Notes under the pieces: model-generated | The model's database searches: none | Told to the model about the DNA's origin: nothing | The model's input: the letters and a program-made list of their open reading frames with translations, nothing else | Part shown: positions 1-64,000 of the stretch, piece after piece | Layout of the letters: each line of letters begins with the position of its first letter | How positions within the stretch are numbered: the first letter of the stretch is position 1 | Made by a program: the position numbers and the translations under genes | NCBI GenBank assembly: GCA_029262835.1 | Contig: JAJCYQ010000043.1 | Location: forward strand, 62,001 to 126,000 | Direction of reading: 5' to 3' | DNA length: 64,000 bases | Source: Bacteroidota bacterium | GTDB taxonomy: Bacteria; Bacteroidota; Rhodothermia; Rhodothermales; UBA10348

Positions 1-460
1 GGCCGGGCGAAGGCTCCGGCCCGCTCCGGAATTTGTCGAAGAGGCTGAGCGTGCCGCCGGTTTTCAGCACGCGCGTGGCCTCGGCCACGGCGGCCCGGCC
101 GTCTGGCACGACGGCGGCAATGAGGTGCACGAGTACGACGTCAAACCCTTCGCTGTCGTTGCCGTCGGGGAAGTCGAGGTCTTCGGCGTTCATCCGCTGC
201 GCGCTGACATCTCGGCCGAGCGCGCGGGCGCGGCGGCGCATGCTGGCCAGCTTGCGCACCGACAGGTCGGTGGCCGTGACGCGGCAGCCGCGTGGGATGT
301 GCGCAAGGTCCAGACCTGTGCCGCAGCCGACGATGAGCACATGGTCGTCGGGGCCAATGGCTGCCTGCGTCACGGCCCGCCGCCGCGCCCCGCGGAGCGG
401 CCAGGCGAGCAGGTCGTAAATGGGAGCGTACAGAGAGTAACGGAAGCTGGTCCAGGGCAT
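1..460 (-). CDS. Class I SAM-dependent methyltransferase (3' end cut by window edge)
   Basis: About 153 residues are visible, beginning MPWTSFRYSLYAPIYDLL at 460; the C-terminus lies outside the window. The motif I region reads VLIVGCGTGLDL, followed by an acidic ATDLS motif II and a post-II FDVVLVHLIAAVVPDG segment, then LKTGGTLSLFDKF. This is the standard order of a Rossmann-fold SAM-binding domain. The N-terminal IYDLLAWPL resembles UbiE/phosphatidylethanolamine N-methyltransferase-like enzymes, which often open with a YD motif. The substrate cannot be read from the sequence. It is divergent from the lipoprotein gene at 624. The ATG at 460 was chosen because the UbiE-like N-terminus aligns from there. 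Confidence 0.8.
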   Translation of the reverse strand, partial: MPWTSFRYSLYAPIYDLLAWPLRGARRRAVTQAAIGPDDHVLIVGCGTGLDLAHIPRGCRVTATDLSVRKLASMRRRARALGRDVSAQRMNAEDLDFPDGNDSEGFDVVLVHLIAAVVPDGRAAVAEATRVLKTGGTLSLFDKFRSGPEPSPG

Positions 461-623
461 GCGCGTCCGGTTTCAGTGGGCAACGGAAAGCACAACAAAA
501 CGGAAAACTCGATAAAACAGAAAGCCCAAAAGAATGGGAAATCCGAAAAAAAGGGATGTCCGAAAAAGGTGATGCTGGCTTGTGGCGTGAGGGAATAAAC
601 AGCATATTGCCCTTTCCTACCCA

Positions 624-2228
624 ATGCTTTCAGAACCCATGCCGAATTCCCGTTCATTTTTCACGCTCCCGGCCGCCCTGTTGGCGGCCACACTGCTCAC
701 GCTCGTCGCCACGGGCTGCCAGCCACAGAGTCCACCGAATCTGGCCGACGGCCCGGTGCCCATCAGCGCCATGACCGATATGGACGGGCTCGGCCGCATC
801 TACTTTCCCAACTCCGGAAATGAGGCCGCCCAGGAGCCCTTCTATCGGGGCGTGCTGCTGCTTCACAGCTTTGAGTTCGGGCGCGCGGCCGAAGCGTTCC
901 GCGAAGCCCAGGAGGCGGACAGCACGTTCGCGCTCGCCTACTGGGGCGAAGCCATGACGTACAATCATCCGCTGTGGCGTGCGGTGGATCTTGACGCAGG
1001 CCGCGCCGTGCTCGCGCGCCTGGCCCCCACGCGGGATGAGCGCCAGCGCCGTGCCGGGACGCCGCGCGAAGCCATGTACCTTGATGCGGTCGAGGAGCTG
1101 TATGTGGATGAGGGTGGTGCGTCAAAGTCGGTGCGCGACCGCAACTACATGGAGGCCATGAAGAATCTCCACCTGTCCTGGCCTCATGATGACGAGGCCC
1201 GGACGTTTTACGCCCTGTCCATCCTGGGACTCACCAACGGCGAGCGCGATTTCCGGACGTACATGCAGGCGGCGGCCGTCGCCCAGCCTGTGTTTGAGCG
1301 CAATCCGAGGCACCCCGGCGCGGCGCACTACCTGATACACTCGTTCGACGACCCGATTCACGCTCCGCTCGGCCTTCCGGCAGCCGATGCCTATGCCGAG
1401 GTCGCGCCGGGTGCGGGTCATGCCCAGCATATGACAACGCATATTTTTGTGGCGCTTGGGCTGTGGGAGCGGGTCGTGGAAAACAACGCTCTGGCGGTTG
1501 CCACCATCCGCTCCCAGCGCGGCGACCAGGATCCGGCTCCGTGGGCATGTGGCCACTATACCTCCTGGCAGCATTATGGCCATCTGCAGCTTGGCCAGTG
1601 GACCGAGGCCGAAACCCTCATGGATGCGTGCTACGCCTGGGTTGAAGCGGGCGATGTGCATGCTGGACAGTGGGGATACTTTGCGTCCATGCGTTCGCTG
1701 CATCTACTGGAAGCTGCGCCACCGCTGGGGCAGGAGGGCGCGCCAGATTCTCTCTGGATGCGCTGGGTTGCCGACGTTCCAGCTGGCCGAAGCGAAACGG
1801 CTCCCAACGGACGCCCGGACAACCGTGCGGTCTACCTTTCGGGCGAAGGGCTTGCCCGTGTCCGGGCCGGGGATGTGCGCGGCGCGCGCGAAGCGCTCTC
1901 GGACATTCCTGTTACACCATCGGGCAACCACGTGATCCGACTGCAACTTGAAGGGTTGTTGGCGCTTGAGACGGGCCGTGCCCGCGACGGTATTGCCAAA
2001 ATCGAGGAAGCTGCGCGCGAGGAAGCCAGCCTGCCCTTTGCCTTCGGACCACCGGAAATTCCCAAGCCGTCCCACGAATTGCTGGCAGAAGAGCGCTACC
2101 GGATGCGCGACTGGGGCGCCGCTGCCACCGCGTACCGGGAAGCCGAGGCGCGGACGCCCGGTCGGCGCCTACTTGTGCGGGGTGCGGAGGTGGTTTCGGA
2201 CGAGCGCGACGATGGGCTCCAGCGCTGA
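624..2228 (+). CDS. TPR-like repeat lipoprotein
   Basis: Predicted lipoprotein of 534 aa. A hydrophobic N-terminal segment ends in LVATGC, a good lipobox, so the mature protein should start at that Cys and be membrane anchored. Downstream are helical repeats with TPR character, for example FGRAAEAFREAQEADSTFALAYWGEA near residues 90-115, and a His-rich HAQHMTTHIFVALGLWE segment near residue 270. Proteins of this general look are known in FCB and related bacteria, but I know of no function. An ATG at 639 gives a shorter signal peptide and may be the real start. Its 3' end overlaps the convergent gene ending at 2169 by 60 bases. Confidence 0.75.
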   Translation: MLSEPMPNSRSFFTLPAALLAATLLTLVATGCQPQSPPNLADGPVPISAMTDMDGLGRIYFPNSGNEAAQEPFYRGVLLLHSFEFGRAAEAFREAQEADSTFALAYWGEAMTYNHPLWRAVDLDAGRAVLARLAPTRDERQRRAGTPREAMYLDAVEELYVDEGGASKSVRDRNYMEAMKNLHLSWPHDDEARTFYALSILGLTNGERDFRTYMQAAAVAQPVFERNPRHPGAAHYLIHSFDDPIHAPLGLPAADAYAEVAPGAGHAQHMTTHIFVALGLWERVVENNALAVATIRSQRGDQDPAPWACGHYTSWQHYGHLQLGQWTEAETLMDACYAWVEAGDVHAGQWGYFASMRSLHLLEAAPPLGQEGAPDSLWMRWVADVPAGRSETAPNGRPDNRAVYLSGEGLARVRAGDVRGAREALSDIPVTPSGNHVIRLQLEGLLALETGRARDGIAKIEEAAREEASLPFAFGPPEIPKPSHELLAEERYRMRDWGAAATAYREAEARTPGRRLLVRGAEVVSDERDDGLQR

Positions 2229-2690
2229 TCCCTTGACAGGGGCCTCCAGCGTGCCGAGATAATCGGCCAGGTCGCCGAGCGTTTGCCACATCCGCGGGTC
2301 GGCCAGGTGGAAGGCCACGCGCCGCGCGTGCGTCGTAATCCAGGACTCGAAGTCTTCGGGCTCGCGGGAGAGGACGGCGCGCACACGGGCCAGGTCCTCC
2401 TCGGAAAAGGCGTATCCCGATGCGCGGTATCGCCCCTCTGCCACGCCACCTGCAAGCAGCATGCGGACATATTTCTCTACCTCTCCCGGAGTAGACGGAA
2501 TGCAGTCCGCCACCTCCATGTCGGGCGTTGTCGAGCCCGGAGGTCGGATTTCCACGATGCGGATGCCGAAGTACAGGCAGAGCAGGACGTGACCGGCCTG
2601 GTGAATGGCCGCGGCCCGGCCCGGCCCTTCGGGAGCGCGCTGCGGCGAACGGATATCCGCCGCATTCCGGGAAGCAGTTCGAACGGTCAT
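2169..2690 (-). CDS. M41-like zincin-fold protein with HQAGH in place of HExxH
   Basis: 173 aa, no signal peptide. AAIHQAGHVLLCLYFGI near residues 27-43 aligns with the AYHEAGHALV helix of FtsH-type (M41) metalloproteases, and VRMLLAGGVAEGR near residues 75-88 resembles the conserved downstream LAGRAAEE helix. The catalytic Glu of HExxH is Gln here, so both zinc-ligand His residues are present but hydrolysis would not be expected. There is no AAA domain. No function is assigned. It could be a regulatory or sensor pseudoprotease, or the resemblance may be only structural. It converges on the lipoprotein gene with a 60-base overlap of coding ends. Confidence 0.7.
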   Translation of the reverse strand: MTVRTASRNAADIRSPQRAPEGPGRAAAIHQAGHVLLCLYFGIRIVEIRPPGSTTPDMEVADCIPSTPGEVEKYVRMLLAGGVAEGRYRASGYAFSEEDLARVRAVLSREPEDFESWITTHARRVAFHLADPRMWQTLGDLADYLGTLEAPVKGSALEPIVALVRNHLRTPHK

Positions 2691-2757
2691 GGCTTGGAGG
2701 TACAGGGTACACGATTCTTCCCGGGTATCGGCTGCCTCGAGGATAACTTAAATTTTT

Positions 2758-4686
2758 TCAGGAAGCGGACAGCAGGCTTTTCAGGATACGCGTGTAGAGC
2801 GCATCGCCGAGCACGGCATCTTCCACGCCCGCATCGATATTCGGGTTGTCGTTTACTTCGATGACGAGCGCTCCCGTGGCGGTCTCCTTCACGTCCACGC
2901 CGAAGACCCCGCGGCCCATGGATCGCGTTGCCGCTGTTGCGACGTGAAGGACGTGCGCCGGGACCTGCTCGAGCGTGACGGTACGGGAATCTCCGAACCG
3001 GATGGCCTGTTCACCGCCGGAGTGGTCCATGATTTGCCAGTGTCCCTCGGCCATGTAGTACTGGCAGGCGAAGAGGGGCTCGCCGTCGAGTACGCCAATG
3101 CGCCAGTCAAAACGCGTCTCGACGAATGACTGCACCAGCAGCAGGTCCGATTCCCGGAAGAGGGGCTGGGACTTTTCCCGGAGCTCGTCGCCCGAGGCCA
3201 CGAGGTGCACGCCAAGCGAGAAGGCCGAATCGGGGACCTTCAGAACGGCCGGGAATGTGAGCGTGCGGGCCAGGTCGGCGAGCCTGCGCCGATCGAATAC
3301 GAACGTAGGCGGCGTCGGAATGCCCCGGGCACGCAGCATCTCGAAGAGATACACCTTGTTGGTGCATTTCAGGATGGCCTCGGGCGTATCGTAGACGGGA
3401 ATGTGCTCTTCGCGTGCTTTCCGGGCGAACCGGTAGGTGTAGTGGTCGAGTCGCGTGGTTTCCCGGATGAAGAGGGCATCGAACTGGGCCAGCCTGTGCA
3501 GATCCCCGCGATCAACGCGGGTAATGCGCGCTCCCATTTCCAGAGCGGCGCGCTCGAAGGCCTGTAGTGCGTCTTCATCTGACGGCGGCACGGTTTCGTC
3601 CGGACTTACCAGCATGGCAATGGAGGACGCCGCGCGCGGGAGAGGGGCCGGCAGTGGGTTGCGGGCCTTCAGGAAGCGCGCGAGTGCCCCCGTGAACAGG
3701 TGCCGCTCGTCGGCCGACAGCCTGTGCAGCCCCAGCGCCTCGATATCCAGCAGTGCGCGTGCCCGGCGCCGGAAGGTGACCTGCAAGATGGGGCATCGGA
3801 AGCGGTCAAACAGCGAGGACCCGATGACAGACAGGTCCTCCTGCACGACACCTGCGCTGTACACCTGCCCGAAAAACACGAGCGCCGTGTCCGGGATGGA
3901 TGCGAGTCCTTCCAGAAGGGGCTCGAGTTCCGCCAGCGCGCGACGATGAATGCGTTTCCAGTTTATGTCAAGCAGATTGTCTGCTCCCGGAAAGCAGCGC
4001 TCGGCCCGGGCTTCCGCCAGGAGACTGACATAGTACCCCCGCGCCAGGTGTTCATAGGAGGAGGACAGGTTGATCACGACGCGGCCCGGTGAAGCTACTC
4101 CGAGCGACAGGTACTCGGCCGTGGTGAGCACGCGGGCCCAGGCCGCGATGTCGTCGCTGCGTTCGCGCTCATCCACGACCACGACCGGTATGCGCCCCGG
4201 AGTGGCGCGTGGTGGGGCGCTCCCCGCGAGCAGCTTGACCATACGCACGCCGTCCGCCCCGTCTTCGTAATAAGCAGGCAGCTCACGGTCGTCAGTGTAG
4301 CCAGCAAACCGATAGAGTCCCCGCGTACGCGCGTCGCTGGCACGGACTTCGAGCGTGATCACGGAGCGATGGGCTTCGCGGGCTGTGTCTTCGGCCGCAC
4401 GGAGCAGATGCAGCCCTATGCCGTGCCCCCGCGCCGCGATGGATACCGCCACCGAATAAATACGCGCGCCGCGGCGGGAAGCCGGCAGGTGCACGAGGAT
4501 GTATCCGGCCACCGAATTGTCGGGCAGTTCGGCTACCAGCAGGCGCGACGAACCGGACGTCAGGTAGCGCCGAAAACTGCGCCTCGAAATCAGGTCGTGC
4601 TCGAACGCCTCCCGTTCGAGCGCCACGAGCGCATCGAGATCCTGCCGCGAGGCCTGGCGGACGACCGGTACGAAGGCCGTCGACAT
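2758..4686 (-). CDS. GNAT / RimK-like N-terminal domain / ATP-grasp ligase fusion
   Basis: 642 aa with three modules. Residues 1-155 are a GNAT acetyltransferase (IYSVAVSIAARGHGIGLHLL is the acyl-CoA loop). Residues about 165-340 match the RLAN domain found before RimK-like ATP-grasp enzymes (INLSSSYEHLARGYYVSLLAEA). Residues about 380-640 are an ATP-grasp domain with KCTNKVYLFEMLRARGIPTP, an FPAVLKVPDSAFSLGVH loop and the metal-binding end ALVIEVNDNPNIDAG. RimK-like enzymes join amino acids through acyl-phosphates, so an acetylated peptide or amide product is inferred. Its ATG shares one base with the stop of the upstream ABC ATPase (TAATG at 4688-4684), indicating translational coupling. 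The substrate is unknown. Confidence 0.88.
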   Translation of the reverse strand: MSTAFVPVVRQASRQDLDALVALEREAFEHDLISRRSFRRYLTSGSSRLLVAELPDNSVAGYILVHLPASRRGARIYSVAVSIAARGHGIGLHLLRAAEDTAREAHRSVITLEVRASDARTRGLYRFAGYTDDRELPAYYEDGADGVRMVKLLAGSAPPRATPGRIPVVVVDERERSDDIAAWARVLTTAEYLSLGVASPGRVVINLSSSYEHLARGYYVSLLAEARAERCFPGADNLLDINWKRIHRRALAELEPLLEGLASIPDTALVFFGQVYSAGVVQEDLSVIGSSLFDRFRCPILQVTFRRRARALLDIEALGLHRLSADERHLFTGALARFLKARNPLPAPLPRAASSIAMLVSPDETVPPSDEDALQAFERAALEMGARITRVDRGDLHRLAQFDALFIRETTRLDHYTYRFARKAREEHIPVYDTPEAILKCTNKVYLFEMLRARGIPTPPTFVFDRRRLADLARTLTFPAVLKVPDSAFSLGVHLVASGDELREKSQPLFRESDLLLVQSFVETRFDWRIGVLDGEPLFACQYYMAEGHWQIMDHSGGEQAIRFGDSRTVTLEQVPAHVLHVATAATRSMGRGVFGVDVKETATGALVIEVNDNPNIDAGVEDAVLGDALYTRILKSLLSAS

Positions 4687-5381
4687 TACGTTTCCTCGGC
4701 CTCTGGCGGGTTTGAATCCGACGCAATCCGCCCATCCAGGAGTTCAATCACGCGTTTCCCGTACGAGGCCCAGTGGTCTGAATGCGTGACCTGCACGATG
4801 GTCACGTTTTCCTCCTCGTTGAGCCGGCGAAACCAGTCCATGACGACTTCTCCCTGCGACGTGTGCAGATTTCCCGTCGGTTCGTCGGCCAGAATCAAAG
4901 TCGGCTGCATGATCAGCGCCCTCGCCACGCCGACAATCTGCTGCTGGCCTCCCGAGAGCTGGCTTGGAAAAAGGTCCTTCTTGGCGACCATTCCGAATCG
5001 GTCCAGCATTTCTGCGACCTGGCTCTTGCGTTCGTTGCCCTTCATTTTGCGGTACAGCAGCGGGGTTTCCAGATTCTCATACACCGTCAGATCATCGATC
5101 AGATGGTAGGCCTGGAACACGAACCCAATGTGCTGGCGGTGCAGGTCCGAGCGCTGCCGCTCGTTCATTTTATGTACCGGCTGGTCCATGAACCAGTACG
5201 CTCCACTTGAGGGTTCATCGAGCATGCCCAGGATATGGAGCAGCGTCGACTTGCCCGATCCGGACGGACCCATGATCGAAACGAATTCTCCGCTGCCAAT
5301 GGACAGATTTATGTTGCGCAGCACGAAACTGCGGCTGAAACCATTCAGGTAGCCTTTGGTGATGCTTTCAAGTCGGATCAT
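4686..5381 (-). CDS. ABC transporter ATP-binding protein, LolD/MacB type, no permease nearby
   Basis: 231 aa if started at MIRLESITKGY (5381); an upstream ATG at 5453 would add 24 residues that do not look like the family. It carries Walker A GPSGSGKST, Q-loop FVFQAYHLIDDLTVYENLETPLLY, signature LSGGQQQ, Walker B TLILADEPTGN and H-loop THSD. The FQ(A/S)xxLI..TxxEN Q-loop is typical of LolD/MacB ATPases that work with FtsX-type permeases. After the signature it reads IVGVARAL rather than the usual RVAIARAL. No permease gene adjoins it; it is coupled instead to the ATP-grasp fusion downstream. The divergent neighbour is the lipoprotein gene at 5480. Confidence 0.88.
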   Translation of the reverse strand: MIRLESITKGYLNGFSRSFVLRNINLSIGSGEFVSIMGPSGSGKSTLLHILGMLDEPSSGAYWFMDQPVHKMNERQRSDLHRQHIGFVFQAYHLIDDLTVYENLETPLLYRKMKGNERKSQVAEMLDRFGMVAKKDLFPSQLSGGQQQIVGVARALIMQPTLILADEPTGNLHTSQGEVVMDWFRRLNEEENVTIVQVTHSDHWASYGKRVIELLDGRIASDSNPPEAEET

Positions 5382-5479
5382 GTCAGGAGTGGACCGGTTC
5401 ACGGGATTCTTCAAACGCGGAATTCTTATCACGCAGGGTTCTTCCAACGACATTCCGCCCTGCAGGTTACGCCATAATC

Positions 5480-6613
5480 ATGATTCGTACGCTGTCCCTC
5501 GCCGTTCTTCTTTTTCTCGGTGGATGCGCCGCTTCGGCGCCCGAAGTCACCCCCTCTGTGCCGGATATGGCGTCGGAAGACGTGCCTGTTGAGGCGCCGC
5601 CGCCAGCGCGCGTGCTGCTGGCCTCCGACCTGGTCACCGCGAGCGTCGAAGGCGACGTGGAGCGGGGACTGGAAGCGCCCGGTGCGGATGCCGCTGCCCT
5701 CGTCGTGCGGGGCGCTGACGGTGCCTCGATTGTATTGGCAGACCGCTCTACCGGACTCATGGACATCGTTTACGAGAGCCCTGTGCCCGCGCAGTTGTCC
5801 GTGGCGTTCTCGCCCGGCGGTGAGCGGCTCTATGTTGGGCGACGGTCCGCTTCGGGTGGAGCTGTCACCGAAATCGATGTGGCCAGTCGCGCGGCGCGCG
5901 ACGTAGGCTGTTCGGCGTCGGATGTGGTGCTCGGCGTGCGCACCGATGGCGCGCTCGTGGTCCGGGACGCGAACAATGTCTACGTCGTCGACGCGGCCGA
6001 CTGTGCGACCCTTCACACGTTCGATGCCCGGCGCATGATCGAGATCACCGTCGCGCCAGGAGGCTCCCACCTGGCCTACGTGCACCGTGAACTCAGCTAC
6101 AACCGCGAATCGCGCTCATACGAGCCCGATACGACGCTGCACGTGGTCGCGACCACGGGCGGCGAGCCGACACGTGTCATTGGGGACAGGTACGCGCCGC
6201 GCCGTATTTCGTGGATGGCCCAAGGCCAGGATGCACAAAGCCGTGAACTGGCCTATGACGTGCTGCTCCAGGATGGATCGGGACGCCGCGGGCTGTCCAT
6301 ATATTCCCTAACAAGCGGTCAGTCGTCCTGGACCATACCGCCAGACAGGCTGTCGGGAAGCGCGACGCACGGACACTACGGACCCGATCCGGGCACCTTC
6401 GTATTCCAACTCGACGGGGCATGGCACTATCGCACGGGCGTAGGCTCGTTCGTGCAGCCGCTCCCGGTAGAGTTTACGCCGGAGCACGTCGTCTGGGTTG
6501 GTCCCGACGTCCTGTGGGTGCGGCGCGGGGAAACATCCGCCTTCGTTGAGCTCTCCAGCCGCGCCGCCCCAGAACCGACGCCCGGCGCTGTCTGGGCGTG
6601 GTCCCGCAGGTAA
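5480..6613 (+). CDS. Lipoprotein, probably beta-propeller
   Basis: 377 aa. The N-terminus MIRTLSLAVLLFLGGC is a short signal peptide with lipobox FLGGC. The body has propeller-like strand patterns such as LSVAFSPGGERLYVG near residues 110-125 and IEITVAPGGSHLAYVH near residues 190-205, reminiscent of TolB/WD40-type blades. No enzymatic motif was seen. It is divergent from the ABC ATPase/ATP-grasp pair, sharing its upstream region, so a common regulation is possible but not shown. Function unknown. Confidence 0.72.
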   Translation: MIRTLSLAVLLFLGGCAASAPEVTPSVPDMASEDVPVEAPPPARVLLASDLVTASVEGDVERGLEAPGADAAALVVRGADGASIVLADRSTGLMDIVYESPVPAQLSVAFSPGGERLYVGRRSASGGAVTEIDVASRAARDVGCSASDVVLGVRTDGALVVRDANNVYVVDAADCATLHTFDARRMIEITVAPGGSHLAYVHRELSYNRESRSYEPDTTLHVVATTGGEPTRVIGDRYAPRRISWMAQGQDAQSRELAYDVLLQDGSGRRGLSIYSLTSGQSSWTIPPDRLSGSATHGHYGPDPGTFVFQLDGAWHYRTGVGSFVQPLPVEFTPEHVVWVGPDVLWVRRGETSAFVELSSRAAPEPTPGAVWAWSRR

Positions 6614-6627
6614 AAATACCCGTGCCG

Positions 6628-9015
6628 TCAGCGGCCGGCGAGCGCCTCCTCCAGCAAATCACGGACAATCTGCGGATTCGCCTTCCCGCCTGTCTTTTGC
6701 ATGACCTGACCCATGAAAAAGCCGATCAGGCCCTTCTTCCCGTCCCGGTAGGCGGCTACGCGGTCCGGATGGGCGGCCAGCACGGCTTCCATGACCGCCG
6801 AGAGGGCGTCCTCATCGGAAATCTGCTCCAGACCGAGGCGCCCCACGATGTCGGTCGGATGATCGCCCGATGCCAGCATTTCGGACAGCACGTCGCGCGC
6901 AAGCCGGCTCGAAAGCGTGCCGTCGTGGTGCAGGGAGACCAGCGCCCGGAAGTGCTCCGGCGCCACAGGGATATTGTGGTTTCCGTCCGCACCTTTCTCT
7001 GAAAGCAGGGGCCGGAGTTCCTGCACCAGCCAATTGGCCAGCGCATCGGGCGGCACCGACGCTGCTCCAGTCGTCCCGGCGGCGCCTGATTCTCCGCCAG
7101 TCGTCCCGGCGGCGCGCCGGAACCAGGCTTCAAGTTTGGGACTTCCGGCGAGGACGGCGGCGCTTTCGAGCGGAAGCGTGAATTCCTGGACCAGGTTGTG
7201 CGCGCGGGCCTCGCCCGCCTCGTCGAGCCCGGACAGCGGATTCGGCGTGTGGGCGATCTCTTCAGGCTTCAAGGCTCGATCCACGCGCCGGGTCGTCGTC
7301 GCCGGGTCGACACGTTCGGTTGTCTGCTGCGATTTCCTGCCCCACGTATCGCGCAGCGTGATGATCCGGTTCCAGACGGGTCGGGTACCGCCGCCGGCCT
7401 CTCCGTCCAGGTAGAAGTATCCGTTGCGCTCGAACTGGTAGCGCGTACCAGGGGCGGCGTCGGCAACGATTGGCTCCACGACCGCATCTGTAATAATTTC
7501 GAGGCTGTCCGGGTTGAGGTGGTCGAGAAACGTTTCACTGCCTTCGACGCGTTCGGGGTCGGGCGCACTGAAGAGCCGGTCATAGAGGCGTACCTCGACG
7601 CGGCGCGCGTGGGCGGCGCTGACCCAGTGGATGGTGCCTTTCACACGGCGCTCGGCCTGGGCGCCCGAACCGGAGCGCGAGTCGAGGTCGACCGTGCAAT
7701 GCAGTTCCGAGACGTTGCCGTCGGCGTCATGTATGACGCGGTCGCAGCGAATGATATAGGCGTAGCGCAGACGCACCTCCTGACCGGGACGGAGCCGGTG
7801 GAACGCCGCCGGCGGGTCCTCCATGAAGTCGGACTGCTCAATGAAGAGCTCGCGCGAGAAGGGCACCTGCCGCGTTCCTTCTTTCGGAATATCGTGGGGC
7901 CACCACGAGGCTTCGACCATGTCGGTCTCCCCTTCGGGCCAGTTGGTCAGCACGACCTTGAGCGGACGGAGTACGGCCATTACGCGCGGCGCTTCGGCGT
8001 TCAGGTCGTTACGAACGGCGTATTCAAGAAGCGAGACATCGACCCGGTTGTCAGACTTGGCCACGCCGATCATGTTGCAGAATGCACGGATGGCATCGGG
8101 GCGAATGCCGCGGCGGCGCATACCGGCAATGGTGGGCATCCGCGGATCGTCCCATCCATCCACGTGTCCGCCCTTGACGAGCAGCAGCAGCTTGCGCTTG
8201 CTCATTACCGTATAATCGAGGTTCAGCCGCGCGAACTCATACTGGTGCGGTCGTGGCGGCGTGCAGACAGCGTCAACGAGCCAGTCATAGAGCGGCCGGT
8301 GTACTTCGAACTCGAGCGTACAGAGAGAATGTGACACGTTCTCGATGGCATCCTCGAGGGGGTGCGCCATGTCATACATCGGGTAAATGCACCAGGAATC
8401 GCCCGTACGGTAGTGATGGGCATGGCGTATCCGGTAGAGCAGCGGGTCGCGCATGAGCATGTTCGTTGCGGCCATGTCAATTTTCGCCCGAAGCACATGC
8501 GCTCCATCGGGAAATTCCCCCGCGCGCATGCGACGGAAAAGGTCCAGGCTTTCTGAGGCCGGACGCGTGCGGTACGGGCTGTCGGTGCCAGGCTCGGTGA
8601 CCGTTCCGCGCGTGGCCCGGATCTCATCCATGGACTGGCTGTCCACGTATGCCTTCCCGAGCGTAATCAGTTTCTCGGCGTAGGCGTAGAGTTGTTCGAA
8701 GTAATCGGAAGCGAAGTAGAGGTGTCCGTCCCAGTCATACCCGAGCCAGTGCACGTCATTTTTGATCGATTCGACGTACTCCATGTCCTCGGTTTCCGGG
8801 TTGGTGTCGTCGAATCGCAGGTGGCACCGCCCGCCATATTCCTCGGCCAATCCAAAATTGAGGCAGATGCTCTTGGCGTGACCAATATGCAGATATCCAT
8901 TCGGTTCGGGGGGAAACCGGGTTACGATTTCGCCTGTGACGCGTCCGCTTGTGCGGTCCTTGTCAATGATCTGTTGAATGAAATGACGGTTTTCCCGGCC
9001 TGGTTCGCTTGCCAC
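6628..9015 (-). CDS. glnS: Glutamine--tRNA ligase with C-terminal YqeY domain
   Basis: 795 aa from the GTG at 9015. This start places FIQQIIDKD and FPPEPNGYLHIGHAKSI at the same distances as in E. coli GlnRS; an in-frame upstream start at 9096 would add 27 atypical residues. HIGH is in LHIGHAKS and the KMSKS-equivalent is VMSKRKL. The enzyme charges tRNA-Gln directly. The last roughly 150 residues form a YqeY/GatB-type tail (LANWLVQELRPLL ... GFFMGQVMQKTGGKANPQIV), as known for Deinococcus GlnRS. The joint is a low-complexity linker with two AAGTTG units, encoded by a 19-base direct repeat. Very high confidence in the synthetase. Confidence 0.96.
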   Translation of the reverse strand: MASEPGRENRHFIQQIIDKDRTSGRVTGEIVTRFPPEPNGYLHIGHAKSICLNFGLAEEYGGRCHLRFDDTNPETEDMEYVESIKNDVHWLGYDWDGHLYFASDYFEQLYAYAEKLITLGKAYVDSQSMDEIRATRGTVTEPGTDSPYRTRPASESLDLFRRMRAGEFPDGAHVLRAKIDMAATNMLMRDPLLYRIRHAHHYRTGDSWCIYPMYDMAHPLEDAIENVSHSLCTLEFEVHRPLYDWLVDAVCTPPRPHQYEFARLNLDYTVMSKRKLLLLVKGGHVDGWDDPRMPTIAGMRRRGIRPDAIRAFCNMIGVAKSDNRVDVSLLEYAVRNDLNAEAPRVMAVLRPLKVVLTNWPEGETDMVEASWWPHDIPKEGTRQVPFSRELFIEQSDFMEDPPAAFHRLRPGQEVRLRYAYIIRCDRVIHDADGNVSELHCTVDLDSRSGSGAQAERRVKGTIHWVSAAHARRVEVRLYDRLFSAPDPERVEGSETFLDHLNPDSLEIITDAVVEPIVADAAPGTRYQFERNGYFYLDGEAGGGTRPVWNRIITLRDTWGRKSQQTTERVDPATTTRRVDRALKPEEIAHTPNPLSGLDEAGEARAHNLVQEFTLPLESAAVLAGSPKLEAWFRRAAGTTGGESGAAGTTGAASVPPDALANWLVQELRPLLSEKGADGNHNIPVAPEHFRALVSLHHDGTLSSRLARDVLSEMLASGDHPTDIVGRLGLEQISDEDALSAVMEAVLAAHPDRVAAYRDGKKGLIGFFMGQVMQKTGGKANPQIVRDLLEEALAGR
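7067..7115. repeat. Two-copy 19-base direct repeat in the GlnRS linker
   Basis: CCAGTCGTCCCGGCGGCGC occurs at 7067-7085 and again at 7097-7115, a 30-base period. In the minus-strand protein it encodes the repeated ten-residue unit starting AAGTTG in the linker between the GlnRS core and the YqeY tail. The reading frame is kept, so copy-number change would alter linker length by ten residues. Confidence 0.85.
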
Positions 9016-9080
9016 GGTATATATGGTCAGTTGATGAGGCAGGAATGTACGTAAGGCCAGGCGGGTGTATCTTGAATTCC

Positions 9081-9611
9081 ATGAAGATCCATGCACGAAC
9101 AGAGCGCCTGGTGCTCCGGGACTGGACGCCCGGGGACGTGGAGCCGTATGCCGCGCTGGTGGCCGATCCCGAGGTCATGCAGTACATCGGGAATGGCCAG
9201 ACGCGTTCACGGGAATATGCCGAAGATTTCGTAGCCGAGCAGATCCATCACCAGAAAACGCGCGGGTGGATGCGGTTCGTGGTGGAGGAGGCGGCCTCTG
9301 GCCTGTTCGCCGGGTTTTGCGGCCTGGATGACAAAACCGGCCGACTGGATTTTGGATGGCGCTATGCGAAAGCGTTCTGGGGCCGCGGATACGGCTTTGA
9401 AGCGGCGGCGGCGGCGCTCTACGTCGCCCAGAACGCATTCGGACTGACACGCATAACGTGCCAGTCCGTGCTGGACAACCCCGGATCCATTCGGATCATG
9501 CAGAAAATGGGGATGTCGGAAATCGGGACGTATGTGGCCTACGGCGAAACCGTCGTGGTGTATGGTTTTCCAGGGGAATGGCCCGACGGGTTCAGCGTCC
9601 CGCGCGAATGA
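9081..9611 (+). CDS. GNAT family N-acetyltransferase
   Basis: 176 aa from MKIHARTERLVLRDW at 9081. The opening TERLxLRxW and the segment DFGWRYAKAFWGRGYGFEAAAAALYVAQNAFGL, ending in CQSVLDNPGSIRIMQKMGM, are typical of RimJ/RimL-like GNAT enzymes. A longer frame from 9009 would overlap the divergent glnS start. Substrate unknown; related enzymes acetylate ribosomal protein N-termini or small amines. Its stop overlaps the convergent DUF4097 gene by 20 bases. Confidence 0.88.
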   Translation: MKIHARTERLVLRDWTPGDVEPYAALVADPEVMQYIGNGQTRSREYAEDFVAEQIHHQKTRGWMRFVVEEAASGLFAGFCGLDDKTGRLDFGWRYAKAFWGRGYGFEAAAAALYVAQNAFGLTRITCQSVLDNPGSIRIMQKMGMSEIGTYVAYGETVVVYGFPGEWPDGFSVPRE

Positions 9612-10710
9612 CAACCTTGCCGTCGTAGGTCTTGATTCGGATCCGGTTGGCGCCATCTCCGGTGGTACCCGTCGCGTGCACGCGGCCACCGCCCCGCCAC
9701 CTGTTGTCCTTCGCATCGACATTGATATTCAGGTCGAAGTCGGACTCGATCCGGTACTCATCGTCATCGTCGTCGAGCACGACTTCGATGTCGAACGTCA
9801 TGGCCAGGCCTCTCGGGACCGTCAGCAGAATATCGCCGCCTTTCGACTCGATATCGACGTGACGGTCACCGGACGTACCGCCCACCATGTGTGCTTCCAC
9901 GTCGCCTCCCATGGTCTCCAGTTCTATCCAACCGTCCACCTCCCGAACCGTGATGTCTCCGCCCATGGTTCCTGCGCGCACGAATTCGGCGGCTTTGTTG
10001 ATGGCGATATCGCCTCCCATGGTTTCGACATCCGCACCATAAAGCGCTTCATCGATCTCGATGTCTCCGCCCATGGTTTCCACTTTGACCGTTTCTCCCT
10101 TGCCTTGGCCTGAGTTGGGCGAGCGCACATTGTTGTAGGAGACGTCGCCTCCCATGGTCGTTCCGTTCACGGTCCCAGTGACGTTACGCAGGTCCACGTC
10201 GCCTCCCATGGTCGAGACTTTGCCATCGACTTCCGAGTCGGTGAGTGTGACGTCTCCTCCCATCGTCGACATCTGTACGATTCCCGACAGGCTCGATAGT
10301 TCAAGGTCACCCCCCATGCTGGAGCCTTCCAGACGTCCACTGACGCCATTGACCACCAGGTCGCCACCCATGGTCTCAACATCAAGATCAAATGTCCGAG
10401 GGACGTGAACCACAACGTGGACGTCCGACGAGGAGCGACCGCGCCGCGACCGGTACTCGGAACGGACGGCTACGCCGCGACTCGTTTCGCTGACCTGGAA
10501 GTCGATGTCGTCGGCATCGCGACCGTCGATTTCTGCTACGACGTGGACTTCGCCGCGGTCCCATCCTCGGATCTCGATATCACCGCCGGTCTCGATGTTC
10601 ATGGTGAGCAGGCCGCCTGCTTTCGCGGCGATGGTCCGATCCACGTTCTGGGAACGGGCTGGTGCGGCAAAAACGCCGAGTGCCAGAAGGAGAAAAAGAA
10701 GTTTTTTCAT
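9592..10710 (-). CDS. Exported DUF4097 protein with tandem MGGD repeats
   Basis: 372 aa from MKKLLFLLLALGVFAAPARSQN, a clear Sec signal peptide. The mature protein is almost entirely a repeated strand-turn unit of about 15-25 residues centred on TMGGD (nine MGGD copies and one KGGD), preceded by TGGDIEIRGWDRGEV. The Pfam DUF4097 family has this 'adhesin-like' repetitive beta architecture, and a beta-solenoid is the likely fold. No catalytic motif is seen. It is the last gene of the minus-strand set that begins with the HlyD-like adaptor, so an envelope role linked to that exporter is inferred. An in-frame upstream start at 10794 would remove the signal peptide from the N-terminus and was rejected. 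Confidence 0.87.
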   Translation of the reverse strand: MKKLLFLLLALGVFAAPARSQNVDRTIAAKAGGLLTMNIETGGDIEIRGWDRGEVHVVAEIDGRDADDIDFQVSETSRGVAVRSEYRSRRGRSSSDVHVVVHVPRTFDLDVETMGGDLVVNGVSGRLEGSSMGGDLELSSLSGIVQMSTMGGDVTLTDSEVDGKVSTMGGDVDLRNVTGTVNGTTMGGDVSYNNVRSPNSGQGKGETVKVETMGGDIEIDEALYGADVETMGGDIAINKAAEFVRAGTMGGDITVREVDGWIELETMGGDVEAHMVGGTSGDRHVDIESKGGDILLTVPRGLAMTFDIEVVLDDDDDEYRIESDFDLNINVDAKDNRWRGGGRVHATGTTGDGANRIRIKTYDGKVVIRAGR

Positions 10711-10801
10711 GTCTGCAGGCCGTAATTGGTAGTTGTTGGTAACTGTGCCGCTTGGACATCGCGCGCGCACAAATGGTTTGCAGGGCCCGCACAAAACGTG
10801 G

Positions 10802-11620
10802 TCAGTTGGCGCTTTCCTGTTCTACAGAGAAGCGGACGTCGTCGCGGCCGAAGTTGCCCCGTGCGGCATCGGCTGCAATGACTTCCAGCCGGTAGCGTCC
10901 GGATGGTACGCCCCTCAGTGATCCCGAATACATGTTGCGCTCTCCGGCGAAGTCGAGTATTGTTTCGCCCAGCAGCACGTCGTTCCCGTAGAGCCGAGCC
11001 CGTATCGTGAGCCGGTTGCTGTCCCACATTCCGCTCGGCTCCGTGGGGCACCCACAGAGCATGGTAACACTGGCCTTTACAGCAATATCTGCACCTTCTG
11101 CCTGCCCCTGTTCGGCTCGTGGGGAGAGGACGCGGACCGTGAAGCCGTTCAGTTCAAGAATGATTCCCTCACCTTCCACATGAAAGCCTGGTACAAGCAG
11201 CATGCGGCGGCTGGCCTGCACAAGGTGGCCGGGATCTCCGAGTGGGCCGTACGCTGTGATGTCCACGAGCGTCGGTTGCTCGAGCGCCAGTTCCGCGCGG
11301 AATGCGGCAGCGCCGGGCGTGTCATACATGGTCTGACCGCGCTCGCGGGGTCGTGCCATGATGGCTTCGGTATCGCCCGTCGAGCCCTTCTGCAGGCCGT
11401 CGGCAAGGACGTGCCCATCTGACACACGGGAAATCACGACGCGCACGCCGCCCACGCCATCTCCGATCAGTTTGGCATCATGGCTGACAACGCGTACGGT
11501 TACGCGTGTGGGGTCGGTCTGGATCTCGGCCAGTGCCAGCGTCGGGGGCGTGTATACAAGGAAAGCGCTGAAGACGAGAATCTGCAGCGCTTTCCGGAAG
11601 AGGGGTCGATATGGTATCAT
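10802..11620 (-). CDS. Exported protein of unknown function in exporter operon
   Basis: 272 aa from MIPYRPLFRKALQILVF at 11620; a hydrophobic helix follows and TLALAEI is a plausible signal-peptidase site. The mature part looks beta-rich, with TRVTVRVVSHDAKLIGDGVGGVRVVIS near residues 40-65 and MYSGSLRGVPSGRYRLEVIAAD near residues 230-255, patterns seen in Ig/carboxypeptidase-regulatory-like sandwiches. It lies 14 bases downstream of the 86-aa gene and 92 bases upstream of the DUF4097 gene, all on one strand. I do not recognise the family. It may be a periplasmic accessory or substrate of the linked exporter. Confidence 0.72.
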   Translation of the reverse strand: MIPYRPLFRKALQILVFSAFLVYTPPTLALAEIQTDPTRVTVRVVSHDAKLIGDGVGGVRVVISRVSDGHVLADGLQKGSTGDTEAIMARPRERGQTMYDTPGAAAFRAELALEQPTLVDITAYGPLGDPGHLVQASRRMLLVPGFHVEGEGIILELNGFTVRVLSPRAEQGQAEGADIAVKASVTMLCGCPTEPSGMWDSNRLTIRARLYGNDVLLGETILDFAGERNMYSGSLRGVPSGRYRLEVIAADAARGNFGRDDVRFSVEQESAN

Positions 11621-11634
11621 GGCTGGGCCTGTGG

Positions 11635-11895
11635 CTACGCGCGTGCGCGCTGTCGGAACATGACGGGAACGACGTCCCCGTCTGGGATGCCGATCTGCAC
11701 CAGCTCCCACGACGTGTCATAGTTGTTTATGATGGACCGCAGGGAGGCAATCTTCTGATCAAGATCCACGTCCTGTGGCCAGTTGACAGGTTCAACCCGA
11801 TAGTTCGACAGTCGTTTCTGCCCGTCGAGCGTTACGGCCACTTCGACCGTTTCATGGTGCTTCAGTGACGGAATGTGGACACAGATCTCTTTCAT
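11635..11895 (-). CDS. Small conserved-looking 86-aa protein in exporter operon
   Basis: MKEICVHIPSLKHHETVEVA followed by YRVEPVNWP, IASLRSIINNYD and SWELVQIGIPDGDVVPVMFRQ. The mixed beta/alpha pattern without low complexity, the tight spacing (20 bases after the ABC ATPase stop and 14 bases before the next start) and the shared strand support a real gene. There is no signal peptide, so it is probably cytoplasmic. No known domain was recognised. It could be a regulator or adaptor for the ABC ATPase. Confidence 0.7.
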   Translation of the reverse strand: MKEICVHIPSLKHHETVEVAVTLDGQKRLSNYRVEPVNWPQDVDLDQKIASLRSIINNYDTSWELVQIGIPDGDVVPVMFRQRARA

Positions 11896-11915
11896 ATGAC
11901 CTCCGGAATGCGGGA

Positions 11916-12617
11916 TCAGGCTCCCTGGTGAATGTAGTGGCTCTGGATGAAGTTTTCCGTTACGACATGCCCGTCGAACAGGTGGATGACCCGCTGGCTG
12001 TACTCGGCATCGGCCGGTGAGTGCGTCACCATGGCGATGGTGGTACCCGCCTCGTTCAAAGAGGTAAGCAAATTCATTACCTCTTCGCCGTGCGTAGAGT
12101 CAAGGTTACCTGTGGGTTCGTCCGCCAGGATCAGTTTGGGCCCGGCTACGACGGCGCGGGCGATGGCCACGCGCTGCTGCTGACCACCCGAAAGCTGCTG
12201 CGGGAAATGGCCCTGGCGGTGGGTAATCTGAACGGAATCGAGGGCGGCCGTGACGCGTTCCTTTCGCTCGTCTGACGGCATGCCGAGGTAAAGGAGCGGC
12301 AACTCCACGTTCTCCTGGACCGTCAACTCATCGATCAGGTTGAAGCTCTGGAACACGAAGCCGATGTTGCCTTTGCGAAGCTGGGCCCGCTGCCGCTCGG
12401 AGAGATTGGAAATCTCTGTATCCAGAAACCAGTATTCGCCACTCGTGGGGTTGTCGAGCAGTCCCATGATGTTGAGGAGCGTCGACTTGCCGCAGCCCGA
12501 CGGGCCCATGATGGAGACGAATTCTCCCTCCTTGATTTCCAGGTTGACGTTGCTCAGGGCGGTCGTTTCGACGTCCTCGGTGATATAGGCCTTTTTCAGG
12601 TTCTTGGTCTTGATCAT
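11916..12617 (-). CDS. ABC transporter ATP-binding protein, MacB/LolD type
   Basis: 233 aa with Walker A GPSGCGKST, Q-loop FVFQSFNLIDELTVQENVELPLLY, signature LSGGQQQRVAIARAVV, Walker B KLILADEPTGNLDS and H-loop THSP. All catalytic positions are intact, unlike the variant after the signature in the ATPase at 4686. It follows the HlyD-like adaptor by 8 bases. ATPases of this class normally power FtsX/MacB permeases in tripartite exporters, but none is in this operon; a FtsX-type permease lacking its own ATPase is encoded at 46346. Confidence 0.94.
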   Translation of the reverse strand: MIKTKNLKKAYITEDVETTALSNVNLEIKEGEFVSIMGPSGCGKSTLLNIMGLLDNPTSGEYWFLDTEISNLSERQRAQLRKGNIGFVFQSFNLIDELTVQENVELPLLYLGMPSDERKERVTAALDSVQITHRQGHFPQQLSGGQQQRVAIARAVVAGPKLILADEPTGNLDSTHGEEVMNLLTSLNEAGTTIAMVTHSPADAEYSQRVIHLFDGHVVTENFIQSHYIHQGA

Positions 12618-12625
12618 GGTTCGTC

Positions 12626-13984
12626 CTATTTGAGAATGAGGCGGTCGGCCTCGTTGAAGGTTTCATACGAGGAGGTGATGACGCGTTGTCCGGGCTCGAG
12701 ACCCTCGACGACTTCGTACACCTCCAGATTCTTACGGCTGAGACGGATGGGCTGCTTGACAGCCACATCGCCCGACTCATCGAGCAGATAAATCCAGTTT
12801 CCCCCGGTGGACTGGAAGAAGCCGCCGAGCGGGACCACGATGGCATCGGTCGGATCGCTCATGGCCAGGCGGGCACGCACGGTCTGGCCGCGCCGTATGC
12901 CCTCGGGAGAGCCGCCCACAAAATCGAGGTCGACCTCAAAACGGCCCTGCCGGACTTCCGGGTACACGCGCCTAACTTCCATGGTGTACTCCTGACCGGC
13001 AATGGGTAGTGTGACAGCGGTCTGCCCGGGGTGTACACGGCTTATGTGGAATTCGTCGACCTGGGCGCGCACCATGACGCCATCGAGCAGATCGAGCTGT
13101 CCGAACCGGTAGCCACTGTTGACGATTTCTCCGAGCTCTGCGTTCAGCTGGGAGAGGCGTCCGGCGACGGGCGCCCGAATGGTCAGGTTTTCGAGCCGCT
13201 CATTGATAACCTGAAAATTGCGGTCCATCCGGTCGACCGACGCGGCCATCTGTTCGAGCTGTTGCGCCTGGCGAAGTGAATCGGTGGCATAGGAACGGAT
13301 GGTCAGATCCCGCCGGCGTTGCTGGTAATCGAATTCGTCCTTGATGCGGAAATATTCCTGCTCTGAGATGAGCTGCTTGGCATAGAGTTCTTCGGCCCGG
13401 TCGAACTCCCGGCTGAGTCTCAGGATGTTGTACTCCATGTCGACCAGCTGCTGCCGCGTACTCAGGTTGCTCTGCTCGACCTGGAATCGGGTCTGCTCGA
13501 GGCGGTTGATCTGTTCAATGCGTTGTGCTTCCGTATTGAGGAGGCTCAGCTGGAGTGAGCTGTTCGAGAGGCGAAGAATCGGATCGCCTTCCTCCAGGAT
13601 GGCCCCTTCCTGCACGAAGATTTCCTCGACGCGCCCGCCCTCGACCGCATCGAGAAAAAACCAGTTCTTGGGCAGCACGTTGCCGGTCACCGGAATGTTT
13701 TCCTGGAAAGGGGCAAATTCCACGTCGCTGACGGTGACCCTCTCGGCATCCACATTCAGGCTGCGCCCGCCACCCGTCGAGGAAATACCCCAGGCAATGA
13801 GCGCCACGAAGAGTACGCCGCCAGCGGCATAGACAATGCGCTGTCGCGTCCAGAACCGTTTGGCGATTTTGCGGTCCATGCCCTGGCCGCCGCCCATGCT
13901 GCCCTTGGAGGAGCCAGACGGTCCCAGGATTTTGGCGACGTCATTCGACGTGCGGGCCGGATTTTTTTTGGTATCAGGATTCAT
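12626..13984 (-). CDS. HlyD/MacA-like periplasmic adaptor
   Basis: 452 aa from ATG 13984. One transmembrane segment (IVYAAGGVLFVALIAWGI, about residues 50-67) is followed by a lipoyl-like half (VEEIFVQEGAILEEGDPILRLSN), a long coiled coil with many Gln/Arg/Glu (about residues 135-240), the second lipoyl half (ENLTIRAPVAGRLSQLNAELGEIV) and a beta-barrel ending in VVEGLEPGQRVITSSYETF. This is the adaptor architecture of MacA-type exporters. Internal ATG codons, including one at MDRKIAKRF (13879), are plausible starts, and one would fit the promoter position at 13998-14013 better. First gene of the operon. Confidence 0.92.
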   Translation of the reverse strand: MNPDTKKNPARTSNDVAKILGPSGSSKGSMGGGQGMDRKIAKRFWTRQRIVYAAGGVLFVALIAWGISSTGGGRSLNVDAERVTVSDVEFAPFQENIPVTGNVLPKNWFFLDAVEGGRVEEIFVQEGAILEEGDPILRLSNSSLQLSLLNTEAQRIEQINRLEQTRFQVEQSNLSTRQQLVDMEYNILRLSREFDRAEELYAKQLISEQEYFRIKDEFDYQQRRRDLTIRSYATDSLRQAQQLEQMAASVDRMDRNFQVINERLENLTIRAPVAGRLSQLNAELGEIVNSGYRFGQLDLLDGVMVRAQVDEFHISRVHPGQTAVTLPIAGQEYTMEVRRVYPEVRQGRFEVDLDFVGGSPEGIRRGQTVRARLAMSDPTDAIVVPLGGFFQSTGGNWIYLLDESGDVAVKQPIRLSRKNLEVYEVVEGLEPGQRVITSSYETFNEADRLILK

Positions 13985-13997
13985 GCTCGCCACGTGT

Positions 13998-14013
13998 TAC
14001 AAGGGTCGTGCCA
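13998..14013 (-). promoter_or_regulatory. Sigma-54-like -24/-12 promoter for the exporter operon
   Basis: Reading the minus strand, TGGCACG, four bases, then TTGTA. The -24 box is perfect, the 12-base spacing from GG to the downstream G is exact, and the only departure is TTGT rather than TTGC at -12. It directly precedes the adaptor gene and faces away from an NtrC-type activator gene. Transcription would start near 13987, giving almost no leader for the ATG at 13984 but about 108 bases for a start at 13879. Confidence 0.55.
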
Positions 14014-14055
14014 TACCTTCCGCTACCCGTGAGGGCAGGACGGGCGGTACATTCG

Positions 14056-14154
14056 TGTCCGATTCTGGAACACCATATGTCCGATTATGAACACCCTGGC
14101 GTGTCATGTGTCCGGTATTGGTACATTGTTGCAAACGGGTACGGTTATTGGACA
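14056..14154. promoter_or_regulatory. Four TGTCC-N6/7-G(N)ACA dyads, candidate enhancer sites
   Basis: Dyads at 14056-14072, 14078-14093, 14109-14125 and 14138-14154 (the last in inverse orientation). Half-sites are TGTCC and GAACA, GTACA or GGACA. Centre spacings are about 21.5, 31.5 and 29 bases, near whole helical turns. They lie roughly 75-160 bases upstream of the start expected from the -24/-12 element, where NtrC-type activators usually bind, and also upstream of the regulator gene itself. Confidence 0.5.
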
Positions 14155-14212
14155 TCGGGGCCGTCGGATTGGTTGGCCTCACTACACGAAAAACCTTTTT
14201 CATTGTTACAGT

Positions 14213-15616
14213 ATGCCCGAAAAACCTGATGCAACTCTGGGACGGATCCTGGTAGTGGATGACGATGTGGACGTGCTGCAGGCGGCGCGACTGCTGCTAC
14301 GCGAATACGCCGAGCATGTGCAGACCGTAAAGCGTCCCGAAGAGGTGCCGGCCATGCTCGCCGCCGGTGCGTTCGATTTGATCATGCTCGACATGAATTT
14401 TACCAGGGACGTATCGAGTGGGCGCGAGGGGTTCTACTGGCTGGATCGCATTCTGGAGGTGGATCCGGATGCTGTCGTGGTCATGATTACGGCGTTCGGC
14501 GATGTGGAGACCGCGGTCCAGGCCATCAAGGCGGGAGCTACCGACTTTGTGCTCAAGCCGTGGCAGAACGAAAAGCTCGTGGCAACGCTGTCAAGCGCCC
14601 GGAAACTACGGGCGGCGCGCAGTGAGGCTGAGACGCTGCGCAACCAGGCGCGCACGCTGTCGAGCGACATGGGCCAGCCATTCCGGGAATTCGTCGGACA
14701 CTCTGCACCCATGCGCCGCGTGTTCGAGCACATAGAAAAGGTGGCGCGTACCGACGCCAATGTACTCATACTTGGAGAGAACGGTACCGGCAAGGAACTC
14801 GTGGCGCGCGCCCTGCACAGCCGCTCGCCGCGCGCTGAGAATGTATTTGTGAGTGTGGACATGGGTGCCGTTTCGGAGACCCTGTTCGAGAGCGAACTCT
14901 TCGGCCACCGACGCGGGGCGTTTACGGACGCGCGGGAGGATCGGGTAGGTCGTTTTGAAGTGGCAAGTGGTGGAACACTTTTCCTCGATGAAATCGGTAA
15001 CCTGTCCTCCCCACTACAGGCCAAGCTGTTGACGGTACTCGAACAGCGCCACGTGACGCGGCTCGGGGAGAACAGGCCCATTCCCATCGACGTGCGCCTT
15101 ATCTGCGCAACGAACCGGCCCATTGGCGATATGGTCACAGCAGGCACGTTCCGGCAGGACCTGCTGTACCGGATCAATACGGTGGAAATCCACCTGCCGC
15201 CACTTCGGGATCGCCTTGAAGACATTGGCCCGCTCGCGGAGCACTTCCTGGGGCTGTTCCGGCGCAAATACAACCGGGACGTGACCGGTATTTCGAGAGA
15301 GGCCCTTGACCGGCTGCACCTGTACCACTGGCCAGGCAATGTGCGCGAACTGGAGCATATGGTGGAGCGGGCCATCATCATGACCGATGCCAACACGCTG
15401 CAGGCCAGCGATTTTTTCTTTGCCACCGGCCACGGGTCGCAGGGATTCGAGGGCGGCGCGGCCATGCCACTGGACTCTTTCAACCTGGAGGAAGTAGAAA
15501 AGGCGGTCATCCAGAAAGCTATTGACCGCCACGGTGGCAACATTTCCAAAGCAGCCACCGAGCTCGGACTGACCCGTGCATCGCTCTACAGGCGCATGGA
15601 AAAATACGGCTTGTAA
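14213..15616 (+). CDS. NtrC-type sigma-54-dependent response regulator
   Basis: 467 aa from MPEKPDATLGRILVVDDDVD at 14213; longer frames reach into the dyad region and lack family similarity. The receiver domain has DDD near the N-terminus, phospho-acceptor region DLIMLDMNF, then FVLKPW. The AAA+ domain has Walker A GENGTGKE, Walker B GGTLFLDEIG and the sigma-54 loop written GAFTDA instead of GAFTGA, a variant I recall from other Bacteroidota regulators. The C-terminus is a Fis-type helix-turn-helix, GGNISKAATELGLTRASLYR. Co-transcribed with the kinase 6 bases downstream and divergent from the exporter operon, which is its probable target. Confidence 0.94.
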   Translation: MPEKPDATLGRILVVDDDVDVLQAARLLLREYAEHVQTVKRPEEVPAMLAAGAFDLIMLDMNFTRDVSSGREGFYWLDRILEVDPDAVVVMITAFGDVETAVQAIKAGATDFVLKPWQNEKLVATLSSARKLRAARSEAETLRNQARTLSSDMGQPFREFVGHSAPMRRVFEHIEKVARTDANVLILGENGTGKELVARALHSRSPRAENVFVSVDMGAVSETLFESELFGHRRGAFTDAREDRVGRFEVASGGTLFLDEIGNLSSPLQAKLLTVLEQRHVTRLGENRPIPIDVRLICATNRPIGDMVTAGTFRQDLLYRINTVEIHLPPLRDRLEDIGPLAEHFLGLFRRKYNRDVTGISREALDRLHLYHWPGNVRELEHMVERAIIMTDANTLQASDFFFATGHGSQGFEGGAAMPLDSFNLEEVEKAVIQKAIDRHGGNISKAATELGLTRASLYRRMEKYGL

Positions 15617-15622
15617 GCGCGC

Positions 15623-16972
15623 ATGCGGCACTTCCGGCTCCAGATAACGCTTCGCATTCTGCTCATGACGGCAACCCTGGTCGGCGTCGTGGTGCTCGTT
15701 GTATTGGGCACATCATTGCTGGGAGCGATTCTGTTGGTGGGTGCGGTGGTGGCCCAGGTCGTGTCGCTCATCCGGTATACCGACCGCACAAACCGGGAAG
15801 TGGCCCGTTTTCTGATGAGTGTCCGCTACTCCGACTTCTCACAGACCTTCTCCGGGTCAGGCCGGGGTCAGAGTTTTTCGGAACTTGCGCGTGCCATTGA
15901 CAGGGTCATGGACGACTTCCGCGAAGCGCGCGCGGGCACAGAGGAGCACTACCGCTACCTGCAGACCGTCATGCAGCACGTGGGTACGGGACTCATCACC
16001 TATACGGCGCGGGGCGACGTCGAGCTCATCAATGCGGCTGCAAAACGCCTCCTCCGCGTCGGCCACCTGAAGCATGTCAGTGGGCTGGCCTCCTTCAGCC
16101 CAGCCCTTGTCGACGTATTACAGAATATGGGTCCGGGCGGCAAGAGTATCGTGAAAGTCGTGCTTGGAGATGATCTGCTGGAGCTCGTCGTCTACGGCAC
16201 TACGTTTCGCATGAAGGGGGAGACGTACACGCTCGTATCCATACAGGATATACAGACGGAACTGGAGGAGAAGGAAATAGAGGCGTGGCAGAAGCTGACG
16301 CGCGTTTTGACGCACGAAATCATGAACTCCATCACGCCGATCTCGTCGCTGGCCGGCACGGTGCACGGCATGCTGCAGGCTGATCTGGCTTCGGGTCAGC
16401 AGGGCCTGCTTATGGGAGATGCGAAGCTCGCCGACATACGGGATGCCCTGGAGACCATTGAGCGGCGCAGCCACAGTCTGATGCGGTTCGTGGATGCCTA
16501 TCGGAGCCTGACCCGTCTTCCCCGTCCTGACATGACCATTTTCCAGACACGGGATTTGCTTGTTGATATGGAGCGCCTGTTCCGCGCGGAACTCTCCGGG
16601 CGCCATATCCGGCTGGTTACCACGTGCGAGCCGGCGACGCTTGACCTGACGGCCGACCGGGAGCAGGTCGAACAGGTCCTTATCAATCTGATCAGGAACA
16701 GCGTGCAGTCGCTCGCAGAGGTGGGTGGAGGAACGATCTGCGTGCGCGCCCGGCTCGGGGAGCGGGGGCGCCCCATTATCCAGGTCGAGGACGACGGGCC
16801 AGGCATTGAGCCCGAGGCGCTCGACAAGGTGTTCATTCCGTTTTTTACAACGCGCAAGGATGGCTCGGGCATTGGAATGAGCCTGGCTCGGCAGATCATG
16901 CGTCAGCACGGAGGTGTTATCGGCATCGGATCGACGCCAAACGAGCAGACAATTGTTACCTTGCGTTTTTGA
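15623..16972 (+). CDS. Membrane sensor histidine kinase, NtrB-like, partner of the regulator
   Basis: 449 aa. Two N-terminal hydrophobic helices (ILLMTATLVGVVVLVVLG and LLGAILLVGAVVAQVVSL, residues 10-50) leave almost no periplasmic loop, so sensing is likely in the membrane or cytoplasm. A HAMP-like/PAS region follows. The H box is RVLTHEIMNSITPISSLAG near residue 233, with N box VLINLIRNSVQSLAE, G1 VEDDGPGI and G2 GSGIGMSLARQIM. It is preceded closely by the sigma-54 regulator, so the two form a two-component system. Confidence 0.93.
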   Translation: MRHFRLQITLRILLMTATLVGVVVLVVLGTSLLGAILLVGAVVAQVVSLIRYTDRTNREVARFLMSVRYSDFSQTFSGSGRGQSFSELARAIDRVMDDFREARAGTEEHYRYLQTVMQHVGTGLITYTARGDVELINAAAKRLLRVGHLKHVSGLASFSPALVDVLQNMGPGGKSIVKVVLGDDLLELVVYGTTFRMKGETYTLVSIQDIQTELEEKEIEAWQKLTRVLTHEIMNSITPISSLAGTVHGMLQADLASGQQGLLMGDAKLADIRDALETIERRSHSLMRFVDAYRSLTRLPRPDMTIFQTRDLLVDMERLFRAELSGRHIRLVTTCEPATLDLTADREQVEQVLINLIRNSVQSLAEVGGGTICVRARLGERGRPIIQVEDDGPGIEPEALDKVFIPFFTTRKDGSGIGMSLARQIMRQHGGVIGIGSTPNEQTIVTLRF

Positions 16973-16990
16973 AACCAGCCTGCCTCTTCG

Positions 16991-17416
16991 ATGGCCCGGA
17001 TAGTCCATACCGGCGATACGCCTGCCAAACGTCGCAACGCCCATATCCGCTCGTCGGCGGAGGTCATTCGTCTGCTCGCCGAACGGCAGGGGTTCGACGA
17101 AGAGGCCAAAGACATGGTCGCCTTTCTGGTCTTCAGTCTTCGCGGCATCTATGAAACCATTGATGAAAGTGCGCGGGCGTGGGACGACCGGAATTACTGG
17201 AAAAAATCGGAGGCCTTGCGCCACAAATGGAGTTGGTCGCGCCTTTCAGCGGACGAGTTGGAGGCACTCGTGCTTGCGGGACAGTGGGCGCTCGTCCCGG
17301 CACTGCTAATTGGCTTGATACCCCGCTTCTCAGATGTTACCATATCCTCCATCACACGGGGCCCTGACTGGTGGGTTGGTGCCCATCGCGCCCTCCAGAA
17401 ACAACACGCATCGTGA
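16991..17416 (+). CDS. Conserved-looking hypothetical protein, coupled to yqgE
   Basis: 141 aa, MARIVHTGDTPAKRRNAHIR onward, soluble and mostly helical (SAEVIRLLAERQGFDEEAKDMVAFLVFSLRGI). No motif recognised. Its TGA overlaps the GTG start of the YqgE gene (GTGA at 17413-17416), so the two are translationally coupled. A functional link to YqgE is inferred only from this arrangement. Confidence 0.75.
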   Translation: MARIVHTGDTPAKRRNAHIRSSAEVIRLLAERQGFDEEAKDMVAFLVFSLRGIYETIDESARAWDDRNYWKKSEALRHKWSWSRLSADELEALVLAGQWALVPALLIGLIPRFSDVTISSITRGPDWWVGAHRALQKQHAS

Positions 17417-17976
17417 TCAAGGACAAAATATCTCTGGCCACCGGGGTCCTGCTCGTGTCTCCTCCCATGCAGTGGGATCCAAACTTCAGGCGTTCGGTCG
17501 TTCTGCTATGTGAACATTCCGGGGCAGGCAGCTTCGGACTCATCCTGAACCGATCGCTGACGGTGTCGATGGATCAACTCTTCGATGATCTCACGACCTT
17601 TCCTGAAGAGGTGGGCTGGGGCGGTCCGGTTCAACCAGAAACGCTCCATTTTGTACACAGGGAAGCTGACATCATTCCGGATTCGATCGAGATTCGCGAC
17701 GGCGTCCACTGGGGCGGTGACTTTGACGTCGTCCGCGAACACCTGGCTGCCGGCATTGTGGATCCGGACGATATCCGTTTCTTCCTTGGCTACGCCGGGT
17801 GGTCGGCCGGCCAGTTGCAGACCGAAGTAGATCGGGGTGGCTGGATCATGGCCCACTCGTCGGAAGACCTGGTATTCGATGTAGCTGAGGACGACATCTG
17901 GCGGCAGGTCCTTCGTGACATGGGCGGCGCCTATGCCATTCTGGCAAACGCACCGGACCACCCGAGCCTGAACTGA
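17413..17976 (+). CDS. YqgE/AlgH family protein
   Basis: 187 aa from GTG 17413. Family landmarks are GVLLVSPPMQWDPNFRRSVVLLCEH, GSFGLILNRSL, WGGPVQPETLHFVH and FFLGYAGWSAGQLQTEV, in the usual order and at the usual full length. The biochemical role of YqgE/AlgH is not established. The GTG start is preferred over the ATG at 17371 because the family begins close to this point and the overlap with the upstream stop is a classical coupling signal. Confidence 0.93.
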   Translation: MIKDKISLATGVLLVSPPMQWDPNFRRSVVLLCEHSGAGSFGLILNRSLTVSMDQLFDDLTTFPEEVGWGGPVQPETLHFVHREADIIPDSIEIRDGVHWGGDFDVVREHLAAGIVDPDDIRFFLGYAGWSAGQLQTEVDRGGWIMAHSSEDLVFDVAEDDIWRQVLRDMGGAYAILANAPDHPSLN

Positions 17977-17985
17977 CAGCCTTTC

Positions 17986-18014
17986 AAAGCCCGCTACTTT
18001 TTCAACGGGCTTTT
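17986..18014. terminator. Hairpin terminator between convergent yqgE and SDR genes
   Basis: AAAGCCCG at 17986-17993 pairs with CGGGCTTT at 18006-18013 around a 12-base loop, followed by T. Because the stem ends in A and T tracts on the two sides, it could stop transcription from both directions. Confidence 0.7.
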
Positions 18015-18021
18015 CAGGACC

Positions 18022-18756
18022 TTACAGGTCGCCGAGCTGCGGCCGAATAACGATTTCCTCGACCACGGAGCGCGGTGACATGGCGTAGGCCGAGACGACA
18101 GCTTCGGCAATATCCTCGGCTGACATGAGCCGGTCTTCCTCGATGTCCGCGCCATCCCACGTCGGCGTAAGCGTGGCACCCGGCATGATGGACGTAACCC
18201 GGATGGCGTCCTGTTTCAATTCTTCCCGGAGGGCTCGCGCCAGGCCCAGGAGCGCGTGTTTCGATACACAATAGGCCAGACCGCCCGGATACCCTTTCGT
18301 GCCTGCAACCGAATTCATGAACAGCAGGTGACCACGGCCCTGGCTCCGCATGGCCGGAAGCAGCCCGCGGGTCAGGCGGAAGGCGCTGAGCATATTGATG
18401 TCGAGTTGCGACTGCAGCGCCGCTTCGTCCACGTCATCCACGCCGCCCGGGGCGAAGATACCGGCATTGTGCACCACACCGGTGGGAACGGGACGCTCTT
18501 TGAGGATCGATGCCGCCGCCTGGCTGACCGCGCCTGGCCGCGTCATATCGCAGGGTACGACATGTGCTTCGGCGCCAGACGCGCGGCAGGCACCGGCTAC
18601 GCGTTCGAGGTTTTCACGGCTGCGGGCCAGCAGGGACAGTTGCAATGGTGCTTCGCCCAGGCGTCCGTGCGCTGCGGCGCGGGCGAATGCCCGCGCCGCA
18701 GCGGCGCCAATTCCCTGGCTGGCTCCGGTAATCACGATATGATGTGTATCTGACAT
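18022..18756 (-). CDS. Short-chain dehydrogenase, probable sepiapterin reductase
   Basis: 244 aa from [21 protein letters not shown]-binding GASQGIG, NAG motif VVHNAGIF, catalytic Ser (FMNSVAGTKG) and YxxxK (AYCVSKHALLG) are all present. The end AEDIAEAVVSAYAMSPRSVVEEIVIRPQLGDL closely resembles, as I recall it, the Chlorobium tepidum sepiapterin reductase C-terminus. The stop of folE and this ATG overlap by one base (TGATG), and PTPS lies upstream, so this is the third step of a tetrahydrobiopterin-type pathway, reducing 6-pyruvoyl-tetrahydropterin with NADPH. A generic SDR role is the alternative. Confidence 0.82.
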   Translation of the reverse strand: MSDTHHIVITGASQGIGAAAARAFARAAAHGRLGEAPLQLSLLARSRENLERVAGACRASGAEAHVVPCDMTRPGAVSQAAASILKERPVPTGVVHNAGIFAPGGVDDVDEAALQSQLDINMLSAFRLTRGLLPAMRSQGRGHLLFMNSVAGTKGYPGGLAYCVSKHALLGLARALREELKQDAIRVTSIMPGATLTPTWDGADIEEDRLMSAEDIAEAVVSAYAMSPRSVVEEIVIRPQLGDL

Positions 18757-19352
18757 CAGTGTCCGTTGATCAGCTTGATGAACTCTGCCCGTGTATGGAC
18801 ATTGTCGAGAAAGGGTCCTGACATGGAGCTCGTTGTGGTCACGGAATTCTGCTTCTGGACGCCTCTCATGACCATGCACAGGTGTGTGGCCTCAATCACA
18901 ACAGCCACGCCCTGTGGACGGAGGGCCTCCTCGATGGCCCGCCGGATCTGGAGCGTGAGCCGCTCCTGGACCTGCAGACGCCGGGCAAAAACATCGACCA
19001 CTCGTGGAATCTTGGACAGCCCCACGATGTGCCGGTCCGGGATGTAGGCCACATGTGCTTTACCGAAGAACGGCACCATGTGGTGTTCACACAGGGAGTA
19101 GAGCTCGATGTCCCTGACAAGGATCATTTCGTCATACTGCTCTTCGAAGACTGCGCTCCGGAGGATGGCGGCTGCGTCCAGGGCATAACCCTGTGTCAGG
19201 AATAGTTGGGCCTTGGCTACGCGTTCGGGCGTCTTGAGGAGCCCTTCCCGCGCCGGGTCCTCGCCAAGTGTTTTGAGGCTCTCGCGGACACCCGCCGCCA
19301 GGGACGATACCGCGGCGGCGTTGTAGGTCAGCGTTTCATCGAACAGTTTCAT
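18756..19352 (-). CDS. folE: GTP cyclohydrolase I
   Basis: 198 aa. The zinc site region reads [22 protein letters not shown], with the later ligand Cys in [35 protein letters not shown] is a family hallmark. It converts GTP to 7,8-dihydroneopterin triphosphate and formate. Its gene overlaps the end of the upstream PTPS gene by 17 bases and the SDR start by one base, indicating a single operon PTPS-FolE-SDR. It could also feed folate synthesis. Confidence 0.96.
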
Positions 19353-19770
19353 GTACTTGATCTCCGAAGTATTCGGCCGCGTTGCGGTCGGTTTCGTACA
19401 ATTTTACGCAGTGCAGTTCTCCTGCGGGCAGGTGACCCTGAAGGCGATTCCAGAAGGCCACAACCAGGTTTTCGGAAGAAGGCAGAACGCCTTCGAGAAA
19501 ATCCACGTCCAGATTCAGGTTGCTATGGTCGCACGGCGTCACTATGCGCTCCTCCACAATGCGGGCCAGCTCACCGAGATCGATCACATACCCGGTGTCC
19601 GGATCGGGTTCGCCCCGAACTGTGACCTCGAGCCGATAATTGTGGCCATGCCAGTTGGGAGAGTTGCATTTACCGAATGTAGCACGGTTCCATTCGTCGG
19701 ATTTATCCGGGTTATGGAGCCGATGTGCGGCATTGAAATGCGTGCGCCTTGTTACGTGGACGATGGGCAT
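19336..19770 (-). CDS. 6-pyruvoyl-tetrahydropterin synthase (PTPS)
   Basis: 144 aa. The zinc ligands are HFNAAHRL and the HGH of the catalytic segment [14 protein letters not shown]. Cys sits six residues before the first His of HGH, matching the C-N-x-P-N-x-HGHNY arrangement of eukaryotic-type PTPS rather than the shorter C-xxx-HGH spacing of QueD. CDHSNLN and YETDRN carry the Asp/His and Glu of the active site. It converts dihydroneopterin triphosphate to 6-pyruvoyl-tetrahydropterin. First gene of the pterin operon, divergent from hinT. QueD activity is the main alternative. Confidence 0.9.
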
Positions 19771-19907
19771 GATGGATGGTACGGCGTTCCTGAATCGTTC
19801 AAAGCAATAACATGATCGTTTTGATTCCGTTCCCCGGTCTGTGGTTTACATCCGTGGTATATTCCGTGGAGACGATACAATCGTGGTGTTATCAGCAAGG
19901 TACGTTC

Positions 19908-20252
19908 ATGAGTGAAAAGACACTGTTCCAGCGTATAGCCGACCGCGACATTCCGGCAGATATCCTCTATGAGGACGATACATGCGTGGCGTTTCGGGAT
20001 ATTGCGCCCAAGGCGCCCGTGCACGTACTCATTGTTCCTCGTGACCCGATTCCGTCACTCGATCATCTGACTGAAGCGCACGAACCGCTTGTAGGCCATC
20101 TTTTTACGGTCGCACGGCAGGTGGCGGCTTCCGAAGGACTGATTCGTGGGTACCGGACAGTATTCAACTGCGGGGAGGAAGGGGGGCAGGAAGTACCGCA
20201 CCTGCACCTCCATCTTCTGGGTGGCCGGCAGATGAGCTGGCCCCCCGGATGA
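19908..20252 (+). CDS. HIT family (HinT-like) nucleotide hydrolase
   Basis: 114 aa from MSEKTLFQRIADRDIPADI at 19908. It contains DDTCVAFRDIAPKAPVHVLIVPR and the catalytic His triad in VPHLHLHLLGGR, with the usual W near the C-terminus. HinT proteins hydrolyse purine nucleoside phosphoramidates. The stop overlaps the next gene's ATG (ATGA at 20249-20252). Confidence 0.95.
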   Translation: MSEKTLFQRIADRDIPADILYEDDTCVAFRDIAPKAPVHVLIVPRDPIPSLDHLTEAHEPLVGHLFTVARQVAASEGLIRGYRTVFNCGEEGGQEVPHLHLHLLGGRQMSWPPG

Positions 20253-22240
20253 GGCGTCGTTTCTGCAGGCTGCTTCTGCTGGGCCTTGCTGCACTGTGTA
20301 CCCTGCCGCCCTCGACGGCCGGGGCACAGGACCGCACACAGGTGGATCTGGGATGGGAACGCGATGTGAACCGCTTCCGCTGGACGGCAGACGCGGTGTC
20401 GCACGTACGCCAGGGCGCGTGGGACATTGCGCTGCGCAATGCATTTCGTAGCGATGCCTTTATCCTGTTCGATGATCGGCTCAGTTTCCGGGATGAGAAC
20501 CGGCTCACGATCGACGCTGTGCAGGACCGGCCGGGTCCGTATGACATGACCATTCGTACGCGATCGAACTGGTTCAGTCTGAGCCGTGTATTCCACCAGG
20601 ATGCCTGGGTGGGCGTTCGACGGGAGTTGGATACCGGTTGGTGGGTGGAGCCGGCGGCTGGATTGGCTGTCGATGCGCGGCCGGGTTTTCGCTCGGGTAC
20701 AAACTCGGCGCCTGTGAGGACCGATGCTGGAGGGGCGGCTGCAGTCTCCATGGGTCTGGACGAGCGCAGTATCGATGGGTACGTGACGGAGGTGGGCGTG
20801 CGGGCCGAATTGCAACGTTTTGCGCCCCGTACAGGTCGCCTGATCAGTGCGCGCGCCCGGTCGTCACGGGATTTCGAGCGGACGCGTCTCCATGCAGAGC
20901 TTGAGGCCAGTTCGGTGCGACGCGATGCCTACCAGGCGGCCTCGTTCCTGAACCGCGAAGAGGGGGCGGCGCGTCAGGAGGAGACCGTCGAATCGACCCG
21001 TTCAGATACGGTTTTTGTACGGCTGGGCGTGGAATCGCGCCTATCGCGGGCCACCCGTCTTGAGCTGAACCTGGATGTAGGCACGAATGCGCGTCGGGTA
21101 CGGACGCTGCGCGCGCCGGACGATGCGCTCTTTTTTGATTCAGATTTCCGACGACAGACCGTAGAACTGTCTCTTGCGGGTGTCCGCGACGTGGGAACCG
21201 GATTCCTGCGGCTCTCGAGCCAGGTCGGCGCCGAGGTTGAGCGGCGCACGCTCGCGAACGCGGCGGCACTGCCACCGGCCCAGGTGAGCCAGAAACTGAA
21301 CCTGCTGCGCCAGGCTGACAACGACCGGGGGTTCGTGGGCCTTTCGGCGGCAGGGCTCGTGCCTCTTGCCAGGCGGCTTACCATGCAGTTTGATGCGTCG
21401 GCCAATATGTTGCAGCACGATACGCCCGATGTGAACCCCGACGACCGGGATGAACTGCTGTTTTCCGGATCCGTGGGCGTGGCCTGGCGCGTGCACCAGG
21501 GGCTGACCGTATCGACGCGGGCCTTTGGCTCTTTTTTCCACACAGTATATCTCAAGGGTGAGCGCAGCGCCGACAACAACGAGCAGACCTCCATCCGGCT
21601 GCGGCCGCTTGTGGATTTTCGGCCGACGCCTCGGACGCGTATCCGCCTGGCCTCCGAGGTCCGGGCGACCTTCACGGTCGACGATTTCCTGCTGCCCGGC
21701 CGTCGGCCGACGGATCAGAGTGCGCGCGAATTGAGTTACGATCTTGATGTGAGTCACGACGTAGGCGACGATCTGCGCCTCAAGCTGACCACGAACTGGT
21801 CGGACCTGCAGCTTGGCCGGTTCCTCGACGACGTGTTCGCCGAAATCCCATTCGATACGCTGCGCACGTTCAGCGGCTGGGTGCGTGTGGAAACCGGGAG
21901 AAGCGTGCGGGCCGAGATAGGACTGCGCTGGTTTGTACGCAGCGATTTCGAGCGCGCAACGACAGTTGAATTCACGAGTGCGGTGAGCGGGCAGGAGGAC
22001 ACAGTCAGCCGCTCTGGCCGCACGCGGATTGACCAGGTAGGCCCCACGATGGCCATTACGTGGCCCATGCGGCGGGGCTCCCTGCTGCGTCTCGATGGGT
22101 GGGCGACGGTGCAGCGCGTGTCAACGCGGCTCTATGGCGAATTGCCGACGACCGATGCCGAGAACATTCGTCGCGCGGCGCGGCGTGGACAGAGTACGCT
22201 CATCCCGAACCTGTCCGTGTCCATGGTGGTACTTCTCTGA
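20249..22240 (+). CDS. Probable outer-membrane beta-barrel protein
   Basis: 663 aa with Sec signal MRRRFCRLLLLGLAALCTLP ... AGAQ. The rest is a long run of alternating amphipathic strands (for example FVGLSAAGLVPLARRLTMQFDASANML and VAWRVHQGLTVSTRAFGSFFH), ending in hydrophobic LSVSMVVLL, consistent with a barrel. No plug domain or TonB box was seen. Both ends overlap neighbours: ATGA with hinT and TGATG with coaE, so it is embedded in a tightly coupled operon. Function unknown. Confidence 0.75.
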   Translation: MRRRFCRLLLLGLAALCTLPPSTAGAQDRTQVDLGWERDVNRFRWTADAVSHVRQGAWDIALRNAFRSDAFILFDDRLSFRDENRLTIDAVQDRPGPYDMTIRTRSNWFSLSRVFHQDAWVGVRRELDTGWWVEPAAGLAVDARPGFRSGTNSAPVRTDAGGAAAVSMGLDERSIDGYVTEVGVRAELQRFAPRTGRLISARARSSRDFERTRLHAELEASSVRRDAYQAASFLNREEGAARQEETVESTRSDTVFVRLGVESRLSRATRLELNLDVGTNARRVRTLRAPDDALFFDSDFRRQTVELSLAGVRDVGTGFLRLSSQVGAEVERRTLANAAALPPAQVSQKLNLLRQADNDRGFVGLSAAGLVPLARRLTMQFDASANMLQHDTPDVNPDDRDELLFSGSVGVAWRVHQGLTVSTRAFGSFFHTVYLKGERSADNNEQTSIRLRPLVDFRPTPRTRIRLASEVRATFTVDDFLLPGRRPTDQSARELSYDLDVSHDVGDDLRLKLTTNWSDLQLGRFLDDVFAEIPFDTLRTFSGWVRVETGRSVRAEIGLRWFVRSDFERATTVEFTSAVSGQEDTVSRSGRTRIDQVGPTMAITWPMRRGSLLRLDGWATVQRVSTRLYGELPTTDAENIRRAARRGQSTLIPNLSVSMVVLL

Positions 22241-22845
22241 TGAAAACATTTGGCGTAACAGGTGGAATCGGGGCGGGCAAGTCGGCGGTGTGCCGCATGC
22301 TGGCCGATCTGGGCGCAGAGGTATTCGACGCCGACCAGGAGGCCCGGCGTCTCATGGAAACCGATTCCGGGCTTCGCCGGGGAATCCGGGATGTGATTGG
22401 ACCGGCAGCCTACCGGCAGGACGGAAGTCTGGACAGGGCGTATGTGGCGTCCCGGATTTTTGGCCCCGCACCCGGGGCGTCGGAGCGCCGGCGTGCGCTT
22501 GAGCGCCTGGTGCATCCTGCTGTGGCGGAGCGCTTCCGAGAGGCCGAGCGCGATGCCCAGCGGCGCGGCGCAGCGGCCCTTGTGCGTGAGCAGGCCCTGC
22601 TGCCGAAGGCGGGCTCGGACGCAGCCCGCCTGCCGTGGGTCGTAGTGGAGGCTCCTGTCGGCGCACGCCTCGAGCGCACGCTGGCCCGGGGCGGGACGTC
22701 GCGCGAAGAGGCGCGCGCCCGCATGGATGCGCAGCCTCCAGACTCGGCCTACAGGGCCGTGGCAGACCACGTTATTGTCAATGACGGCGATCTGGACGCA
22801 CTGCGAAAGAAGGTAAATGACCTCTGGCTATTAATTTTCGCGTAG
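22240..22845 (+). CDS. coaE: Dephospho-CoA kinase
   Basis: 201 aa from MKTFGVTGGIGAGKS at 22240. P-loop GGIGAGKS, then EVFDADQEARRLME, VASRIFG, LERLVHPAV and VVEAPVG follow the CoaE order. It phosphorylates the 3'-OH of dephospho-CoA in the last step of CoA synthesis. Near position 80-140 the protein carries an unusually Arg/Ala-rich stretch (DAQRRGAAALVREQALLPKA), perhaps a lineage insertion. Confidence 0.93.
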   Translation: MKTFGVTGGIGAGKSAVCRMLADLGAEVFDADQEARRLMETDSGLRRGIRDVIGPAAYRQDGSLDRAYVASRIFGPAPGASERRRALERLVHPAVAERFREAERDAQRRGAAALVREQALLPKAGSDAARLPWVVVEAPVGARLERTLARGGTSREEARARMDAQPPDSAYRAVADHVIVNDGDLDALRKKVNDLWLLIFA

Positions 22846-22896
22846 CCATGCCGATTCAAGGGGTAGTATTTCGTGTGCACTACCCCGAACGGCGAC

Positions 22897-25611
22897 ATGC
22901 AGAAACTGATGACACTCTATGGACGCACAATCAGCTTGATTGCGGTTGTCTTTCTCATGTCGTTCGGCGTAGTCGTGCTGGCATTCCTGTCGGTCACGGC
23001 CATGGAAGAGCGGGACGATATCCGCGAACTGCAGCACTACATCATGCAGGCCAATACGTCAGTCCGCGACTTTGCGCTCAAGCGCGACCCTACGTATGCC
23101 AAGCAGACGGAACAGTGGCTCAAGGCGGCCGACGACATCCTGGAGTCCGGTGTAAAGGTGGACAACTATGACCGGCTGCACAGTGAACTGCATCTCTATC
23201 TACATTCCATCACGCAGCTGATCGACGCCTACAAGACGCGGGGTTTTTACGAAAAAGACGGGCTTGAGGGCGAATTGGCGTTGCTCGCAGACTCGCTCCT
23301 GGCAACCATACGTGCCCACGGTTTTGACCAGGCGGAGCGGGATCTGCTCACGCTCCGCAAGGCCGAGAAAAATTATTTACTTCGCGGGGGAGACGTTTAT
23401 GTGGACGAAGTCCATTCGACGGTCGACCTGCTGATTGAGGAATTGCGCACAGAACGCCTCTCGCCAGAGGCAACGATTCAGGCGACGCGTCAGCTCTCGG
23501 CATACCAACACGATTTCGACCAGGTCGTGATGGTGATCGAAAAGGGCGCCTACATCCAGTCCAATCTGGAGTATCTGGCCGATGCCATCGGCGGTGCGCT
23601 GGACCAGATCGTGGTGTCTGAATCGCTTCGGGCACAACGCATTCTGTGGATTTCGCTGGCGCTCGTACTGGCCGCCTTTATTCTCGGCATACTGTACGCC
23701 GTGTACATATCACGCTCCATCGTGCAGCCTCTCAGCATGCTCGAAGCGGCGGCTCATCGTCTCATAAGTGGAGACGGGACGTTTGAGCTCAACGAGGATG
23801 ACCAGGGCGACCTGCAGGAGCTCTCGCGTGCCATGCAGAGCCTGGCCGTGCACATCCGCGACCAGGAAAAGATCAAGGATGAACTCGAGGAATCGGCCGA
23901 GCACCTGGCCCAGGTCAACGAAGAATTGGCCACAAAGAAGCAGGAACTCGAGCATCGGGCTGAAAAATTGGACGAATTGGTGGCGCGTCTTGAGCGGGTG
24001 AAAGCCGACGCGGAGGGATCGGCGCAGATCAAGGCCGATTTCCTGGCGCGCATGAGTCACGAGATTCGAACGCCATTGAGTGGTATAATCGGAATGACAA
24101 GCCTGCTGGCTGGCGAGGACCTGCGGGCCGACCTGGCCGAGGTGGTCGAGGTCATCCGTACGAGCGGCGAGACGCTGCTTTCGCTCGTAAACGACATTCT
24201 GGATTTTTCCAAGATCGAGGCTGGCGCCGTCGTTATTGAGGAGGAGCCGCTCGACGTCGCGCTCTGCGTGGAGCACGCCCTGTCCATGGTCAGTCGACAG
24301 GCCGCTCACAAAGGTCTCGACCTGTCCTCCGACATTGAACCCGGCGTTGGGCGCCGTGTCATCGGGGACGAGGGGCGCCTTCGCCAGATTCTTGTCAATC
24401 TCGTAGGAAATGCAGTCAAGTTCACGGAAACGGGGGAAGTGCAGGTACGCGCATGGCGCCCGGATCCGGCATTGCCCACACTCCGCTTTGCAGTGGAGGA
24501 CACCGGTATCGGTATTTCCGATACGGCCGTGAAGCATCTTTTCGAGCCATTCCAGCAGGCAGAGGCGTCAACGTCGCGTCGTTTTGGCGGGACGGGGCTC
24601 GGCCTTTCTATTTCGCGTCAGCTGACCGAACTCATGCACGGAAAAATGTGGGTCGAGTCGACAGAGGGTAGGGGATCCACATTCTATTTCGACATTGAGG
24701 CGCCGCGCGACCCAAAGGTATCGCACGAAGTTCCCCATCTGCAGGCGCGCGTCCTGCTCCTGAACAATAAACCGCTGTTCGGACGTGCCATGACGCGGAT
24801 GCTCCGTGCGTGGGGAGTCACCGTCGATACGGCGATGAGCGAATCGGAGGCTGTGGATCTCGTTTCCGCTGAACGGTATGATATTATCCTTCTCAACGAC
24901 GGTCCGTCCGGTTTTGATGGTGTCGCGACGCTCGCCGTTTCGCACTCACTCAAAGCCGAAGCCCCCCAGGCGCAGATACACATGATGTGTCATATGGGCG
25001 ATCGGATGGGCCGCCACGAAATTCCGACGCTTGTCAAACCGATCAGACGTTCGGCCCTTCTCGAGTTGATGAGGGAGGCGGCCCATCACACCGCCGGTAC
25101 ACCATCCAGTGCCGCCACAAGAAGTGGCCGCGCAACCGAGCACCCGGGTCCAGCTCCTGATCGGGCCCCGAGTGCGCCTGTCTCCCGCATGCCTGCCAAT
25201 GGCCACCCGGACGATCACGCACGCGTGCTGCTCGTCGAAGACAACGTGGTCAATCAGAAAGTTGGCGTGCACATGCTCGCGAAACTGGGATTTGACGTCG
25301 ATGTCGCATCCAACGGGAAGGAGGCGCTCTCAATGATTGCCGATCGCGGCTACCCGCTCGTTTTCATGGACGTTCAGATGCCGGTCATGGATGGCATCGA
25401 GGCAACAAAACGCATTCGAAGCGGCGAGGCCGGAGGGTACGCGCCCTATATCATTGCCCTCACCGCGAATGCAACCACGGAGGACCGGTCGCGCTGCCTG
25501 GAGGCAGGAATGAACGACTACGTCTCAAAACCCGTCAATCCGGCTTCCCTGGCCCGCATTGTTGAAAAATCGAAAACGCCCGACGTGACATCGGGCGCCA
25601 CGGCAGGTTAA
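22897..25611 (+). CDS. Hybrid sensor histidine kinase with two receivers, the first degenerate
   Basis: 904 aa from ATG 22897. Order: TM helix at about 10-32, a helical periplasmic domain to about 245, second TM helix (ILWISLALVLAAFILGILY), HAMP, coiled coil, HisKA (FLARMSHEIRTPLSGIIG), HATPase (NLVGNAVKFTETGEV, EDTGIGIS, FGGTGLGLSISRQL), receiver 1, receiver 2. In receiver 1 the phospho-acceptor is Asn667 (YDIILLND), so it should not accept phosphate. Receiver 2 is intact, with Asp825 in VFMDVQMPVMDG and the conserved Lys in VSKPVNP. The output partner is not encoded nearby. Confidence 0.93.
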   Translation: MQKLMTLYGRTISLIAVVFLMSFGVVVLAFLSVTAMEERDDIRELQHYIMQANTSVRDFALKRDPTYAKQTEQWLKAADDILESGVKVDNYDRLHSELHLYLHSITQLIDAYKTRGFYEKDGLEGELALLADSLLATIRAHGFDQAERDLLTLRKAEKNYLLRGGDVYVDEVHSTVDLLIEELRTERLSPEATIQATRQLSAYQHDFDQVVMVIEKGAYIQSNLEYLADAIGGALDQIVVSESLRAQRILWISLALVLAAFILGILYAVYISRSIVQPLSMLEAAAHRLISGDGTFELNEDDQGDLQELSRAMQSLAVHIRDQEKIKDELEESAEHLAQVNEELATKKQELEHRAEKLDELVARLERVKADAEGSAQIKADFLARMSHEIRTPLSGIIGMTSLLAGEDLRADLAEVVEVIRTSGETLLSLVNDILDFSKIEAGAVVIEEEPLDVALCVEHALSMVSRQAAHKGLDLSSDIEPGVGRRVIGDEGRLRQILVNLVGNAVKFTETGEVQVRAWRPDPALPTLRFAVEDTGIGISDTAVKHLFEPFQQAEASTSRRFGGTGLGLSISRQLTELMHGKMWVESTEGRGSTFYFDIEAPRDPKVSHEVPHLQARVLLLNNKPLFGRAMTRMLRAWGVTVDTAMSESEAVDLVSAERYDIILLNDGPSGFDGVATLAVSHSLKAEAPQAQIHMMCHMGDRMGRHEIPTLVKPIRRSALLELMREAAHHTAGTPSSAATRSGRATEHPGPAPDRAPSAPVSRMPANGHPDDHARVLLVEDNVVNQKVGVHMLAKLGFDVDVASNGKEALSMIADRGYPLVFMDVQMPVMDGIEATKRIRSGEAGGYAPYIIALTANATTEDRSRCLEAGMNDYVSKPVNPASLARIVEKSKTPDVTSGATAG

Positions 25612-25651
25612 CCGGCCCGCGCGGTCCGGTGCTCTTCGGCGCGCCTCCAGC

Positions 25652-25981
25652 TCAGGCCTTGTCCTTGTCTTTCGGGTTTCCGACCGAGGACAGGGCGCTC
25701 TTCTCGATGCGAAGCTTGGTGTTGCTGTCTACCTGCACGAGTACGGAGGCTTCGTCGACCTGGGTGACGGTTCCGTGGATGCCTCCGATGGTGACCACCC
25801 GGTCATTCTTGGCAACAGCCTCGATCATTTTCTTGCGGGCATCTTCCTTTTTCTTCTGCGGCCGGATGATGAAGAAGTAGAAGACGATGAAGATCAGAAC
25901 GAGGGGCAGGAACATGGCCAGGGGATTCCCCTGTTCGCCGCCTGCAGGTGCTCCGAGAAGGAACAGATCGTAGGACATCAT
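25652..25981 (-). CDS. yajC: Preprotein translocase subunit YajC
   Basis: 109 aa. One N-terminal transmembrane helix (MFLPLVLIFIVFYFFIIRPQ) is followed by the hallmark RPQKKKEDARKKM, then NDRVVTIGGIHGTVTQVDE and a short basic tail. YajC associates with SecDF at the inner membrane. It stands alone here, downstream of the SRP RNA gene on the same strand, so two protein-export components adjoin each other. Confidence 0.95.
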   Translation of the reverse strand: MMSYDLFLLGAPAGGEQGNPLAMFLPLVLIFIVFYFFIIRPQKKKEDARKKMIEAVAKNDRVVTIGGIHGTVTQVDEASVLVQVDSNTKLRIEKSALSSVGNPKDKDKA

Positions 25982-26033
25982 GGGATGGGCTTGTCACGTG
26001 AAGAGAGTGCGCGGCAAAGATACACGCTACCAC

Positions 26034-26049
26034 TGATAAAAATAAAAAA
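26034..26049 (-). terminator. T-tract terminator of the SRP RNA
   Basis: On the minus strand the closing CTTGCCC of the SRP RNA stem is followed at once by a T-rich run interrupted by single A bases. The terminal SRP stem probably serves as the terminator hairpin. Confidence 0.65.
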
Positions 26050-26146
26050 GGGCAAGCCCCCCGTATCGCGACGCTACGACCTCCTACCGCTGCTGCCTTC
26101 CGGCCCTGACGGAGTTCAGAGGGAGCTGTCCGTACGGGACTTGCCC
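26050..26146 (-). ncRNA. ffs: Bacterial signal recognition particle RNA (4.5S)
   Basis: About 97 nt. The minus strand between 26110 and 26083 reads GTCAGGGCCGGAAGGCAGCAGC plus the following bases, the conserved Ffh-binding core with the GGAA tetraloop. The two ends pair: GGGCAAG at the 5' end with CTTGCCC at the 3' end, extended by TCCC/GGGG and GTA/TAC. A T-rich tract follows on the minus strand (26034-26049). The RNA pairs with Ffh to target nascent membrane proteins. Confidence 0.93.
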
Positions 26147-26189
26147 TTTGGGTGCGTCCGAACGAGGGCGTCCCACTCAGGTTCCGTCT

Positions 26190-28457
26190 TCACACCATTC
26201 CCATCGGGTCGATATCGAGCGTCATCCGGTACCCGCGTGGCAGGTGGCCGAGCGCGGCTGTTGCCGCCTCAAGCGCCGCTCGGAGGGAGGTGGCGGCGTG
26301 TCCCGGTGGCAGTTTCACGGTCACCTGATGCCGGTAGGCGCGGCGCAGGCGGTGGATGAAGGCGGGAGATGGGCCGAGAACGTCCACCTGCGCCACGCGC
26401 TCGGACAGGCGCAGCGCCCAGAGCCGCGCCATACTCTCCGTCCTGTTGTCCTCCGGCCCCGAAAACAGGACACGGATCATGCGGCCGTGGGGCGGATACC
26501 CGAGCGCCTCGCGTTCGGCCAGTGCATGCCGGGCGAAGGCCTCATAATCATGCCGTCGTGCGTGCTGGATAACCAGGTGCCCGGGTTTTCGTGTCTGGAG
26601 CAGCACTTCGCCGCGCAGGGCGTGACGGCCAGCCCGGCCTGCCACCTGTGTAATGAGTTGGAACGTCCGCTCCTCCGCGCGCAGGTCCGGCAGAGAAAGC
26701 GAGGAATCGGCCTGTACGATCCCGACCACGGTTACGCGCGGGAAGTCCAGTCCTTTGGCCACCATTTGTGTTCCCAGCAGTATGTCCGCCCCACCCGAGC
26801 CGAACGTCTGCAGTATCTCGTGGTGGGCATCCTTACCGGAGGTCGTATCGAGGTCCATGCGCAGAATGCGGGCCGTCGGGAGCGCCTCCTTGAGCGACTC
26901 TTCGAGGCGCTGCGTTCCCGTACCCAGCTTCTCGAGGGTCTCCTTCCTGCACGATGGGCACACGCGCGGCATATCGTTGACGAGCCCGCAGTGGTGACAC
27001 CTCAGGTGCCGGAGCGGCTTGTGATAGACGAGGCCTACGCTGCAGTCGGGGCACTCGGGTGTCCACCCGCACGCCGTACACTCAATCGTGGGGGCGTAGC
27101 CACGTCGGTTGAGCAGGACAATACCCTGCTCCCCCCGCTCGAGGCAGCCCGAGAGCGCCTCTATCAGTTGTGCCGATACGAACTCCGGGCTGCCCCGCTG
27201 GTCCACGATCCGGATCGTCGGCAATTCGGCGGGGCGGCCATCTACCGGAACGCGCTCCGGCATGGGCAGCAGCGTGTATTTGTCGGCGCGGGCGTTGGCC
27301 AGGCTCTCGAGGCTGGGTGTGGCCGACCCGAGGACGCAGACGGCACCCGCAATCCGCGCCCTGACGACGGCCACGTCGCGGGCATGGTACCGGGGAGCGG
27401 GATCGAACTGTTTGTACGACGCCTCATGCTCTTCATCGACGATGATCAATCCAGGATTGGGTATGGGCGCGAGCACGGCCGAGCGAGCGCCAACCACGAT
27501 GGCGTACTTCCCGGACCGGATTCCCTGCCATGCATCGTAGCGTTCACCCTGGCTCATGCGTGAATGCAGCACGGCCACTTCGTCTCCGAAGCGCCGGCGG
27601 AAGCGTCTGACGGTCTGCGGCGTCAGGGCGATTTCCGGGACGAGCACAATTCCAGTCCGCCCCCGGCCGCGTACCTGTTCGAGAACGTTCAGATAGACCT
27701 CGGTTTTGCCGGATCCCGTGACGCCGTGAAGCAGGAACGTACGGAACGTGCCAGCCTCGACGGCTCGCGAGAGGGCTTCGACGGCCCGCGTCTGGTCGTC
27801 ATTGAGCTGGATCTGCCCGGTGGGTCCCGTGTTCTGATCCGCGCTTGGGACGACCTTGCGCGCCTCGTTCTGCACAGCGTATTCGTACCGGTCGACCAGT
27901 GTCCTGTAGATGCGTACGTAGCCGAGTTCCTCGAGGCGCCGGATGGTCGTCGAGCTGCCGCCGCCGCTTTCGAGCAGCTCGGGTTGTGTCGGATCGTCCA
28001 GATCCTTCGCCCGGCGCTGCCTGAGTTCGTGGAGAAGGGCCTGTTGGCGCTCACCACGGGGCTCGGCTGCGGGCGGCGCTTTCGCCAGGGCCACGCGCGT
28101 AACACGGACGCGCGTGGGGGCGGCCGCTCCCGGCCGCCCCGCTCCCGGCGGAAGCGCCGCCCGCAGCGCCTCGCCCCACGAGCACATGTAGTAGGTTGCC
28201 ATCCAGCGCGTCAGCTCCAGGAGTTCGGGCGTGATTTCAGGCGCACCATGCCCGGAGACGCTTTCAATGCTGCGCGCTTTCATACCCTCAAGGTCAGACG
28301 CTTCGCCCGGCTCGACCACCACGCCGACGAGTGAACGCCGGCCAAACGGGACGGTCACGCATGCCCCGCATGCCACGCGTTCCCGCATTTCGGATGGTAC
28401 GCGGTACGACCAAAGCTTTTCAACAGGTAGCGGGAGGGCAACTCGGGCGATTTCCAC
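26190..28457 (-). CDS. priA: Primosomal protein N' (replication restart helicase)
   Basis: 755 aa. The N-terminal 3'-DNA-binding part (VALPLPVEKLWSYRVP) precedes a winged helix, then helicase motifs: GVTGSGKTEVYL (Walker A), IIVDEEHEASYK (DEEH box), LGSATPSLES. The zinc-binding region has paired cysteines CTACGWTPECPDC and CHHC ... CPSC. ILLGTQMVAKGLDFP and QVAGRAGR close the second helicase domain. Full length; PriA reloads DnaB at stalled forks. No SD is obvious at ATG 28457. Confidence 0.96.
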   Translation of the reverse strand: MEIARVALPLPVEKLWSYRVPSEMRERVACGACVTVPFGRRSLVGVVVEPGEASDLEGMKARSIESVSGHGAPEITPELLELTRWMATYYMCSWGEALRAALPPGAGRPGAAAPTRVRVTRVALAKAPPAAEPRGERQQALLHELRQRRAKDLDDPTQPELLESGGGSSTTIRRLEELGYVRIYRTLVDRYEYAVQNEARKVVPSADQNTGPTGQIQLNDDQTRAVEALSRAVEAGTFRTFLLHGVTGSGKTEVYLNVLEQVRGRGRTGIVLVPEIALTPQTVRRFRRRFGDEVAVLHSRMSQGERYDAWQGIRSGKYAIVVGARSAVLAPIPNPGLIIVDEEHEASYKQFDPAPRYHARDVAVVRARIAGAVCVLGSATPSLESLANARADKYTLLPMPERVPVDGRPAELPTIRIVDQRGSPEFVSAQLIEALSGCLERGEQGIVLLNRRGYAPTIECTACGWTPECPDCSVGLVYHKPLRHLRCHHCGLVNDMPRVCPSCRKETLEKLGTGTQRLEESLKEALPTARILRMDLDTTSGKDAHHEILQTFGSGGADILLGTQMVAKGLDFPRVTVVGIVQADSSLSLPDLRAEERTFQLITQVAGRAGRHALRGEVLLQTRKPGHLVIQHARRHDYEAFARHALAEREALGYPPHGRMIRVLFSGPEDNRTESMARLWALRLSERVAQVDVLGPSPAFIHRLRRAYRHQVTVKLPPGHAATSLRAALEAATAALGHLPRGYRMTLDIDPMGMV

Positions 28458-28588
28458 GGGCCGGGAGACACATGTTCTGATTCAGGGGCAACGTTTCGCA
28501 AGGTACTGCGCAGGCGCCACATGTCGCGACCGGGCACCCCGCGTTGCCGATGGCGTAAGCCACGGCTCCGTACCCACATCCGCGCCTT

Positions 28589-29761
28589 ATGACCATTCGT
28601 CCCCGGGTCCTTGTTTTCATACTGGTATCGCTCTCTGTAAGTGGATGCCTGCCATCATCCTGTAACCGGAACGAACCGCGCGAGCTGTATCCATCCGATT
28701 CGCTCTCGCGGGCCCATGCCACGACACTGCCTGTCGATACGCTCGTCGTCCTGGGGGATATTTCGGGCGACATGGGCCATCCGCGCACCCTCGCATTTGC
28801 TCCCGACGGAGCGCTGTGGGTTACGGATACCGAAGAAGGACGCATCTATCGTATTCCTGACTCGGCACAGCCCGGCAGCGACCCGTCCGTGCGCACGCCT
28901 TCCCGGCAAGACCGCGGCCCACGTGACGACGTTTCTGCTGGACCGCCTCTCCTCGATCTGAACGCGTCCGGTGGCGACGCGGAGCGCTTCCCTTATCTGG
29001 CCGGTTTTGCGGCCAGTACGGCGCTCGTGTTCGAGCCGGCTGAACACGCGCTCTGGCACGTAGCCCCCTCGGGCACACACCGCCTCGTGCCCCTGGGTGG
29101 GGAGTTGCCTGCTGTAGGCGGACTCCGGTATGCGGCTGCCCGGGATTCCATCGTAGCCGTCAAGGTGGTGGCCGATGATTTTGATGGATACATGGCCCTG
29201 ATGCATGCCGAGTCGGGGGAGATCCTGTCGCAGATCCCGCTCGAGGGGCGCGCGTGGCAGCATGCCGGTCTCCTGCGGGTTCGGGAGCCGGACATCATCA
29301 GCCTGTCGGCTTACTTGCCGCGAGCACTCACATGGGCGCCGGGCACCGCCGAGCCCACGTCTACCGCGTCGCCCGGCGCCGACACCCTGCGCTTTTTCGG
29401 ATTCGATTCCCCGATGCTGGCCCGCATGCGCCAATTCATGCTGGGCGATACGCACGCGCCTCCCATGCTGTCTGTGAGCGCGGCTGTGACGGCCACCCGT
29501 TTTTACGTCATCAATATGCGACCCGGGTGGCTGCGGATCGACGTCTACGACCGGGAGGGACGGCTGCTTCACGTTTTGACCGAGCCGCGACCGGCCTTCA
29601 ACAAGGACTTCTACCCGACGGATATCGCGGTCCGGGAAGAGGAGCGTGGCCGCGTGACCATGGCCATCGCTGTACTCGAACCCGAGCCAGGGGTCCGATT
29701 TTTCAGGTGGGAAGGCCCGGTCGGCATCCCGGAAAGCCCGGCCGTCGACCAGCAGCCCTGA
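28589..29761 (+). CDS. Lipoprotein with propeller-like repeats
   Basis: 390 aa. Signal MTIRPRVLVFILVSLSVSGC with lipobox SVSGC. MGHPRTLAFAPDGALWVTDTEEGRIYRI near residues 65-90 is a typical NHL/SMP-30-like propeller blade, and similar strand patterns recur to the end (LHVLTEPRPAFNKDFYPTDIAVREEERG). No enzymatic residues identified. It starts 25 bases upstream of recG on the same strand, probably by chance of packing. Confidence 0.75.
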   Translation: MTIRPRVLVFILVSLSVSGCLPSSCNRNEPRELYPSDSLSRAHATTLPVDTLVVLGDISGDMGHPRTLAFAPDGALWVTDTEEGRIYRIPDSAQPGSDPSVRTPSRQDRGPRDDVSAGPPLLDLNASGGDAERFPYLAGFAASTALVFEPAEHALWHVAPSGTHRLVPLGGELPAVGGLRYAAARDSIVAVKVVADDFDGYMALMHAESGEILSQIPLEGRAWQHAGLLRVREPDIISLSAYLPRALTWAPGTAEPTSTASPGADTLRFFGFDSPMLARMRQFMLGDTHAPPMLSVSAAVTATRFYVINMRPGWLRIDVYDREGRLLHVLTEPRPAFNKDFYPTDIAVREEERGRVTMAIAVLEPEPGVRFFRWEGPVGIPESPAVDQQP

Positions 29762-29785
29762 CGCCGCCGCCCGTATCTTGGCGCC

Positions 29786-31894
29786 ATGTCCGTCTCCCTG
29801 CTCCGCGAAAGCATCCAGTATCTGAAGGGCGTTGGCCCGAAGCGCGCCGACGTGCTTGCCGCCGAGGGTATTCGCACCACGGCCGACCTCCTTGCGCTCT
29901 ACCCGCGGCGCTACCTGGACCGGACGAACGTCGTGCGCGTGGCCGATATTCAGGCACCCATGCTGGCCGTCACGGTTGTCGGGACGGTCCAGAGAATGCG
30001 GTTCCATGCGCGTCGAGGACGTGGTTCGCGGTTTGAGCTCACGGTCACGGACGGATCGGGTGCCTTTCTGACCTGCGTCTGGTTCCAGCGCGCACGCGCC
30101 ATGTCCAACCTCTTCAAGGAGGGCGAACGTATTGCCTTTCATGGCAAGGTGACCCTGTTCTCTGGCCGTTGGAGCATGTCCCACCCCGAATTCGATCGCG
30201 TGGACGACGCCGGCCCGAAGCTCGACACCGGCCGGATTATCGGTCTCTACCCGGGTCACGCTTCGTTCGATGAGGCAGGCCTGTCGAGTCGACAGGTCCG
30301 GCGCATTCTGTTCACCTGGTTCAAGGAAAAGGGAGCCGGCCTTGAAGACCCGCTGCCCGCGGATCTGGCCGCCGAATTCCACCTCATGGATGGCCGATCA
30401 GCGCGCCGCGCCATCCACTTCCCGAAGTCCCGCGAAGAACTGGACGCCGCCACGCGCCGCCTCAAGTTTGAAGAACTGTTTTTCTTCCAGCTCATGATGG
30501 GAGCCATCCGGCGTCGCGTGCGGCGTGAGGCTGGTCCCGCGCTGCATGCGGACGGTCCGCTTGCCATACAGTTCGCGGAGCGGCTGCCCTTTACGCTCAC
30601 GCCCGGTCAGGTGGCAGCTCTCGATGATATCCGGGTAGATACGGCGCACGGCGCCCGCATGAACCGCCTGCTGCAGGGGGATGTGGGCAGTGGCAAAACA
30701 GTTGTCGCGGTGATCGCGGCCCTTATGGCGGTCGATGCGGGCTACCAGGCGGCCTTCCTTGCGCCGACCGAGATCCTGGCCGAGCAGCACTTCCGGACGC
30801 TCTCCACATGGCTCGCGCCGCTCGGGCTCATGGTAGGCCTGTTGACGGGCAGTACGCCAGCCGCCGTGCGCCGCGCAACGCTCGATGGCCTGGCACAGGG
30901 CTCGATTTCCGTCGTCGTCGGCACGCATGCCGTGATCCAGGAGGGCGTCGCCTTCGGCGCCCTGGGCCTCTGTATTGTCGATGAGCAGCACCGGTTTGGC
31001 GTCATGCAGCGTGCCGCGCTCTACGAGAAGGGAGAGCGTCCACACATTCTGCTCATGTCGGCCACGCCCATTCCCCGCTCGCTGGCGCTCACCGTTTATG
31101 GCGACCTGGACGTGACCGTGATCCGCGACCGACCGCCCGGCCGCAAGGATATCGAGACCCGCCTGCTGTGGGAAAAGCGGCGCGGCGAGCTCTACGATCT
31201 CATGCGCAGCGAAATTGCGGCCGGGCGGCAGGTCTACATGGTCTATCCCCTCGTAGAAGAAAGCGACGCCGAGGAGCTTAAAGACATCAAGGACGCCGAG
31301 TCCGGGTACCGGGAGGTGTCCGGCGCTTTTCCAGGCGTCGAGGTCGCGCTCGTGCATGGGCGCATGAAGGCCGCTGAAAAGGAGGCCGCCATGCAACGTT
31401 TTGTGCGGGGTGAGGCCGCCATCCTGGTGTCGACGACCGTTATTGAGGTCGGTGTTGACGTGCCCAACGCGAGCATCATGGTGATTGAGCATGCCGAGCG
31501 CTTTGGACTCAGCCAGCTCCACCAGCTGCGCGGCCGCATTGGCCGCGGCCAGCATGCAGCGACGTGCGTGTTGATGTGCGATTTCAAGCGGAGTGAGGCG
31601 TCAAAAACACGGCTTCAGGCCATGGTCGACACCAACGACGGGTTCCGAATCAGCGAAGTGGACCTCAAGCTCCGGGGAGCCGGCGACTTCTTCGGCACGC
31701 GGCAAAGCGGTCTTCCCGCTTTCAGACTGGCAGATGTCGCCGAGGACACCGACCTTGTTTCAGTGACGCGAACGGCTGCCCGTTCTCTCTTGCAGGACGA
31801 TCCTGGGCTTTCGCGTCCTGAACACCGCGCATTGAGGGACTACTTCCAGGCCTTCATTGCCCCGGATGGCCTCACCATGAGCCGGATTGGGTAG
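29786..31894 (+). CDS. recG: ATP-dependent DNA helicase RecG
   Basis: 702 aa. The N-terminal wedge domain has the family signature LKGVGPKRADVLAAEGI and the OB fold GTVQRMRFHARRGRGSRFELTVTDGSG. Helicase motifs are LLQGDVGSGKTVVAVIAAL (Walker A), IVDEQHRFGVMQR (DEQH), LMSATPIPRSLALTVYGDLD, LVSTTVIEVGVDVPNAS and QLHQLRGRIGRG, with the C-terminal GAGDFFGTRQSGLP. It remodels stalled forks and Holliday junctions. Ends in TAG at 31892. Confidence 0.96.
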   Translation: MSVSLLRESIQYLKGVGPKRADVLAAEGIRTTADLLALYPRRYLDRTNVVRVADIQAPMLAVTVVGTVQRMRFHARRGRGSRFELTVTDGSGAFLTCVWFQRARAMSNLFKEGERIAFHGKVTLFSGRWSMSHPEFDRVDDAGPKLDTGRIIGLYPGHASFDEAGLSSRQVRRILFTWFKEKGAGLEDPLPADLAAEFHLMDGRSARRAIHFPKSREELDAATRRLKFEELFFFQLMMGAIRRRVRREAGPALHADGPLAIQFAERLPFTLTPGQVAALDDIRVDTAHGARMNRLLQGDVGSGKTVVAVIAALMAVDAGYQAAFLAPTEILAEQHFRTLSTWLAPLGLMVGLLTGSTPAAVRRATLDGLAQGSISVVVGTHAVIQEGVAFGALGLCIVDEQHRFGVMQRAALYEKGERPHILLMSATPIPRSLALTVYGDLDVTVIRDRPPGRKDIETRLLWEKRRGELYDLMRSEIAAGRQVYMVYPLVEESDAEELKDIKDAESGYREVSGAFPGVEVALVHGRMKAAEKEAAMQRFVRGEAAILVSTTVIEVGVDVPNASIMVIEHAERFGLSQLHQLRGRIGRGQHAATCVLMCDFKRSEASKTRLQAMVDTNDGFRISEVDLKLRGAGDFFGTRQSGLPAFRLADVAEDTDLVSVTRTAARSLLQDDPGLSRPEHRALRDYFQAFIAPDGLTMSRIG

Positions 31895-32014
31895 CTGACA
31901 ACTGGCAAGACGAAGCAGTACAGCAAGCCGCAGCCGCGGGGCAAAACACAGCCGCAGTCCGGCAAGACACAGCCGCGGGGCAAAACGACCACAGACCATT
32001 CAACCGGGACCCGC
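31895..32014. repeat. GC-rich direct-repeat spacer between recG and the PoxB-like gene
   Basis: The 120-base spacer holds repeats of CAGCCGCGGGGCAAAAC and variants (near 31932-31949 and 31970-31986, with a partial copy between). In the frame of recG after its stop, it stays open for all 40 codons and runs into the next ATG in frame, reading QPRGKT three times with small changes. It has no plausible start codon and is best read as intergenic repeat DNA. Confidence 0.6.
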
Positions 32015-33778
32015 ATGAACGTATCTGAACAACTACTCGCCATTTTAAGGAGTGAAGGCGTCCGGCAAATCATCGGCGTGGCCGGTGACGCGCTCAATCC
32101 GCTGGTCACAGCCATGGGTCAACAGGACCCTGACCGTCCCGACTACGTCCGCTGGATCAAGATGAAACACGAAGGCAACGCCAGTTTTGCGGCGTTTGCC
32201 CAGGGCGAGCTCGGCGGAAACATCGGTGTGTGTGCAAGTACCGTCGGCCCGGGTGCGCTGCACCTGGTCAATGGCCTATACAATGCCAAGAAGGAGCGCT
32301 CGCCGGTCCTCGCCATCACCGGTCAGGTACCCATTGAGCATATCGGCACGAACTACCATCAGGAAGTGGACCTGACCAAGATCTTTGATGATGTGTGCGA
32401 CTATCAGGCGGTGATCCGGAGCGCGGAGGAGGCGCCGCGCGTCATTCTGCGCGCCCTCCGGATTGCCATCAATCATAGATGTGTGTGCCGCATAGAGTTG
32501 CCGGCCGATATTGCGGAGATGCCAGCCGAGAATGTGCCCTTCGTACACCAGGTGTTCCGGTCAAGGGCCACCACCACGCCGCCCCGGGAGCAGCTGGACG
32601 CCGCCGTACGACTTATTGATGAGGCGGGGACGGTCGGCATTCTGGCGGGCGCGGGTTGCCGGGACGCCCGCGATGCGGTGCTGGCGTTCGCCAAAAAACT
32701 GAATGCCCCCATCACGCACACGGTTCGGGCCGCCGACATTTTTGATCACGAGAGCGAGAACGTGGTGGGCCTGACGGGACTCATAGGCAACCCCTCCGGC
32801 TACAAGGCCGTCATGGAGTGCGACCTGCTCATCATGCTCGGGACGGATTTTCCGTATGTCAACTATCTTCCGAAGTCCACGAAGACCATCCAGGTGGATA
32901 TCCGGCCCGAATCCATCGGCAACAGGACGAATGTCTCGCTTGGCATCCACGCGGATGTTGGCTACGTGGTCCGGTACGTACTCGATCAGTGCATGGAGAA
33001 GCCTGATCGTCGATTCGTGGAGAAGCTGAACAAGGAATTCGTCGCATGGAAGGACGACAATTGCCGCACGTCGAGCACATCGAAAGACTTCAAGATCATG
33101 CATCCGCAGGTCGTAGCCCGCGCCATCAGCGACGTGGCCGCCGACGATGCCATTTTCGTGATCGACACGGGTACGTCGGCCATCTGGTCTACCAACTTCA
33201 TGAACTTCCACTCGGAGCGGCGGGTCATTGGTTCATTCAACCACGGATCCATGGCCGTCGGACTTCCGGCCGCCATCGGGGCGCAACTGTTGTTTCCGGA
33301 GCGCGAGGTCTGGGCGCTCGTTGGAGACGGGGCATTCAACATGTCCCTGCACGATTTTTCGACGGCCGTCGAGTATAACCTCCCCATCAAGATCGTCGTG
33401 CTCAACAACTCGGAACTCGGATTTGTCAAAATTGAAATGGAGGAGGCCGGGCTCGCCCCAAACTTCGACGCGCTCGAAATCAAGAACTTCGACTTCGCCG
33501 GGTATGCCAAGCTGTGTGGGGGCGAGGGCGTGAACCTCGTCGAGCCCGGCAATATCCTGCCCGCGATTGAACAGGCCCGTGCATCGAAGCGGCCATTTGT
33601 ACTCAATGCACACGTAACGAGCGGCGAGTTGTCGTTGCCACCGAATATCACAGGGCACATGGCGAAGAATTTCGGCGTATCTAAAGTCAAAGAGCTGCTG
33701 GGCGCCATGCGAGGCGACGAGAGGCAGTGGGCGAACGTCAAAAAGGAGCTCGGCGCCTGGCTCGACAAAGAGTCGTGA
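32015..33778 (+). CDS. Thiamine diphosphate enzyme, pyruvate oxidase/dehydrogenase (quinone) type
   Basis: 587 aa. The N-terminal TPP domain has the activating Glu in IKMKHEGNASFAAFAQGELGG; the FAD/nucleotide-like central domain contains AGAGCRDARDAVLAFAKKL; the C-terminal TPP-binding motif is VGDGAFNMSLHDFSTAVEYNLPIKIVVLNN. Sequence order and length match PoxB-type enzymes, which oxidise pyruvate to acetate and CO2 and pass electrons to quinone or oxygen. Acetolactate synthase-like or sulfoacetaldehyde-type chemistry cannot be fully excluded. No partner gene adjoins. Confidence 0.87.
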   Translation: MNVSEQLLAILRSEGVRQIIGVAGDALNPLVTAMGQQDPDRPDYVRWIKMKHEGNASFAAFAQGELGGNIGVCASTVGPGALHLVNGLYNAKKERSPVLAITGQVPIEHIGTNYHQEVDLTKIFDDVCDYQAVIRSAEEAPRVILRALRIAINHRCVCRIELPADIAEMPAENVPFVHQVFRSRATTTPPREQLDAAVRLIDEAGTVGILAGAGCRDARDAVLAFAKKLNAPITHTVRAADIFDHESENVVGLTGLIGNPSGYKAVMECDLLIMLGTDFPYVNYLPKSTKTIQVDIRPESIGNRTNVSLGIHADVGYVVRYVLDQCMEKPDRRFVEKLNKEFVAWKDDNCRTSSTSKDFKIMHPQVVARAISDVAADDAIFVIDTGTSAIWSTNFMNFHSERRVIGSFNHGSMAVGLPAAIGAQLLFPEREVWALVGDGAFNMSLHDFSTAVEYNLPIKIVVLNNSELGFVKIEMEEAGLAPNFDALEIKNFDFAGYAKLCGGEGVNLVEPGNILPAIEQARASKRPFVLNAHVTSGELSLPPNITGHMAKNFGVSKVKELLGAMRGDERQWANVKKELGAWLDKES

Positions 33779-33801
33779 GGTTACGCGCCCAGAAGCCCGC
33801 T

Positions 33802-34902
33802 TCAGAACCGGCGTTCGCGCAGCGATGCCGTGGGTTTGGGACGCTCACTGGGTGCGGCGCCTCGGACCATCTCGAAGGGGATCCGTGTCAGGATGCGGCC
33901 GTCTGAGGTCTCGACAAGGACGCGCCAGCGGCCTTGGGCGAGTTGGCGTTTGAACGTAATGCCCCGGTAGCCGCCATCGCGACCGCCGAGGACGCTGTAG
34001 CCAATGCGGTCGGTCGAGACCCATTTGTCGCTGCGCCGGTGCTGCCAGACATGGTAAATCTTCTCCCTGAGTCCGGTCGGGGCAAATACCGCCGAAAAGG
34101 CAAACACCGTATCGCCATCTGCCACATACAGTTCGTGCGCGTAATCCCGGTCGAAGAGCCCCCAGTCACGACTCTGCCATGTGGCCACAAAATCGTCACC
34201 GTCCCGGCGCACGTTTTCGTAGATGCCGCCCGCCTGGACGGCGAGCGGTACGGGAGGAATCCAGTTGTGCCGGTACGCTGTGTCGAGCAGTACAGCCAGG
34301 ACGGCAACGCCGACAAGGGTGGCCAGGAGGCGCATTCGGGACTTGAAGGCGCGGTGCCGGGCTCCGTATGCCACGAGCAGTCCGGCCGGGATAACAGCCA
34401 GCGCCACGGCCAACCGGTAGAGGTCGAGTCCCATACGACCGGCGACGACGGGTACGAGGTAAGCGGCAATCGTGGCGCCGACGAGGAAGAGCGTCACGAC
34501 GAGCGCCGGAAATGAGACGCGCCTCCGCAGCAGGATTTCGTTGCCAATGAGGCCGATCACGAGAGCGGCCCAGTAGGCCGATCCGGTCGTCCACGTAATG
34601 GTGCGCGCATAGAAAATGACAAGCGCCGAAAGAAGGGCGCCAAGCAGAAACTGGATGGCGGGGCGTACCCAGTGTCGTACGCGGATAAGCAATGGAGGCA
34701 CGCGGCGGCCGCCAATGATTCGTCCGTGGAGCGCAATCACGCCCACGAGCGCCATGAAATAGCTGAGCAGGATGGTGTTGTCCACCCAGTTGTCAATGCG
34801 GCGGAGCGTCAATGCATCCCACACAATACCTCCGGCGAAAAAGAGGACGCCCAGCCAGCGCTCGTGACGGGTCCAGAAATCCGAAAGCTGTGCAACACGC
34901 AC
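33802..34902 (-). CDS. DUF2914 membrane protein
   Basis: 366 aa. About six or seven transmembrane segments fill the first 230 residues (for example LSYFMALVGVIALHG and AIQFLLGALLSALVIFY). The C-terminal soluble domain matches DUF2914: VFAFSAVFAPTGLREKIYHVWQHR, GGYRGITFKRQLAQGRWRVLVETSDGRILTRIPFEMV. Such domains are presumed periplasmic. Function unknown. Upstream by 12 bases is the DUF2480 gene on the same strand. Confidence 0.9.
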   Translation of the reverse strand: MRVAQLSDFWTRHERWLGVLFFAGGIVWDALTLRRIDNWVDNTILLSYFMALVGVIALHGRIIGGRRVPPLLIRVRHWVRPAIQFLLGALLSALVIFYARTITWTTGSAYWAALVIGLIGNEILLRRRVSFPALVVTLFLVGATIAAYLVPVVAGRMGLDLYRLAVALAVIPAGLLVAYGARHRAFKSRMRLLATLVGVAVLAVLLDTAYRHNWIPPVPLAVQAGGIYENVRRDGDDFVATWQSRDWGLFDRDYAHELYVADGDTVFAFSAVFAPTGLREKIYHVWQHRRSDKWVSTDRIGYSVLGGRDGGYRGITFKRQLAQGRWRVLVETSDGRILTRIPFEMVRGAAPSERPKPTASLRERRF

Positions 34903-34914
34903 GGACGGCTGCCC

Positions 34915-35448
34915 CTACTTGGGGCGCCGCCAGATGGGGACGCTTGAGCACGGCTCGCCGTACATGATCTTGCGGGCCACTCCCATGAGACGGACGGTCG
35001 CCTCGGCATAGGCCGACTCGGGTACGTTTCGGCTGCCGCAGCCCTTGATGACCACGATCCGGTCCTCATACCGGGACCAGTCGAAGCCCGCCAGAAGCCG
35101 CGTGAATACTGCCGTGCGCACCGCCAGTTCGTCTCCGACCGTTGCGGACAGCGCAGCGCTCGATGCCTTTGAGGCGACGAGCATCCAGGCCCACGGCGGG
35201 ATAATGGCATCGGTCGAGCACTGGAGTGCTACGTGGGCCCCTTCGTACTGCGTCCAGTCATAGGTGCGCGCTGCATCGCGAAATGCTTTTTCGCGCAGAA
35301 TGAAGCCCTTGTCCAGGAAAGCGGCAAGATCGAACACGCGGAGCGCTGCACTGCCCCAGAGTTCTTCCAGATTGAAGACCTCGATGGGGCTCTCGGCCAC
35401 GCGGTTTCGGATGACGGCTTCGGGGGCGGAAGTAGGCAGTGTGTCCAT
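34915..35448 (-). CDS. DUF2480 family protein
   Basis: 177 aa, soluble. It matches the Bacteroidota-type DUF2480 pattern: IRNRVAESPIEVFNLEELW, DKGFILREKAFRDAARTYDW, HVALQCSTDAIIPPWAWMLVA, RIVVIKGCGSRNVPESAYAEATVRL and IMYGEPCSSVPIWRRPK. The strongly conserved cysteines (CSTDA, KGCGS, GEPCS) suggest metal or sulfur chemistry, though this is inference. It shares orientation with the cysteine desulfurase 61 bases upstream; homologues are frequently near Fe-S assembly genes as I recall. Confidence 0.9.
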   Translation of the reverse strand: MDTLPTSAPEAVIRNRVAESPIEVFNLEELWGSAALRVFDLAAFLDKGFILREKAFRDAARTYDWTQYEGAHVALQCSTDAIIPPWAWMLVASKASSAALSATVGDELAVRTAVFTRLLAGFDWSRYEDRIVVIKGCGSRNVPESAYAEATVRLMGVARKIMYGEPCSSVPIWRRPK

Positions 35449-35509
35449 GGTAGGCGTGCTACGTGCGCAGTTCTGGCTTGTTCACGCGGGCTTGTTCACG
35501 CGGCGCCGG

Positions 35510-36658
35510 TCACGCCGGGACGCCCGCGCCGAGCCAGGCCCCGATGGCTTCGAGGGCTTCGTCTATTTCGCTATCTGTCGTGTGGCGGCCCATCGAGAAC
35601 CGGACCGTGCCCTCGCCGTCGGCCGCGCCGACGCCCATGGCGGCCAGTACGTGGCTTCCTGCTCCTTTTCCCGTGTTGCAGGCGCTTCCAGTGGAGGACG
35701 CTATGGTCCCTATGCCCGCCATCATCTCCTTGGCCTTTACACCGCGGAAGGTGGCGTTCGTGGTCTGGGGGAGGCGCTCGGCCGCGGCGCCGTTAATGAT
35801 GATGTCCGTTCCCGAGCGCTCTGCCAGGTCCATGAGGCCAGCTTCAAACCGATCCCGGCGGGCCAGCATGTCGTCGTGGTCGCGCTCCAGGCGGGTAGCC
35901 GCAACCTGGCAGGCCGCGCCCAGACCCACAATTCCAGGGACGTTGAGCGTACCCGCGCGGCGCCCGCTCTCCTGGGCGCCACCAACGAGCAGTGGGTCGA
36001 CGCGTACGCGCGGCCCGCAGATGAGCGCGCCCGTGCCCTTGGGGCCATAGACCTTGTGCGCGGACAGCGTGAGCATGTCAATGCCCTGCATGGAGACCGG
36101 GAGTTTGCCGACGGCCTGCGTGGCATCGGTCAGGAAGAGCGTGCGGTGGTCGGCGAGCGCGCCAGCAATCTCCGCGACAGGCTGCACCGTGCCCGTCTCA
36201 TTGTTCGCCCACATGACGGCCGTCAGGACGGTATCGGGCGTAAGTGCGGCCACAATATCGGCGGAGCTGACGCGCCCCGCCGCATCCACAGGAAGAACAG
36301 TCAGCGATATGCCTTCCTGCCCAGCGGCCCGTTCCATGGCGGCGAGGACTGCCTTGTGCTCGGTGGCGACGGTGATCAGGTGTCCGGTTTTACCGGCTCT
36401 CACGAGCGGCTCGACCACACTGCATACGGCCATGTTGATGGCTTCCGTCGCGCCGGATGTGAACGTCACCTGTTTGGGCTCGGCGGACACGAGGGCGGCG
36501 ACGTCTTCCCGGGCCATTTCGACCGCCTCGCCCGCCGCCCAACCCATGGCGTGCGTCGTGTTGGACGGGTTTCCGTAGTGCTCCGAGAAAAACGGAAGCA
36601 TACGGTCAAGCACGGCGGGCTCGACGGGGGTCGTGGCGTTGGAGTCGAAATAGATCAT
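35510..36658 (-). CDS. Cysteine desulfurase (NifS/IscS family)
   Basis: 382 aa, PLP-dependent. MIYFDSNATTPVEPAV is the family start, SGATEAINMAV and TEHKAV lie near the cofactor pocket, LSAHKVYGPKGTGAL carries the Schiff-base Lys, and SSTGSACNTGKGAGSHVL contains the persulfide Cys loop. It frees sulfur from cysteine for Fe-S clusters or thiolation. Downstream on the same strand are DUF2480 and DUF2914 genes. Confidence 0.94.
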   Translation of the reverse strand: MIYFDSNATTPVEPAVLDRMLPFFSEHYGNPSNTTHAMGWAAGEAVEMAREDVAALVSAEPKQVTFTSGATEAINMAVCSVVEPLVRAGKTGHLITVATEHKAVLAAMERAAGQEGISLTVLPVDAAGRVSSADIVAALTPDTVLTAVMWANNETGTVQPVAEIAGALADHRTLFLTDATQAVGKLPVSMQGIDMLTLSAHKVYGPKGTGALICGPRVRVDPLLVGGAQESGRRAGTLNVPGIVGLGAACQVAATRLERDHDDMLARRDRFEAGLMDLAERSGTDIIINGAAAERLPQTTNATFRGVKAKEMMAGIGTIASSTGSACNTGKGAGSHVLAAMGVGAADGEGTVRFSMGRHTTDSEIDEALEAIGAWLGAGVPA

Positions 36659-36664
36659 GGCGTC

Positions 36665-39115
36665 TCAGAAAGTGACACGCATACCGGCAAGGATGGTTCG
36701 GGGAAGTCCCGGGCGCAGTCCTGCCGGGCGGCGGGCCACGGCGTATTCTTCGTCAAACAGGTTGCGGACAATGCCGAAGATACGCACGTTCCGGTTGACC
36801 TCGTACCCGGCCGAGAACTCGGCCACGAAGAATGACGCGACCGACTCTTCAGGCACGAAATCTCCCTGTCCGGCGACGGTCCGCATGTCGTCCACCCAGG
36901 TGCCCTGCAGAGCGAGGTCGACAGTGCCCGTGTTCAGCCCGACATCGACCGTGAACTGGTTGCGCGGCACATACGGCAGTTCGTCATCCTTTTCGACATC
37001 GCCCCAGTTGGCAAAGTCGCTTGAAAACGACGTTTCAAATGTAGCGTCCGTGAACGTGTACGAAACGCCGACGGGGATGGAGAAGCGCCAGTCCAGGAAG
37101 CGGCCCAGGTTTTCACCTGCCGTGAGCTCAATGCCGCGAACCGTGGCTTCGCCGCCGTTGAACAGGTCGCCACTGCCGGTCCCGCCACCCGCCGCGAGGT
37201 CCGTGCCGAGCAGGTTCTCGAAGTCGTTGTAGAAGAAGGCCACCTCGGCGCGGCGTGCACCGTCATGGTAGCGCGCTCCGAGTTCATAGTTCACGCTCTT
37301 CTCGGGGTCGGTCCCGACCGTCGATCCAGGAGGCGCAAATCCGCGGTGCACGCCCCCGAAAACTGTCGCGCCGGGCCGAATTTCCGCCGAAATACCGAGG
37401 CCCGGAATCCACACATCCACCTCGTTCTCGCGCTCAGCCAGGTTGGCGCCCGTGCGCTCCACATCGTTCTTGCCGAAGTCCTCGCGGCGGATGGAAATAT
37501 CCTCATAGCGCAGGCCCGGCTGGATGGTCACGCGGCCCGCGATGAGGCGTGGCTGCACGAAAAACGCGGTGGCCGTTGCGGTCTCAATGCGGTTCGAGTC
37601 CGTGCCCGGAACGCCCGGCGCGACGAGGTCCATCCCCGATTCGGTCATCACAAAGCCGTCCACCCACTGAAAGCGGTCCATTTCATCCTCATGGATGCGC
37701 ACGCCGAGCTCGACATCGAGCGCTCCGGCCTGCGTATCGGTGCTGTACTCAAGCGTTGACTGGATGCCGCGAGAGAGGTATTCCCGGTTGTTGGCCTTGA
37801 CACCGAGTTGGGTCGACGGGTCGTTCGAGAGTCCCTGTACGACACTGAATTCCTGGGAGTGATCGGTAGGATTTTCAAGGAGACTGGCAATCGATATGCC
37901 GCCCACCTTGTCGAGCTTGTACCAGTTGCGCGCAAAAGTGGAGCGGTAGGCCGTCGTGGTGACTTTGAGGTTTTCGCGCGGCACCACGAGGTGGCGCAGC
38001 ATGACCTGCCGGTATTCGGTGTTCATTTCGTCCTCGGCCGATCCGGCGTAGCGACGGATGGGATTGGCGCGGAAGTCCGCATCGGTCAGCCCCAGATAGG
38101 TCTCGTCCGATACTTCGTCGGTGAAGAGCGCTTTCACGGAGAGCGCCTGGTAGACGGCCGCATTTCTATCCGTGTTGATACGACCCTTGAGCATGACGTC
38201 GGTCTTGTCAAAGCCGGTGTCCTGGCCGCCGTCAAGCTCCTTGTACCCGTTCGTCTGCGCATTGAAGGCCTGCACGAGAAAGCCTCCGTGCTTCCAGGAA
38301 TTGCCGACAAAACCCTCGACGGTCAGGCTCTCTTCCTCTCCAGCCTGCACGCGGGCTTCGCCTGCGAGCGATTCAGGGATGGATTTCGAGAGCAGGTTGA
38401 TGGCTCCGCCCGTGGTGTACGGGCCGTATTTGATCTGGCTCGATCCCTTCCGGATTTCAATTTCCTCCATGCGCCCGACTGTTGGAAAATAGTAGGCGGC
38501 CGATGCGGCATAGGGCGCGGGCGCGACAGGAATACCATCTTCCATGATGCTGACCTTGGAGCTGCGCTCGGCACCGCTCCCGCGAATGCCAATGTTGGGC
38601 CTCAGGCCGTATCCATCCTCTTCCTGCAGGTTCAGTCCGGGGACGCTGCGCAGCGCCCGGTTGATATCGTTGGCTTCAAACTTTTCGAGCGAGCGGGCGG
38701 TTACGCGGTGGGCAGACCCTGGAATACCTTCCATCCCGAGCGGGTGCGCCAGCATGCTCTCGCGCTCGACGATGAGCTCGGGTATGGCCAGAACGGTGGG
38801 TTCCAGGGGAATGCGGACGGTCGAGGTTTCGCCCGCCAGCACGCGGACATTGAATTCGCTCGTGACGTACCCGAGGGTCGAGACGCGGAGCATATACGGC
38901 GCGGCGGGCAGTCCGGTAATTTCAAACCGGCCGCGCATGTCTGCGGCGGCGCCGAAGGTGGTACCGACGAGCTCGATGTTGGCCCCGGGAATGGTTTCGC
39001 CGGTATCTGAGGCGAAGACGGTGCCTGAAATGCGCCCGTTCGACTGGGCTGTGGCAGACGTGGCAAGGAAGGTAATTAGCGTGGCCAGAAGGCCGATGCG
39101 TGACAGCGTGGTCAT
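36665..39115 (-). CDS. FecA-like TonB-dependent receptor
   Basis: 816 aa. Signal peptide (LLATLITFLATSATAQ), then a carboxypeptidase-regulatory-like domain (GRISGTVFASDTGETIPGANIELVGT), a plug with INRALRSVPGLNLQEEDGYGLRPNIGIRGSG and a barrel ending RTILAGMRVTF. The plug segment KVSIMEDGIPVAPAPYAASAAYYFP and the downstream pattern resemble FecA-type iron-citrate or siderophore receptors. It should import a metal chelate using TonB energy. Two operator-like dyads lie just upstream at 39137-39182. Confidence 0.92.
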   Translation of the reverse strand: MTTLSRIGLLATLITFLATSATAQSNGRISGTVFASDTGETIPGANIELVGTTFGAAADMRGRFEITGLPAAPYMLRVSTLGYVTSEFNVRVLAGETSTVRIPLEPTVLAIPELIVERESMLAHPLGMEGIPGSAHRVTARSLEKFEANDINRALRSVPGLNLQEEDGYGLRPNIGIRGSGAERSSKVSIMEDGIPVAPAPYAASAAYYFPTVGRMEEIEIRKGSSQIKYGPYTTGGAINLLSKSIPESLAGEARVQAGEEESLTVEGFVGNSWKHGGFLVQAFNAQTNGYKELDGGQDTGFDKTDVMLKGRINTDRNAAVYQALSVKALFTDEVSDETYLGLTDADFRANPIRRYAGSAEDEMNTEYRQVMLRHLVVPRENLKVTTTAYRSTFARNWYKLDKVGGISIASLLENPTDHSQEFSVVQGLSNDPSTQLGVKANNREYLSRGIQSTLEYSTDTQAGALDVELGVRIHEDEMDRFQWVDGFVMTESGMDLVAPGVPGTDSNRIETATATAFFVQPRLIAGRVTIQPGLRYEDISIRREDFGKNDVERTGANLAERENEVDVWIPGLGISAEIRPGATVFGGVHRGFAPPGSTVGTDPEKSVNYELGARYHDGARRAEVAFFYNDFENLLGTDLAAGGGTGSGDLFNGGEATVRGIELTAGENLGRFLDWRFSIPVGVSYTFTDATFETSFSSDFANWGDVEKDDELPYVPRNQFTVDVGLNTGTVDLALQGTWVDDMRTVAGQGDFVPEESVASFFVAEFSAGYEVNRNVRIFGIVRNLFDEEYAVARRPAGLRPGLPRTILAGMRVTF

Positions 39116-39136
39116 GGTATTGACAGCGAGGTCTTG

Positions 39137-39153
39137 TTTAGACTGATTCCAAA
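39137..39153. promoter_or_regulatory. Operator-like dyad TTTAGA-N5-TCCAAA
   Basis: TTTAGA, CTGAT, TCCAAA: one mismatch from the perfect dyad at 39166-39182. It lies 22 bases upstream of the TonB receptor start and probably overlaps the promoter. Confidence 0.5.
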
Positions 39154-39165
39154 TACGAAGGCTAA

Positions 39166-39182
39166 TTTAGACGCGATCTAAA
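39166..39182. promoter_or_regulatory. Perfect dyad TTTAGA-N5-TCTAAA
   Basis: TTTAGA, CGCGA, TCTAAA, a perfect 17-base inverted repeat. The two dyad centres are 29 bases apart, about three helical turns. The arrangement upstream of a metal-chelate receptor resembles DtxR/MntR-type metalloregulator sites. Confidence 0.55.
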
Positions 39183-39308
39183 TAAGACGCACAGCCGGAA
39201 AAATGAATTCATAATCGCCTCATATTCATGTAGGGGAATCCCTGCGGCAGTGGCAACGTAGGATGGCCGAGTTCCACTGCCATCCTGCCACGCGCTGCGT
39301 AAACGACC

Positions 39309-40439
39309 ATGCGAATGTCATTTCAGTCGTCAATTGAACGGCTACCGTCCTCCCGGTTTGTTGCACATCTTCTTGCGCTTTTCCTTCTTCTGTCTGGATG
39401 CGACGGTGGTGGCGGCACGGGACCGGCCCGCCTTCCGGTTGAAGTTGATACCGAAGCCGTTTTTGCACCGCCAACCCAGGCGGAGCTGGCGACCGTCGAG
39501 GCGGAGTGGGCTGTGCGTTCTGTAGCGGCCGTCGGCGTTGCCGAGCACCTCGAGACGCGGGTTTCCGTCGGCGGAACGGGCGCTACGGTCCGGATTGTAT
39601 CGCACATCGTCCCTGGTCCCCCCGACACGGAGGCCGTCCAGCACTACGGCGCCATCATCACACCCGATGGGCTGGCGCCCGGCAGCGCCCCGGTCCTCGT
39701 CTACGCGCATGGGGGAGATGCAGGCGTGAGCGTCGATGAGGAAGCCTTGCAGCTGCTCGGGCTCTTTCCGGGCGTAGCGGACGGTTACGTTGTCGTGGTG
39801 CCCTCTTTTCGGGATGAACCGCTCTCGTTCGCAGGACAGACCTGGGTGTCTGACGGGCCGGCGAGTCCGTGGGATTATGACGTGGACGATGCACTTGCGC
39901 TTCTCAGCGTAGCCAGCCAGGTGGAACCGGCGGCGGACGCGGATCGAACCGTCGTGCTTGGGTTCAGCCGGGGCGCCGGCGTGGGACTGCTCATGGACGT
40001 GCGCGATCCGCGCATTGAGGGAGTTGTAGACTTTTTCGGGCCGTCGGATTTCTACGGCGAGTTCGTACAGGAGGTATTCGAGGAAGCGCTGGACGGGGCG
40101 CCGCGCGATTTGCCGGGCATTGACGTGCTCAATTCGCGTTTTATTACCCCGCTTTCGCGCGGTGAGCTCTCGCTTGGCGTCATGCGCCTCGAATTGGCCC
40201 GCCGCTCTCCCGTACTCTGGAGCGGCGAGCTGGCGCGTCTCCAGGTGCATCATGGTACGTCCGACAGCGTCGTCCCTGTTTCCCAGTCCCAACGCCTCTC
40301 CTCCGCCATGTCGGCTATTGGCCGCACATCTCCCGACTTCGAGGCGTTCTTCTACACCGGTGGCGGCCACGACCCCTTTACGCTCAGCGGGAGCTTTTCG
40401 CGCGCCCGCGACTTTCTGTTGTCCCACCTGGCCCGGTGA
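39309..40439 (+). CDS. Alpha/beta hydrolase-fold lipoprotein
   Basis: 376 aa. Signal and lipobox: FVAHLLALFLLLSGC. The fold elements are APVLVYAHGGDAG (oxyanion strand), DRTVVLGFSRGAGVGLLMD with nucleophile elbow GFSRG, LQVHHGTSDSVVPVSQSQRL (acid) and TGGGHDPF with the catalytic His. This is the Ser-Asp-His triad order of prolyl-oligopeptidase-like and esterase-like hydrolases. Substrate unknown; it is exported and lipid anchored, perhaps a peptidase or esterase of the cell surface. Confidence 0.85.
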   Translation: MRMSFQSSIERLPSSRFVAHLLALFLLLSGCDGGGGTGPARLPVEVDTEAVFAPPTQAELATVEAEWAVRSVAAVGVAEHLETRVSVGGTGATVRIVSHIVPGPPDTEAVQHYGAIITPDGLAPGSAPVLVYAHGGDAGVSVDEEALQLLGLFPGVADGYVVVVPSFRDEPLSFAGQTWVSDGPASPWDYDVDDALALLSVASQVEPAADADRTVVLGFSRGAGVGLLMDVRDPRIEGVVDFFGPSDFYGEFVQEVFEEALDGAPRDLPGIDVLNSRFITPLSRGELSLGVMRLELARRSPVLWSGELARLQVHHGTSDSVVPVSQSQRLSSAMSAIGRTSPDFEAFFYTGGGHDPFTLSGSFSRARDFLLSHLAR

Positions 40440-40445
40440 CACTCC

Positions 40446-40793
40446 ATGGCTGTATCGAAAGAATATGTCGCATTCGTCCTTGAGCAACTCGCTGGCGTTG
40501 GTGTCCTGAGCTCGCGGCCCATGTTCGGCGCGGTCTCCATCTATGGCGACGGAACCATTTTCGCGATGGTCCACGACGACCAACTTTACCTGAAAGTCGG
40601 GCCGCACAATCTGGCAGATTTCGAAGCGTCCGACTCCGAGCCGTTCCGCCCATATGGCGACGAGCGGACCATGGCCTACTGGACCGTACCTCCCGACGTT
40701 CTGGAAGACCGGGAGGCCCTCGTGGCGTGGAGCAAAAAAGCCCTGGATGGTGCACAGAACGCCTCACGTGCGAAGACCCGAAGGAAACGCTGA
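40446..40793 (+). CDS. TfoX/Sxy N-terminal domain protein
   Basis: 115 aa. The domain signature is VLSSRPMFGAVSIYGDGTIFAMVHDDQLYLKVG, then MAYWTVPPDVLEDREALVAWSKKAL. Only the N-terminal TfoX domain is present; the C-terminal half of the E. coli Sxy competence regulator is missing, and there is a basic tail (RAKTRRKR). Single-domain versions are common and not proven competence regulators. It begins 7 bases after the hydrolase gene. Confidence 0.9.
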   Translation: MAVSKEYVAFVLEQLAGVGVLSSRPMFGAVSIYGDGTIFAMVHDDQLYLKVGPHNLADFEASDSEPFRPYGDERTMAYWTVPPDVLEDREALVAWSKKALDGAQNASRAKTRRKR

Positions 40794-40883
40794 CACGTTT
40801 CGGGAGCACTTTGGAAGCGTGCGGAAAGAACGGCGGATCCCGGAACACGCTCCCCGGCATGCCGGTATATCGCGATCCCCAAC

Positions 40884-40959
40884 GCCGCGTTCGTCTAGGG
40901 GTCTAGGACGCTGGCCTCTCACGCCGGTAACACGGGTTCAAATCCCGTACGCGGTACCA
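40884..40959 (+). tRNA. tRNA-Glu (anticodon CUC), CCA encoded
   Basis: Cloverleaf folded by eye: acceptor GCCGCGT/ACGCGGT (one G-U at the end), D arm GTCT...AGGAC, anticodon stem CTGGC/GCCGG with loop CTCTCAC and anticodon CTC at 40918-40920, T arm ACGGG-TTCAAAT-CCCGT, discriminator A and CCA at 40957-40959. The sequence closely parallels E. coli tRNA-Glu outside the stems. Confidence 0.95.
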
Positions 40960-41000
40960 TGGAAAGAGGGCCGCCCCGACAGGGGACAGCCCTCTTTCCA
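40960..41000 (+). terminator. Strong hairpin downstream of tRNA-Glu
   Basis: TGGAAAGAGGGC at 40960-40971 pairs exactly with GCCCTCTTTCCA at 40989-41000, a 12-base stem with a 17-base loop, then TAATATT. It lacks a long U tract but starts right after the encoded CCA. Confidence 0.65.
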
Positions 41001-41052
41001 TAATATTCAGCGGTACAGGGAGTTGAAGCCGTAGGGTTCAAACGAGCGCTGA

Positions 41053-41079
41053 GGCCCCGCGAACCCTGTTCGCGGGGCC
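41053..41079. other. Perfect 12-base-stem hairpin, GC-rich
   Basis: GGCCCCGCGAAC at 41053-41064, loop CCT, GTTCGCGGGGCC at 41068-41079. No T tract follows. It lies in the 205-base interval between the tRNA 3' end and its partial copy. Confidence 0.6.
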
Positions 41080-41144
41080 GAACCCGCGACTCACGAGCCT
41101 GTTTCTCGGCGGTGGCTGAATGGCTGCGATCCGACCGGCGAGTA

Positions 41145-41166
41145 AATCCCGTGCGCGGTACCATGC
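41145..41166. repeat. Partial copy of the tRNA-Glu 3' end
   Basis: The 22 bases at 41145-41166 match the tRNA 3' end and following bases at 40940-40961 with one mismatch (A to G). The copy includes the T-stem, acceptor strand, discriminator and CCA. Such partial copies mark integration sites of elements that target tRNA genes; none is recognisable in the 205-base interval. Confidence 0.7.
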
Positions 41167-41176
41167 ACACAAAAAC

Positions 41177-41479
41177 ATGAACCACACACAACGCGGCGTT
41201 CTCGGTACGACGGTGATTGCGCTTTTTGTCGTGGCGCTGTTCTACATTCCCTGGCGCATTGAGTCGACGGGCAATGTGATGTGGGCGCCGTTTTACCGGA
41301 ACCCGGCCGTAGGCACGTCGACACTGAAGGGCAAAACCATCGAATCGCGGTTTGTTCGACTCAAAGGGCAGCCCATCTGGTGGCTCCACGGGCTGCAGCT
41401 CGTGAGCGTTGCGGGCGCCGGATATGCCACATTCCATCTTGTCCGGAGGGAAGAAGAGCCGGAGGAGGTGGAGGTGTAA
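41177..41479 (+). CDS. Small membrane protein of unknown function
   Basis: 100 aa from MNHTQRGVLGTTVIALFVVA. Two transmembrane helices are predicted (GTTVIALFVVALFYIP, and LQLVSVAGAGYATFHLV), separated by a loop with WAPFYRNP and FVRLKGQPIWWLHG. The tail EEEPEEVEV is acidic. It starts 11 bases after the partial tRNA copy and is followed by the methyltransferase gene 3 bases later. Unknown function. Confidence 0.65.
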   Translation: MNHTQRGVLGTTVIALFVVALFYIPWRIESTGNVMWAPFYRNPAVGTSTLKGKTIESRFVRLKGQPIWWLHGLQLVSVAGAGYATFHLVRREEEPEEVEV

Positions 41480-41482
41480 GCC

Positions 41483-42154
41483 ATGCACGCCGAGCACTGG
41501 AACGACATATTCCGAACAACGACGGACGCCGAGTTGGGTTGGTATGAGGACAACGTCTCCCAGACGCTCAAATTCCTGGATCGTATTCCGACGACTCTTC
41601 CTCTCGAAATCTTTCTACCTGGTGCCGGGACGTCCCTCCTGGTCGATGAACTGCTTCGCCGCGGGCACAACCTTGTGCTGAACGATATCAGCCAGGCAGC
41701 GCTCGACAAATTGGAAGAGCGACTCGCCAGCCGGAAGAGCACATGCCTGGAGGCAGGCGCAGAGGCGTGCATCCAGTGGCTTCATCACGACATATCGAGG
41801 CCGCTGCCAGCCGGGCTTCCGCCGGTCACACTCTGGCTGGATCGCGCTGTGCTGCATTTCCTGCTCCTGGAGTCGGACATCAAGGCGTATTTCGACAACC
41901 TCAGGGCCGTCGTCGAGCCGGGCGGGTATGTCCTGCTGGCCGAGTTTTCAACGGACGGAGCAAAAAAGTGTGCGGGTCTCGAACTGCACCGGTATTCAAC
42001 GGGTGAAATGGCCGATCGACTTGGCGCAGACTTCGACCTCATTGCCAGCGAACACTATACGTACACCAATCCCAAAGGCGATCCTCGCCCGTATATCTAC
42101 GCCTTGTTCAGGCGGCGGCCCCACGATCCATATTCCGGATCGTATCCAGCATGA
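41483..42154 (+). CDS. Class I SAM-dependent methyltransferase
   Basis: 223 aa. Opens HWNDIFRTTTDAELGWYEDN, a start shared by many small-molecule methyltransferases. EIFLPGAGTSLLVDELLRRG is the SAM-binding motif, LNDIS the acidic loop, LDRAVLHFLL motif IV and VVEPGGYVLLAEFSTDG the following strand; the YTYTNPKGDPRPYIYALF end resembles the thiopurine/tellurite-type group. Substrate unknown. The 3' end overlaps the convergent SRPBCC gene by 47 bases. Confidence 0.85.
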   Translation: MHAEHWNDIFRTTTDAELGWYEDNVSQTLKFLDRIPTTLPLEIFLPGAGTSLLVDELLRRGHNLVLNDISQAALDKLEERLASRKSTCLEAGAEACIQWLHHDISRPLPAGLPPVTLWLDRAVLHFLLLESDIKAYFDNLRAVVEPGGYVLLAEFSTDGAKKCAGLELHRYSTGEMADRLGADFDLIASEHYTYTNPKGDPRPYIYALFRRRPHDPYSGSYPA

Positions 42155-42977
42155 CCGGGCGAATCTTTTCAGCCAGCAGCGGCGCCATGAGTTCGCCGAG
42201 TAGTCCTCCCTTCATGGTGAACTCGTACCAGATAGTGACGCGCGTTTTTCCGGACACGCGCCGGACCGTCCATCCACCATACATGGGGTGGATAGGGAAG
42301 GGAAAGCCGGGGGCCTCAGAGTCAAACCGGAGCGAGAGTTCGCGCTTCTCGTCGTCGAGCGTCGCGACTTCTTCCGACCAGCGCTGCCCCTTGTGGTTTT
42401 CACACGTACGCCGGGCGGGTACGTCTCTGGGCTTTTCGCCGGATAAGCCACCTGAAACCTCCACGCTCCTGAGCGCCGGGTAATACTCCCCGATCCGGTC
42501 GAGCTGGCGGATTACAGACCAGATGGCACCGGGAGATGCAGCGACCTCCTGGTGAATTTCGAACGCACTGCGGGCGGCTGTCCGCCCACGGGTGTTGCGC
42601 GTAAGGCCTCTGAGTCCAGCCAGTTGCCAAGTGGCAAGGACGAGGACGACAAGCGCGACGAAGATGACCGTCCATGCGCCGCCCGCGGACAGGGCAGGTC
42701 CCGCCACCATGAGGAGCACGGCGCTTCCCACGACCCACGCGAGGTCGGCGATCGATATCGCGAGGGCGGCCGAGGGCACAGGCCGCGCACGGCGCGTTTC
42801 TACGATGAGCAGAAGCGCAAAAAGCAGCAGGCCGGGCCCGAGAGCCAGGAGGATCCAGGGACTGAACCCACCCATCCACTTGGCGAGTGGATGGGCCCAT
42901 AGTAATGCCGTAAGTCCTGACATGGCCGAAAACGTCGCGTTCGCACGGAGTGCCGTGCGTAGTCCATTCCATTTCAT
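42108..42977 (-). CDS. Membrane protein with C-terminal SRPBCC domain
   Basis: 289 aa. Four N-terminal transmembrane segments (residues about 15-130, for example WILLALGPGLLLFALLLIV) precede a START/SRPBCC (polyketide-cyclase-like) domain: FEIHQEVAASPGAIWSVIRQLDRIGEYYPALRSVEV and TRVTIWYEFTMKGGLLGELMAPLLAEKI. These domains bind lipophilic ligands. The fusion to a membrane domain suggests action at the membrane. Divergent from the XRE regulator gene, which may control it. Confidence 0.85.
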   Translation of the reverse strand: MKWNGLRTALRANATFSAMSGLTALLWAHPLAKWMGGFSPWILLALGPGLLLFALLLIVETRRARPVPSAALAISIADLAWVVGSAVLLMVAGPALSAGGAWTVIFVALVVLVLATWQLAGLRGLTRNTRGRTAARSAFEIHQEVAASPGAIWSVIRQLDRIGEYYPALRSVEVSGGLSGEKPRDVPARRTCENHKGQRWSEEVATLDDEKRELSLRFDSEAPGFPFPIHPMYGGWTVRRVSGKTRVTIWYEFTMKGGLLGELMAPLLAEKIRPVMLDTIRNMDRGAAA

Positions 42978-43049
42978 GGGACCGTTATTCTTATTTGAAG
43001 GGTTTGAAAGCGTGTGGACCCAATTTCACCTGTAGACGTAGTTGTATCA

Positions 43050-43066
43050 ATTACGTCAGAGGTAAT
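43050..43066. promoter_or_regulatory. Short inverted repeat ATTAC-N7-GTAAT in divergent promoter region
   Basis: ATTAC at 43050-43054 and GTAAT at 43062-43066, just ahead of the XRE regulator start at 43074. It may be its binding site, but a five-base arm is short. Confidence 0.35.
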
Positions 43067-43073
43067 GATTTCC

Positions 43074-43943
43074 ATGCAAACACCCGTTACGACTCACCTC
43101 CCTCCCGATGAACTCCCACCCGTTGGGACCATGCTTCGCGCGTGGCGCAAGCACCGCGGGCTGAGCCAGATGGATCTGTCGTTCGAAGCCGACCTGTCTG
43201 CGCGACACATCAGTTTCCTCGAGACCGGCCGCTCGCACCCCTCCCGGCGCGCCCTCGGGGCTCTCGCCGATGCGCTCGCCATCCCCCTGCGCGAGCGCAA
43301 CGAACTGTTCGAAGCCGCTGGATTCGCCCACCCTTACTCGGACGCCACACTTTCGGACGACGAACTCGCCTTCCACTACGATCTCGTCCGCTCCGTGCTT
43401 GAGCGGCACGAGCCGTGGTTTGCCGTCGCCATAGACCGGCACTGGAATATCCGTATGGCGAACACCGCCGCCAGGCAGTTCCTGGACCCGTTTTTCTGCG
43501 TGGGCGCCATCGAGCCGCCCCTCGCGCCCAACCTGGCCAGGCTGCTTTTCCACCCCGCCGGGCTACGGACGTGCCTGTTGAACTGGTCCGACGTCGGCCC
43601 CCACTTCATGGACCGCCTCAGCCGCGAGCTCATCCGCAATCCGATGGATACGGAGCTCGCCGCCCTCGTCGACGAAATGGCTTCGTATGGCGGCGTGACG
43701 GGCGTTGGAAGTGACGACTCGTTCCGCAGTTCGGCACAGGACCACGCGCTCGTCCTGCATCTGTCGCTCGGCGGCATGGAGGCCCGTCTGCTTGGCACCA
43801 TCATGGCCTTCGACTCCGCCCGGTCACCCGCTCTTGAAGAACTCCGTATCGAGACCTTTTTCCCGGCCGATGAAGCAACGCGGATGCAGATGGAATCAGC
43901 TGTGAACGCGCCAGGCGAAGCAGCGCGCGTTGCCGCTGGATGA
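43074..43943 (+). CDS. XRE-family regulator with MmyB-like ligand-binding domain
   Basis: 289 aa from MQTPVTTHLPPDELPPVGTM at 43074 (the in-frame ATG at 43065 is 9 bases earlier). The HTH is residues about 15-70: LRAWRKHRGLSQMDLSFEADLSARHISFLETGRSHPSR. The rest resembles the MmyB-like PAS-type domain: FAVAIDRHWNIRMANTAARQFLDPF, with FHPAGLRTCLLNW and SLGGMEARLLGTIMAF. Ligands of this family are mostly unknown, with fatty acids or redox cofactors among those suggested. Divergent from the SRPBCC membrane gene, its likely target. Confidence 0.88.
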   Translation: MQTPVTTHLPPDELPPVGTMLRAWRKHRGLSQMDLSFEADLSARHISFLETGRSHPSRRALGALADALAIPLRERNELFEAAGFAHPYSDATLSDDELAFHYDLVRSVLERHEPWFAVAIDRHWNIRMANTAARQFLDPFFCVGAIEPPLAPNLARLLFHPAGLRTCLLNWSDVGPHFMDRLSRELIRNPMDTELAALVDEMASYGGVTGVGSDDSFRSSAQDHALVLHLSLGGMEARLLGTIMAFDSARSPALEELRIETFFPADEATRMQMESAVNAPGEAARVAAG

Positions 43944-43995
43944 ATCGGAGCAGGTTCCGGCGAGCATTGAACACGGACATGCGCCATATTGCTGT

Positions 43996-44030
43996 TGCTA
44001 ACACTTGTGTTACTAACATATATGTTAGCA
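43996..44030. promoter_or_regulatory. Nested palindrome upstream of the decayed ATPase gene
   Basis: TAACAC-TT-GTGTTA at 43999-44012 directly abuts the perfect palindrome CTAACATATATGTTAG at 44013-44028, and outer arms TGCTAACA (43996-44003) and TGTTAGCA (44023-44030) also pair. Dense operator-like symmetry ends 11 bases before the start at 44041, so a repressor site or a self-pairing leader is likely. Confidence 0.6.
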
Positions 44031-44040
44031 CATTGCGCAT

Positions 44041-45053
44041 GTGAGCGGAACGACGAAAATATCTACAGGCTTGCTGCCTCCGCACAAGCCGGATGATCTG
44101 CTGGACAGGGATCGGGAGTGGATGCGCCTCTCAGATGCGGTCTTGGCACCCGGTCCAGGACTGGTGCTTGTCCTGGGGCATCGGCGCGCCGGGAAAAGCT
44201 TCCTTTTGACACGATTCGCCCATGCGACCGGCGGCTTTTACTACCAGGCGACGCGCAAGTCGGACCAGGAACAGCTCAAGACGCTGTCCCGGCGGCTCGT
44301 TGATCATTTCGATGACACGTCGCTGCAGCACGCGATTTTTCCGGATTGGGAGTCGCTTCTGAGCTGGCTCCGACAGAAAGTGGTCGGAGAGCCACTTACA
44401 CTCATTCTCGACGAGTTTCCATATCTCACCGACGCATCCCCTGCGCTGACCTCTGTCCTGCAGAGCTGGTGGGATCACGATCTGACCGATTCCCGCATCA
44501 CCCTCATATTGAGCGGTAGTCACGTATCGGCCATGAAGAAACTGGTGGAAGTCGACCAGCCGCTCTACGGACGCAGGACCGGGCGCCTGGACATTCGCCC
44601 TTTTGATTTTTATGATGCGGCGCGATTCGTGCCCGACTGGTCGCCGCGGGACCAGCTTCGTCTATACGGTATTTTTGGCGGTATGCCGGGGCATTTGACG
44701 CTGGTCGATCCCGACAGGTCGCTCAAGCAGAACGTGGCCCGACAGCTGCTGGACAGCACCGGCCGTTTGCATGACGAGGCCATCCATGCGTTCGATGCGT
44801 TTGTATCGGATGCCGACGTGCACTATTCGATTGTGGATGCTATTGCCGGGGGCGAGCGCCGTAGGAGCCGTATTTCAACTTCTGGCACACGTTCATTGCC
44901 GACATCCGGCAGCGGGGTCTCTCTGAGTTGGTGGATCCATTGGATCTGTGGGACCGGTTCATTGCACCCCGGCTGGATGATTATATGGGGGGCGTCTTCG
45001 AAATGGCGTGCCGCCAGTTCGTCATGCGAACGGAGTTCCGTCCAGCGATATGA
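44041..45053 (+). pseudogene. AAA ATPase (PF01637-type, DUF234 C-terminus) with frameshift and deletion
   Basis: From the GTG at 44041 the frame encodes Walker A LVLGHRRAGKSFLLTRF, Walker B LTLILDEFPYL, sensor LILSGSHVSAMKK and IFGGMPGHLTLVDPDRSL, a typical archaeal-type ATPase. At about 44860 the frame changes: the +2-shifted frame from 44865 (starting EPYFNFWHTFIADIRQRG) encodes the DUF234-like tail to TGA at 45051. The winged-helix segment expected between the halves, roughly 40 residues, is absent. This is therefore a deletion plus frameshift, leaving no working product. Read in the first frame, the ORF runs on to 45165 as non-homologous sequence. Confidence 0.75.
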
Positions 45054-46315
45054 ACGGGCGGTTGGACGTCTGGTATCGCCGTTCGGAGGGAGGAGACTGG
45101 AAGAAAGACCGGGTTGCCCAGATCAGCCCGAGCTGGACCACGCCCGAAGGCTATGCCGTATTTGACATTGCGCTACAGGTGGACGATCAAGCAACAGACC
45201 GACCACTGTTCTTCACGCATTCCGCTGAGGACCCACGGAGCGGTCACGATCACTTCGGGTATTCCCTTGGGGCCGTCCCGTTCAAGCCCAGCGCGTCTGA
45301 TTTCGAATTCCTGGGCAACGAAATCTCAGACGAACAACCCTTCACACTGCTGTTGTCTCATCCACCACAATATTACATCTATGGTAGTCGTGGTCTGATC
45401 GTTCACTCTGCTCCTGCGGAGCAGGACGATTCAGTTCTGGGAAAAAGAGCGGAGCAGTTTGATCTGTATGAGGGCGTCATTAATCCGACGGGACAGCCTA
45501 TCCACTTCACGGTCTCAGAAGCCGACCATGTGACGACAGCGGTGGTTGGAAGCATGCTGACCATTACGTATCCGGACTCGTGGTCGGGGCTGGATAGGCT
45601 GCGTCTTGAAATGACCCACGACACCGATGAATTGACGGTACGTGAGTTCAATTTCATGGTGATATCTGACGACATGAACTATCCGGATTGGACGGCTCCC
45701 AGTTCGCTGGACTACAACTACTCAATGACCATCGTGGGTACGTTCGATGAATCGGAAGGCATAAACATGGAGGACGGCCCCATGTTGGGCGTCTTCGTGA
45801 ACGGTGAACTGACCGGCGTATCGAGAGCACGCGAACACGACGGCCAGGTATTTCTGGTGACAACCGTGTACAGCAATGATTCCGAGGCCCAGATTGACCT
45901 TGTCGGATACACGGTCACGGCCGACGAACAGTTTCCGATCGCACAAACGGTTACAATGCAGAACGGGGGCAGCGCCGGGATGTTGTGGAATCCGCTCAAC
46001 CTGGGGGCTGTCCGCACAGATCGCGAAGTTGCTGACGAATCCATCCCAGTAGAGCTACAGATTTCGTCCGCCTACCCGAATCCGGCGTCGGACCACGTCT
46101 CACTGGAGTTGAACACGCAGCGAGCGGGCCGCGTGTCAGTCTCCGTTGTCGACATGCTGGGCCGAAGAACAATGGTTTACAGCAATCCTCATCCTGGCAC
46201 CGGTCATCACAGCCTTTCCATTCCGCTGAAGGACTACGCGGCGGGAGCATACCGGATGGTGGTTGAATCAGGGGACAGCCGAACCTCCCGGTCTATCACG
46301 CTGGTCAAACGCTGA
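45050..46315 (+). CDS. T9SS-sorted protein fragment lacking a signal peptide
   Basis: 421 aa from ATG 45050, which overlaps the ATPase frame's stop (ATGA). The last roughly 80 residues form a type IX secretion sorting domain: SSAYPNPASDHVSLEL, VSVSVVDMLGRRTMVYSN, YAAGAYRMVVESG ending SITLVKR. The remainder is beta-rich and unrecognised (DWTAPSSLDYNYSMTIVGTFDESEGI). T9SS clients need an N-terminal Sec signal, and none is present, so the 5' part was probably lost in the rearrangement that truncated the ATPase. A working alternative start further upstream was not found. It may be a remnant. Confidence 0.7.
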   Translation: MNGRLDVWYRRSEGGDWKKDRVAQISPSWTTPEGYAVFDIALQVDDQATDRPLFFTHSAEDPRSGHDHFGYSLGAVPFKPSASDFEFLGNEISDEQPFTLLLSHPPQYYIYGSRGLIVHSAPAEQDDSVLGKRAEQFDLYEGVINPTGQPIHFTVSEADHVTTAVVGSMLTITYPDSWSGLDRLRLEMTHDTDELTVREFNFMVISDDMNYPDWTAPSSLDYNYSMTIVGTFDESEGINMEDGPMLGVFVNGELTGVSRAREHDGQVFLVTTVYSNDSEAQIDLVGYTVTADEQFPIAQTVTMQNGGSAGMLWNPLNLGAVRTDREVADESIPVELQISSAYPNPASDHVSLELNTQRAGRVSVSVVDMLGRRTMVYSNPHPGTGHHSLSIPLKDYAAGAYRMVVESGDSRTSRSITLVKR

Positions 46316-46345
46316 ACGTGACTCCGTCCACAGTTTCAACGGGCC

Positions 46346-48934
46346 TTAGTCAGATCGGAGTGCCGTAGCTGGATCCGTGGCAACTGTTCGGAATGATTGG
46401 GCAGCAATTGTAACGAATGATGCCAGAAAAACGGCCCCGATCGCGAGCAGATAGACGGCCGGTCCTATGTCCGTGTGGAAGGCGTAATTTTCGAGCCATT
46501 TCTTTGAGAAGACCGCGCCCAACGGCACGGCTATTACCGATCCCAGCAGGATGAGCCCGGCAAAACCCCGGAAAATGAGGATCACCAAGCTTGCACGTGA
46601 TGCGCCGAGCACCCGACGAACACTGAGTTCCTTCGTGCGGTTCTGGACCGTCAAGGACGTCAGCCCGAGAAGCCCGAGAAGCGCGAGCAGGATGGCAGAC
46701 GTTGATGCCATATTGATGACCCGTCCCCACCTGAGGTCCGAGGCGTAGACGCGCTCCATGCGATCATCCATGAACTCGTACTCAAACGGCACATCGGTCG
46801 ACACGGATTTCCAGACCGATTCAAGGCGGCCTACCACGTCATCGACGTGGCCTGGGGCCAGCCGGACGTACAGGTAGCGGAAGGACTCCGGACTTCCCAC
46901 GGACATCATCAGTGGGCCGACCTCCTGATACAAGGACGCGAAACGAAAATCGGATGTGATGCCGACCACAACGGGCGCGGGCTGGATTGGAAACCATTCT
47001 GGCAGGGGTTTGCCGATTGGGTCCTCCAGCGCGAATCGCTCCACGAACGCGTGATTCACAACGACGGCCGATGAGTCCGAGGCCAGGTCAGCATTGAAGC
47101 CGCGGCCGTCTTCCATGTCAATGTTCATGACATCCAGGAAGCGGTGGTCGGTTTCAAGCATGTCAATAGTCGACTTGGTCCCATCAAAGTCCCCGGTGAA
47201 GCCAATCGAGCCACGATATCCGAGCGACGAACTTGCGAGCGTCATGTCCACGACCGCCGCGTCATTGGCCAAGGCGTCCCGATAGCGGTCTCTTGCAACC
47301 TCGCCAGCCAGGCCATTCAGATTGACAAGAACGACCTGATCCGTTTCGTACCCGCGATCCTGTTCCCGGATGAAATCCGCCTGCTCCCGCATGACCAATG
47401 TTGCAATAATGAGCAACACCGATACCGTGAACTGGAACGTGACGAGCCCCTTGGTGAAGAAGTTGGATCCAGCGACGCGAACGCGGCTCTTCAGTACATC
47501 AATAGGCCGGAAAGCGGATAGGACGACTGCCGGGTAGCTTCCGGAAATAAGCCCCGTAAGGGCGACAATCAACAGTATGCCAAGCGGGATGCTCCAATCA
47601 TTAAAAAGTGAGAATGAGAGGGCTCGGTCCGTAAGGTCGTTGAACACCGGCAGCAGGTACCAGGCGGTCACCATGCCCAGCGCGGTCGCCAGCAATGTCA
47701 TGAAAAACGCTTCGCCCCAGAATTGTGCAAGGAGTTGACCCCTGACCGCTCCGACGGCCTTGCGGATGCCCACTTCCCGGCTGCGCCCCAGGCTGCGTCC
47801 AATAGCCAGGGTCATGAAATTGATGCACGCGATGAGCAGAATCGCGATGCCGAGTCCAATCAGGATGAACGAGTATGCCGGGTCACTGGCGTTCGTCAAG
47901 TACATCTCCGACAGCGGGACGGCGCGCCACGTGGCCGGCTGAACACCGTCTGGAATGGCTTCGCGTGCTCTGAGCCGCTCCAGGTATTCAGCGCTCACCA
48001 ATGCATACTGTTTAGCCAATGCATCGTCCACCGATTCTATGTCACTGCCTGGACGCAATCGGGCGTATATCGTCACAAGCGACCACCCATATTGGTCCAC
48101 GGCCTGGGGAAACCGGGCAGGAATCCAGTCTTCGATGGGGGCCAGCACCTCGTACTGGATGGATGAATTCGGAGGCGGATTTTCCGTAACTGCCACCACG
48201 TCATATGTGCCATACGTCGTGCCGACGCGTACCTCAAGAGATGACCCGACCGCATTCTCCGTACCCAGCAAACGGACTGCGGAAGAGCGGGACAACACAA
48301 CACCGTCGCCCGACGGGTCGCCCGAGATCACGGGGAACGGAAACACGGAATTGAATGCCCGGTCTGCGAACAGCGTATGCGCCTCGAAAATTTTACCGTC
48401 CCTTCGCACGAAGACTTCGTCGTCCCAAATCCGTGTGGACGCTTCAATGCCGGGCACGTCCGAAGTGAGGAAATCTGCAAGCGGAAGCGACATGTTGGTG
48501 TTTCCGGGGTTGTAGTCACCCTCGGCATCTGCTCGCCATTCCTGGATTTGAACAATGTCCTCATGCCCGTCGAGTACCTGGTCGAACGTCCATTCGTACC
48601 GGACGAATAGCAGGATGAGGATGGCCAGGGCAATACCTATCGAGAGGCCGGACAGGTTTATGAGACCCTGGATTTTCTGCTTGTTCAGCGTGCGCAGGGC
48701 AAGGGTCGCGTAGTTCTTCAGCATGAGGGATCTCCAGCTAAGGGATTGCAAAATGAAAGACGGGGCGGAGGCGAGGACCTGTCGGATGTACCAGGTGCGT
48801 GCCCGGACCGGTCCATCGGACCGGGAGTAGGCGGCGTACAGCTCGTCCAGGTCGCCCATGACCTCGTCACGGTCGGCCGGGTGTACGCATAATTCGAGCA
48901 CGGCCCGAAGGAGGTAGGGTGGACGTGCGTTCAT
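46346..48934 (-). CDS. FtsX/MacB-type ABC permease, PadR-linked (ADOP type)
   Basis: 862 aa from MNARPPYLLRAVLELCVHP at 48934. The start is supported because it overlaps the PadR stop (ATGA). A short N-terminal prefix with PADRDEVMGDLDELYAAY is followed by transmembrane helix 1 (LINLSGLSIGIALAILILLFVRYEW), a MacB-type periplasmic domain, three helices near the middle (ILIGLGIAILLIACINFMTLAIG), then a second periplasmic/FtsX repeat, ending FLASFVTIAAQSFRTVATDPATALRSD. This is the duplicated ADOP architecture. No ATPase gene adjoins; it would need one in trans, such as the one at 11916. Confidence 0.92.
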   Translation of the reverse strand: MNARPPYLLRAVLELCVHPADRDEVMGDLDELYAAYSRSDGPVRARTWYIRQVLASAPSFILQSLSWRSLMLKNYATLALRTLNKQKIQGLINLSGLSIGIALAILILLFVRYEWTFDQVLDGHEDIVQIQEWRADAEGDYNPGNTNMSLPLADFLTSDVPGIEASTRIWDDEVFVRRDGKIFEAHTLFADRAFNSVFPFPVISGDPSGDGVVLSRSSAVRLLGTENAVGSSLEVRVGTTYGTYDVVAVTENPPPNSSIQYEVLAPIEDWIPARFPQAVDQYGWSLVTIYARLRPGSDIESVDDALAKQYALVSAEYLERLRAREAIPDGVQPATWRAVPLSEMYLTNASDPAYSFILIGLGIAILLIACINFMTLAIGRSLGRSREVGIRKAVGAVRGQLLAQFWGEAFFMTLLATALGMVTAWYLLPVFNDLTDRALSFSLFNDWSIPLGILLIVALTGLISGSYPAVVLSAFRPIDVLKSRVRVAGSNFFTKGLVTFQFTVSVLLIIATLVMREQADFIREQDRGYETDQVVLVNLNGLAGEVARDRYRDALANDAAVVDMTLASSSLGYRGSIGFTGDFDGTKSTIDMLETDHRFLDVMNIDMEDGRGFNADLASDSSAVVVNHAFVERFALEDPIGKPLPEWFPIQPAPVVVGITSDFRFASLYQEVGPLMMSVGSPESFRYLYVRLAPGHVDDVVGRLESVWKSVSTDVPFEYEFMDDRMERVYASDLRWGRVINMASTSAILLALLGLLGLTSLTVQNRTKELSVRRVLGASRASLVILIFRGFAGLILLGSVIAVPLGAVFSKKWLENYAFHTDIGPAVYLLAIGAVFLASFVTIAAQSFRTVATDPATALRSD

Positions 48935-49245
48935 GGGGCCCAGGACAATGCGGACACGTCCTGCCACATGGACTCGTATTCGGCCCGGGACCGCTCAAGC
49001 GCCGCCACCCCGTTGGCCGTCAATCGGTACATGCGTTTCCGGCGTCCGCCGCGTTCGGCCGTTGGACGGCCTGTGTGCGATCGGAGGAGCCCTGCACGCG
49101 CGAGCCGCTTCAGCGGAGCATAGACGCCCGCAATGGACCATTCTTCGGATGTCGATTGCTGTAAATGGTCCAGGACGGACGCGCCATACGCATCGTCCTG
49201 CAGCTTCCAGACGGCCAGCAATATGAGTTCATCGGATCGTGACAT
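48931..49245 (-). CDS. PadR family transcriptional regulator
   Basis: 104 aa. MSRSDELILLAVWKLQDDAYGASVLDHLQQSTSEEWSIAGVYAPLKRLARAGLL is the PadR winged helix, followed by GGRRKRMYRLTANGVAALERSRAEYESMW. PadR proteins repress genes nearby; here it is coupled to the permease (ATGA overlap) and probably controls it. Divergent from the PadR pseudogene at 49319. Confidence 0.93.
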   Translation of the reverse strand: MSRSDELILLAVWKLQDDAYGASVLDHLQQSTSEEWSIAGVYAPLKRLARAGLLRSHTGRPTAERGGRRKRMYRLTANGVAALERSRAEYESMWQDVSALSWAP

Positions 49246-49318
49246 GGCATAACTTATGCGAGGCGAAACAAATAAGGTTGCAACGACTCACAACTTTTCC
49301 TGCGTCCCTGTTTGATGA

Positions 49319-49630
49319 GTGAGGCGACTGAAACTTCATACTATTCGTTCAGAAAAATTGCTGCTGCTCACCATCTGGCGTCTGCAGGACGATGCCTACG
49401 GTGTGCGGATTCTGGAATCCATGTACCGATCCACCGGTCGTGACTGGTCGATTGGTTCCATATAGGCCCCGTTGCACAGGTTGCAGAGAAAGAACCTCGT
49501 TAAGACAACGGAGGGTGCCGTGGACCCCGACCGGGGAGGGCGGCCAACGGTCCTGTATCATCTGACGATTGCATCCCAGTTCCGCAAGATTGCCAACACA
49601 AACCCGGCCGTCGAGTTGCGCGGTGACTGA
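49319..49630 (+). pseudogene. PadR regulator with one internal stop codon
   Basis: The frame from the GTG at 49319 reads RSEKLLLLTIWRLQDDAYGV near its start, strikingly similar to the intact PadR at 48931. At 49463-49465 a TAG replaces the Tyr codon expected from SIAGVYAPL in the intact copy. Downstream the frame stays open as APLHRLQRKNLVKTTEGA and GGRPTVLYHLTIASQFRK to TGA at 49628. A single base change would restore it. The real start could lie elsewhere; the ATG at 49315 is in another frame. Confidence 0.75.
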
Positions 49631-49649
49631 GCCAGCGGCGACATTCAGA

Positions 49650-50423
49650 TCATTCCCGGGAACGCCGCGGCATCTTTGAATCCAAGATTCCGGAGTCGAT
49701 GTGTCCCGATTCCAGATCCAACAGAGGTTCAGCGTCGGCCTGCTGGTCCTGGACCAGGCTGGATTGCGAGCTTCCCTGAAGTTTGGCGGTAAGCGCTCGG
49801 AGTTTTGAGACCCCATTTTTCATGTGGCGTCTCAGAGCCCAGCGGCCAGCCGCGAAGGTCACGCCCATGGATAGCGCGACAAATGATAGCCCGGGAACGG
49901 CGCCCAATCCCATAAACTCGGACGCGAAAAAGAGCGCACCAATCCCAACGAGGGGAATGGGTAGATAAAATGGCAGCGCGGTGAGCGGTCCGTTCCAGCT
50001 GACACTGATTTTGGTTTTGGCCTGATCTTTCAAGGCTGTTACGTGAGCGGCATTCGTCGTGCCCCACGGTGAGCTCCATTCATAAACAGAGTCTCTGACG
50101 GAAATCTCACCCTTGGACTGAAAGAACTCCCGGAATGACGCAAGCAGAACTTCCCACTCCGCAGCTGTTATTTCGTGATCCACCTGGACTTGGTCATAGA
50201 ATGAGAACGGTCCTCCCCAAAACGTCTGTTCAGGACGGAGGCGTTGCAACTCGATGTCTTGAATCGCTCTGCTGATTTGTTTCGGGTTTATTCCCGACTC
50301 CGAGGCGATTTCCTCCAGCTCTTGAAGAGTCAACCCGAGGCTATCCTCTGCCGTGGTGTGATGGGATTTCACAGCAGCCCTTTTGAGGATTTCAGCCGTT
50401 TCCTTCTCGTTGAACACTTTCAT
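49650..50423 (-). CDS. Membrane protein with N-terminal helical segment, function unknown
   Basis: 257 aa from MKVFNEKETAEILKRAAVKS at 50423. An HTH-like helical stretch SLGLTLQELEEIASESGINPKQISRAIQDIE (about residues 30-60) comes first, a beta segment follows (FFQSKGEISVRDSVYEWSSPWGT), then a pair of transmembrane helices (about 160-205). I recall similar LTLEELEEIAAEVGID-type proteins from FCB genomes but know no function. An in-frame upstream start at 50459 would lengthen it by 12 residues. It may sense a membrane or envelope signal. Confidence 0.7.
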   Translation of the reverse strand: MKVFNEKETAEILKRAAVKSHHTTAEDSLGLTLQELEEIASESGINPKQISRAIQDIELQRLRPEQTFWGGPFSFYDQVQVDHEITAAEWEVLLASFREFFQSKGEISVRDSVYEWSSPWGTTNAAHVTALKDQAKTKISVSWNGPLTALPFYLPIPLVGIGALFFASEFMGLGAVPGLSFVALSMGVTFAAGRWALRRHMKNGVSKLRALTAKLQGSSQSSLVQDQQADAEPLLDLESGHIDSGILDSKMPRRSRE

Positions 50424-50751
50424 TAACGTCGCTTGTCGGGTGTGCAATAGTGGACCCATACGTCTGAGTAGATCCGAGGGTACAAGGTCGAGGTTATTTG
50501 TGTCCTACGCACGACGATCGTTGTCAATCCACTTGTGTTTAGGAGGCGATACAGTTTTCCCGGCGGCAACAGGCCGCCTGAGCGATAGCGAGTGGGCGAT
50601 AGATTCAGGGAAATGGCCCAAAACGGGCGTTCGGGGCCGTTATGGCTCTGAATCCGTGGAAGATCGAGATGGGTGTGCCAGAACCGGCTTCTGTTAGCAC
50701 GGCCGTTGCAAGAGAAGGGGACAGTAACCAACCCAAACGCTCTCCAAGACC
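50424..50751. other. Intergenic region with no supported gene
   Basis: This 328-base gap separates two divergent genes. It contains a small hairpin, GGCGGC-AACAG-GCCGCC at 50562-50578, and probably the promoter of the disrupted secreted-protein gene at 50752. I see no coding frame, RNA gene or clear operator here. Confidence 0.5.
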
Positions 50752-51398
50752 ATGAAAAACGTCGCCACTCTCGCTCTCCACGACCGCCTTCGCCCAGTCC
50801 AACACGGCCACGCAGAATGTATCCATCAACGTTGCTGAAATCGCCGTTATCGAGGTGAGTGGCAATGTCTCGATGACCACCAGTTCAGCGACCGCTGGTC
50901 AGGCCCCCGACGCCGCCACGGCTTCCGGTTCTTACAATGTGACCACTAAAAGCGTGTTGAAAAACCATCGCACACCCTTCTGCGGCGACGAAACGCCATC
51001 TGCTGCGTTGTCCCTCCTTCGAATAGCGTTGCTATTCGGCGTCGGGACGCCTTGCATCTGTCATTCCGGCGCTCGCATCTTTGCGCACGCTGGTTCTTCA
51101 ACACGCTTCTAACGGCACCGACAAGAAGATCACCGCCGAGCACGACTCCAGAATGCCGAACGGCCTCTCGCTCACCGCAACGATGGCCGCTCCGGAAGGC
51201 AAGAAGGAACTGTCGCTCAATGCCGTCACGCTCGTCTCCAACATCACCCAGGTCCGCGGAACAGGTCTCTCAATGAGCTACGAAGCCGTAGCCACAGTGG
51301 ACGCCAAGCCTGACTCCTACACCCGAATGGTTACCTACACGATCACGGAGAGTGGAGCGAATGGACCTGCACGTGACCGCGGCAACCGCGTATTCTAG
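50752..51398 (+). pseudogene. Secreted beta-rich protein gene disrupted by a frameshift and a MITE-like insertion
   Basis: ATG at 50752 starts MKNVATLAL, but the open frame that makes sense downstream (LSTTAFAQSNTATQNVSINV and AEIAVIEVSGNVSMTTSS) is in another frame, so a base has been lost or gained within the signal peptide. The frame continues SYNVTTK up to 50949, where a 159-base element is inserted; after it the coding sequence resumes at 51112 (SNGTDKKITAEHDSRMPNGL, LVSNITQVRGTGLSMSYEAV, MVTYTITESGA) and ends at TAG 51396. I recall small secreted FCB proteins with a VTINVxEI start. Confidence 0.75.
50950..51108. mobile_element. 159-base MITE-like element with terminal inverted repeats
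   Basis: Left end AAGCGTGTTGAAAAACC and right end GGTTCTTCAACACGCTT are inverted repeats with one mismatch. The CTAA at 50946-50949 is duplicated at 51109-51112, a four-base target-site duplication. An internal palindrome GAATAGC-GTT-GCTATTC is at 51021-51037. No coding capacity. It interrupts a secreted-protein gene, and a related element starts at 63806. Confidence 0.85.
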
Positions 51399-51411
51399 GA
51401 CACGCCCCGCC

Positions 51412-52932
51412 CTAGGGCATGGACAGCTCCATTTTCGGAGCGCTGACATTGACCCGGTCGAGTAGCGTGGCGCTCGCCGCATTGAGGCCAATGACATCCA
51501 CCTGAATATCGCGTTTTCGGAACTTCAGAACGGCTTTGTCAATGGCCGCCACGGCCGACGCATCCCAGATGTGGGCGGTCGACAGGTCGAGTACGATGCG
51601 GTCAACGTCCTCCTGGAAGTCAAAGTGGGCTATGAAACCCGTGACGGTCACGAAAAAGAGATCGCCGTTCACGGTGTACGTCCGGACGCGACCGTCCGGG
51701 CTGAGGGTATCTTCCATGAACGCCAGGTCAGCCACTTTTCGGGCAAACAGCAGCGCGCTAAGGATGACGCCTACGAAGACGCCCATGGCCAGGTCGTGCG
51801 TGAAGACGACGGTGCCGACCGTCACCACCATGACGAATGTTTCGCTGAGCGGCATGGTCCGCATGGTGCGCAGCGATGCCCAGTCGAAGGTGCCGATCGA
51901 TACCATGAACATTACGGCCACCAGTGCTCCCATCGGAATCAGGACCAGCCAATCGGCCAGCACCAGGATGAAAAAGAGCAGGAAGAGGCCCGATGCGAGG
52001 GTTGACAGGCGGCCGCGTCCACCTGAATTGATGTTGATGACGGACTGACCAATCATGGCGCAGCCGGCCATGCCGCCGAAAAACCCGGTGACGATGTTGG
52101 CAATGCCCTGGCCCGTCGATTCCCGATTCTTGTCGCTCGGCGTATCGGTCATTTCGTCGACAATGGAGGCGGTGAGCAGTGATTCGATGAGACCCACCAT
52201 GGCGAGCGCCACCGATACAGGAAAAATGATGCGGAGCGTATCTATCGAAAAAGGAACAGACGGAAGACTGAAAAGCGGCAGGGCCGTTGGCAGTGCTCCC
52301 ATGTCACCGACGCGGCTCAGGCCCTCGGGCAGGAGGAGAGAGGCGGCCGTCAGGACCAGTATGGCCACGAGAGGCGATGGGACAAGACTTGTCACGCGCG
52401 GCAGAAGGTAGATGATGGCCAGGCCGGCGCCGACAACAGCGTACATTATCCACCCGGCACCCACGAACAGCGGCAGCTGCGCCATGAAGATGAGAATGGC
52501 GAGCGAGTTTACGAACCCGACCATGACCGACTTCGGGACGAACTTCATGTACCGGCCCAGTTTGAACCAGCCGAATACGATCTGGAGGATGCCCGTCAGG
52601 ATGGTGGCTGCGAAAAGATATTCCAGCCCGTGATCCCGCACGAGCACGATCATGAGGAGGGCCATGGCGCCCGTCGCCGCCGATATCATGCCCGGACGGC
52701 CACCCACGAACGCGGTAACGACGGCAATCGAGAACGATGCGTAGAGTCCAACTTTCGGGTCCACGCCCGCGATGATGGAAAACGCAATGGCTTCAGGAAT
52801 CAGGGCGAGGGCCACGACGACGCCGGCGAGCAGGTCACCGCGGACGTTTGAAAACCATTGCTCCTGGAGCGATCGGGTACTGGGAATGGAGAGGCCGTAG
52901 CGGCGGTCCCCAAGAATGGAACGGAGATTCAA
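51412..52932 (-). CDS. SulP family anion transporter with STAS domain
   Basis: 506 aa with about 12 transmembrane helices. Family landmarks: [38 protein letters not shown] (SulP signature), [40 protein letters not shown]. The C-terminal STAS domain ends [29 protein letters not shown]. SulP proteins move sulfate, bicarbonate or dicarboxylates; the SLC26/BicA/DauA substrate is not readable from the sequence. The start at 52932 was chosen by the family's N-terminus. Confidence 0.94.
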
Positions 52933-53059
52933 AGAGGTTCTGGGTCAGGATCAGGGCAGGTGAAAGAGCGCCCCAACCATGTGCCGCGCACTCAGATCCT
53001 CCGTTCGCGCTGGAAGCGCTATCATTCACGGTATCCGCACTCGGCCGCTTGTTCAACTC

Positions 53060-53347
53060 TTATTTCGGGCCCAGAAACACCTCCATGTCCGGATAATCCT
53101 GGAGCAGCCCGTCCTGGGCCATCCAGGCTTCGATGGCGTCGATGTCCATGGGCACGAAGTCCGAGATGATTTCTGCGTGGTCCTCGTGGATAATGATGAG
53201 GTCCTCGAGTCGGATATAGATCTGTTCTTCCGGCTCGCGGAGCGCCGTCTCGATTTTGACTCCCCATGGCAGTATATTTGCCCTATGGCAAAGAAACCAA
53301 GACGCAACGACCCCTGCTACTGCGGAAGCGGTGAGAAGTACAAACAC
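53060..53347 (-). CDS. Small acidic protein of unknown function, start uncertain
   Basis: The conserved-looking part is NILPWGVKIETALREPEEQI followed by YIRLEDLIIIHEDHAEIISD and AWMAQDGLLQDYPDMEVFLG. The only start found in frame is a GTG at 53347 that would overlap the first part of the divergent SEC-C gene, which is unusual; the residues before about 53275 do not look like coding sequence on this strand. The real start may be a rare codon near 53277 or the frame may be a remnant. No family recognised. Confidence 0.45.
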   Translation of the reverse strand: MFVLLTASAVAGVVASWFLCHRANILPWGVKIETALREPEEQIYIRLEDLIIIHEDHAEIISDFVPMDIDAIEAWMAQDGLLQDYPDMEVFLGPK

Positions 53348-53527
53348 TGCTGCCAGGAGAAGGACGAGTCCTCGGCACTCAAGTCGAACCTGGCCATGAT
53401 AGCCATTGCGGCGGCGCTGCTCATTGGGCTGGCGCTCGCGTGGAATTCGTTCTCGGGTGGTGGCGGTGGTGCCGGAAACTGCCCGTCTGGAACGGTCTGG
53501 TCACCGGAGCATCAGCACTGTCATTGA
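53285..53527 (+). CDS. SEC-C domain protein with a transmembrane helix
   Basis: 80 aa from MAKKPRRNDPCYCGSGEKYKHCC at 53285. The SEC-C zinc motif CYCGSGEKYKHCC is intact. It is followed by a charged linker and a transmembrane helix (SNLAMIAIAAALLIGLALAW), then a Gly-rich stretch and a short tail with CPSGTVWSPEHQHCH that may form a second metal-binding or disulfide site. SecA proteins end in a similar motif, which binds SecB; the role of stand-alone versions is unknown. Confidence 0.85.
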   Translation: MAKKPRRNDPCYCGSGEKYKHCCQEKDESSALKSNLAMIAIAAALLIGLALAWNSFSGGGGGAGNCPSGTVWSPEHQHCH

Positions 53528-53631
53528 CCGCGCAGGTCATTGTCCCACAGGAACTTTCGCGTGACGTGATTTGACATGTGCCCGGGCACGAGTGTACATT
53601 CGGCTACCCGAACCACCCACCCGAGCCTGCC

Positions 53632-55053
53632 GTGCTCTTCAACTCACTGACGTTCGTCGCGTTTTTCGCGATCGTCCTGGCTTTTCACAACCTGCCGGTT
53701 GCGTGGCGCACCAAGAAGATCTTTCTGCTCCTGGCGAGCTATGTGTTCTATGCCGCCTGGAGTCCCCCCTTCGTGCTTCTGCTTTGGCTGTCAACGCTTG
53801 TTGACTGGCACGTGGCGAAAGCGCTGTTTCGCGCATCGACCCAGACCCGGCGCAGGCTTCTTCTGTTCGTGAGTGTGGCCGTCAACCTTGGCGTACTTGG
53901 CTATTTCAAGTACGGCGGGTTCCTGCTGGAGAACTTCGTGGCACTCATGGCGCTCATCGGCGTGGACTACCAGCCCGCGGCGCCGTCCATCATCCTGCCT
54001 GTCGGCATCAGCTTTTACACGTTCCAGACCATGGCCTATACCATGGATGTGTACCTTCGCCGGGCGGAGCCCACCCGTTCGGTATTGGACTTTGCGCTCT
54101 TTGTGACGTTCTTTCCGCAGCTTGTTGCCGGGCCCATTGTCAGGCCCACACATCTCATTCCGCAGTTTGCCAAGCCAAGGCGGGCGAGTGCCCAGCAGCT
54201 CCTCTGGGGACTCGGTCTCATGACGCTCGGCCTGTTCCAGAAAGTCGTCGTTGCCGACGGCATGCTGGCCCATGCTTCCGATACCGTCTTCGGCGCTACG
54301 GGGGCCGTGCCCTTCATCGATGCGTGGCTGGGTACGCTCGCGTTTGCCGGGCAGATTTTCAGCGACTTTGCCGGGTACTCCACGACGGCGATAGGCGCCG
54401 CGCTGTGCCTCGGCTTCTCGCTGCCGAACAACTTCCGCTTTCCCTATGCCGCCATTGGTTTTTCTGATTTCTGGCGACGATGGCATATATCCCTGTCGAC
54501 CTGGCTGAGGGACTATCTGTATATCCCGCTCGGCGGCAACCGGAAAGGGCCGGCCAGGACGTACGTGAACCTGATGATCACGATGTTGCTGGGCGGACTC
54601 TGGCACGGGGCCGCCTGGACGTTCATCGTCTGGGGTGGTCTGCATGGCCTTTATCTCATGGCCGAGCGTTTCCTGCAGCGCCGGTTCGGCGATCCGGAGC
54701 GGACGACGGGGCTCGCGCATCAGATCTTCGTTGGCATCGTGACGTATTTCCTGGTGCAGATCACGTGGGTCTTTTTCCGCGCACCGGACTTCACTACAGC
54801 CTGGAGCCTCATCACGTCCATGTTCGGTTTTGCGAGCGGCGCTACGCCCGTTTTGGCGACCGTCCATATGATCCAGGTGGTAGTCGTTACGGTTTCCATG
54901 CTCGCCGTGCACGCGTACATGCGCTCCAGGACGCTCGAAGAGGTAGTCGGCCGCGCGCACTGGGCCGTTGTCGGCGTGGTTTGGGCCGCCATGCTCTTCG
55001 CCCTTGTCATCACACAGGGCTCCGGAAGTTCGTTCATCTATTTCCAGTTCTGA
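53632..55053 (+). CDS. MBOAT family membrane O-acyltransferase, AlgI-like
   Basis: 473 aa from the GTG at 53632 (VLFNSLTFVAFF, matching the LFNSxxF start of AlgI-type proteins; a frame from 53578 would add unrelated residues). There are about 11 transmembrane segments. LPVGISFYTFQTMAYTMDVY and the catalytic-His segment MLLGGLWHGAAWTFIVWGGLHG are diagnostic. It should transfer acetyl groups to an envelope or exported polysaccharide. The gene two bases after its stop encodes an SGNH/AlgJ-like partner, the usual arrangement. Confidence 0.93.
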   Translation: MLFNSLTFVAFFAIVLAFHNLPVAWRTKKIFLLLASYVFYAAWSPPFVLLLWLSTLVDWHVAKALFRASTQTRRRLLLFVSVAVNLGVLGYFKYGGFLLENFVALMALIGVDYQPAAPSIILPVGISFYTFQTMAYTMDVYLRRAEPTRSVLDFALFVTFFPQLVAGPIVRPTHLIPQFAKPRRASAQQLLWGLGLMTLGLFQKVVVADGMLAHASDTVFGATGAVPFIDAWLGTLAFAGQIFSDFAGYSTTAIGAALCLGFSLPNNFRFPYAAIGFSDFWRRWHISLSTWLRDYLYIPLGGNRKGPARTYVNLMITMLLGGLWHGAAWTFIVWGGLHGLYLMAERFLQRRFGDPERTTGLAHQIFVGIVTYFLVQITWVFFRAPDFTTAWSLITSMFGFASGATPVLATVHMIQVVVVTVSMLAVHAYMRSRTLEEVVGRAHWAVVGVVWAAMLFALVITQGSGSSFIYFQF

Positions 55054-55055
55054 TT

Positions 55056-56093
55056 ATGATGCACACGGACGGTACAGATCGCACCATACCCACTCTTGCC
55101 TACGCGCGAGCCGGAGCGCTCATGCTGCTCCTGGTCGTCGTTGCCATCGGTGCCTGGGAAATCAACTGGCGGGCTCGCGGCTACAACCCGATGGTCGCGG
55201 ACAGTCCGGCCTTCTGGGCTATCCAGCGCCGGGCGGCAACGGCCGCCGAAGATCCTGTGGTTATCGTGGGCTCGTCGCGCGCTCTTTTCGACATCAATCT
55301 CGAAGTCTGGGAGCGTCTTGACGGGCGGCGCCCAATCCAGCTGTCGCTCGAGGGTACGTCGGGATTGCTTGGCCTGAAGCACCTGGCCGAGGATCCGGAG
55401 TTCTCCGGAACGGTGATCGTAGGCGTCACGCCTCCGCTCTATTTCACCGGATTTGCTTTCAGGGGCAACGTTTTTGAACACTACGAGTCCGAGACGCCGT
55501 CTGAGTGGGTGGGCAAACAACTGTCCATGCCCCTGGAAAGCGTTTTCGCATTCATTGAATTTGAGAACCTGCCTCTTTTCGAGCTTTTGCAGGATATTCC
55601 GATGCCGAACCGCGCTGGCGTGAATCCTCCCCACATGGAAATCCGGAAACTGTCCGAAAGTGACTTCAGCCGAAATACCTGGATGTGGCCTCACGTCGAG
55701 GAAGACAGCACGTACCGGGAGGGATCGCGCGCTATCTGGCTACACACGCTGGAGCAGATGGCCCCACCCCCAGGCACACCACCTGCCGACCCGGAGCCCA
55801 TGATTGAAGAGACGATTGCCCATGTAGCGGCCATCCGCGAACGGGGCGGTGATGTGGTATTCATTCGAGCGCCGAGCGCCGGTCCGTGGCGGGAGGTGGA
55901 GGCAGGTGGCTTCCCGCGCGAAAAATACTGGGACCTGCTCATGCAGCGGGTCGATGCGGGAGGAGTACACTTCGAGGACCATCCGGAACTCATGGGGCTG
56001 GACCTGCCCGAATGGTCGCATCTGAGCCGCGATAGTGCTGTGCGCTACACAGAGGCCATTCATCCACTCATAAGGGAAGCCCTGTGGAGGTGA
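55056..56093 (+). CDS. Probable SGNH/AlgX-like acyltransferase partner of MBOAT
   Basis: 345 aa from MMHTDGTDRTIPTLAYARAG at 55056. One N-terminal transmembrane helix (AGALMLLLVVVAIGAWEINW) anchors a periplasmic domain. VVIVGSSRALFDINLEVW carries a GxS motif like SGNH block I, and EAIHPLIREALW at the end supplies a candidate His. The order MBOAT then SGNH-like gene matches polysaccharide acetylation pairs (AlgI-AlgX/J type). The assignment rests mostly on context and the two motifs. Confidence 0.72.
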   Translation: MMHTDGTDRTIPTLAYARAGALMLLLVVVAIGAWEINWRARGYNPMVADSPAFWAIQRRAATAAEDPVVIVGSSRALFDINLEVWERLDGRRPIQLSLEGTSGLLGLKHLAEDPEFSGTVIVGVTPPLYFTGFAFRGNVFEHYESETPSEWVGKQLSMPLESVFAFIEFENLPLFELLQDIPMPNRAGVNPPHMEIRKLSESDFSRNTWMWPHVEEDSTYREGSRAIWLHTLEQMAPPPGTPPADPEPMIEETIAHVAAIRERGGDVVFIRAPSAGPWREVEAGGFPREKYWDLLMQRVDAGGVHFEDHPELMGLDLPEWSHLSRDSAVRYTEAIHPLIREALWR

Positions 56094-56097
56094 AACC

Positions 56098-56535
56098 ATG
56101 AACATTCTGGTCCCCATCGATTTTTCGGACGCTACGCAGGGGGTGTGCCACCAGGCAGGCCAATTGGCGCGCGATCGCGGGGCGCATGTGCGCCTTGTTC
56201 ACGTGGCCGAGCCGGATCCGAATTTCGTAGGATATGACGCGGGTCCAGATGTGGTGCGTGGGCAGGTCGCCTCGGAGTACCGCAAGGAGCATGAACGGCT
56301 TCGCGAACTGGCCGACGCCATGCGCGCGTCGTTCGACGTAGAGGTTACGCCGCTCCTCGTGCAGGGCGAGACGGTGTCGTCTATTATGGATCTTGCCGCA
56401 CGGCACGACGCCGATTACATTGTGATGGGCACGCATGGCCGCGGCGTCGTCTACCAGGTACTCATTGGCAGCACGAGCGAAGGTGTCCTGCGGCGGGCAT
56501 CATGTCCCGTTCTGCTCATCCCGACACGCATATGA
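56098..56535 (+). CDS. Universal stress protein, UspA family
   Basis: 145 aa. A clear SD (GGAGGTGA) precedes ATG 56098. MNILVPIDFSDATQGVCHQA is the start, and GTHGRGVVYQVLIGSTSEGVLRRASCPVLLI has the G-2x-G-9x-G-(S/T) nucleotide-binding pattern, so it belongs to the ATP-binding UspFG-type subgroup. The stop overlaps the next start (ATGA at 56532-56535). Confidence 0.94.
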   Translation: MNILVPIDFSDATQGVCHQAGQLARDRGAHVRLVHVAEPDPNFVGYDAGPDVVRGQVASEYRKEHERLRELADAMRASFDVEVTPLLVQGETVSSIMDLAARHDADYIVMGTHGRGVVYQVLIGSTSEGVLRRASCPVLLIPTRI

Positions 56536-56948
56536 CAGGTACAAAGCACTTATGGTTCGAGCCGGACGCCGAGCCACTCACGAGCACGGTCCGTGCAACG
56601 CTGACACCAGAGGCAGGTGGATCGTTTTACGCGCTCCGCTACGAGTGGACGAAGGGCGACGAGCCACACGCAGGTGTCATGCTTGTCCACAGGACGGCGA
56701 GCATTGGAGCGCCAGCCATTTCATGGGCCGATTCCTTCCACCAGTCGGGTGCTCTGATGGTACTCACGTGTGAAGCCGCCCCGGCGTCGGGCGTCGTTGG
56801 CCTCGGCGCGTACGCGGCACCTCCAGGACCCGACTGGGGATGGAGAATTGCCGTAGAGTGGCCGTCCGATGGAGGACTCGACATCCACATGACGAACATC
56901 TGGCCGAGTGGTCAGGAAGATCGTGCAGTCAGGATTATGCTCCGCTGA
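56532..56948 (+). CDS. Conserved-looking hypothetical, DUF1579-like
   Basis: 138 aa from MTGTKHLWFEPDAEPLTSTV at 56532. Pattern: FYALRYEWTKGDEPHAGVMLVHR, HQSGALMVLTCEA, WGWRIAVEWPSDGGLDIHMTNIWPSGQE, resembling DUF1579-type eight-stranded proteins. No catalytic motif. Coupled to uspA by a four-base overlap. Function unknown. Confidence 0.7.
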   Translation: MTGTKHLWFEPDAEPLTSTVRATLTPEAGGSFYALRYEWTKGDEPHAGVMLVHRTASIGAPAISWADSFHQSGALMVLTCEAAPASGVVGLGAYAAPPGPDWGWRIAVEWPSDGGLDIHMTNIWPSGQEDRAVRIMLR

Positions 56949-56965
56949 ACGCGCGTCTGCGCCGC

Positions 56966-57481
56966 TCAGATGAAAATGATCTGCGTGTTCGGACCGTCGG
57001 CGAGCGCATACATGTCGCCCACCGTAATGATACCCTTCACGTCGTCAATGAGGTCGTCCTCCTCCAGATGGAACATCTCGGCTGCGAGCTGGCAGGCATA
57101 GATTTCGCCGCCGCCCGCCACGATCATGTCGAAGAACTCGGACACAGGCGGGATGTCCATCTTGTCCATTTCTTTCTTCATCATCGCGCTGGCGAGCGCT
57201 TCCATGCCTGGCAGGCCTGCAATCATGGTGGGCACATGTTCCATCATGGCCGGGTTTCCGACCGTTGCCGTATGCAGCTTGTCCTGTTTGCCTTTTCGAA
57301 TGGCGTTCAGGCCGAAAAACGTGAAGAACATTTTGGCTTCTATGCCTTCCATGACGGCGCCGTTGGCCATCACCAGACCCGCATAGACGTCTTCAATGGT
57401 GCCCTTCGATACAATGATGAGCACTTTTTCGACCTTGTGGTGCTTCGTTTGCACGTCTTTTTTGAATGCTGTGGCTTCCAT
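56966..57481 (-). CDS. DsrE/DsrF-like (DsrE2) sulfur-carrier family protein
   Basis: 171 aa from MEATAFKKDVQTKHHKVEKV at 57481. KVLIIVSKGTIEDVYAGLVMANGAVMEGIEAKMFFTFFGLNAIRKG is a DsrE-type opening, and FFDMIVAGGGEIYACQLAAEMFHL carries the conserved Cys of the DsrE2 group, the putative persulfide carrier; DDLIDDVKGIITVGDMYALA follows. Directly downstream of the DsrC-like gene, so these proteins likely exchange sulfur or regulate each other. Confidence 0.88.
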   Translation of the reverse strand: MEATAFKKDVQTKHHKVEKVLIIVSKGTIEDVYAGLVMANGAVMEGIEAKMFFTFFGLNAIRKGKQDKLHTATVGNPAMMEHVPTMIAGLPGMEALASAMMKKEMDKMDIPPVSEFFDMIVAGGGEIYACQLAAEMFHLEEDDLIDDVKGIITVGDMYALADGPNTQIIFI

Positions 57482-57485
57482 GGTC

Positions 57486-57794
57486 TTATACGTAGCTTGC
57501 TGGTTTGGGAATACCGGCCAGTTTGGAGGCCAGCTTGAGCGGAGCACCCGGGAAGAGAGCATAGAAGCCCTTGATATCCACGATACCTGACTTTCCAATG
57601 CGTCGAATGGACAGCTTTTCGCCATCCATCGTTGCCTTGCGCAGGAATTCGAGCACCTCGAAGTGTTTGTCGGTCAGCTCGATATCGTTCGCGCGGGCCA
57701 GTTCACGGGCTACATCGCGTGACCACTCGTCAGGGTTGGTCATGTAGCCTTCCTCGTTGAACGAGATGTCGGATAGGGTCATTTCGTCGGTCAT
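57486..57794 (-). CDS. DsrC/TusE-family protein lacking the C-terminal cysteines
   Basis: 102 aa from MTDEMTLSDISFNEEGYM. The fold signature EGYMTNPDEWSRDVARELAR and the C-terminal APLKLASKLAGIPKPASYV align with DsrC/TusE, but the penultimate Cys of the KPxxCV ending, which bears the persulfide in this family, is Tyr. It should not carry sulfur; similar cysteine-less homologues (called RspA in the literature I recall) are thought to be regulators. Start and stop overlap the SQR-like gene by four bases (ATGA). Confidence 0.87.
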   Translation of the reverse strand: MTDEMTLSDISFNEEGYMTNPDEWSRDVARELARANDIELTDKHFEVLEFLRKATMDGEKLSIRRIGKSGIVDIKGFYALFPGAPLKLASKLAGIPKPASYV

Positions 57795-59038
57795 GATGCC
57801 ACCTTGTCTTGTTTTCCTGTCATGGTCATTCTGGTCGATACGGGCAGGTGCCTGCCGGGAAGCAGCATGTTCCAGTACACCCACTTGAAGGCAAGCTTGC
57901 CCATGTGATTCATGCGGGTTTCCTTCAGCAGTCGCATGGGGCCGGCCACTGGAAGGGGGAAGGATCCCGGCAGAGGTTCGGTATCGTAATTGAAGTCGAT
58001 GAGCGTGGCCTTCCCGCGGCCCGTTTCTATGAAGCAGTTGGCGTGTCCGTCGAAGTCGGGGAGCAGATTCTGGCCTTCGATATGGCGAAGAATGTTCTCC
58101 TCCAGCACTTCGGCCTCAAAGTGGGCCACCGATCCGGCTTTGGACGTGGGCACGTTGGTGGCGTCACCAATGACGAAGATATCGGCGTGCTCCTTGGCCG
58201 CGAGCGTGTGCTTGTCGGTCGGAATAAAATTCAGATCATCTGCATCGCCCATATCCGAGGCGTCGACCATGTCGGCGCCCATGTTGACGGGTACGGAGAC
58301 GAGCAGATCGAAAGGAACCTCGCGCTCGTCATACGAGACCAGGACCTTTCTATCGTTGTCCACGCGTTCCAGGTAGAAGTCGGGGACCACCTCAATGTCC
58401 TTCTCTTCCATCAACTGTCCCAGGACGCGTGTGGCGATGGGCTTCGTGAAGGCTCCCGAGAGTGGTGTCACGTAGACGATGTCCACCTTGTCGCGCATGC
58501 CACGTTCAGTAAAGAAGCTGTCGGCCAGGAAGGCGAACTCGAGAGGGGCGACCGGGCACTTGAAAATGCTCTCGGCCAGATTGATGACCAGCCGGCCACC
58601 CTGCCAGTCCTCGAGTTTGTCGGCGAGCGCGCATGCGCCCTCAAACGTGTAGAAGTCGAATATGTCCTTGTACCAGAGTTCTTCCTTCAGGCCGGGCGTT
58701 TCCTCGGGCCGGGGCGTCGTTCCGGTGGCGATAAGCAGCACATCGTAGGACAGTTCGTCGCCGCCGGTGAGGCGAACACGTTTCTCGTCGGGCTCCACTT
58801 TTTCTACCTCAGCCAAGCGGAACGTTACGCCCTTCGGAAACAGGTCCACCTTCGGCCGGACCACATCTGCCGGTTCGTACATCCTGAACGGAATAAAGAG
58901 AAAACCAGGTTGATAGTAGTGCTTTGGATCCTTGTCAATGACGGTGATGGACCACTCCTCCGCGTCCAGCTTCCGGCGAAGCTTGTTCGCCATCATGGTC
59001 CCGGCTGTGCCGCCGCCCAGTATTAAGAAATGTTTCAT
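57791..59038 (-). CDS. SQR/FCSD-like FAD-dependent oxidoreductase
   Basis: 415 aa. N-terminal Rossmann fold: LILGGGTAGTMMANKLRR; second nucleotide-binding segment ADIFVIGDATNVPTSKAGSVAHFEA. Cys136 (TFEGACALAD), Cys161 (SIFKCPVAPLEF) and Cys335 (GHANCFIETG) are placed as the redox-active cysteines of sulfide:quinone oxidoreductases; the segment around Cys161 matches the KCPxAP motif. It would oxidise sulfide to sulfane sulfur and reduce quinone, though other related flavoproteins use different substrates. First gene of the DsrC-DsrE set. Confidence 0.88.
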   Translation of the reverse strand: MKHFLILGGGTAGTMMANKLRRKLDAEEWSITVIDKDPKHYYQPGFLFIPFRMYEPADVVRPKVDLFPKGVTFRLAEVEKVEPDEKRVRLTGGDELSYDVLLIATGTTPRPEETPGLKEELWYKDIFDFYTFEGACALADKLEDWQGGRLVINLAESIFKCPVAPLEFAFLADSFFTERGMRDKVDIVYVTPLSGAFTKPIATRVLGQLMEEKDIEVVPDFYLERVDNDRKVLVSYDEREVPFDLLVSVPVNMGADMVDASDMGDADDLNFIPTDKHTLAAKEHADIFVIGDATNVPTSKAGSVAHFEAEVLEENILRHIEGQNLLPDFDGHANCFIETGRGKATLIDFNYDTEPLPGSFPLPVAGPMRLLKETRMNHMGKLAFKWVYWNMLLPGRHLPVSTRMTMTGKQDKVAS

Positions 59039-59177
59039 CGTGGTACGGGCTATGATTCTGAACGTACTTTACGGCAACTCGGGTGCGTTCGCTGTATGAC
59101 GGTTACGATCTGGGGCGTGGGTTCTCCCACGACGCGCCATGTAGGTAAAACCCCTATAAAATCCAGTCCAGCATATC

Positions 59178-60137
59178 ATGACGAGAAAAGAATGGCTCAA
59201 AGCAGTGGGCCTGTCCACGGTCGCCATGGCCTCTGGACCGTTCCAGGTATTTCGCGGCGAACGCATCTACCCATCCTCCAATCACAGTGGAAGGGAGCCT
59301 GCGTCGGAGCGTGTACTCCGGATTGCCCACCTCACAGACTCGCATCTCGAGAAAGCGGGCTCGGATGGCTGGATGCGCACGTGTATTCGCCATGCCCAGG
59401 CGCTCAGCGACCCGCCCGACGTCTTCTTTATGGGGGGTGATATCATCAACGATGCGCTTCGAAGGGATGCCGACGAGATCGAGGCCCAATGGGATCTCTG
59501 GCGCGGTGTCAAGCAGGAGCTGGCGCGGCCGGCCGTGTACTGCATTGGCAACCACGATGTGTGGGGGAAAGCAGAGCACCGCGACGACCCCCGCTGGGGC
59601 AAGACGTGGGCCATGCAGGAATTCGGCCTGGAGAGACCGTACTATGATTTCGAGCAGGCAGGTTGGCACTTCATCGTGCTCGACAGCACACACACGAACG
59701 AGGATGGCTCGTGGTATACAGGCCGTCTCGACGATGTCCAGTTCGAGTGGCTCGAACACACGCTCGGCCAGATTGACCCGGCAACTCCCGTTTTCGTTCT
59801 GTCCCACATTCCCATCATGTGCGCCGCCGCGTTTTTCGATGGTGACAATGAGGAAAGTGGAAACTGGCAGATACCGGGTGCCTGGGTGCATATCGATGCG
59901 CGCCGGATTGTTGAGCTTTTCCATCGGCACCCGAACGTACGGGTGGCCATCAGCGGGCATATCCACCTTCTCGACACCGTCGTATACAACGATGTGACCT
60001 ACTACTGCAATGGCGCCGTGTGTGGCGCGTGGTGGGGCGGCGACTATCACCAGACGCATCCAGGGTACGCGCTGATCAATCTGTATGCGGACGGATCGTT
60101 CGAGCGGGAATATTTGGCGTACGGATGGGCAGAATAA
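59178..60137 (+). CDS. Calcineurin-like metallophosphoesterase, exported
   Basis: 319 aa. An N-terminal hydrophobic segment (MTRKEWLKAVGLSTVAMASG) may be a signal; no twin Arg was seen. Metal ligands in order: LTDSHLE (D, H), MGGDIIND (D), IGNHDVWG (N, H), VLSHIPI (H), ISGHIHLLD (H). The protein resembles purple-acid/CpdA-type phosphoesterases that cleave cyclic nucleotides or phosphodiesters. Substrate unknown. Divergent from the SQR operon. Confidence 0.88.
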   Translation: MTRKEWLKAVGLSTVAMASGPFQVFRGERIYPSSNHSGREPASERVLRIAHLTDSHLEKAGSDGWMRTCIRHAQALSDPPDVFFMGGDIINDALRRDADEIEAQWDLWRGVKQELARPAVYCIGNHDVWGKAEHRDDPRWGKTWAMQEFGLERPYYDFEQAGWHFIVLDSTHTNEDGSWYTGRLDDVQFEWLEHTLGQIDPATPVFVLSHIPIMCAAAFFDGDNEESGNWQIPGAWVHIDARRIVELFHRHPNVRVAISGHIHLLDTVVYNDVTYYCNGAVCGAWWGGDYHQTHPGYALINLYADGSFEREYLAYGWAE

Positions 60138-60204
60138 GCCGCAGGAAGTAGCTGCTGAACGGCCTTTGGGGAGTATATTGGGCGGAGCCAGCAATACGCC
60201 TCCA

Positions 60205-61242
60205 ATGGACGAATACATTGACCTGCTCAAGGCGCTGATCCGTCAGCCGAGTGTTGTAGGCAGCGAACACTCTTTCTTCCGGGTCCTGCAACGGGAGCTG
60301 GAGGAGCGGGGTGCAGATGTGTACTGGTACGAGGGGGTCCTTGTAGCGCAGGGCCGGAATCCCCGCGGTGCCTACTTCTCCGCCCACATTGACCGCCACG
60401 GACTCGTGTGCACGGGTCCCGACGAGTATCAGTATGCGGCATTTGTCGCGGCCAACCGGTCGGACCTGCTGGACAACGCTGTATCAGAGGAGCTGATGGA
60501 GCGTGTGACCGAACGGTTCCAGTCGGAAACCGTCTTCGCCTACGACCCCTGGTCGGGTGGGTACCGCGGTAGTGGGACCATCGAGGGAGCCTACATCTGC
60601 GAGTATCGAAACAACCTGATTTTTGAGGTCTCGGGACTTTCGGGCATTGTAGCGGGCATCCCGGTGGCCTTTTCCGACCGGCTGACCATTGACAACGGAT
60701 ACCTGGAGGGACAGCTCGACAATGTGTTGACCGCAGCGGCGCTCGTGCACGCCTTCAGAATGGGATTTGAGGGTACGGCCTTCTTTACGGCCCAGGAAGA
60801 GGCTGGAAAAAGCTGGAGATACCTGCTCGAATGGTTTCGGCGCTTTGGCGACTCGACCAACAACCTGTACGTACTCGATACGAGTCCTTTTCCGGTAGAT
60901 GCGGCGGCCGAGCAGCTTCTCGTCCTCCGGCGCCGGGACGCCAACGCGCTGTTCAATATCGATGCCACGGCACGCGTGGAGGCGTGCTGCACGCGCCATG
61001 GTTTCGGGTACGTGTACAAGGATGCCTTCGTGGAAGCCATGAATGCCGAGCGGGCGGCGCGCGGTGAGACGCCGCGGTCACTTGGCAGTACGGAACTCGG
61101 CCGGATCATCGATGCGGGAGAAGGTCTGGTCGATGGTACGACCATCCAGGTGCCTACAACCGGATACCACACCATGAACGAGTCGGCCCGCCTGGAGTCG
61201 GTTCGTGCGCTGCTGACTGTCATGACGGAACTCGGCGGCTGA
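60205..61242 (+). CDS. M42/M20-like metallopeptidase
   Basis: 345 aa from MDEYIDLLKALIRQPSVVGS at 60205. AYFSAHIDRHG has the first HxD-type metal ligands, GQLDNVLTAAALVHAF supplies the bridging Asp, TAQEEAGKSW the catalytic Glu pair and VPTTGYHTMNESARLESVRAL the final His. The apical-domain region (TIDNGYLEG) is short for M42. Probably a di-zinc aminopeptidase or deacylase; substrate unknown. Confidence 0.82.
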   Translation: MDEYIDLLKALIRQPSVVGSEHSFFRVLQRELEERGADVYWYEGVLVAQGRNPRGAYFSAHIDRHGLVCTGPDEYQYAAFVAANRSDLLDNAVSEELMERVTERFQSETVFAYDPWSGGYRGSGTIEGAYICEYRNNLIFEVSGLSGIVAGIPVAFSDRLTIDNGYLEGQLDNVLTAAALVHAFRMGFEGTAFFTAQEEAGKSWRYLLEWFRRFGDSTNNLYVLDTSPFPVDAAAEQLLVLRRRDANALFNIDATARVEACCTRHGFGYVYKDAFVEAMNAERAARGETPRSLGSTELGRIIDAGEGLVDGTTIQVPTTGYHTMNESARLESVRALLTVMTELGG

Positions 61243-61369
61243 GATCGACATGGGCAGGTTACGCTTGGCTGAAACATGAATTCGGGCGCCCAGATGCTGT
61301 GCAAGGCGGCATGACTCCCGATCAGTCCGTATTCTTTGCCCCCCACCAACACATTCCCCCCAGTTTGTC

Positions 61370-63805
61370 ATGTCAATGTTGCTACATAAGGACAACCCGT
61401 CCCGTTTATTGACCATATTGCCTGCCCTCATGCTGACCTGTTTCGTGCTCGTCGGAGCGCCAATGTCTACCCTGGCACAGTCACAGGCGGACGGAAACCA
61501 GTCGGCCCAGCTCGGCTTCGGCTCCGTGCTGGAATTTGCTGGCAGTGAACTGCTCGTGGGCTCGGCGCCCGTTGACTGGCCATCCGGTTCTGATCCAGCC
61601 GGGCAGGTCTATCGGTACGTACAGCGTCCCGATGGAACCTGGCAGGAGGCGGGCCGCCTGGGCGCTCCCGATGGCGAACACGGCGATGAATTCGGACGGT
61701 CCATTCTGGCAGCTGGCGGCCTGTTGTACGTGGGAGCACCCGCCATGGGTGCTGTCTACGTTTTCCAGCCGGCCGCAGATTTCAGTGGCGGCTCGTCGTG
61801 GTCTTTCGCTCGCTCGCTTACGGCGGGCGAGCTACCGGATGGTTTTGAACTGGGCGGTGCCTACGCACGTGGCGGTTTTCGGACGCAGACCCTGGCCCGC
61901 TCGGGCGATACATTTTTCGTGACGTCATTCAATGGTGACACGTCTGAAGGCGCGGTCCACATGGGCACCGGCAATCAGACCATGCTCAGTACGCTCGTAC
62001 AGGCACCGGCATGGGCCATCACGGCCACAGAAACAACGCTTTTCGTAGGCGCGCCCACGATGAATGACAATGCGGGTGCCGTCATGACGTTCGAGCGCGG
62101 CGATGACGGTTCGTGGCGCCAGACAGCGACACTCAGCGCAGCAGATGCAACTTCAGGGGCACTGTTCGGCCGTGCGTTGGCAGCAGACAGCGACCGACTC
62201 TTCGTCGGTGCACCCGGCGAAGATGGACAGGGGGTTGTCCACGTGTACGAGTCCACGGGGGAGGGGAACTGGCAGGAAATCCACGTATTGCGGCAAGCTG
62301 CGGCGGAGGGTGCCGACGCGCCCTCGCCAGCGCCCATGTTCGGCCAGGGGCTGGATATTTCGGGCATGCATCTCGCTGTAGCGGCCCGGGGGACTGCGTT
62401 CATAGTTGACCTGGACGTAATGGATCGGGAGCCGGTTCGACTGGGCGCTCCCTCCGATCAACGCGGACGCAATTACGGCGTGGGCATTGCAATCCATGGT
62501 ACTTCGTTGGCGGTTGGTGCGCCGAGTGCCGACTACGGGTCGGGCCGCGCCATCCTGTATGAGCGCCAGCGCGACGGGTCGTGGGCAGAAACGTCCGATG
62601 CAACGAGCGACGTGGTTCGCTTCGAATCGGTCACGGGTGGCCGCGTCGACTGCGAGGATGGTCAGGTGAACGAACTCTACCCGTGTGACAACGTGGACCT
62701 GGTATCCATGATCAGCACGGACGAACTCGCCTCAGACCGCGGTGCCAACCTGAATGACATCTGGGGCTGGGAAGACCCGGAAACGGGCCGCGAATATGTG
62801 CTGGCGGGCCGAACCGATGGGACGAGCTTCATTGACATCACGGATCCGGAAAACCCGGTTGTGGTTGGCCAACTCATGCGGACGGCCGGATCGCCAGGAA
62901 GCTGGTGGCGCGATATCAAGGTGTATGCCGATCATGCGTATATCGTAGCGGACGGCGCGGAGGATCACGGCATGCAGGTGCTCGATCTGACGCAGTTCCG
63001 GGATATCGACCGTGCCGATATGCCGGTCGATTTTGAGCCGACATACGTGTATGACAGATTGTCCAGCGCCCACAACCTGGTCATCAATGAAGCTTCTGGG
63101 ATTCTGTACGCGACGGGTGCCCGCTCGGGCGGCGAATCGTGCGGCGGACAGCTGCACATGATTTCGCTGGCGGACCCGGCGCGACCAGAATTCCTTGGCT
63201 GTTACACCCACCCGGACTTCGGTGGTACGCACGATGCGCAATGTGTCATCTACAATGGACCAGATGCCGACTACAGTGGTCGTGAAATCTGCTTCAACTC
63301 CAATGGCAACGCCCTCATCCTGGCCGACGTGACTGACAAGTCCGCACCGAAGACCATCGCCGTTGCCGAGTATCCGAATACGGCCTACACGCACCAGGGG
63401 TGGCTCACGGAAGATCAACGCTGGTTCTACATGAACGATGAGCTCGACGAAATGAACAAGATCGTCGACCGTACGCGTACGCTGATCTGGGACATGAGTG
63501 ATCTTGACGAGCCCATCCTTGCCGATGAGTTCTATCACGACAACGGGGCCAGTGACCATAACCTCTACGTGAAGGGTAACCTGATGTACCAGTCCAACTA
63601 CCAGGCGGGGCTGCGGGTATTCGACGTGTCCAATCCTCTCGAGCCGGTTCAGGTCGGTCATTTCGACACGGCACCCTATGCCGACAATATCTACGGTTTT
63701 GCGGGCTCCTGGAGCAACTACCCGTATTTCAAGAGCGGCATTATTGCCGTAAGCAGCCAGGCCGAAGGGGTGTTTCTGCTGCGTAAACGGGAAGTGGATC
63801 TTTAG
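61370..63805 (+). CDS. Exported FG-GAP/choice-of-anchor B family protein
   Basis: 811 aa with signal TILPALMLTCFVLVGAPMSTLAQ. The N-terminal half (about 45-400) is a run of propeller blades of the FG-GAP kind (FGSVLEFAGSELLVGSAPV, LFGRALAADSDRLFVGAPGEDGQGVVHVYE). The C-terminal half has the choice-of-anchor-B pattern: VDLVSMISTDELASDRGANLND, SWWRDIKVYADHAYIVADGAEDHGMQVLDLT, GGTHDAQCVIYNGPDADYSGREICF and DHNLYVKGNLMYQSNYQAGLRVFDVSNPLEPVQVGHFDT. Family members are cell-surface proteins of unknown function. There is no T9SS tail. Confidence 0.88.
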   Translation: MSMLLHKDNPSRLLTILPALMLTCFVLVGAPMSTLAQSQADGNQSAQLGFGSVLEFAGSELLVGSAPVDWPSGSDPAGQVYRYVQRPDGTWQEAGRLGAPDGEHGDEFGRSILAAGGLLYVGAPAMGAVYVFQPAADFSGGSSWSFARSLTAGELPDGFELGGAYARGGFRTQTLARSGDTFFVTSFNGDTSEGAVHMGTGNQTMLSTLVQAPAWAITATETTLFVGAPTMNDNAGAVMTFERGDDGSWRQTATLSAADATSGALFGRALAADSDRLFVGAPGEDGQGVVHVYESTGEGNWQEIHVLRQAAAEGADAPSPAPMFGQGLDISGMHLAVAARGTAFIVDLDVMDREPVRLGAPSDQRGRNYGVGIAIHGTSLAVGAPSADYGSGRAILYERQRDGSWAETSDATSDVVRFESVTGGRVDCEDGQVNELYPCDNVDLVSMISTDELASDRGANLNDIWGWEDPETGREYVLAGRTDGTSFIDITDPENPVVVGQLMRTAGSPGSWWRDIKVYADHAYIVADGAEDHGMQVLDLTQFRDIDRADMPVDFEPTYVYDRLSSAHNLVINEASGILYATGARSGGESCGGQLHMISLADPARPEFLGCYTHPDFGGTHDAQCVIYNGPDADYSGREICFNSNGNALILADVTDKSAPKTIAVAEYPNTAYTHQGWLTEDQRWFYMNDELDEMNKIVDRTRTLIWDMSDLDEPILADEFYHDNGASDHNLYVKGNLMYQSNYQAGLRVFDVSNPLEPVQVGHFDTAPYADNIYGFAGSWSNYPYFKSGIIAVSSQAEGVFLLRKREVDL

Positions 63806-64000
63806 AAGCGTGTTGAATAAGTAGCGGGCCTCTCGAGCGAGGGTATTGCGAGGCGGAGCCATGATGCAGTATTCGCCCGCAACCCCCTCGCTCCCTTCGG
63901 GTTCGGGCGGCATGGCAGCATCTTCTGTGTCGTCACTCCTATGCGTAGCTACGGCTATGCAGACGTCGTGACTTCTTGAATCTGCTGCCATGGCGCTCCG
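63806..64000. mobile_element. MITE-like element, right end outside the window
   Basis: Starts AAGCGTGTTGAA directly after the TAG of the preceding gene, identical to the left end of the element at 50950. An internal segment (TGTGTCGTCACTCC near 63927-63940, followed by a GTAGCTAC palindrome and GTCGTGACTTCTTGAATCTG) resembles the interior of the first element. The right inverted repeat is not reached by base 64000. Confidence 0.7.

Follow-up and report, generated by a model that had tools for sequence, protein, structure and literature searches.

A predicted shared enhancer with divergent sigma-54-type promoters between an NtrC-type regulator and an exporter adaptor-ATPase operon in Rhodothermia

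In the NtrBC, ZraSR and GlrKR/QseEF circuits, a two-component pair includes an AAA+ sigma-54 activator with a Fis helix-turn-helix (HTH), tandem dyads lie upstream of a -24/-12 promoter and the regulator acts on its own expression. Upstream activator sites are dyads placed on one helix face, roughly 80-150 bp before the transcription start; those of the NifA type read TGT-N10-ACA. Autoregulation of ZraSR is described in PMC12316311 (2025), which also predicts sigma-54 control of ABC antimicrobial-peptide transporters (COG0577/COG1136) in Bacteroidia and gamma-Proteobacteria. The excerpted text of that paper names no cognate regulator or operator and mentions neither Rhodothermia nor HlyD.

Here we analysed a locus that, going by this excerpted text, shares its transporter class, its phylum and predicted sigma-54 promoters with the published set. 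Its predicted domain and site architecture places it with the NtrC-type enhancer circuits. It differs from them in its operator, TGTNCG-N4/5-CGNACA, in the activator loop, which is GAFTDA rather than GAFTGA, and in its target, a putative MacB-class exporter; the TGT...ACA half-sites resemble those of the NifA type. Our literature search found no published operator or regulator for this system. Beyond the excerpted part of PMC12316311, we propose an activator, its sites, their phasing and a dispersed set of permeases.

The window, that is, the whole 64 kb stretch analysed (C43:62001-126000), comes from a 3.4 Mb genome in 103 contigs, and its nearest named relatives are Rhodothermia. Adaptor and ATPase genes lie on one side of a 228-base intergenic region and divergent regulator and kinase genes on the other, with the following features (window coordinates; dyad distances run from the dyad centre):
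11916-12617, minus strand: ATP, a MacB/DarD-like ABC ATPase (profile models)
12626-13984, minus strand: ADP, a HlyD/DarC-like periplasmic adaptor (profile models)
13999-14013, minus strand: -24/-12 (sigma-54-type) promoter element facing the adaptor, TGGCACGACCCTTGT (from sequence; whole-genome pattern match at C43:75999-76013; conserved at 29 of 31 adaptor operons next to a regulator gene)
14056-14072, no strand: dyad 1, the 17-mer TGTCCGATTCTGGAACA; upstream distance 50.5 bp to the adaptor-facing element, 72.5 bp to the one facing REG
14078-14093, no strand: dyad 2, the 16-mer TGTCCGATTATGAACA, matching the consensus seen across the phylum; distance 72 bp to the adaptor-facing element, 51 bp to the one facing REG
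14109-14125, no strand: dyad 3, the 17-mer TGTCCGGTATTGGTACA; distance 103.5 bp to the adaptor-facing element, about 20 bp to the one facing REG
14137-14151, plus strand: second, weaker -24/-12-type element facing REG, GGGTACGGTTATTGG (10 of 18 related loci; dyads in phase)
14182-14209, minus strand: GTAACA-N-CGTGTAG, pointing at the adaptor, tentatively an ECF-type promoter-like element (persists in REG-less relatives)
14213-15616, plus strand: REG, an NtrC-type response regulator (Pfam PF00072, PF00158 and PF02954)
15623-16972, plus strand: HK, the cognate histidine kinase, with two membrane helices (hydropathy; adjoins REG in relatives)

REG carries a receiver domain (PF00072), a sigma-54 AAA+ domain (PF00158) and a Fis HTH (PF02954), all over the Pfam cut-offs, and scores far under all NCBIfam equivalog cut-offs. 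The divergent gene had initially been annotated as an AAA+ activator with a GAFTDA loop, and REG indeed contains this loop; GAFTDA or GSFTDA, in place of the canonical GAFTGA, was found at 83 of 87 loci. By hydropathy, HK is hydrophobic for about 50 residues at its N-terminus and has almost no outside loop. Because this N-terminus resembles those of kinases that sense within the membrane, a signal from the cell envelope is the likeliest.

On the other side, adaptor and ATPase find their best matches in the DarC and DarD models of the DarBCD/MacAB-type tripartite exporters, at scores short of the NCBIfam equivalog cut-offs (187 of 450 bits for DarC and 279 of 375 bits for DarD). In contrast to DarBCD, the operon contains no permease gene, and no darobactin-like genes were seen. 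Downstream of the ATPase on the minus strand are a 302-aa protein without a Pfam or NCBIfam family match (10802-11710) and then a DUF4097/LiaG-like protein (9592-10794); a DUF4097/LiaG-like gene also follows the ATPase in L036.

The -24/-12 element reported to face the adaptor gene is present as claimed, reading TGGCACGACCCTTGT from 14013 to 13999 on the minus strand. Relative to the consensus TGGCACG-N4-TTGC it has the -24 GG and the exact spacing, with GT at -12 (TTGT); two loci of the same genus (L004 and L005) have TTGC at this position. Two features count against a sigma-54 reading: the -12 elements of the window depart from consensus on both sides (TTGT towards the adaptor, TTGG towards REG), and the adaptor transcript, predicted to start at about 13987, would have just ~3 nt of leader ahead of the ATG at 13984. 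A sigma-54-dependent adaptor mRNA starting there would be nearly leaderless. A whole-genome scan with the -24/-12 pattern returned 18 sites, and phased dyads accompany only the one in the window. The sigma factor itself is encoded in the source genome (rpoN; PF04963 at C25, E 3.5e-56).

The initial annotation listed four dyads of the form TGTCC-N6/7-G(N)ACA. Three of them stand, and they are the only matches to this pattern in the whole 64 kb window, all within the intergenic region; Markov shuffles of that region (n=5000) gave a mean of 0.012 dyads and a maximum of 1. The fourth candidate, GGTACGGTTATTGGACA at about 14138-14154, breaks the pattern, with GTACC instead of G(N)ACA as its other half. 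Likewise, centre spacings of 21.5 and 31.5 bp were correctly given, but the 29 bp to the fourth site is out of helical phase. Two of the three dyads have a 5-base spacer against the usual 4, which counts against them. Single dyads were not enriched over control across the source genome; this genome-wide count was set aside, and only non-coding, promoter-linked sites were treated as informative.

A search upstream of homologous operons revealed that the dyads are conserved from Rhodothermia to Bacteroidales and Cyclobacteriaceae. REG-HK is divergent from ADP-ATP in Rhodothermia, Roseivirga, other Cytophagales, Bacteroidales and a few other phyla, so this cassette is old. Nearly all of the intergenic regions of relatives contain TGGCAY-N5-TTGN towards the adaptor, usually with one to four dyads, whose consensus across Rhodothermia and Bacteroidota is TGTNCG-N4(5)-CGNACA. 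In total, the upstream regions of REG at 95 loci hold 69 dyads compared with 1.2 expected. Dyad centres lie 50, 60, 71, 82, 94 and 104 bp from the start of the -24/-12 element, a ladder of ~10.7 bp (R = 0.85 at 10.5 bp after collapsing) that places all dyads on one helical face; those of the window, at 50.5, 72 and 103.5 bp, fall on it. The dyads thus occupy the usual positions of upstream activator sites, as had been proposed, both in the window and, by their phasing, in 22 loci. Such a ladder is what looping from one DNA face would require and would not be expected from chance similarity.

It is very improbable that these dyads bind another transcription factor while REG acts elsewhere. The source genome does encode several REG paralogues, at 35-39% identity, but the dyads and the -24/-12 element are kept with REG as the divergent neighbour across phyla and are absent where REG is gone. 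Moreover, the REG recognition helix, LGLTR-ASLYRR, is nearly invariant, conserved as strongly as the operator. The only clade in which a basic residue enters this helix (TRKS or SRRA replacing TRAS; L025, L027, L028, L030 and L407-L410) has the operator variant TGTGCG/CGCACA, a covariation of single origin and only suggestive.

Binding by REG, which we prefer, is consistent with what happened in relatives that lost the regulator, where the promoter element at the adaptor operon is lost with it. A -24/-12 element is present at 29 of 31 adaptor operons that have REG as their adjacent divergent neighbour and at 1 of 14 that do not (Fisher 1.9e-8, indicative in that the genomes are related). The sole exception is L091, where REG lies 2.3 kb off. 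L031 is a contig-edge case that should not be counted, and its omission leaves the conclusion unchanged. All 27 family genomes examined retain rpoN, so the missing part is the regulator and not the sigma factor. In one genome (G009; L313, 1-1350) the circuit is decaying: REG is a frameshifted remnant of the receiver domain, HK has been lost, GT replaces the -24 GG and one dyad remains, with the ECF-like element intact. In REG-less genomes the adaptor gene has as its neighbour a homologue of the window gene located after HK (partly judged by eye), which fits a deletion of REG-HK. With intact, decaying and lost states in one family, this series amounts to a natural experiment: it could show how a sigma-54 regulon comes apart in genomes that retain sigma-54 itself. 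The core proposal of the initial annotation, that a sigma-54 promoter, activator dyads and a divergent activator form one circuit, is supported by rpoN, by dyad conservation and by this co-loss.

Sigma-54 need not be the sole input, given the extra ECF-like element. Its pattern, GYAACA-N-CGTGWAG, is found upstream of the adaptor gene in both REG-bearing and REG-less genomes (the window and L006-L013), several REG-bearing loci among them. In REG-less genomes a nearly identical form, GCAACAA-N-ACGTGAAG, lies directly upstream of the adaptor gene. We consider it improbable that the element at 14182-14209 is the main promoter of the operon and that the sigma-54 elements play a secondary part or are vestigial. 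This reading would account for the element being kept in REG-bearing and REG-less genomes alike, for its being what remains at the adaptor in the latter and for its presence at two permeases of the REG-less genome G013 (L293 and L296). However, the sigma-54 elements are strictly phased wherever REG is adjacent, which argues that they are under selection, and whole-genome counts of the ECF-like pattern were not above control, so its promoter nature is unproven and we dropped the idea of an ECF-like regulon. In another genome that lost REG (G008; L018/L314), near-identical repeats, GCCGTGCAACRATTGCGG, follow one another upstream of the adaptor, and every copy is similar to the first block of the ECF-like element.

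The fourth site is not conserved as a dyad: L005, L017 and L023 lose the GGACA half and keep GGTAC-N6-TTG. At 10 of 18 Rhodothermia loci this position carries a GGYAY-N5-TTG motif pointing towards REG, compared with 0.24 in shuffles, with perfect versions in L045 (TGGTACCGTTGTTGC), L053 (CGGTACCCTTGTTGC) and L036 (TGGTACAACGTTTGC). Among Bacteroidetes and other loci, TGGYAY-N7-G faces REG in 29 of 77, compared with 0.78 in shuffles; the Bacteroidetes set fits the phase more loosely. On these grounds the fourth site is better read as the regulator's own putative -24/-12 element, with a predicted start near 14163, than as a dyad. The contrary reading, in which the elements drive the adaptor-ATPase operon alone, REG has an ordinary promoter independent of sigma-54 and the fourth site is a dyad that has degenerated, is unlikely but deserves some weight: the REG-side element GGGTACGGTTATTGG has GG at -12 (TTGG, not TTGC), and the pattern used is missing towards REG in 8 of the 18 related loci. 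It sits poorly with the excess over shuffles, with the perfect versions and with the Rhodothermia dyads being in phase with the fourth-site element. In the window, dyads 1 and 2 are in phase with this element, at 72.5 and 51 bp on the upstream side of 14137, so autoregulation of REG is likely on this sequence evidence. Dyad 3, just ~20 bp away, probably serves the adaptor side.

The operon had also been called an exporter operon. The predicted sigma-54 circuit is supported, but the operon has no permease of its own, and its likely partners are dispersed. In Bacteroidota and Rhodothermota a single genome encodes dozens of MacB/FtsX-type permeases; there are 29 such genes in the window's genome and 58 in a Roseivirga genome (G060), apparently scattered. 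A defined operator with a predicted activator would provide a way to assign such permeases to adaptor-ATPase pairs and to signals. We looked at 20 stretches of the source genome with strict dyad sites outside the locus. Nearly all of these sites are within long reading frames (the candidate L182 was rejected as a target, its dyad being inside a frame of 413 codons), and three immediately precede orphan MacB/FtsX-type permease genes:
C5 permease (upstream region at C5:36456): TGGCACACTTCTTGA, dyad 113 bp from the -24/-12 element
C57 permease (upstream region at C57:5274): CGGCACGGATGTTGC, dyads 82 and 61 bp from the -24/-12 element
C73 permease (upstream region at C73:32128): CGGCACAGTTGTTGC, dyad 93 bp from the -24/-12 element

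A separate listing of the 29 permeases found a dyad with a -24/-12 element at the same three and at no others. Two other REG-bearing genomes yielded four more marked permeases, at distances of 70, 70, 81 and 83 bp; additional to those four, L262 has the element AGGCACGGATGTTGC, 83 bp from its dyad. Across the three REG-bearing genomes the combination was found at 7 of 79 permeases, compared with 0 in shuffled sequence and 0 in the wrong orientation, and the distances hold the phase of the adaptor-operon set (p about 4e-4). In the REG-less genome G013 it was found at 0 of 23 permeases. L234, L262 and L276 are orthologous permeases that have kept the elements, L216 and L254 are likewise orthologues, and in L297, the REG-less orthologue of the first three, the elements are absent. 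These data argue for a regulon of one adaptor-ATPase pair and several dispersed permeases, the marked permeases being the predicted partners of this adaptor and ATPase; the parts of a tripartite exporter would then be an adaptor and an ATPase in the operon and three co-marked permeases elsewhere in the source genome.

Taken together, the region is very probably a shared enhancer serving two divergent sigma-54 promoters, with a REG-HK switch that also covers the dispersed permeases. From the elements, their conservation and phasing, their co-loss with REG and their presence at permeases, we infer binding by REG, its phosphorylation, looping, the signal and the physical assembly of the exporter, as follows. 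HK would sense stress, probably at the inner membrane, and phosphorylate REG, oligomers of which would occupy the three helically phased dyads. DNA looping would then bring the GAFTDA loop of REG into contact with RNA polymerase-sigma-54 at 13999-14013, where it would open the adaptor-ATPase promoter. Two of the three dyads may also act on the weaker element at 14137-14151, and REG-HK would thereby be positively autoregulated. At least three dispersed MacB/FtsX-type permeases have the same pairing of dyad and -24/-12 element in front of them, which would put the missing permeases under this switch; adaptor, ATPase and permeases would then be produced in concert and would probably come together in trans. 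We more tentatively entertain, at somewhat short of even confidence, a hub-and-spoke exporter, in which a permease-less adaptor-ATPase pair is common to scattered permeases under one membrane-sensing sigma-54 two-component switch, and lineages that lost this switch would have moved its parts to the ECF-like element.

The evidence for the putative dispersed-permease regulon comes from the window's family. In the Roseivirga genome, the combination of dyad and -24/-12 element was found at 0 of 58 permease genes. Upstream regions of L402 and other permeases in that genome have -24/-12 elements with other dyads (CGTCCGTCAGCGGACG and AGTTCGCTAGCGAATA), and for some of these permeases the divergent regulator seems to be another one; Roseivirga probably has parallel circuits run by paralogous activators.
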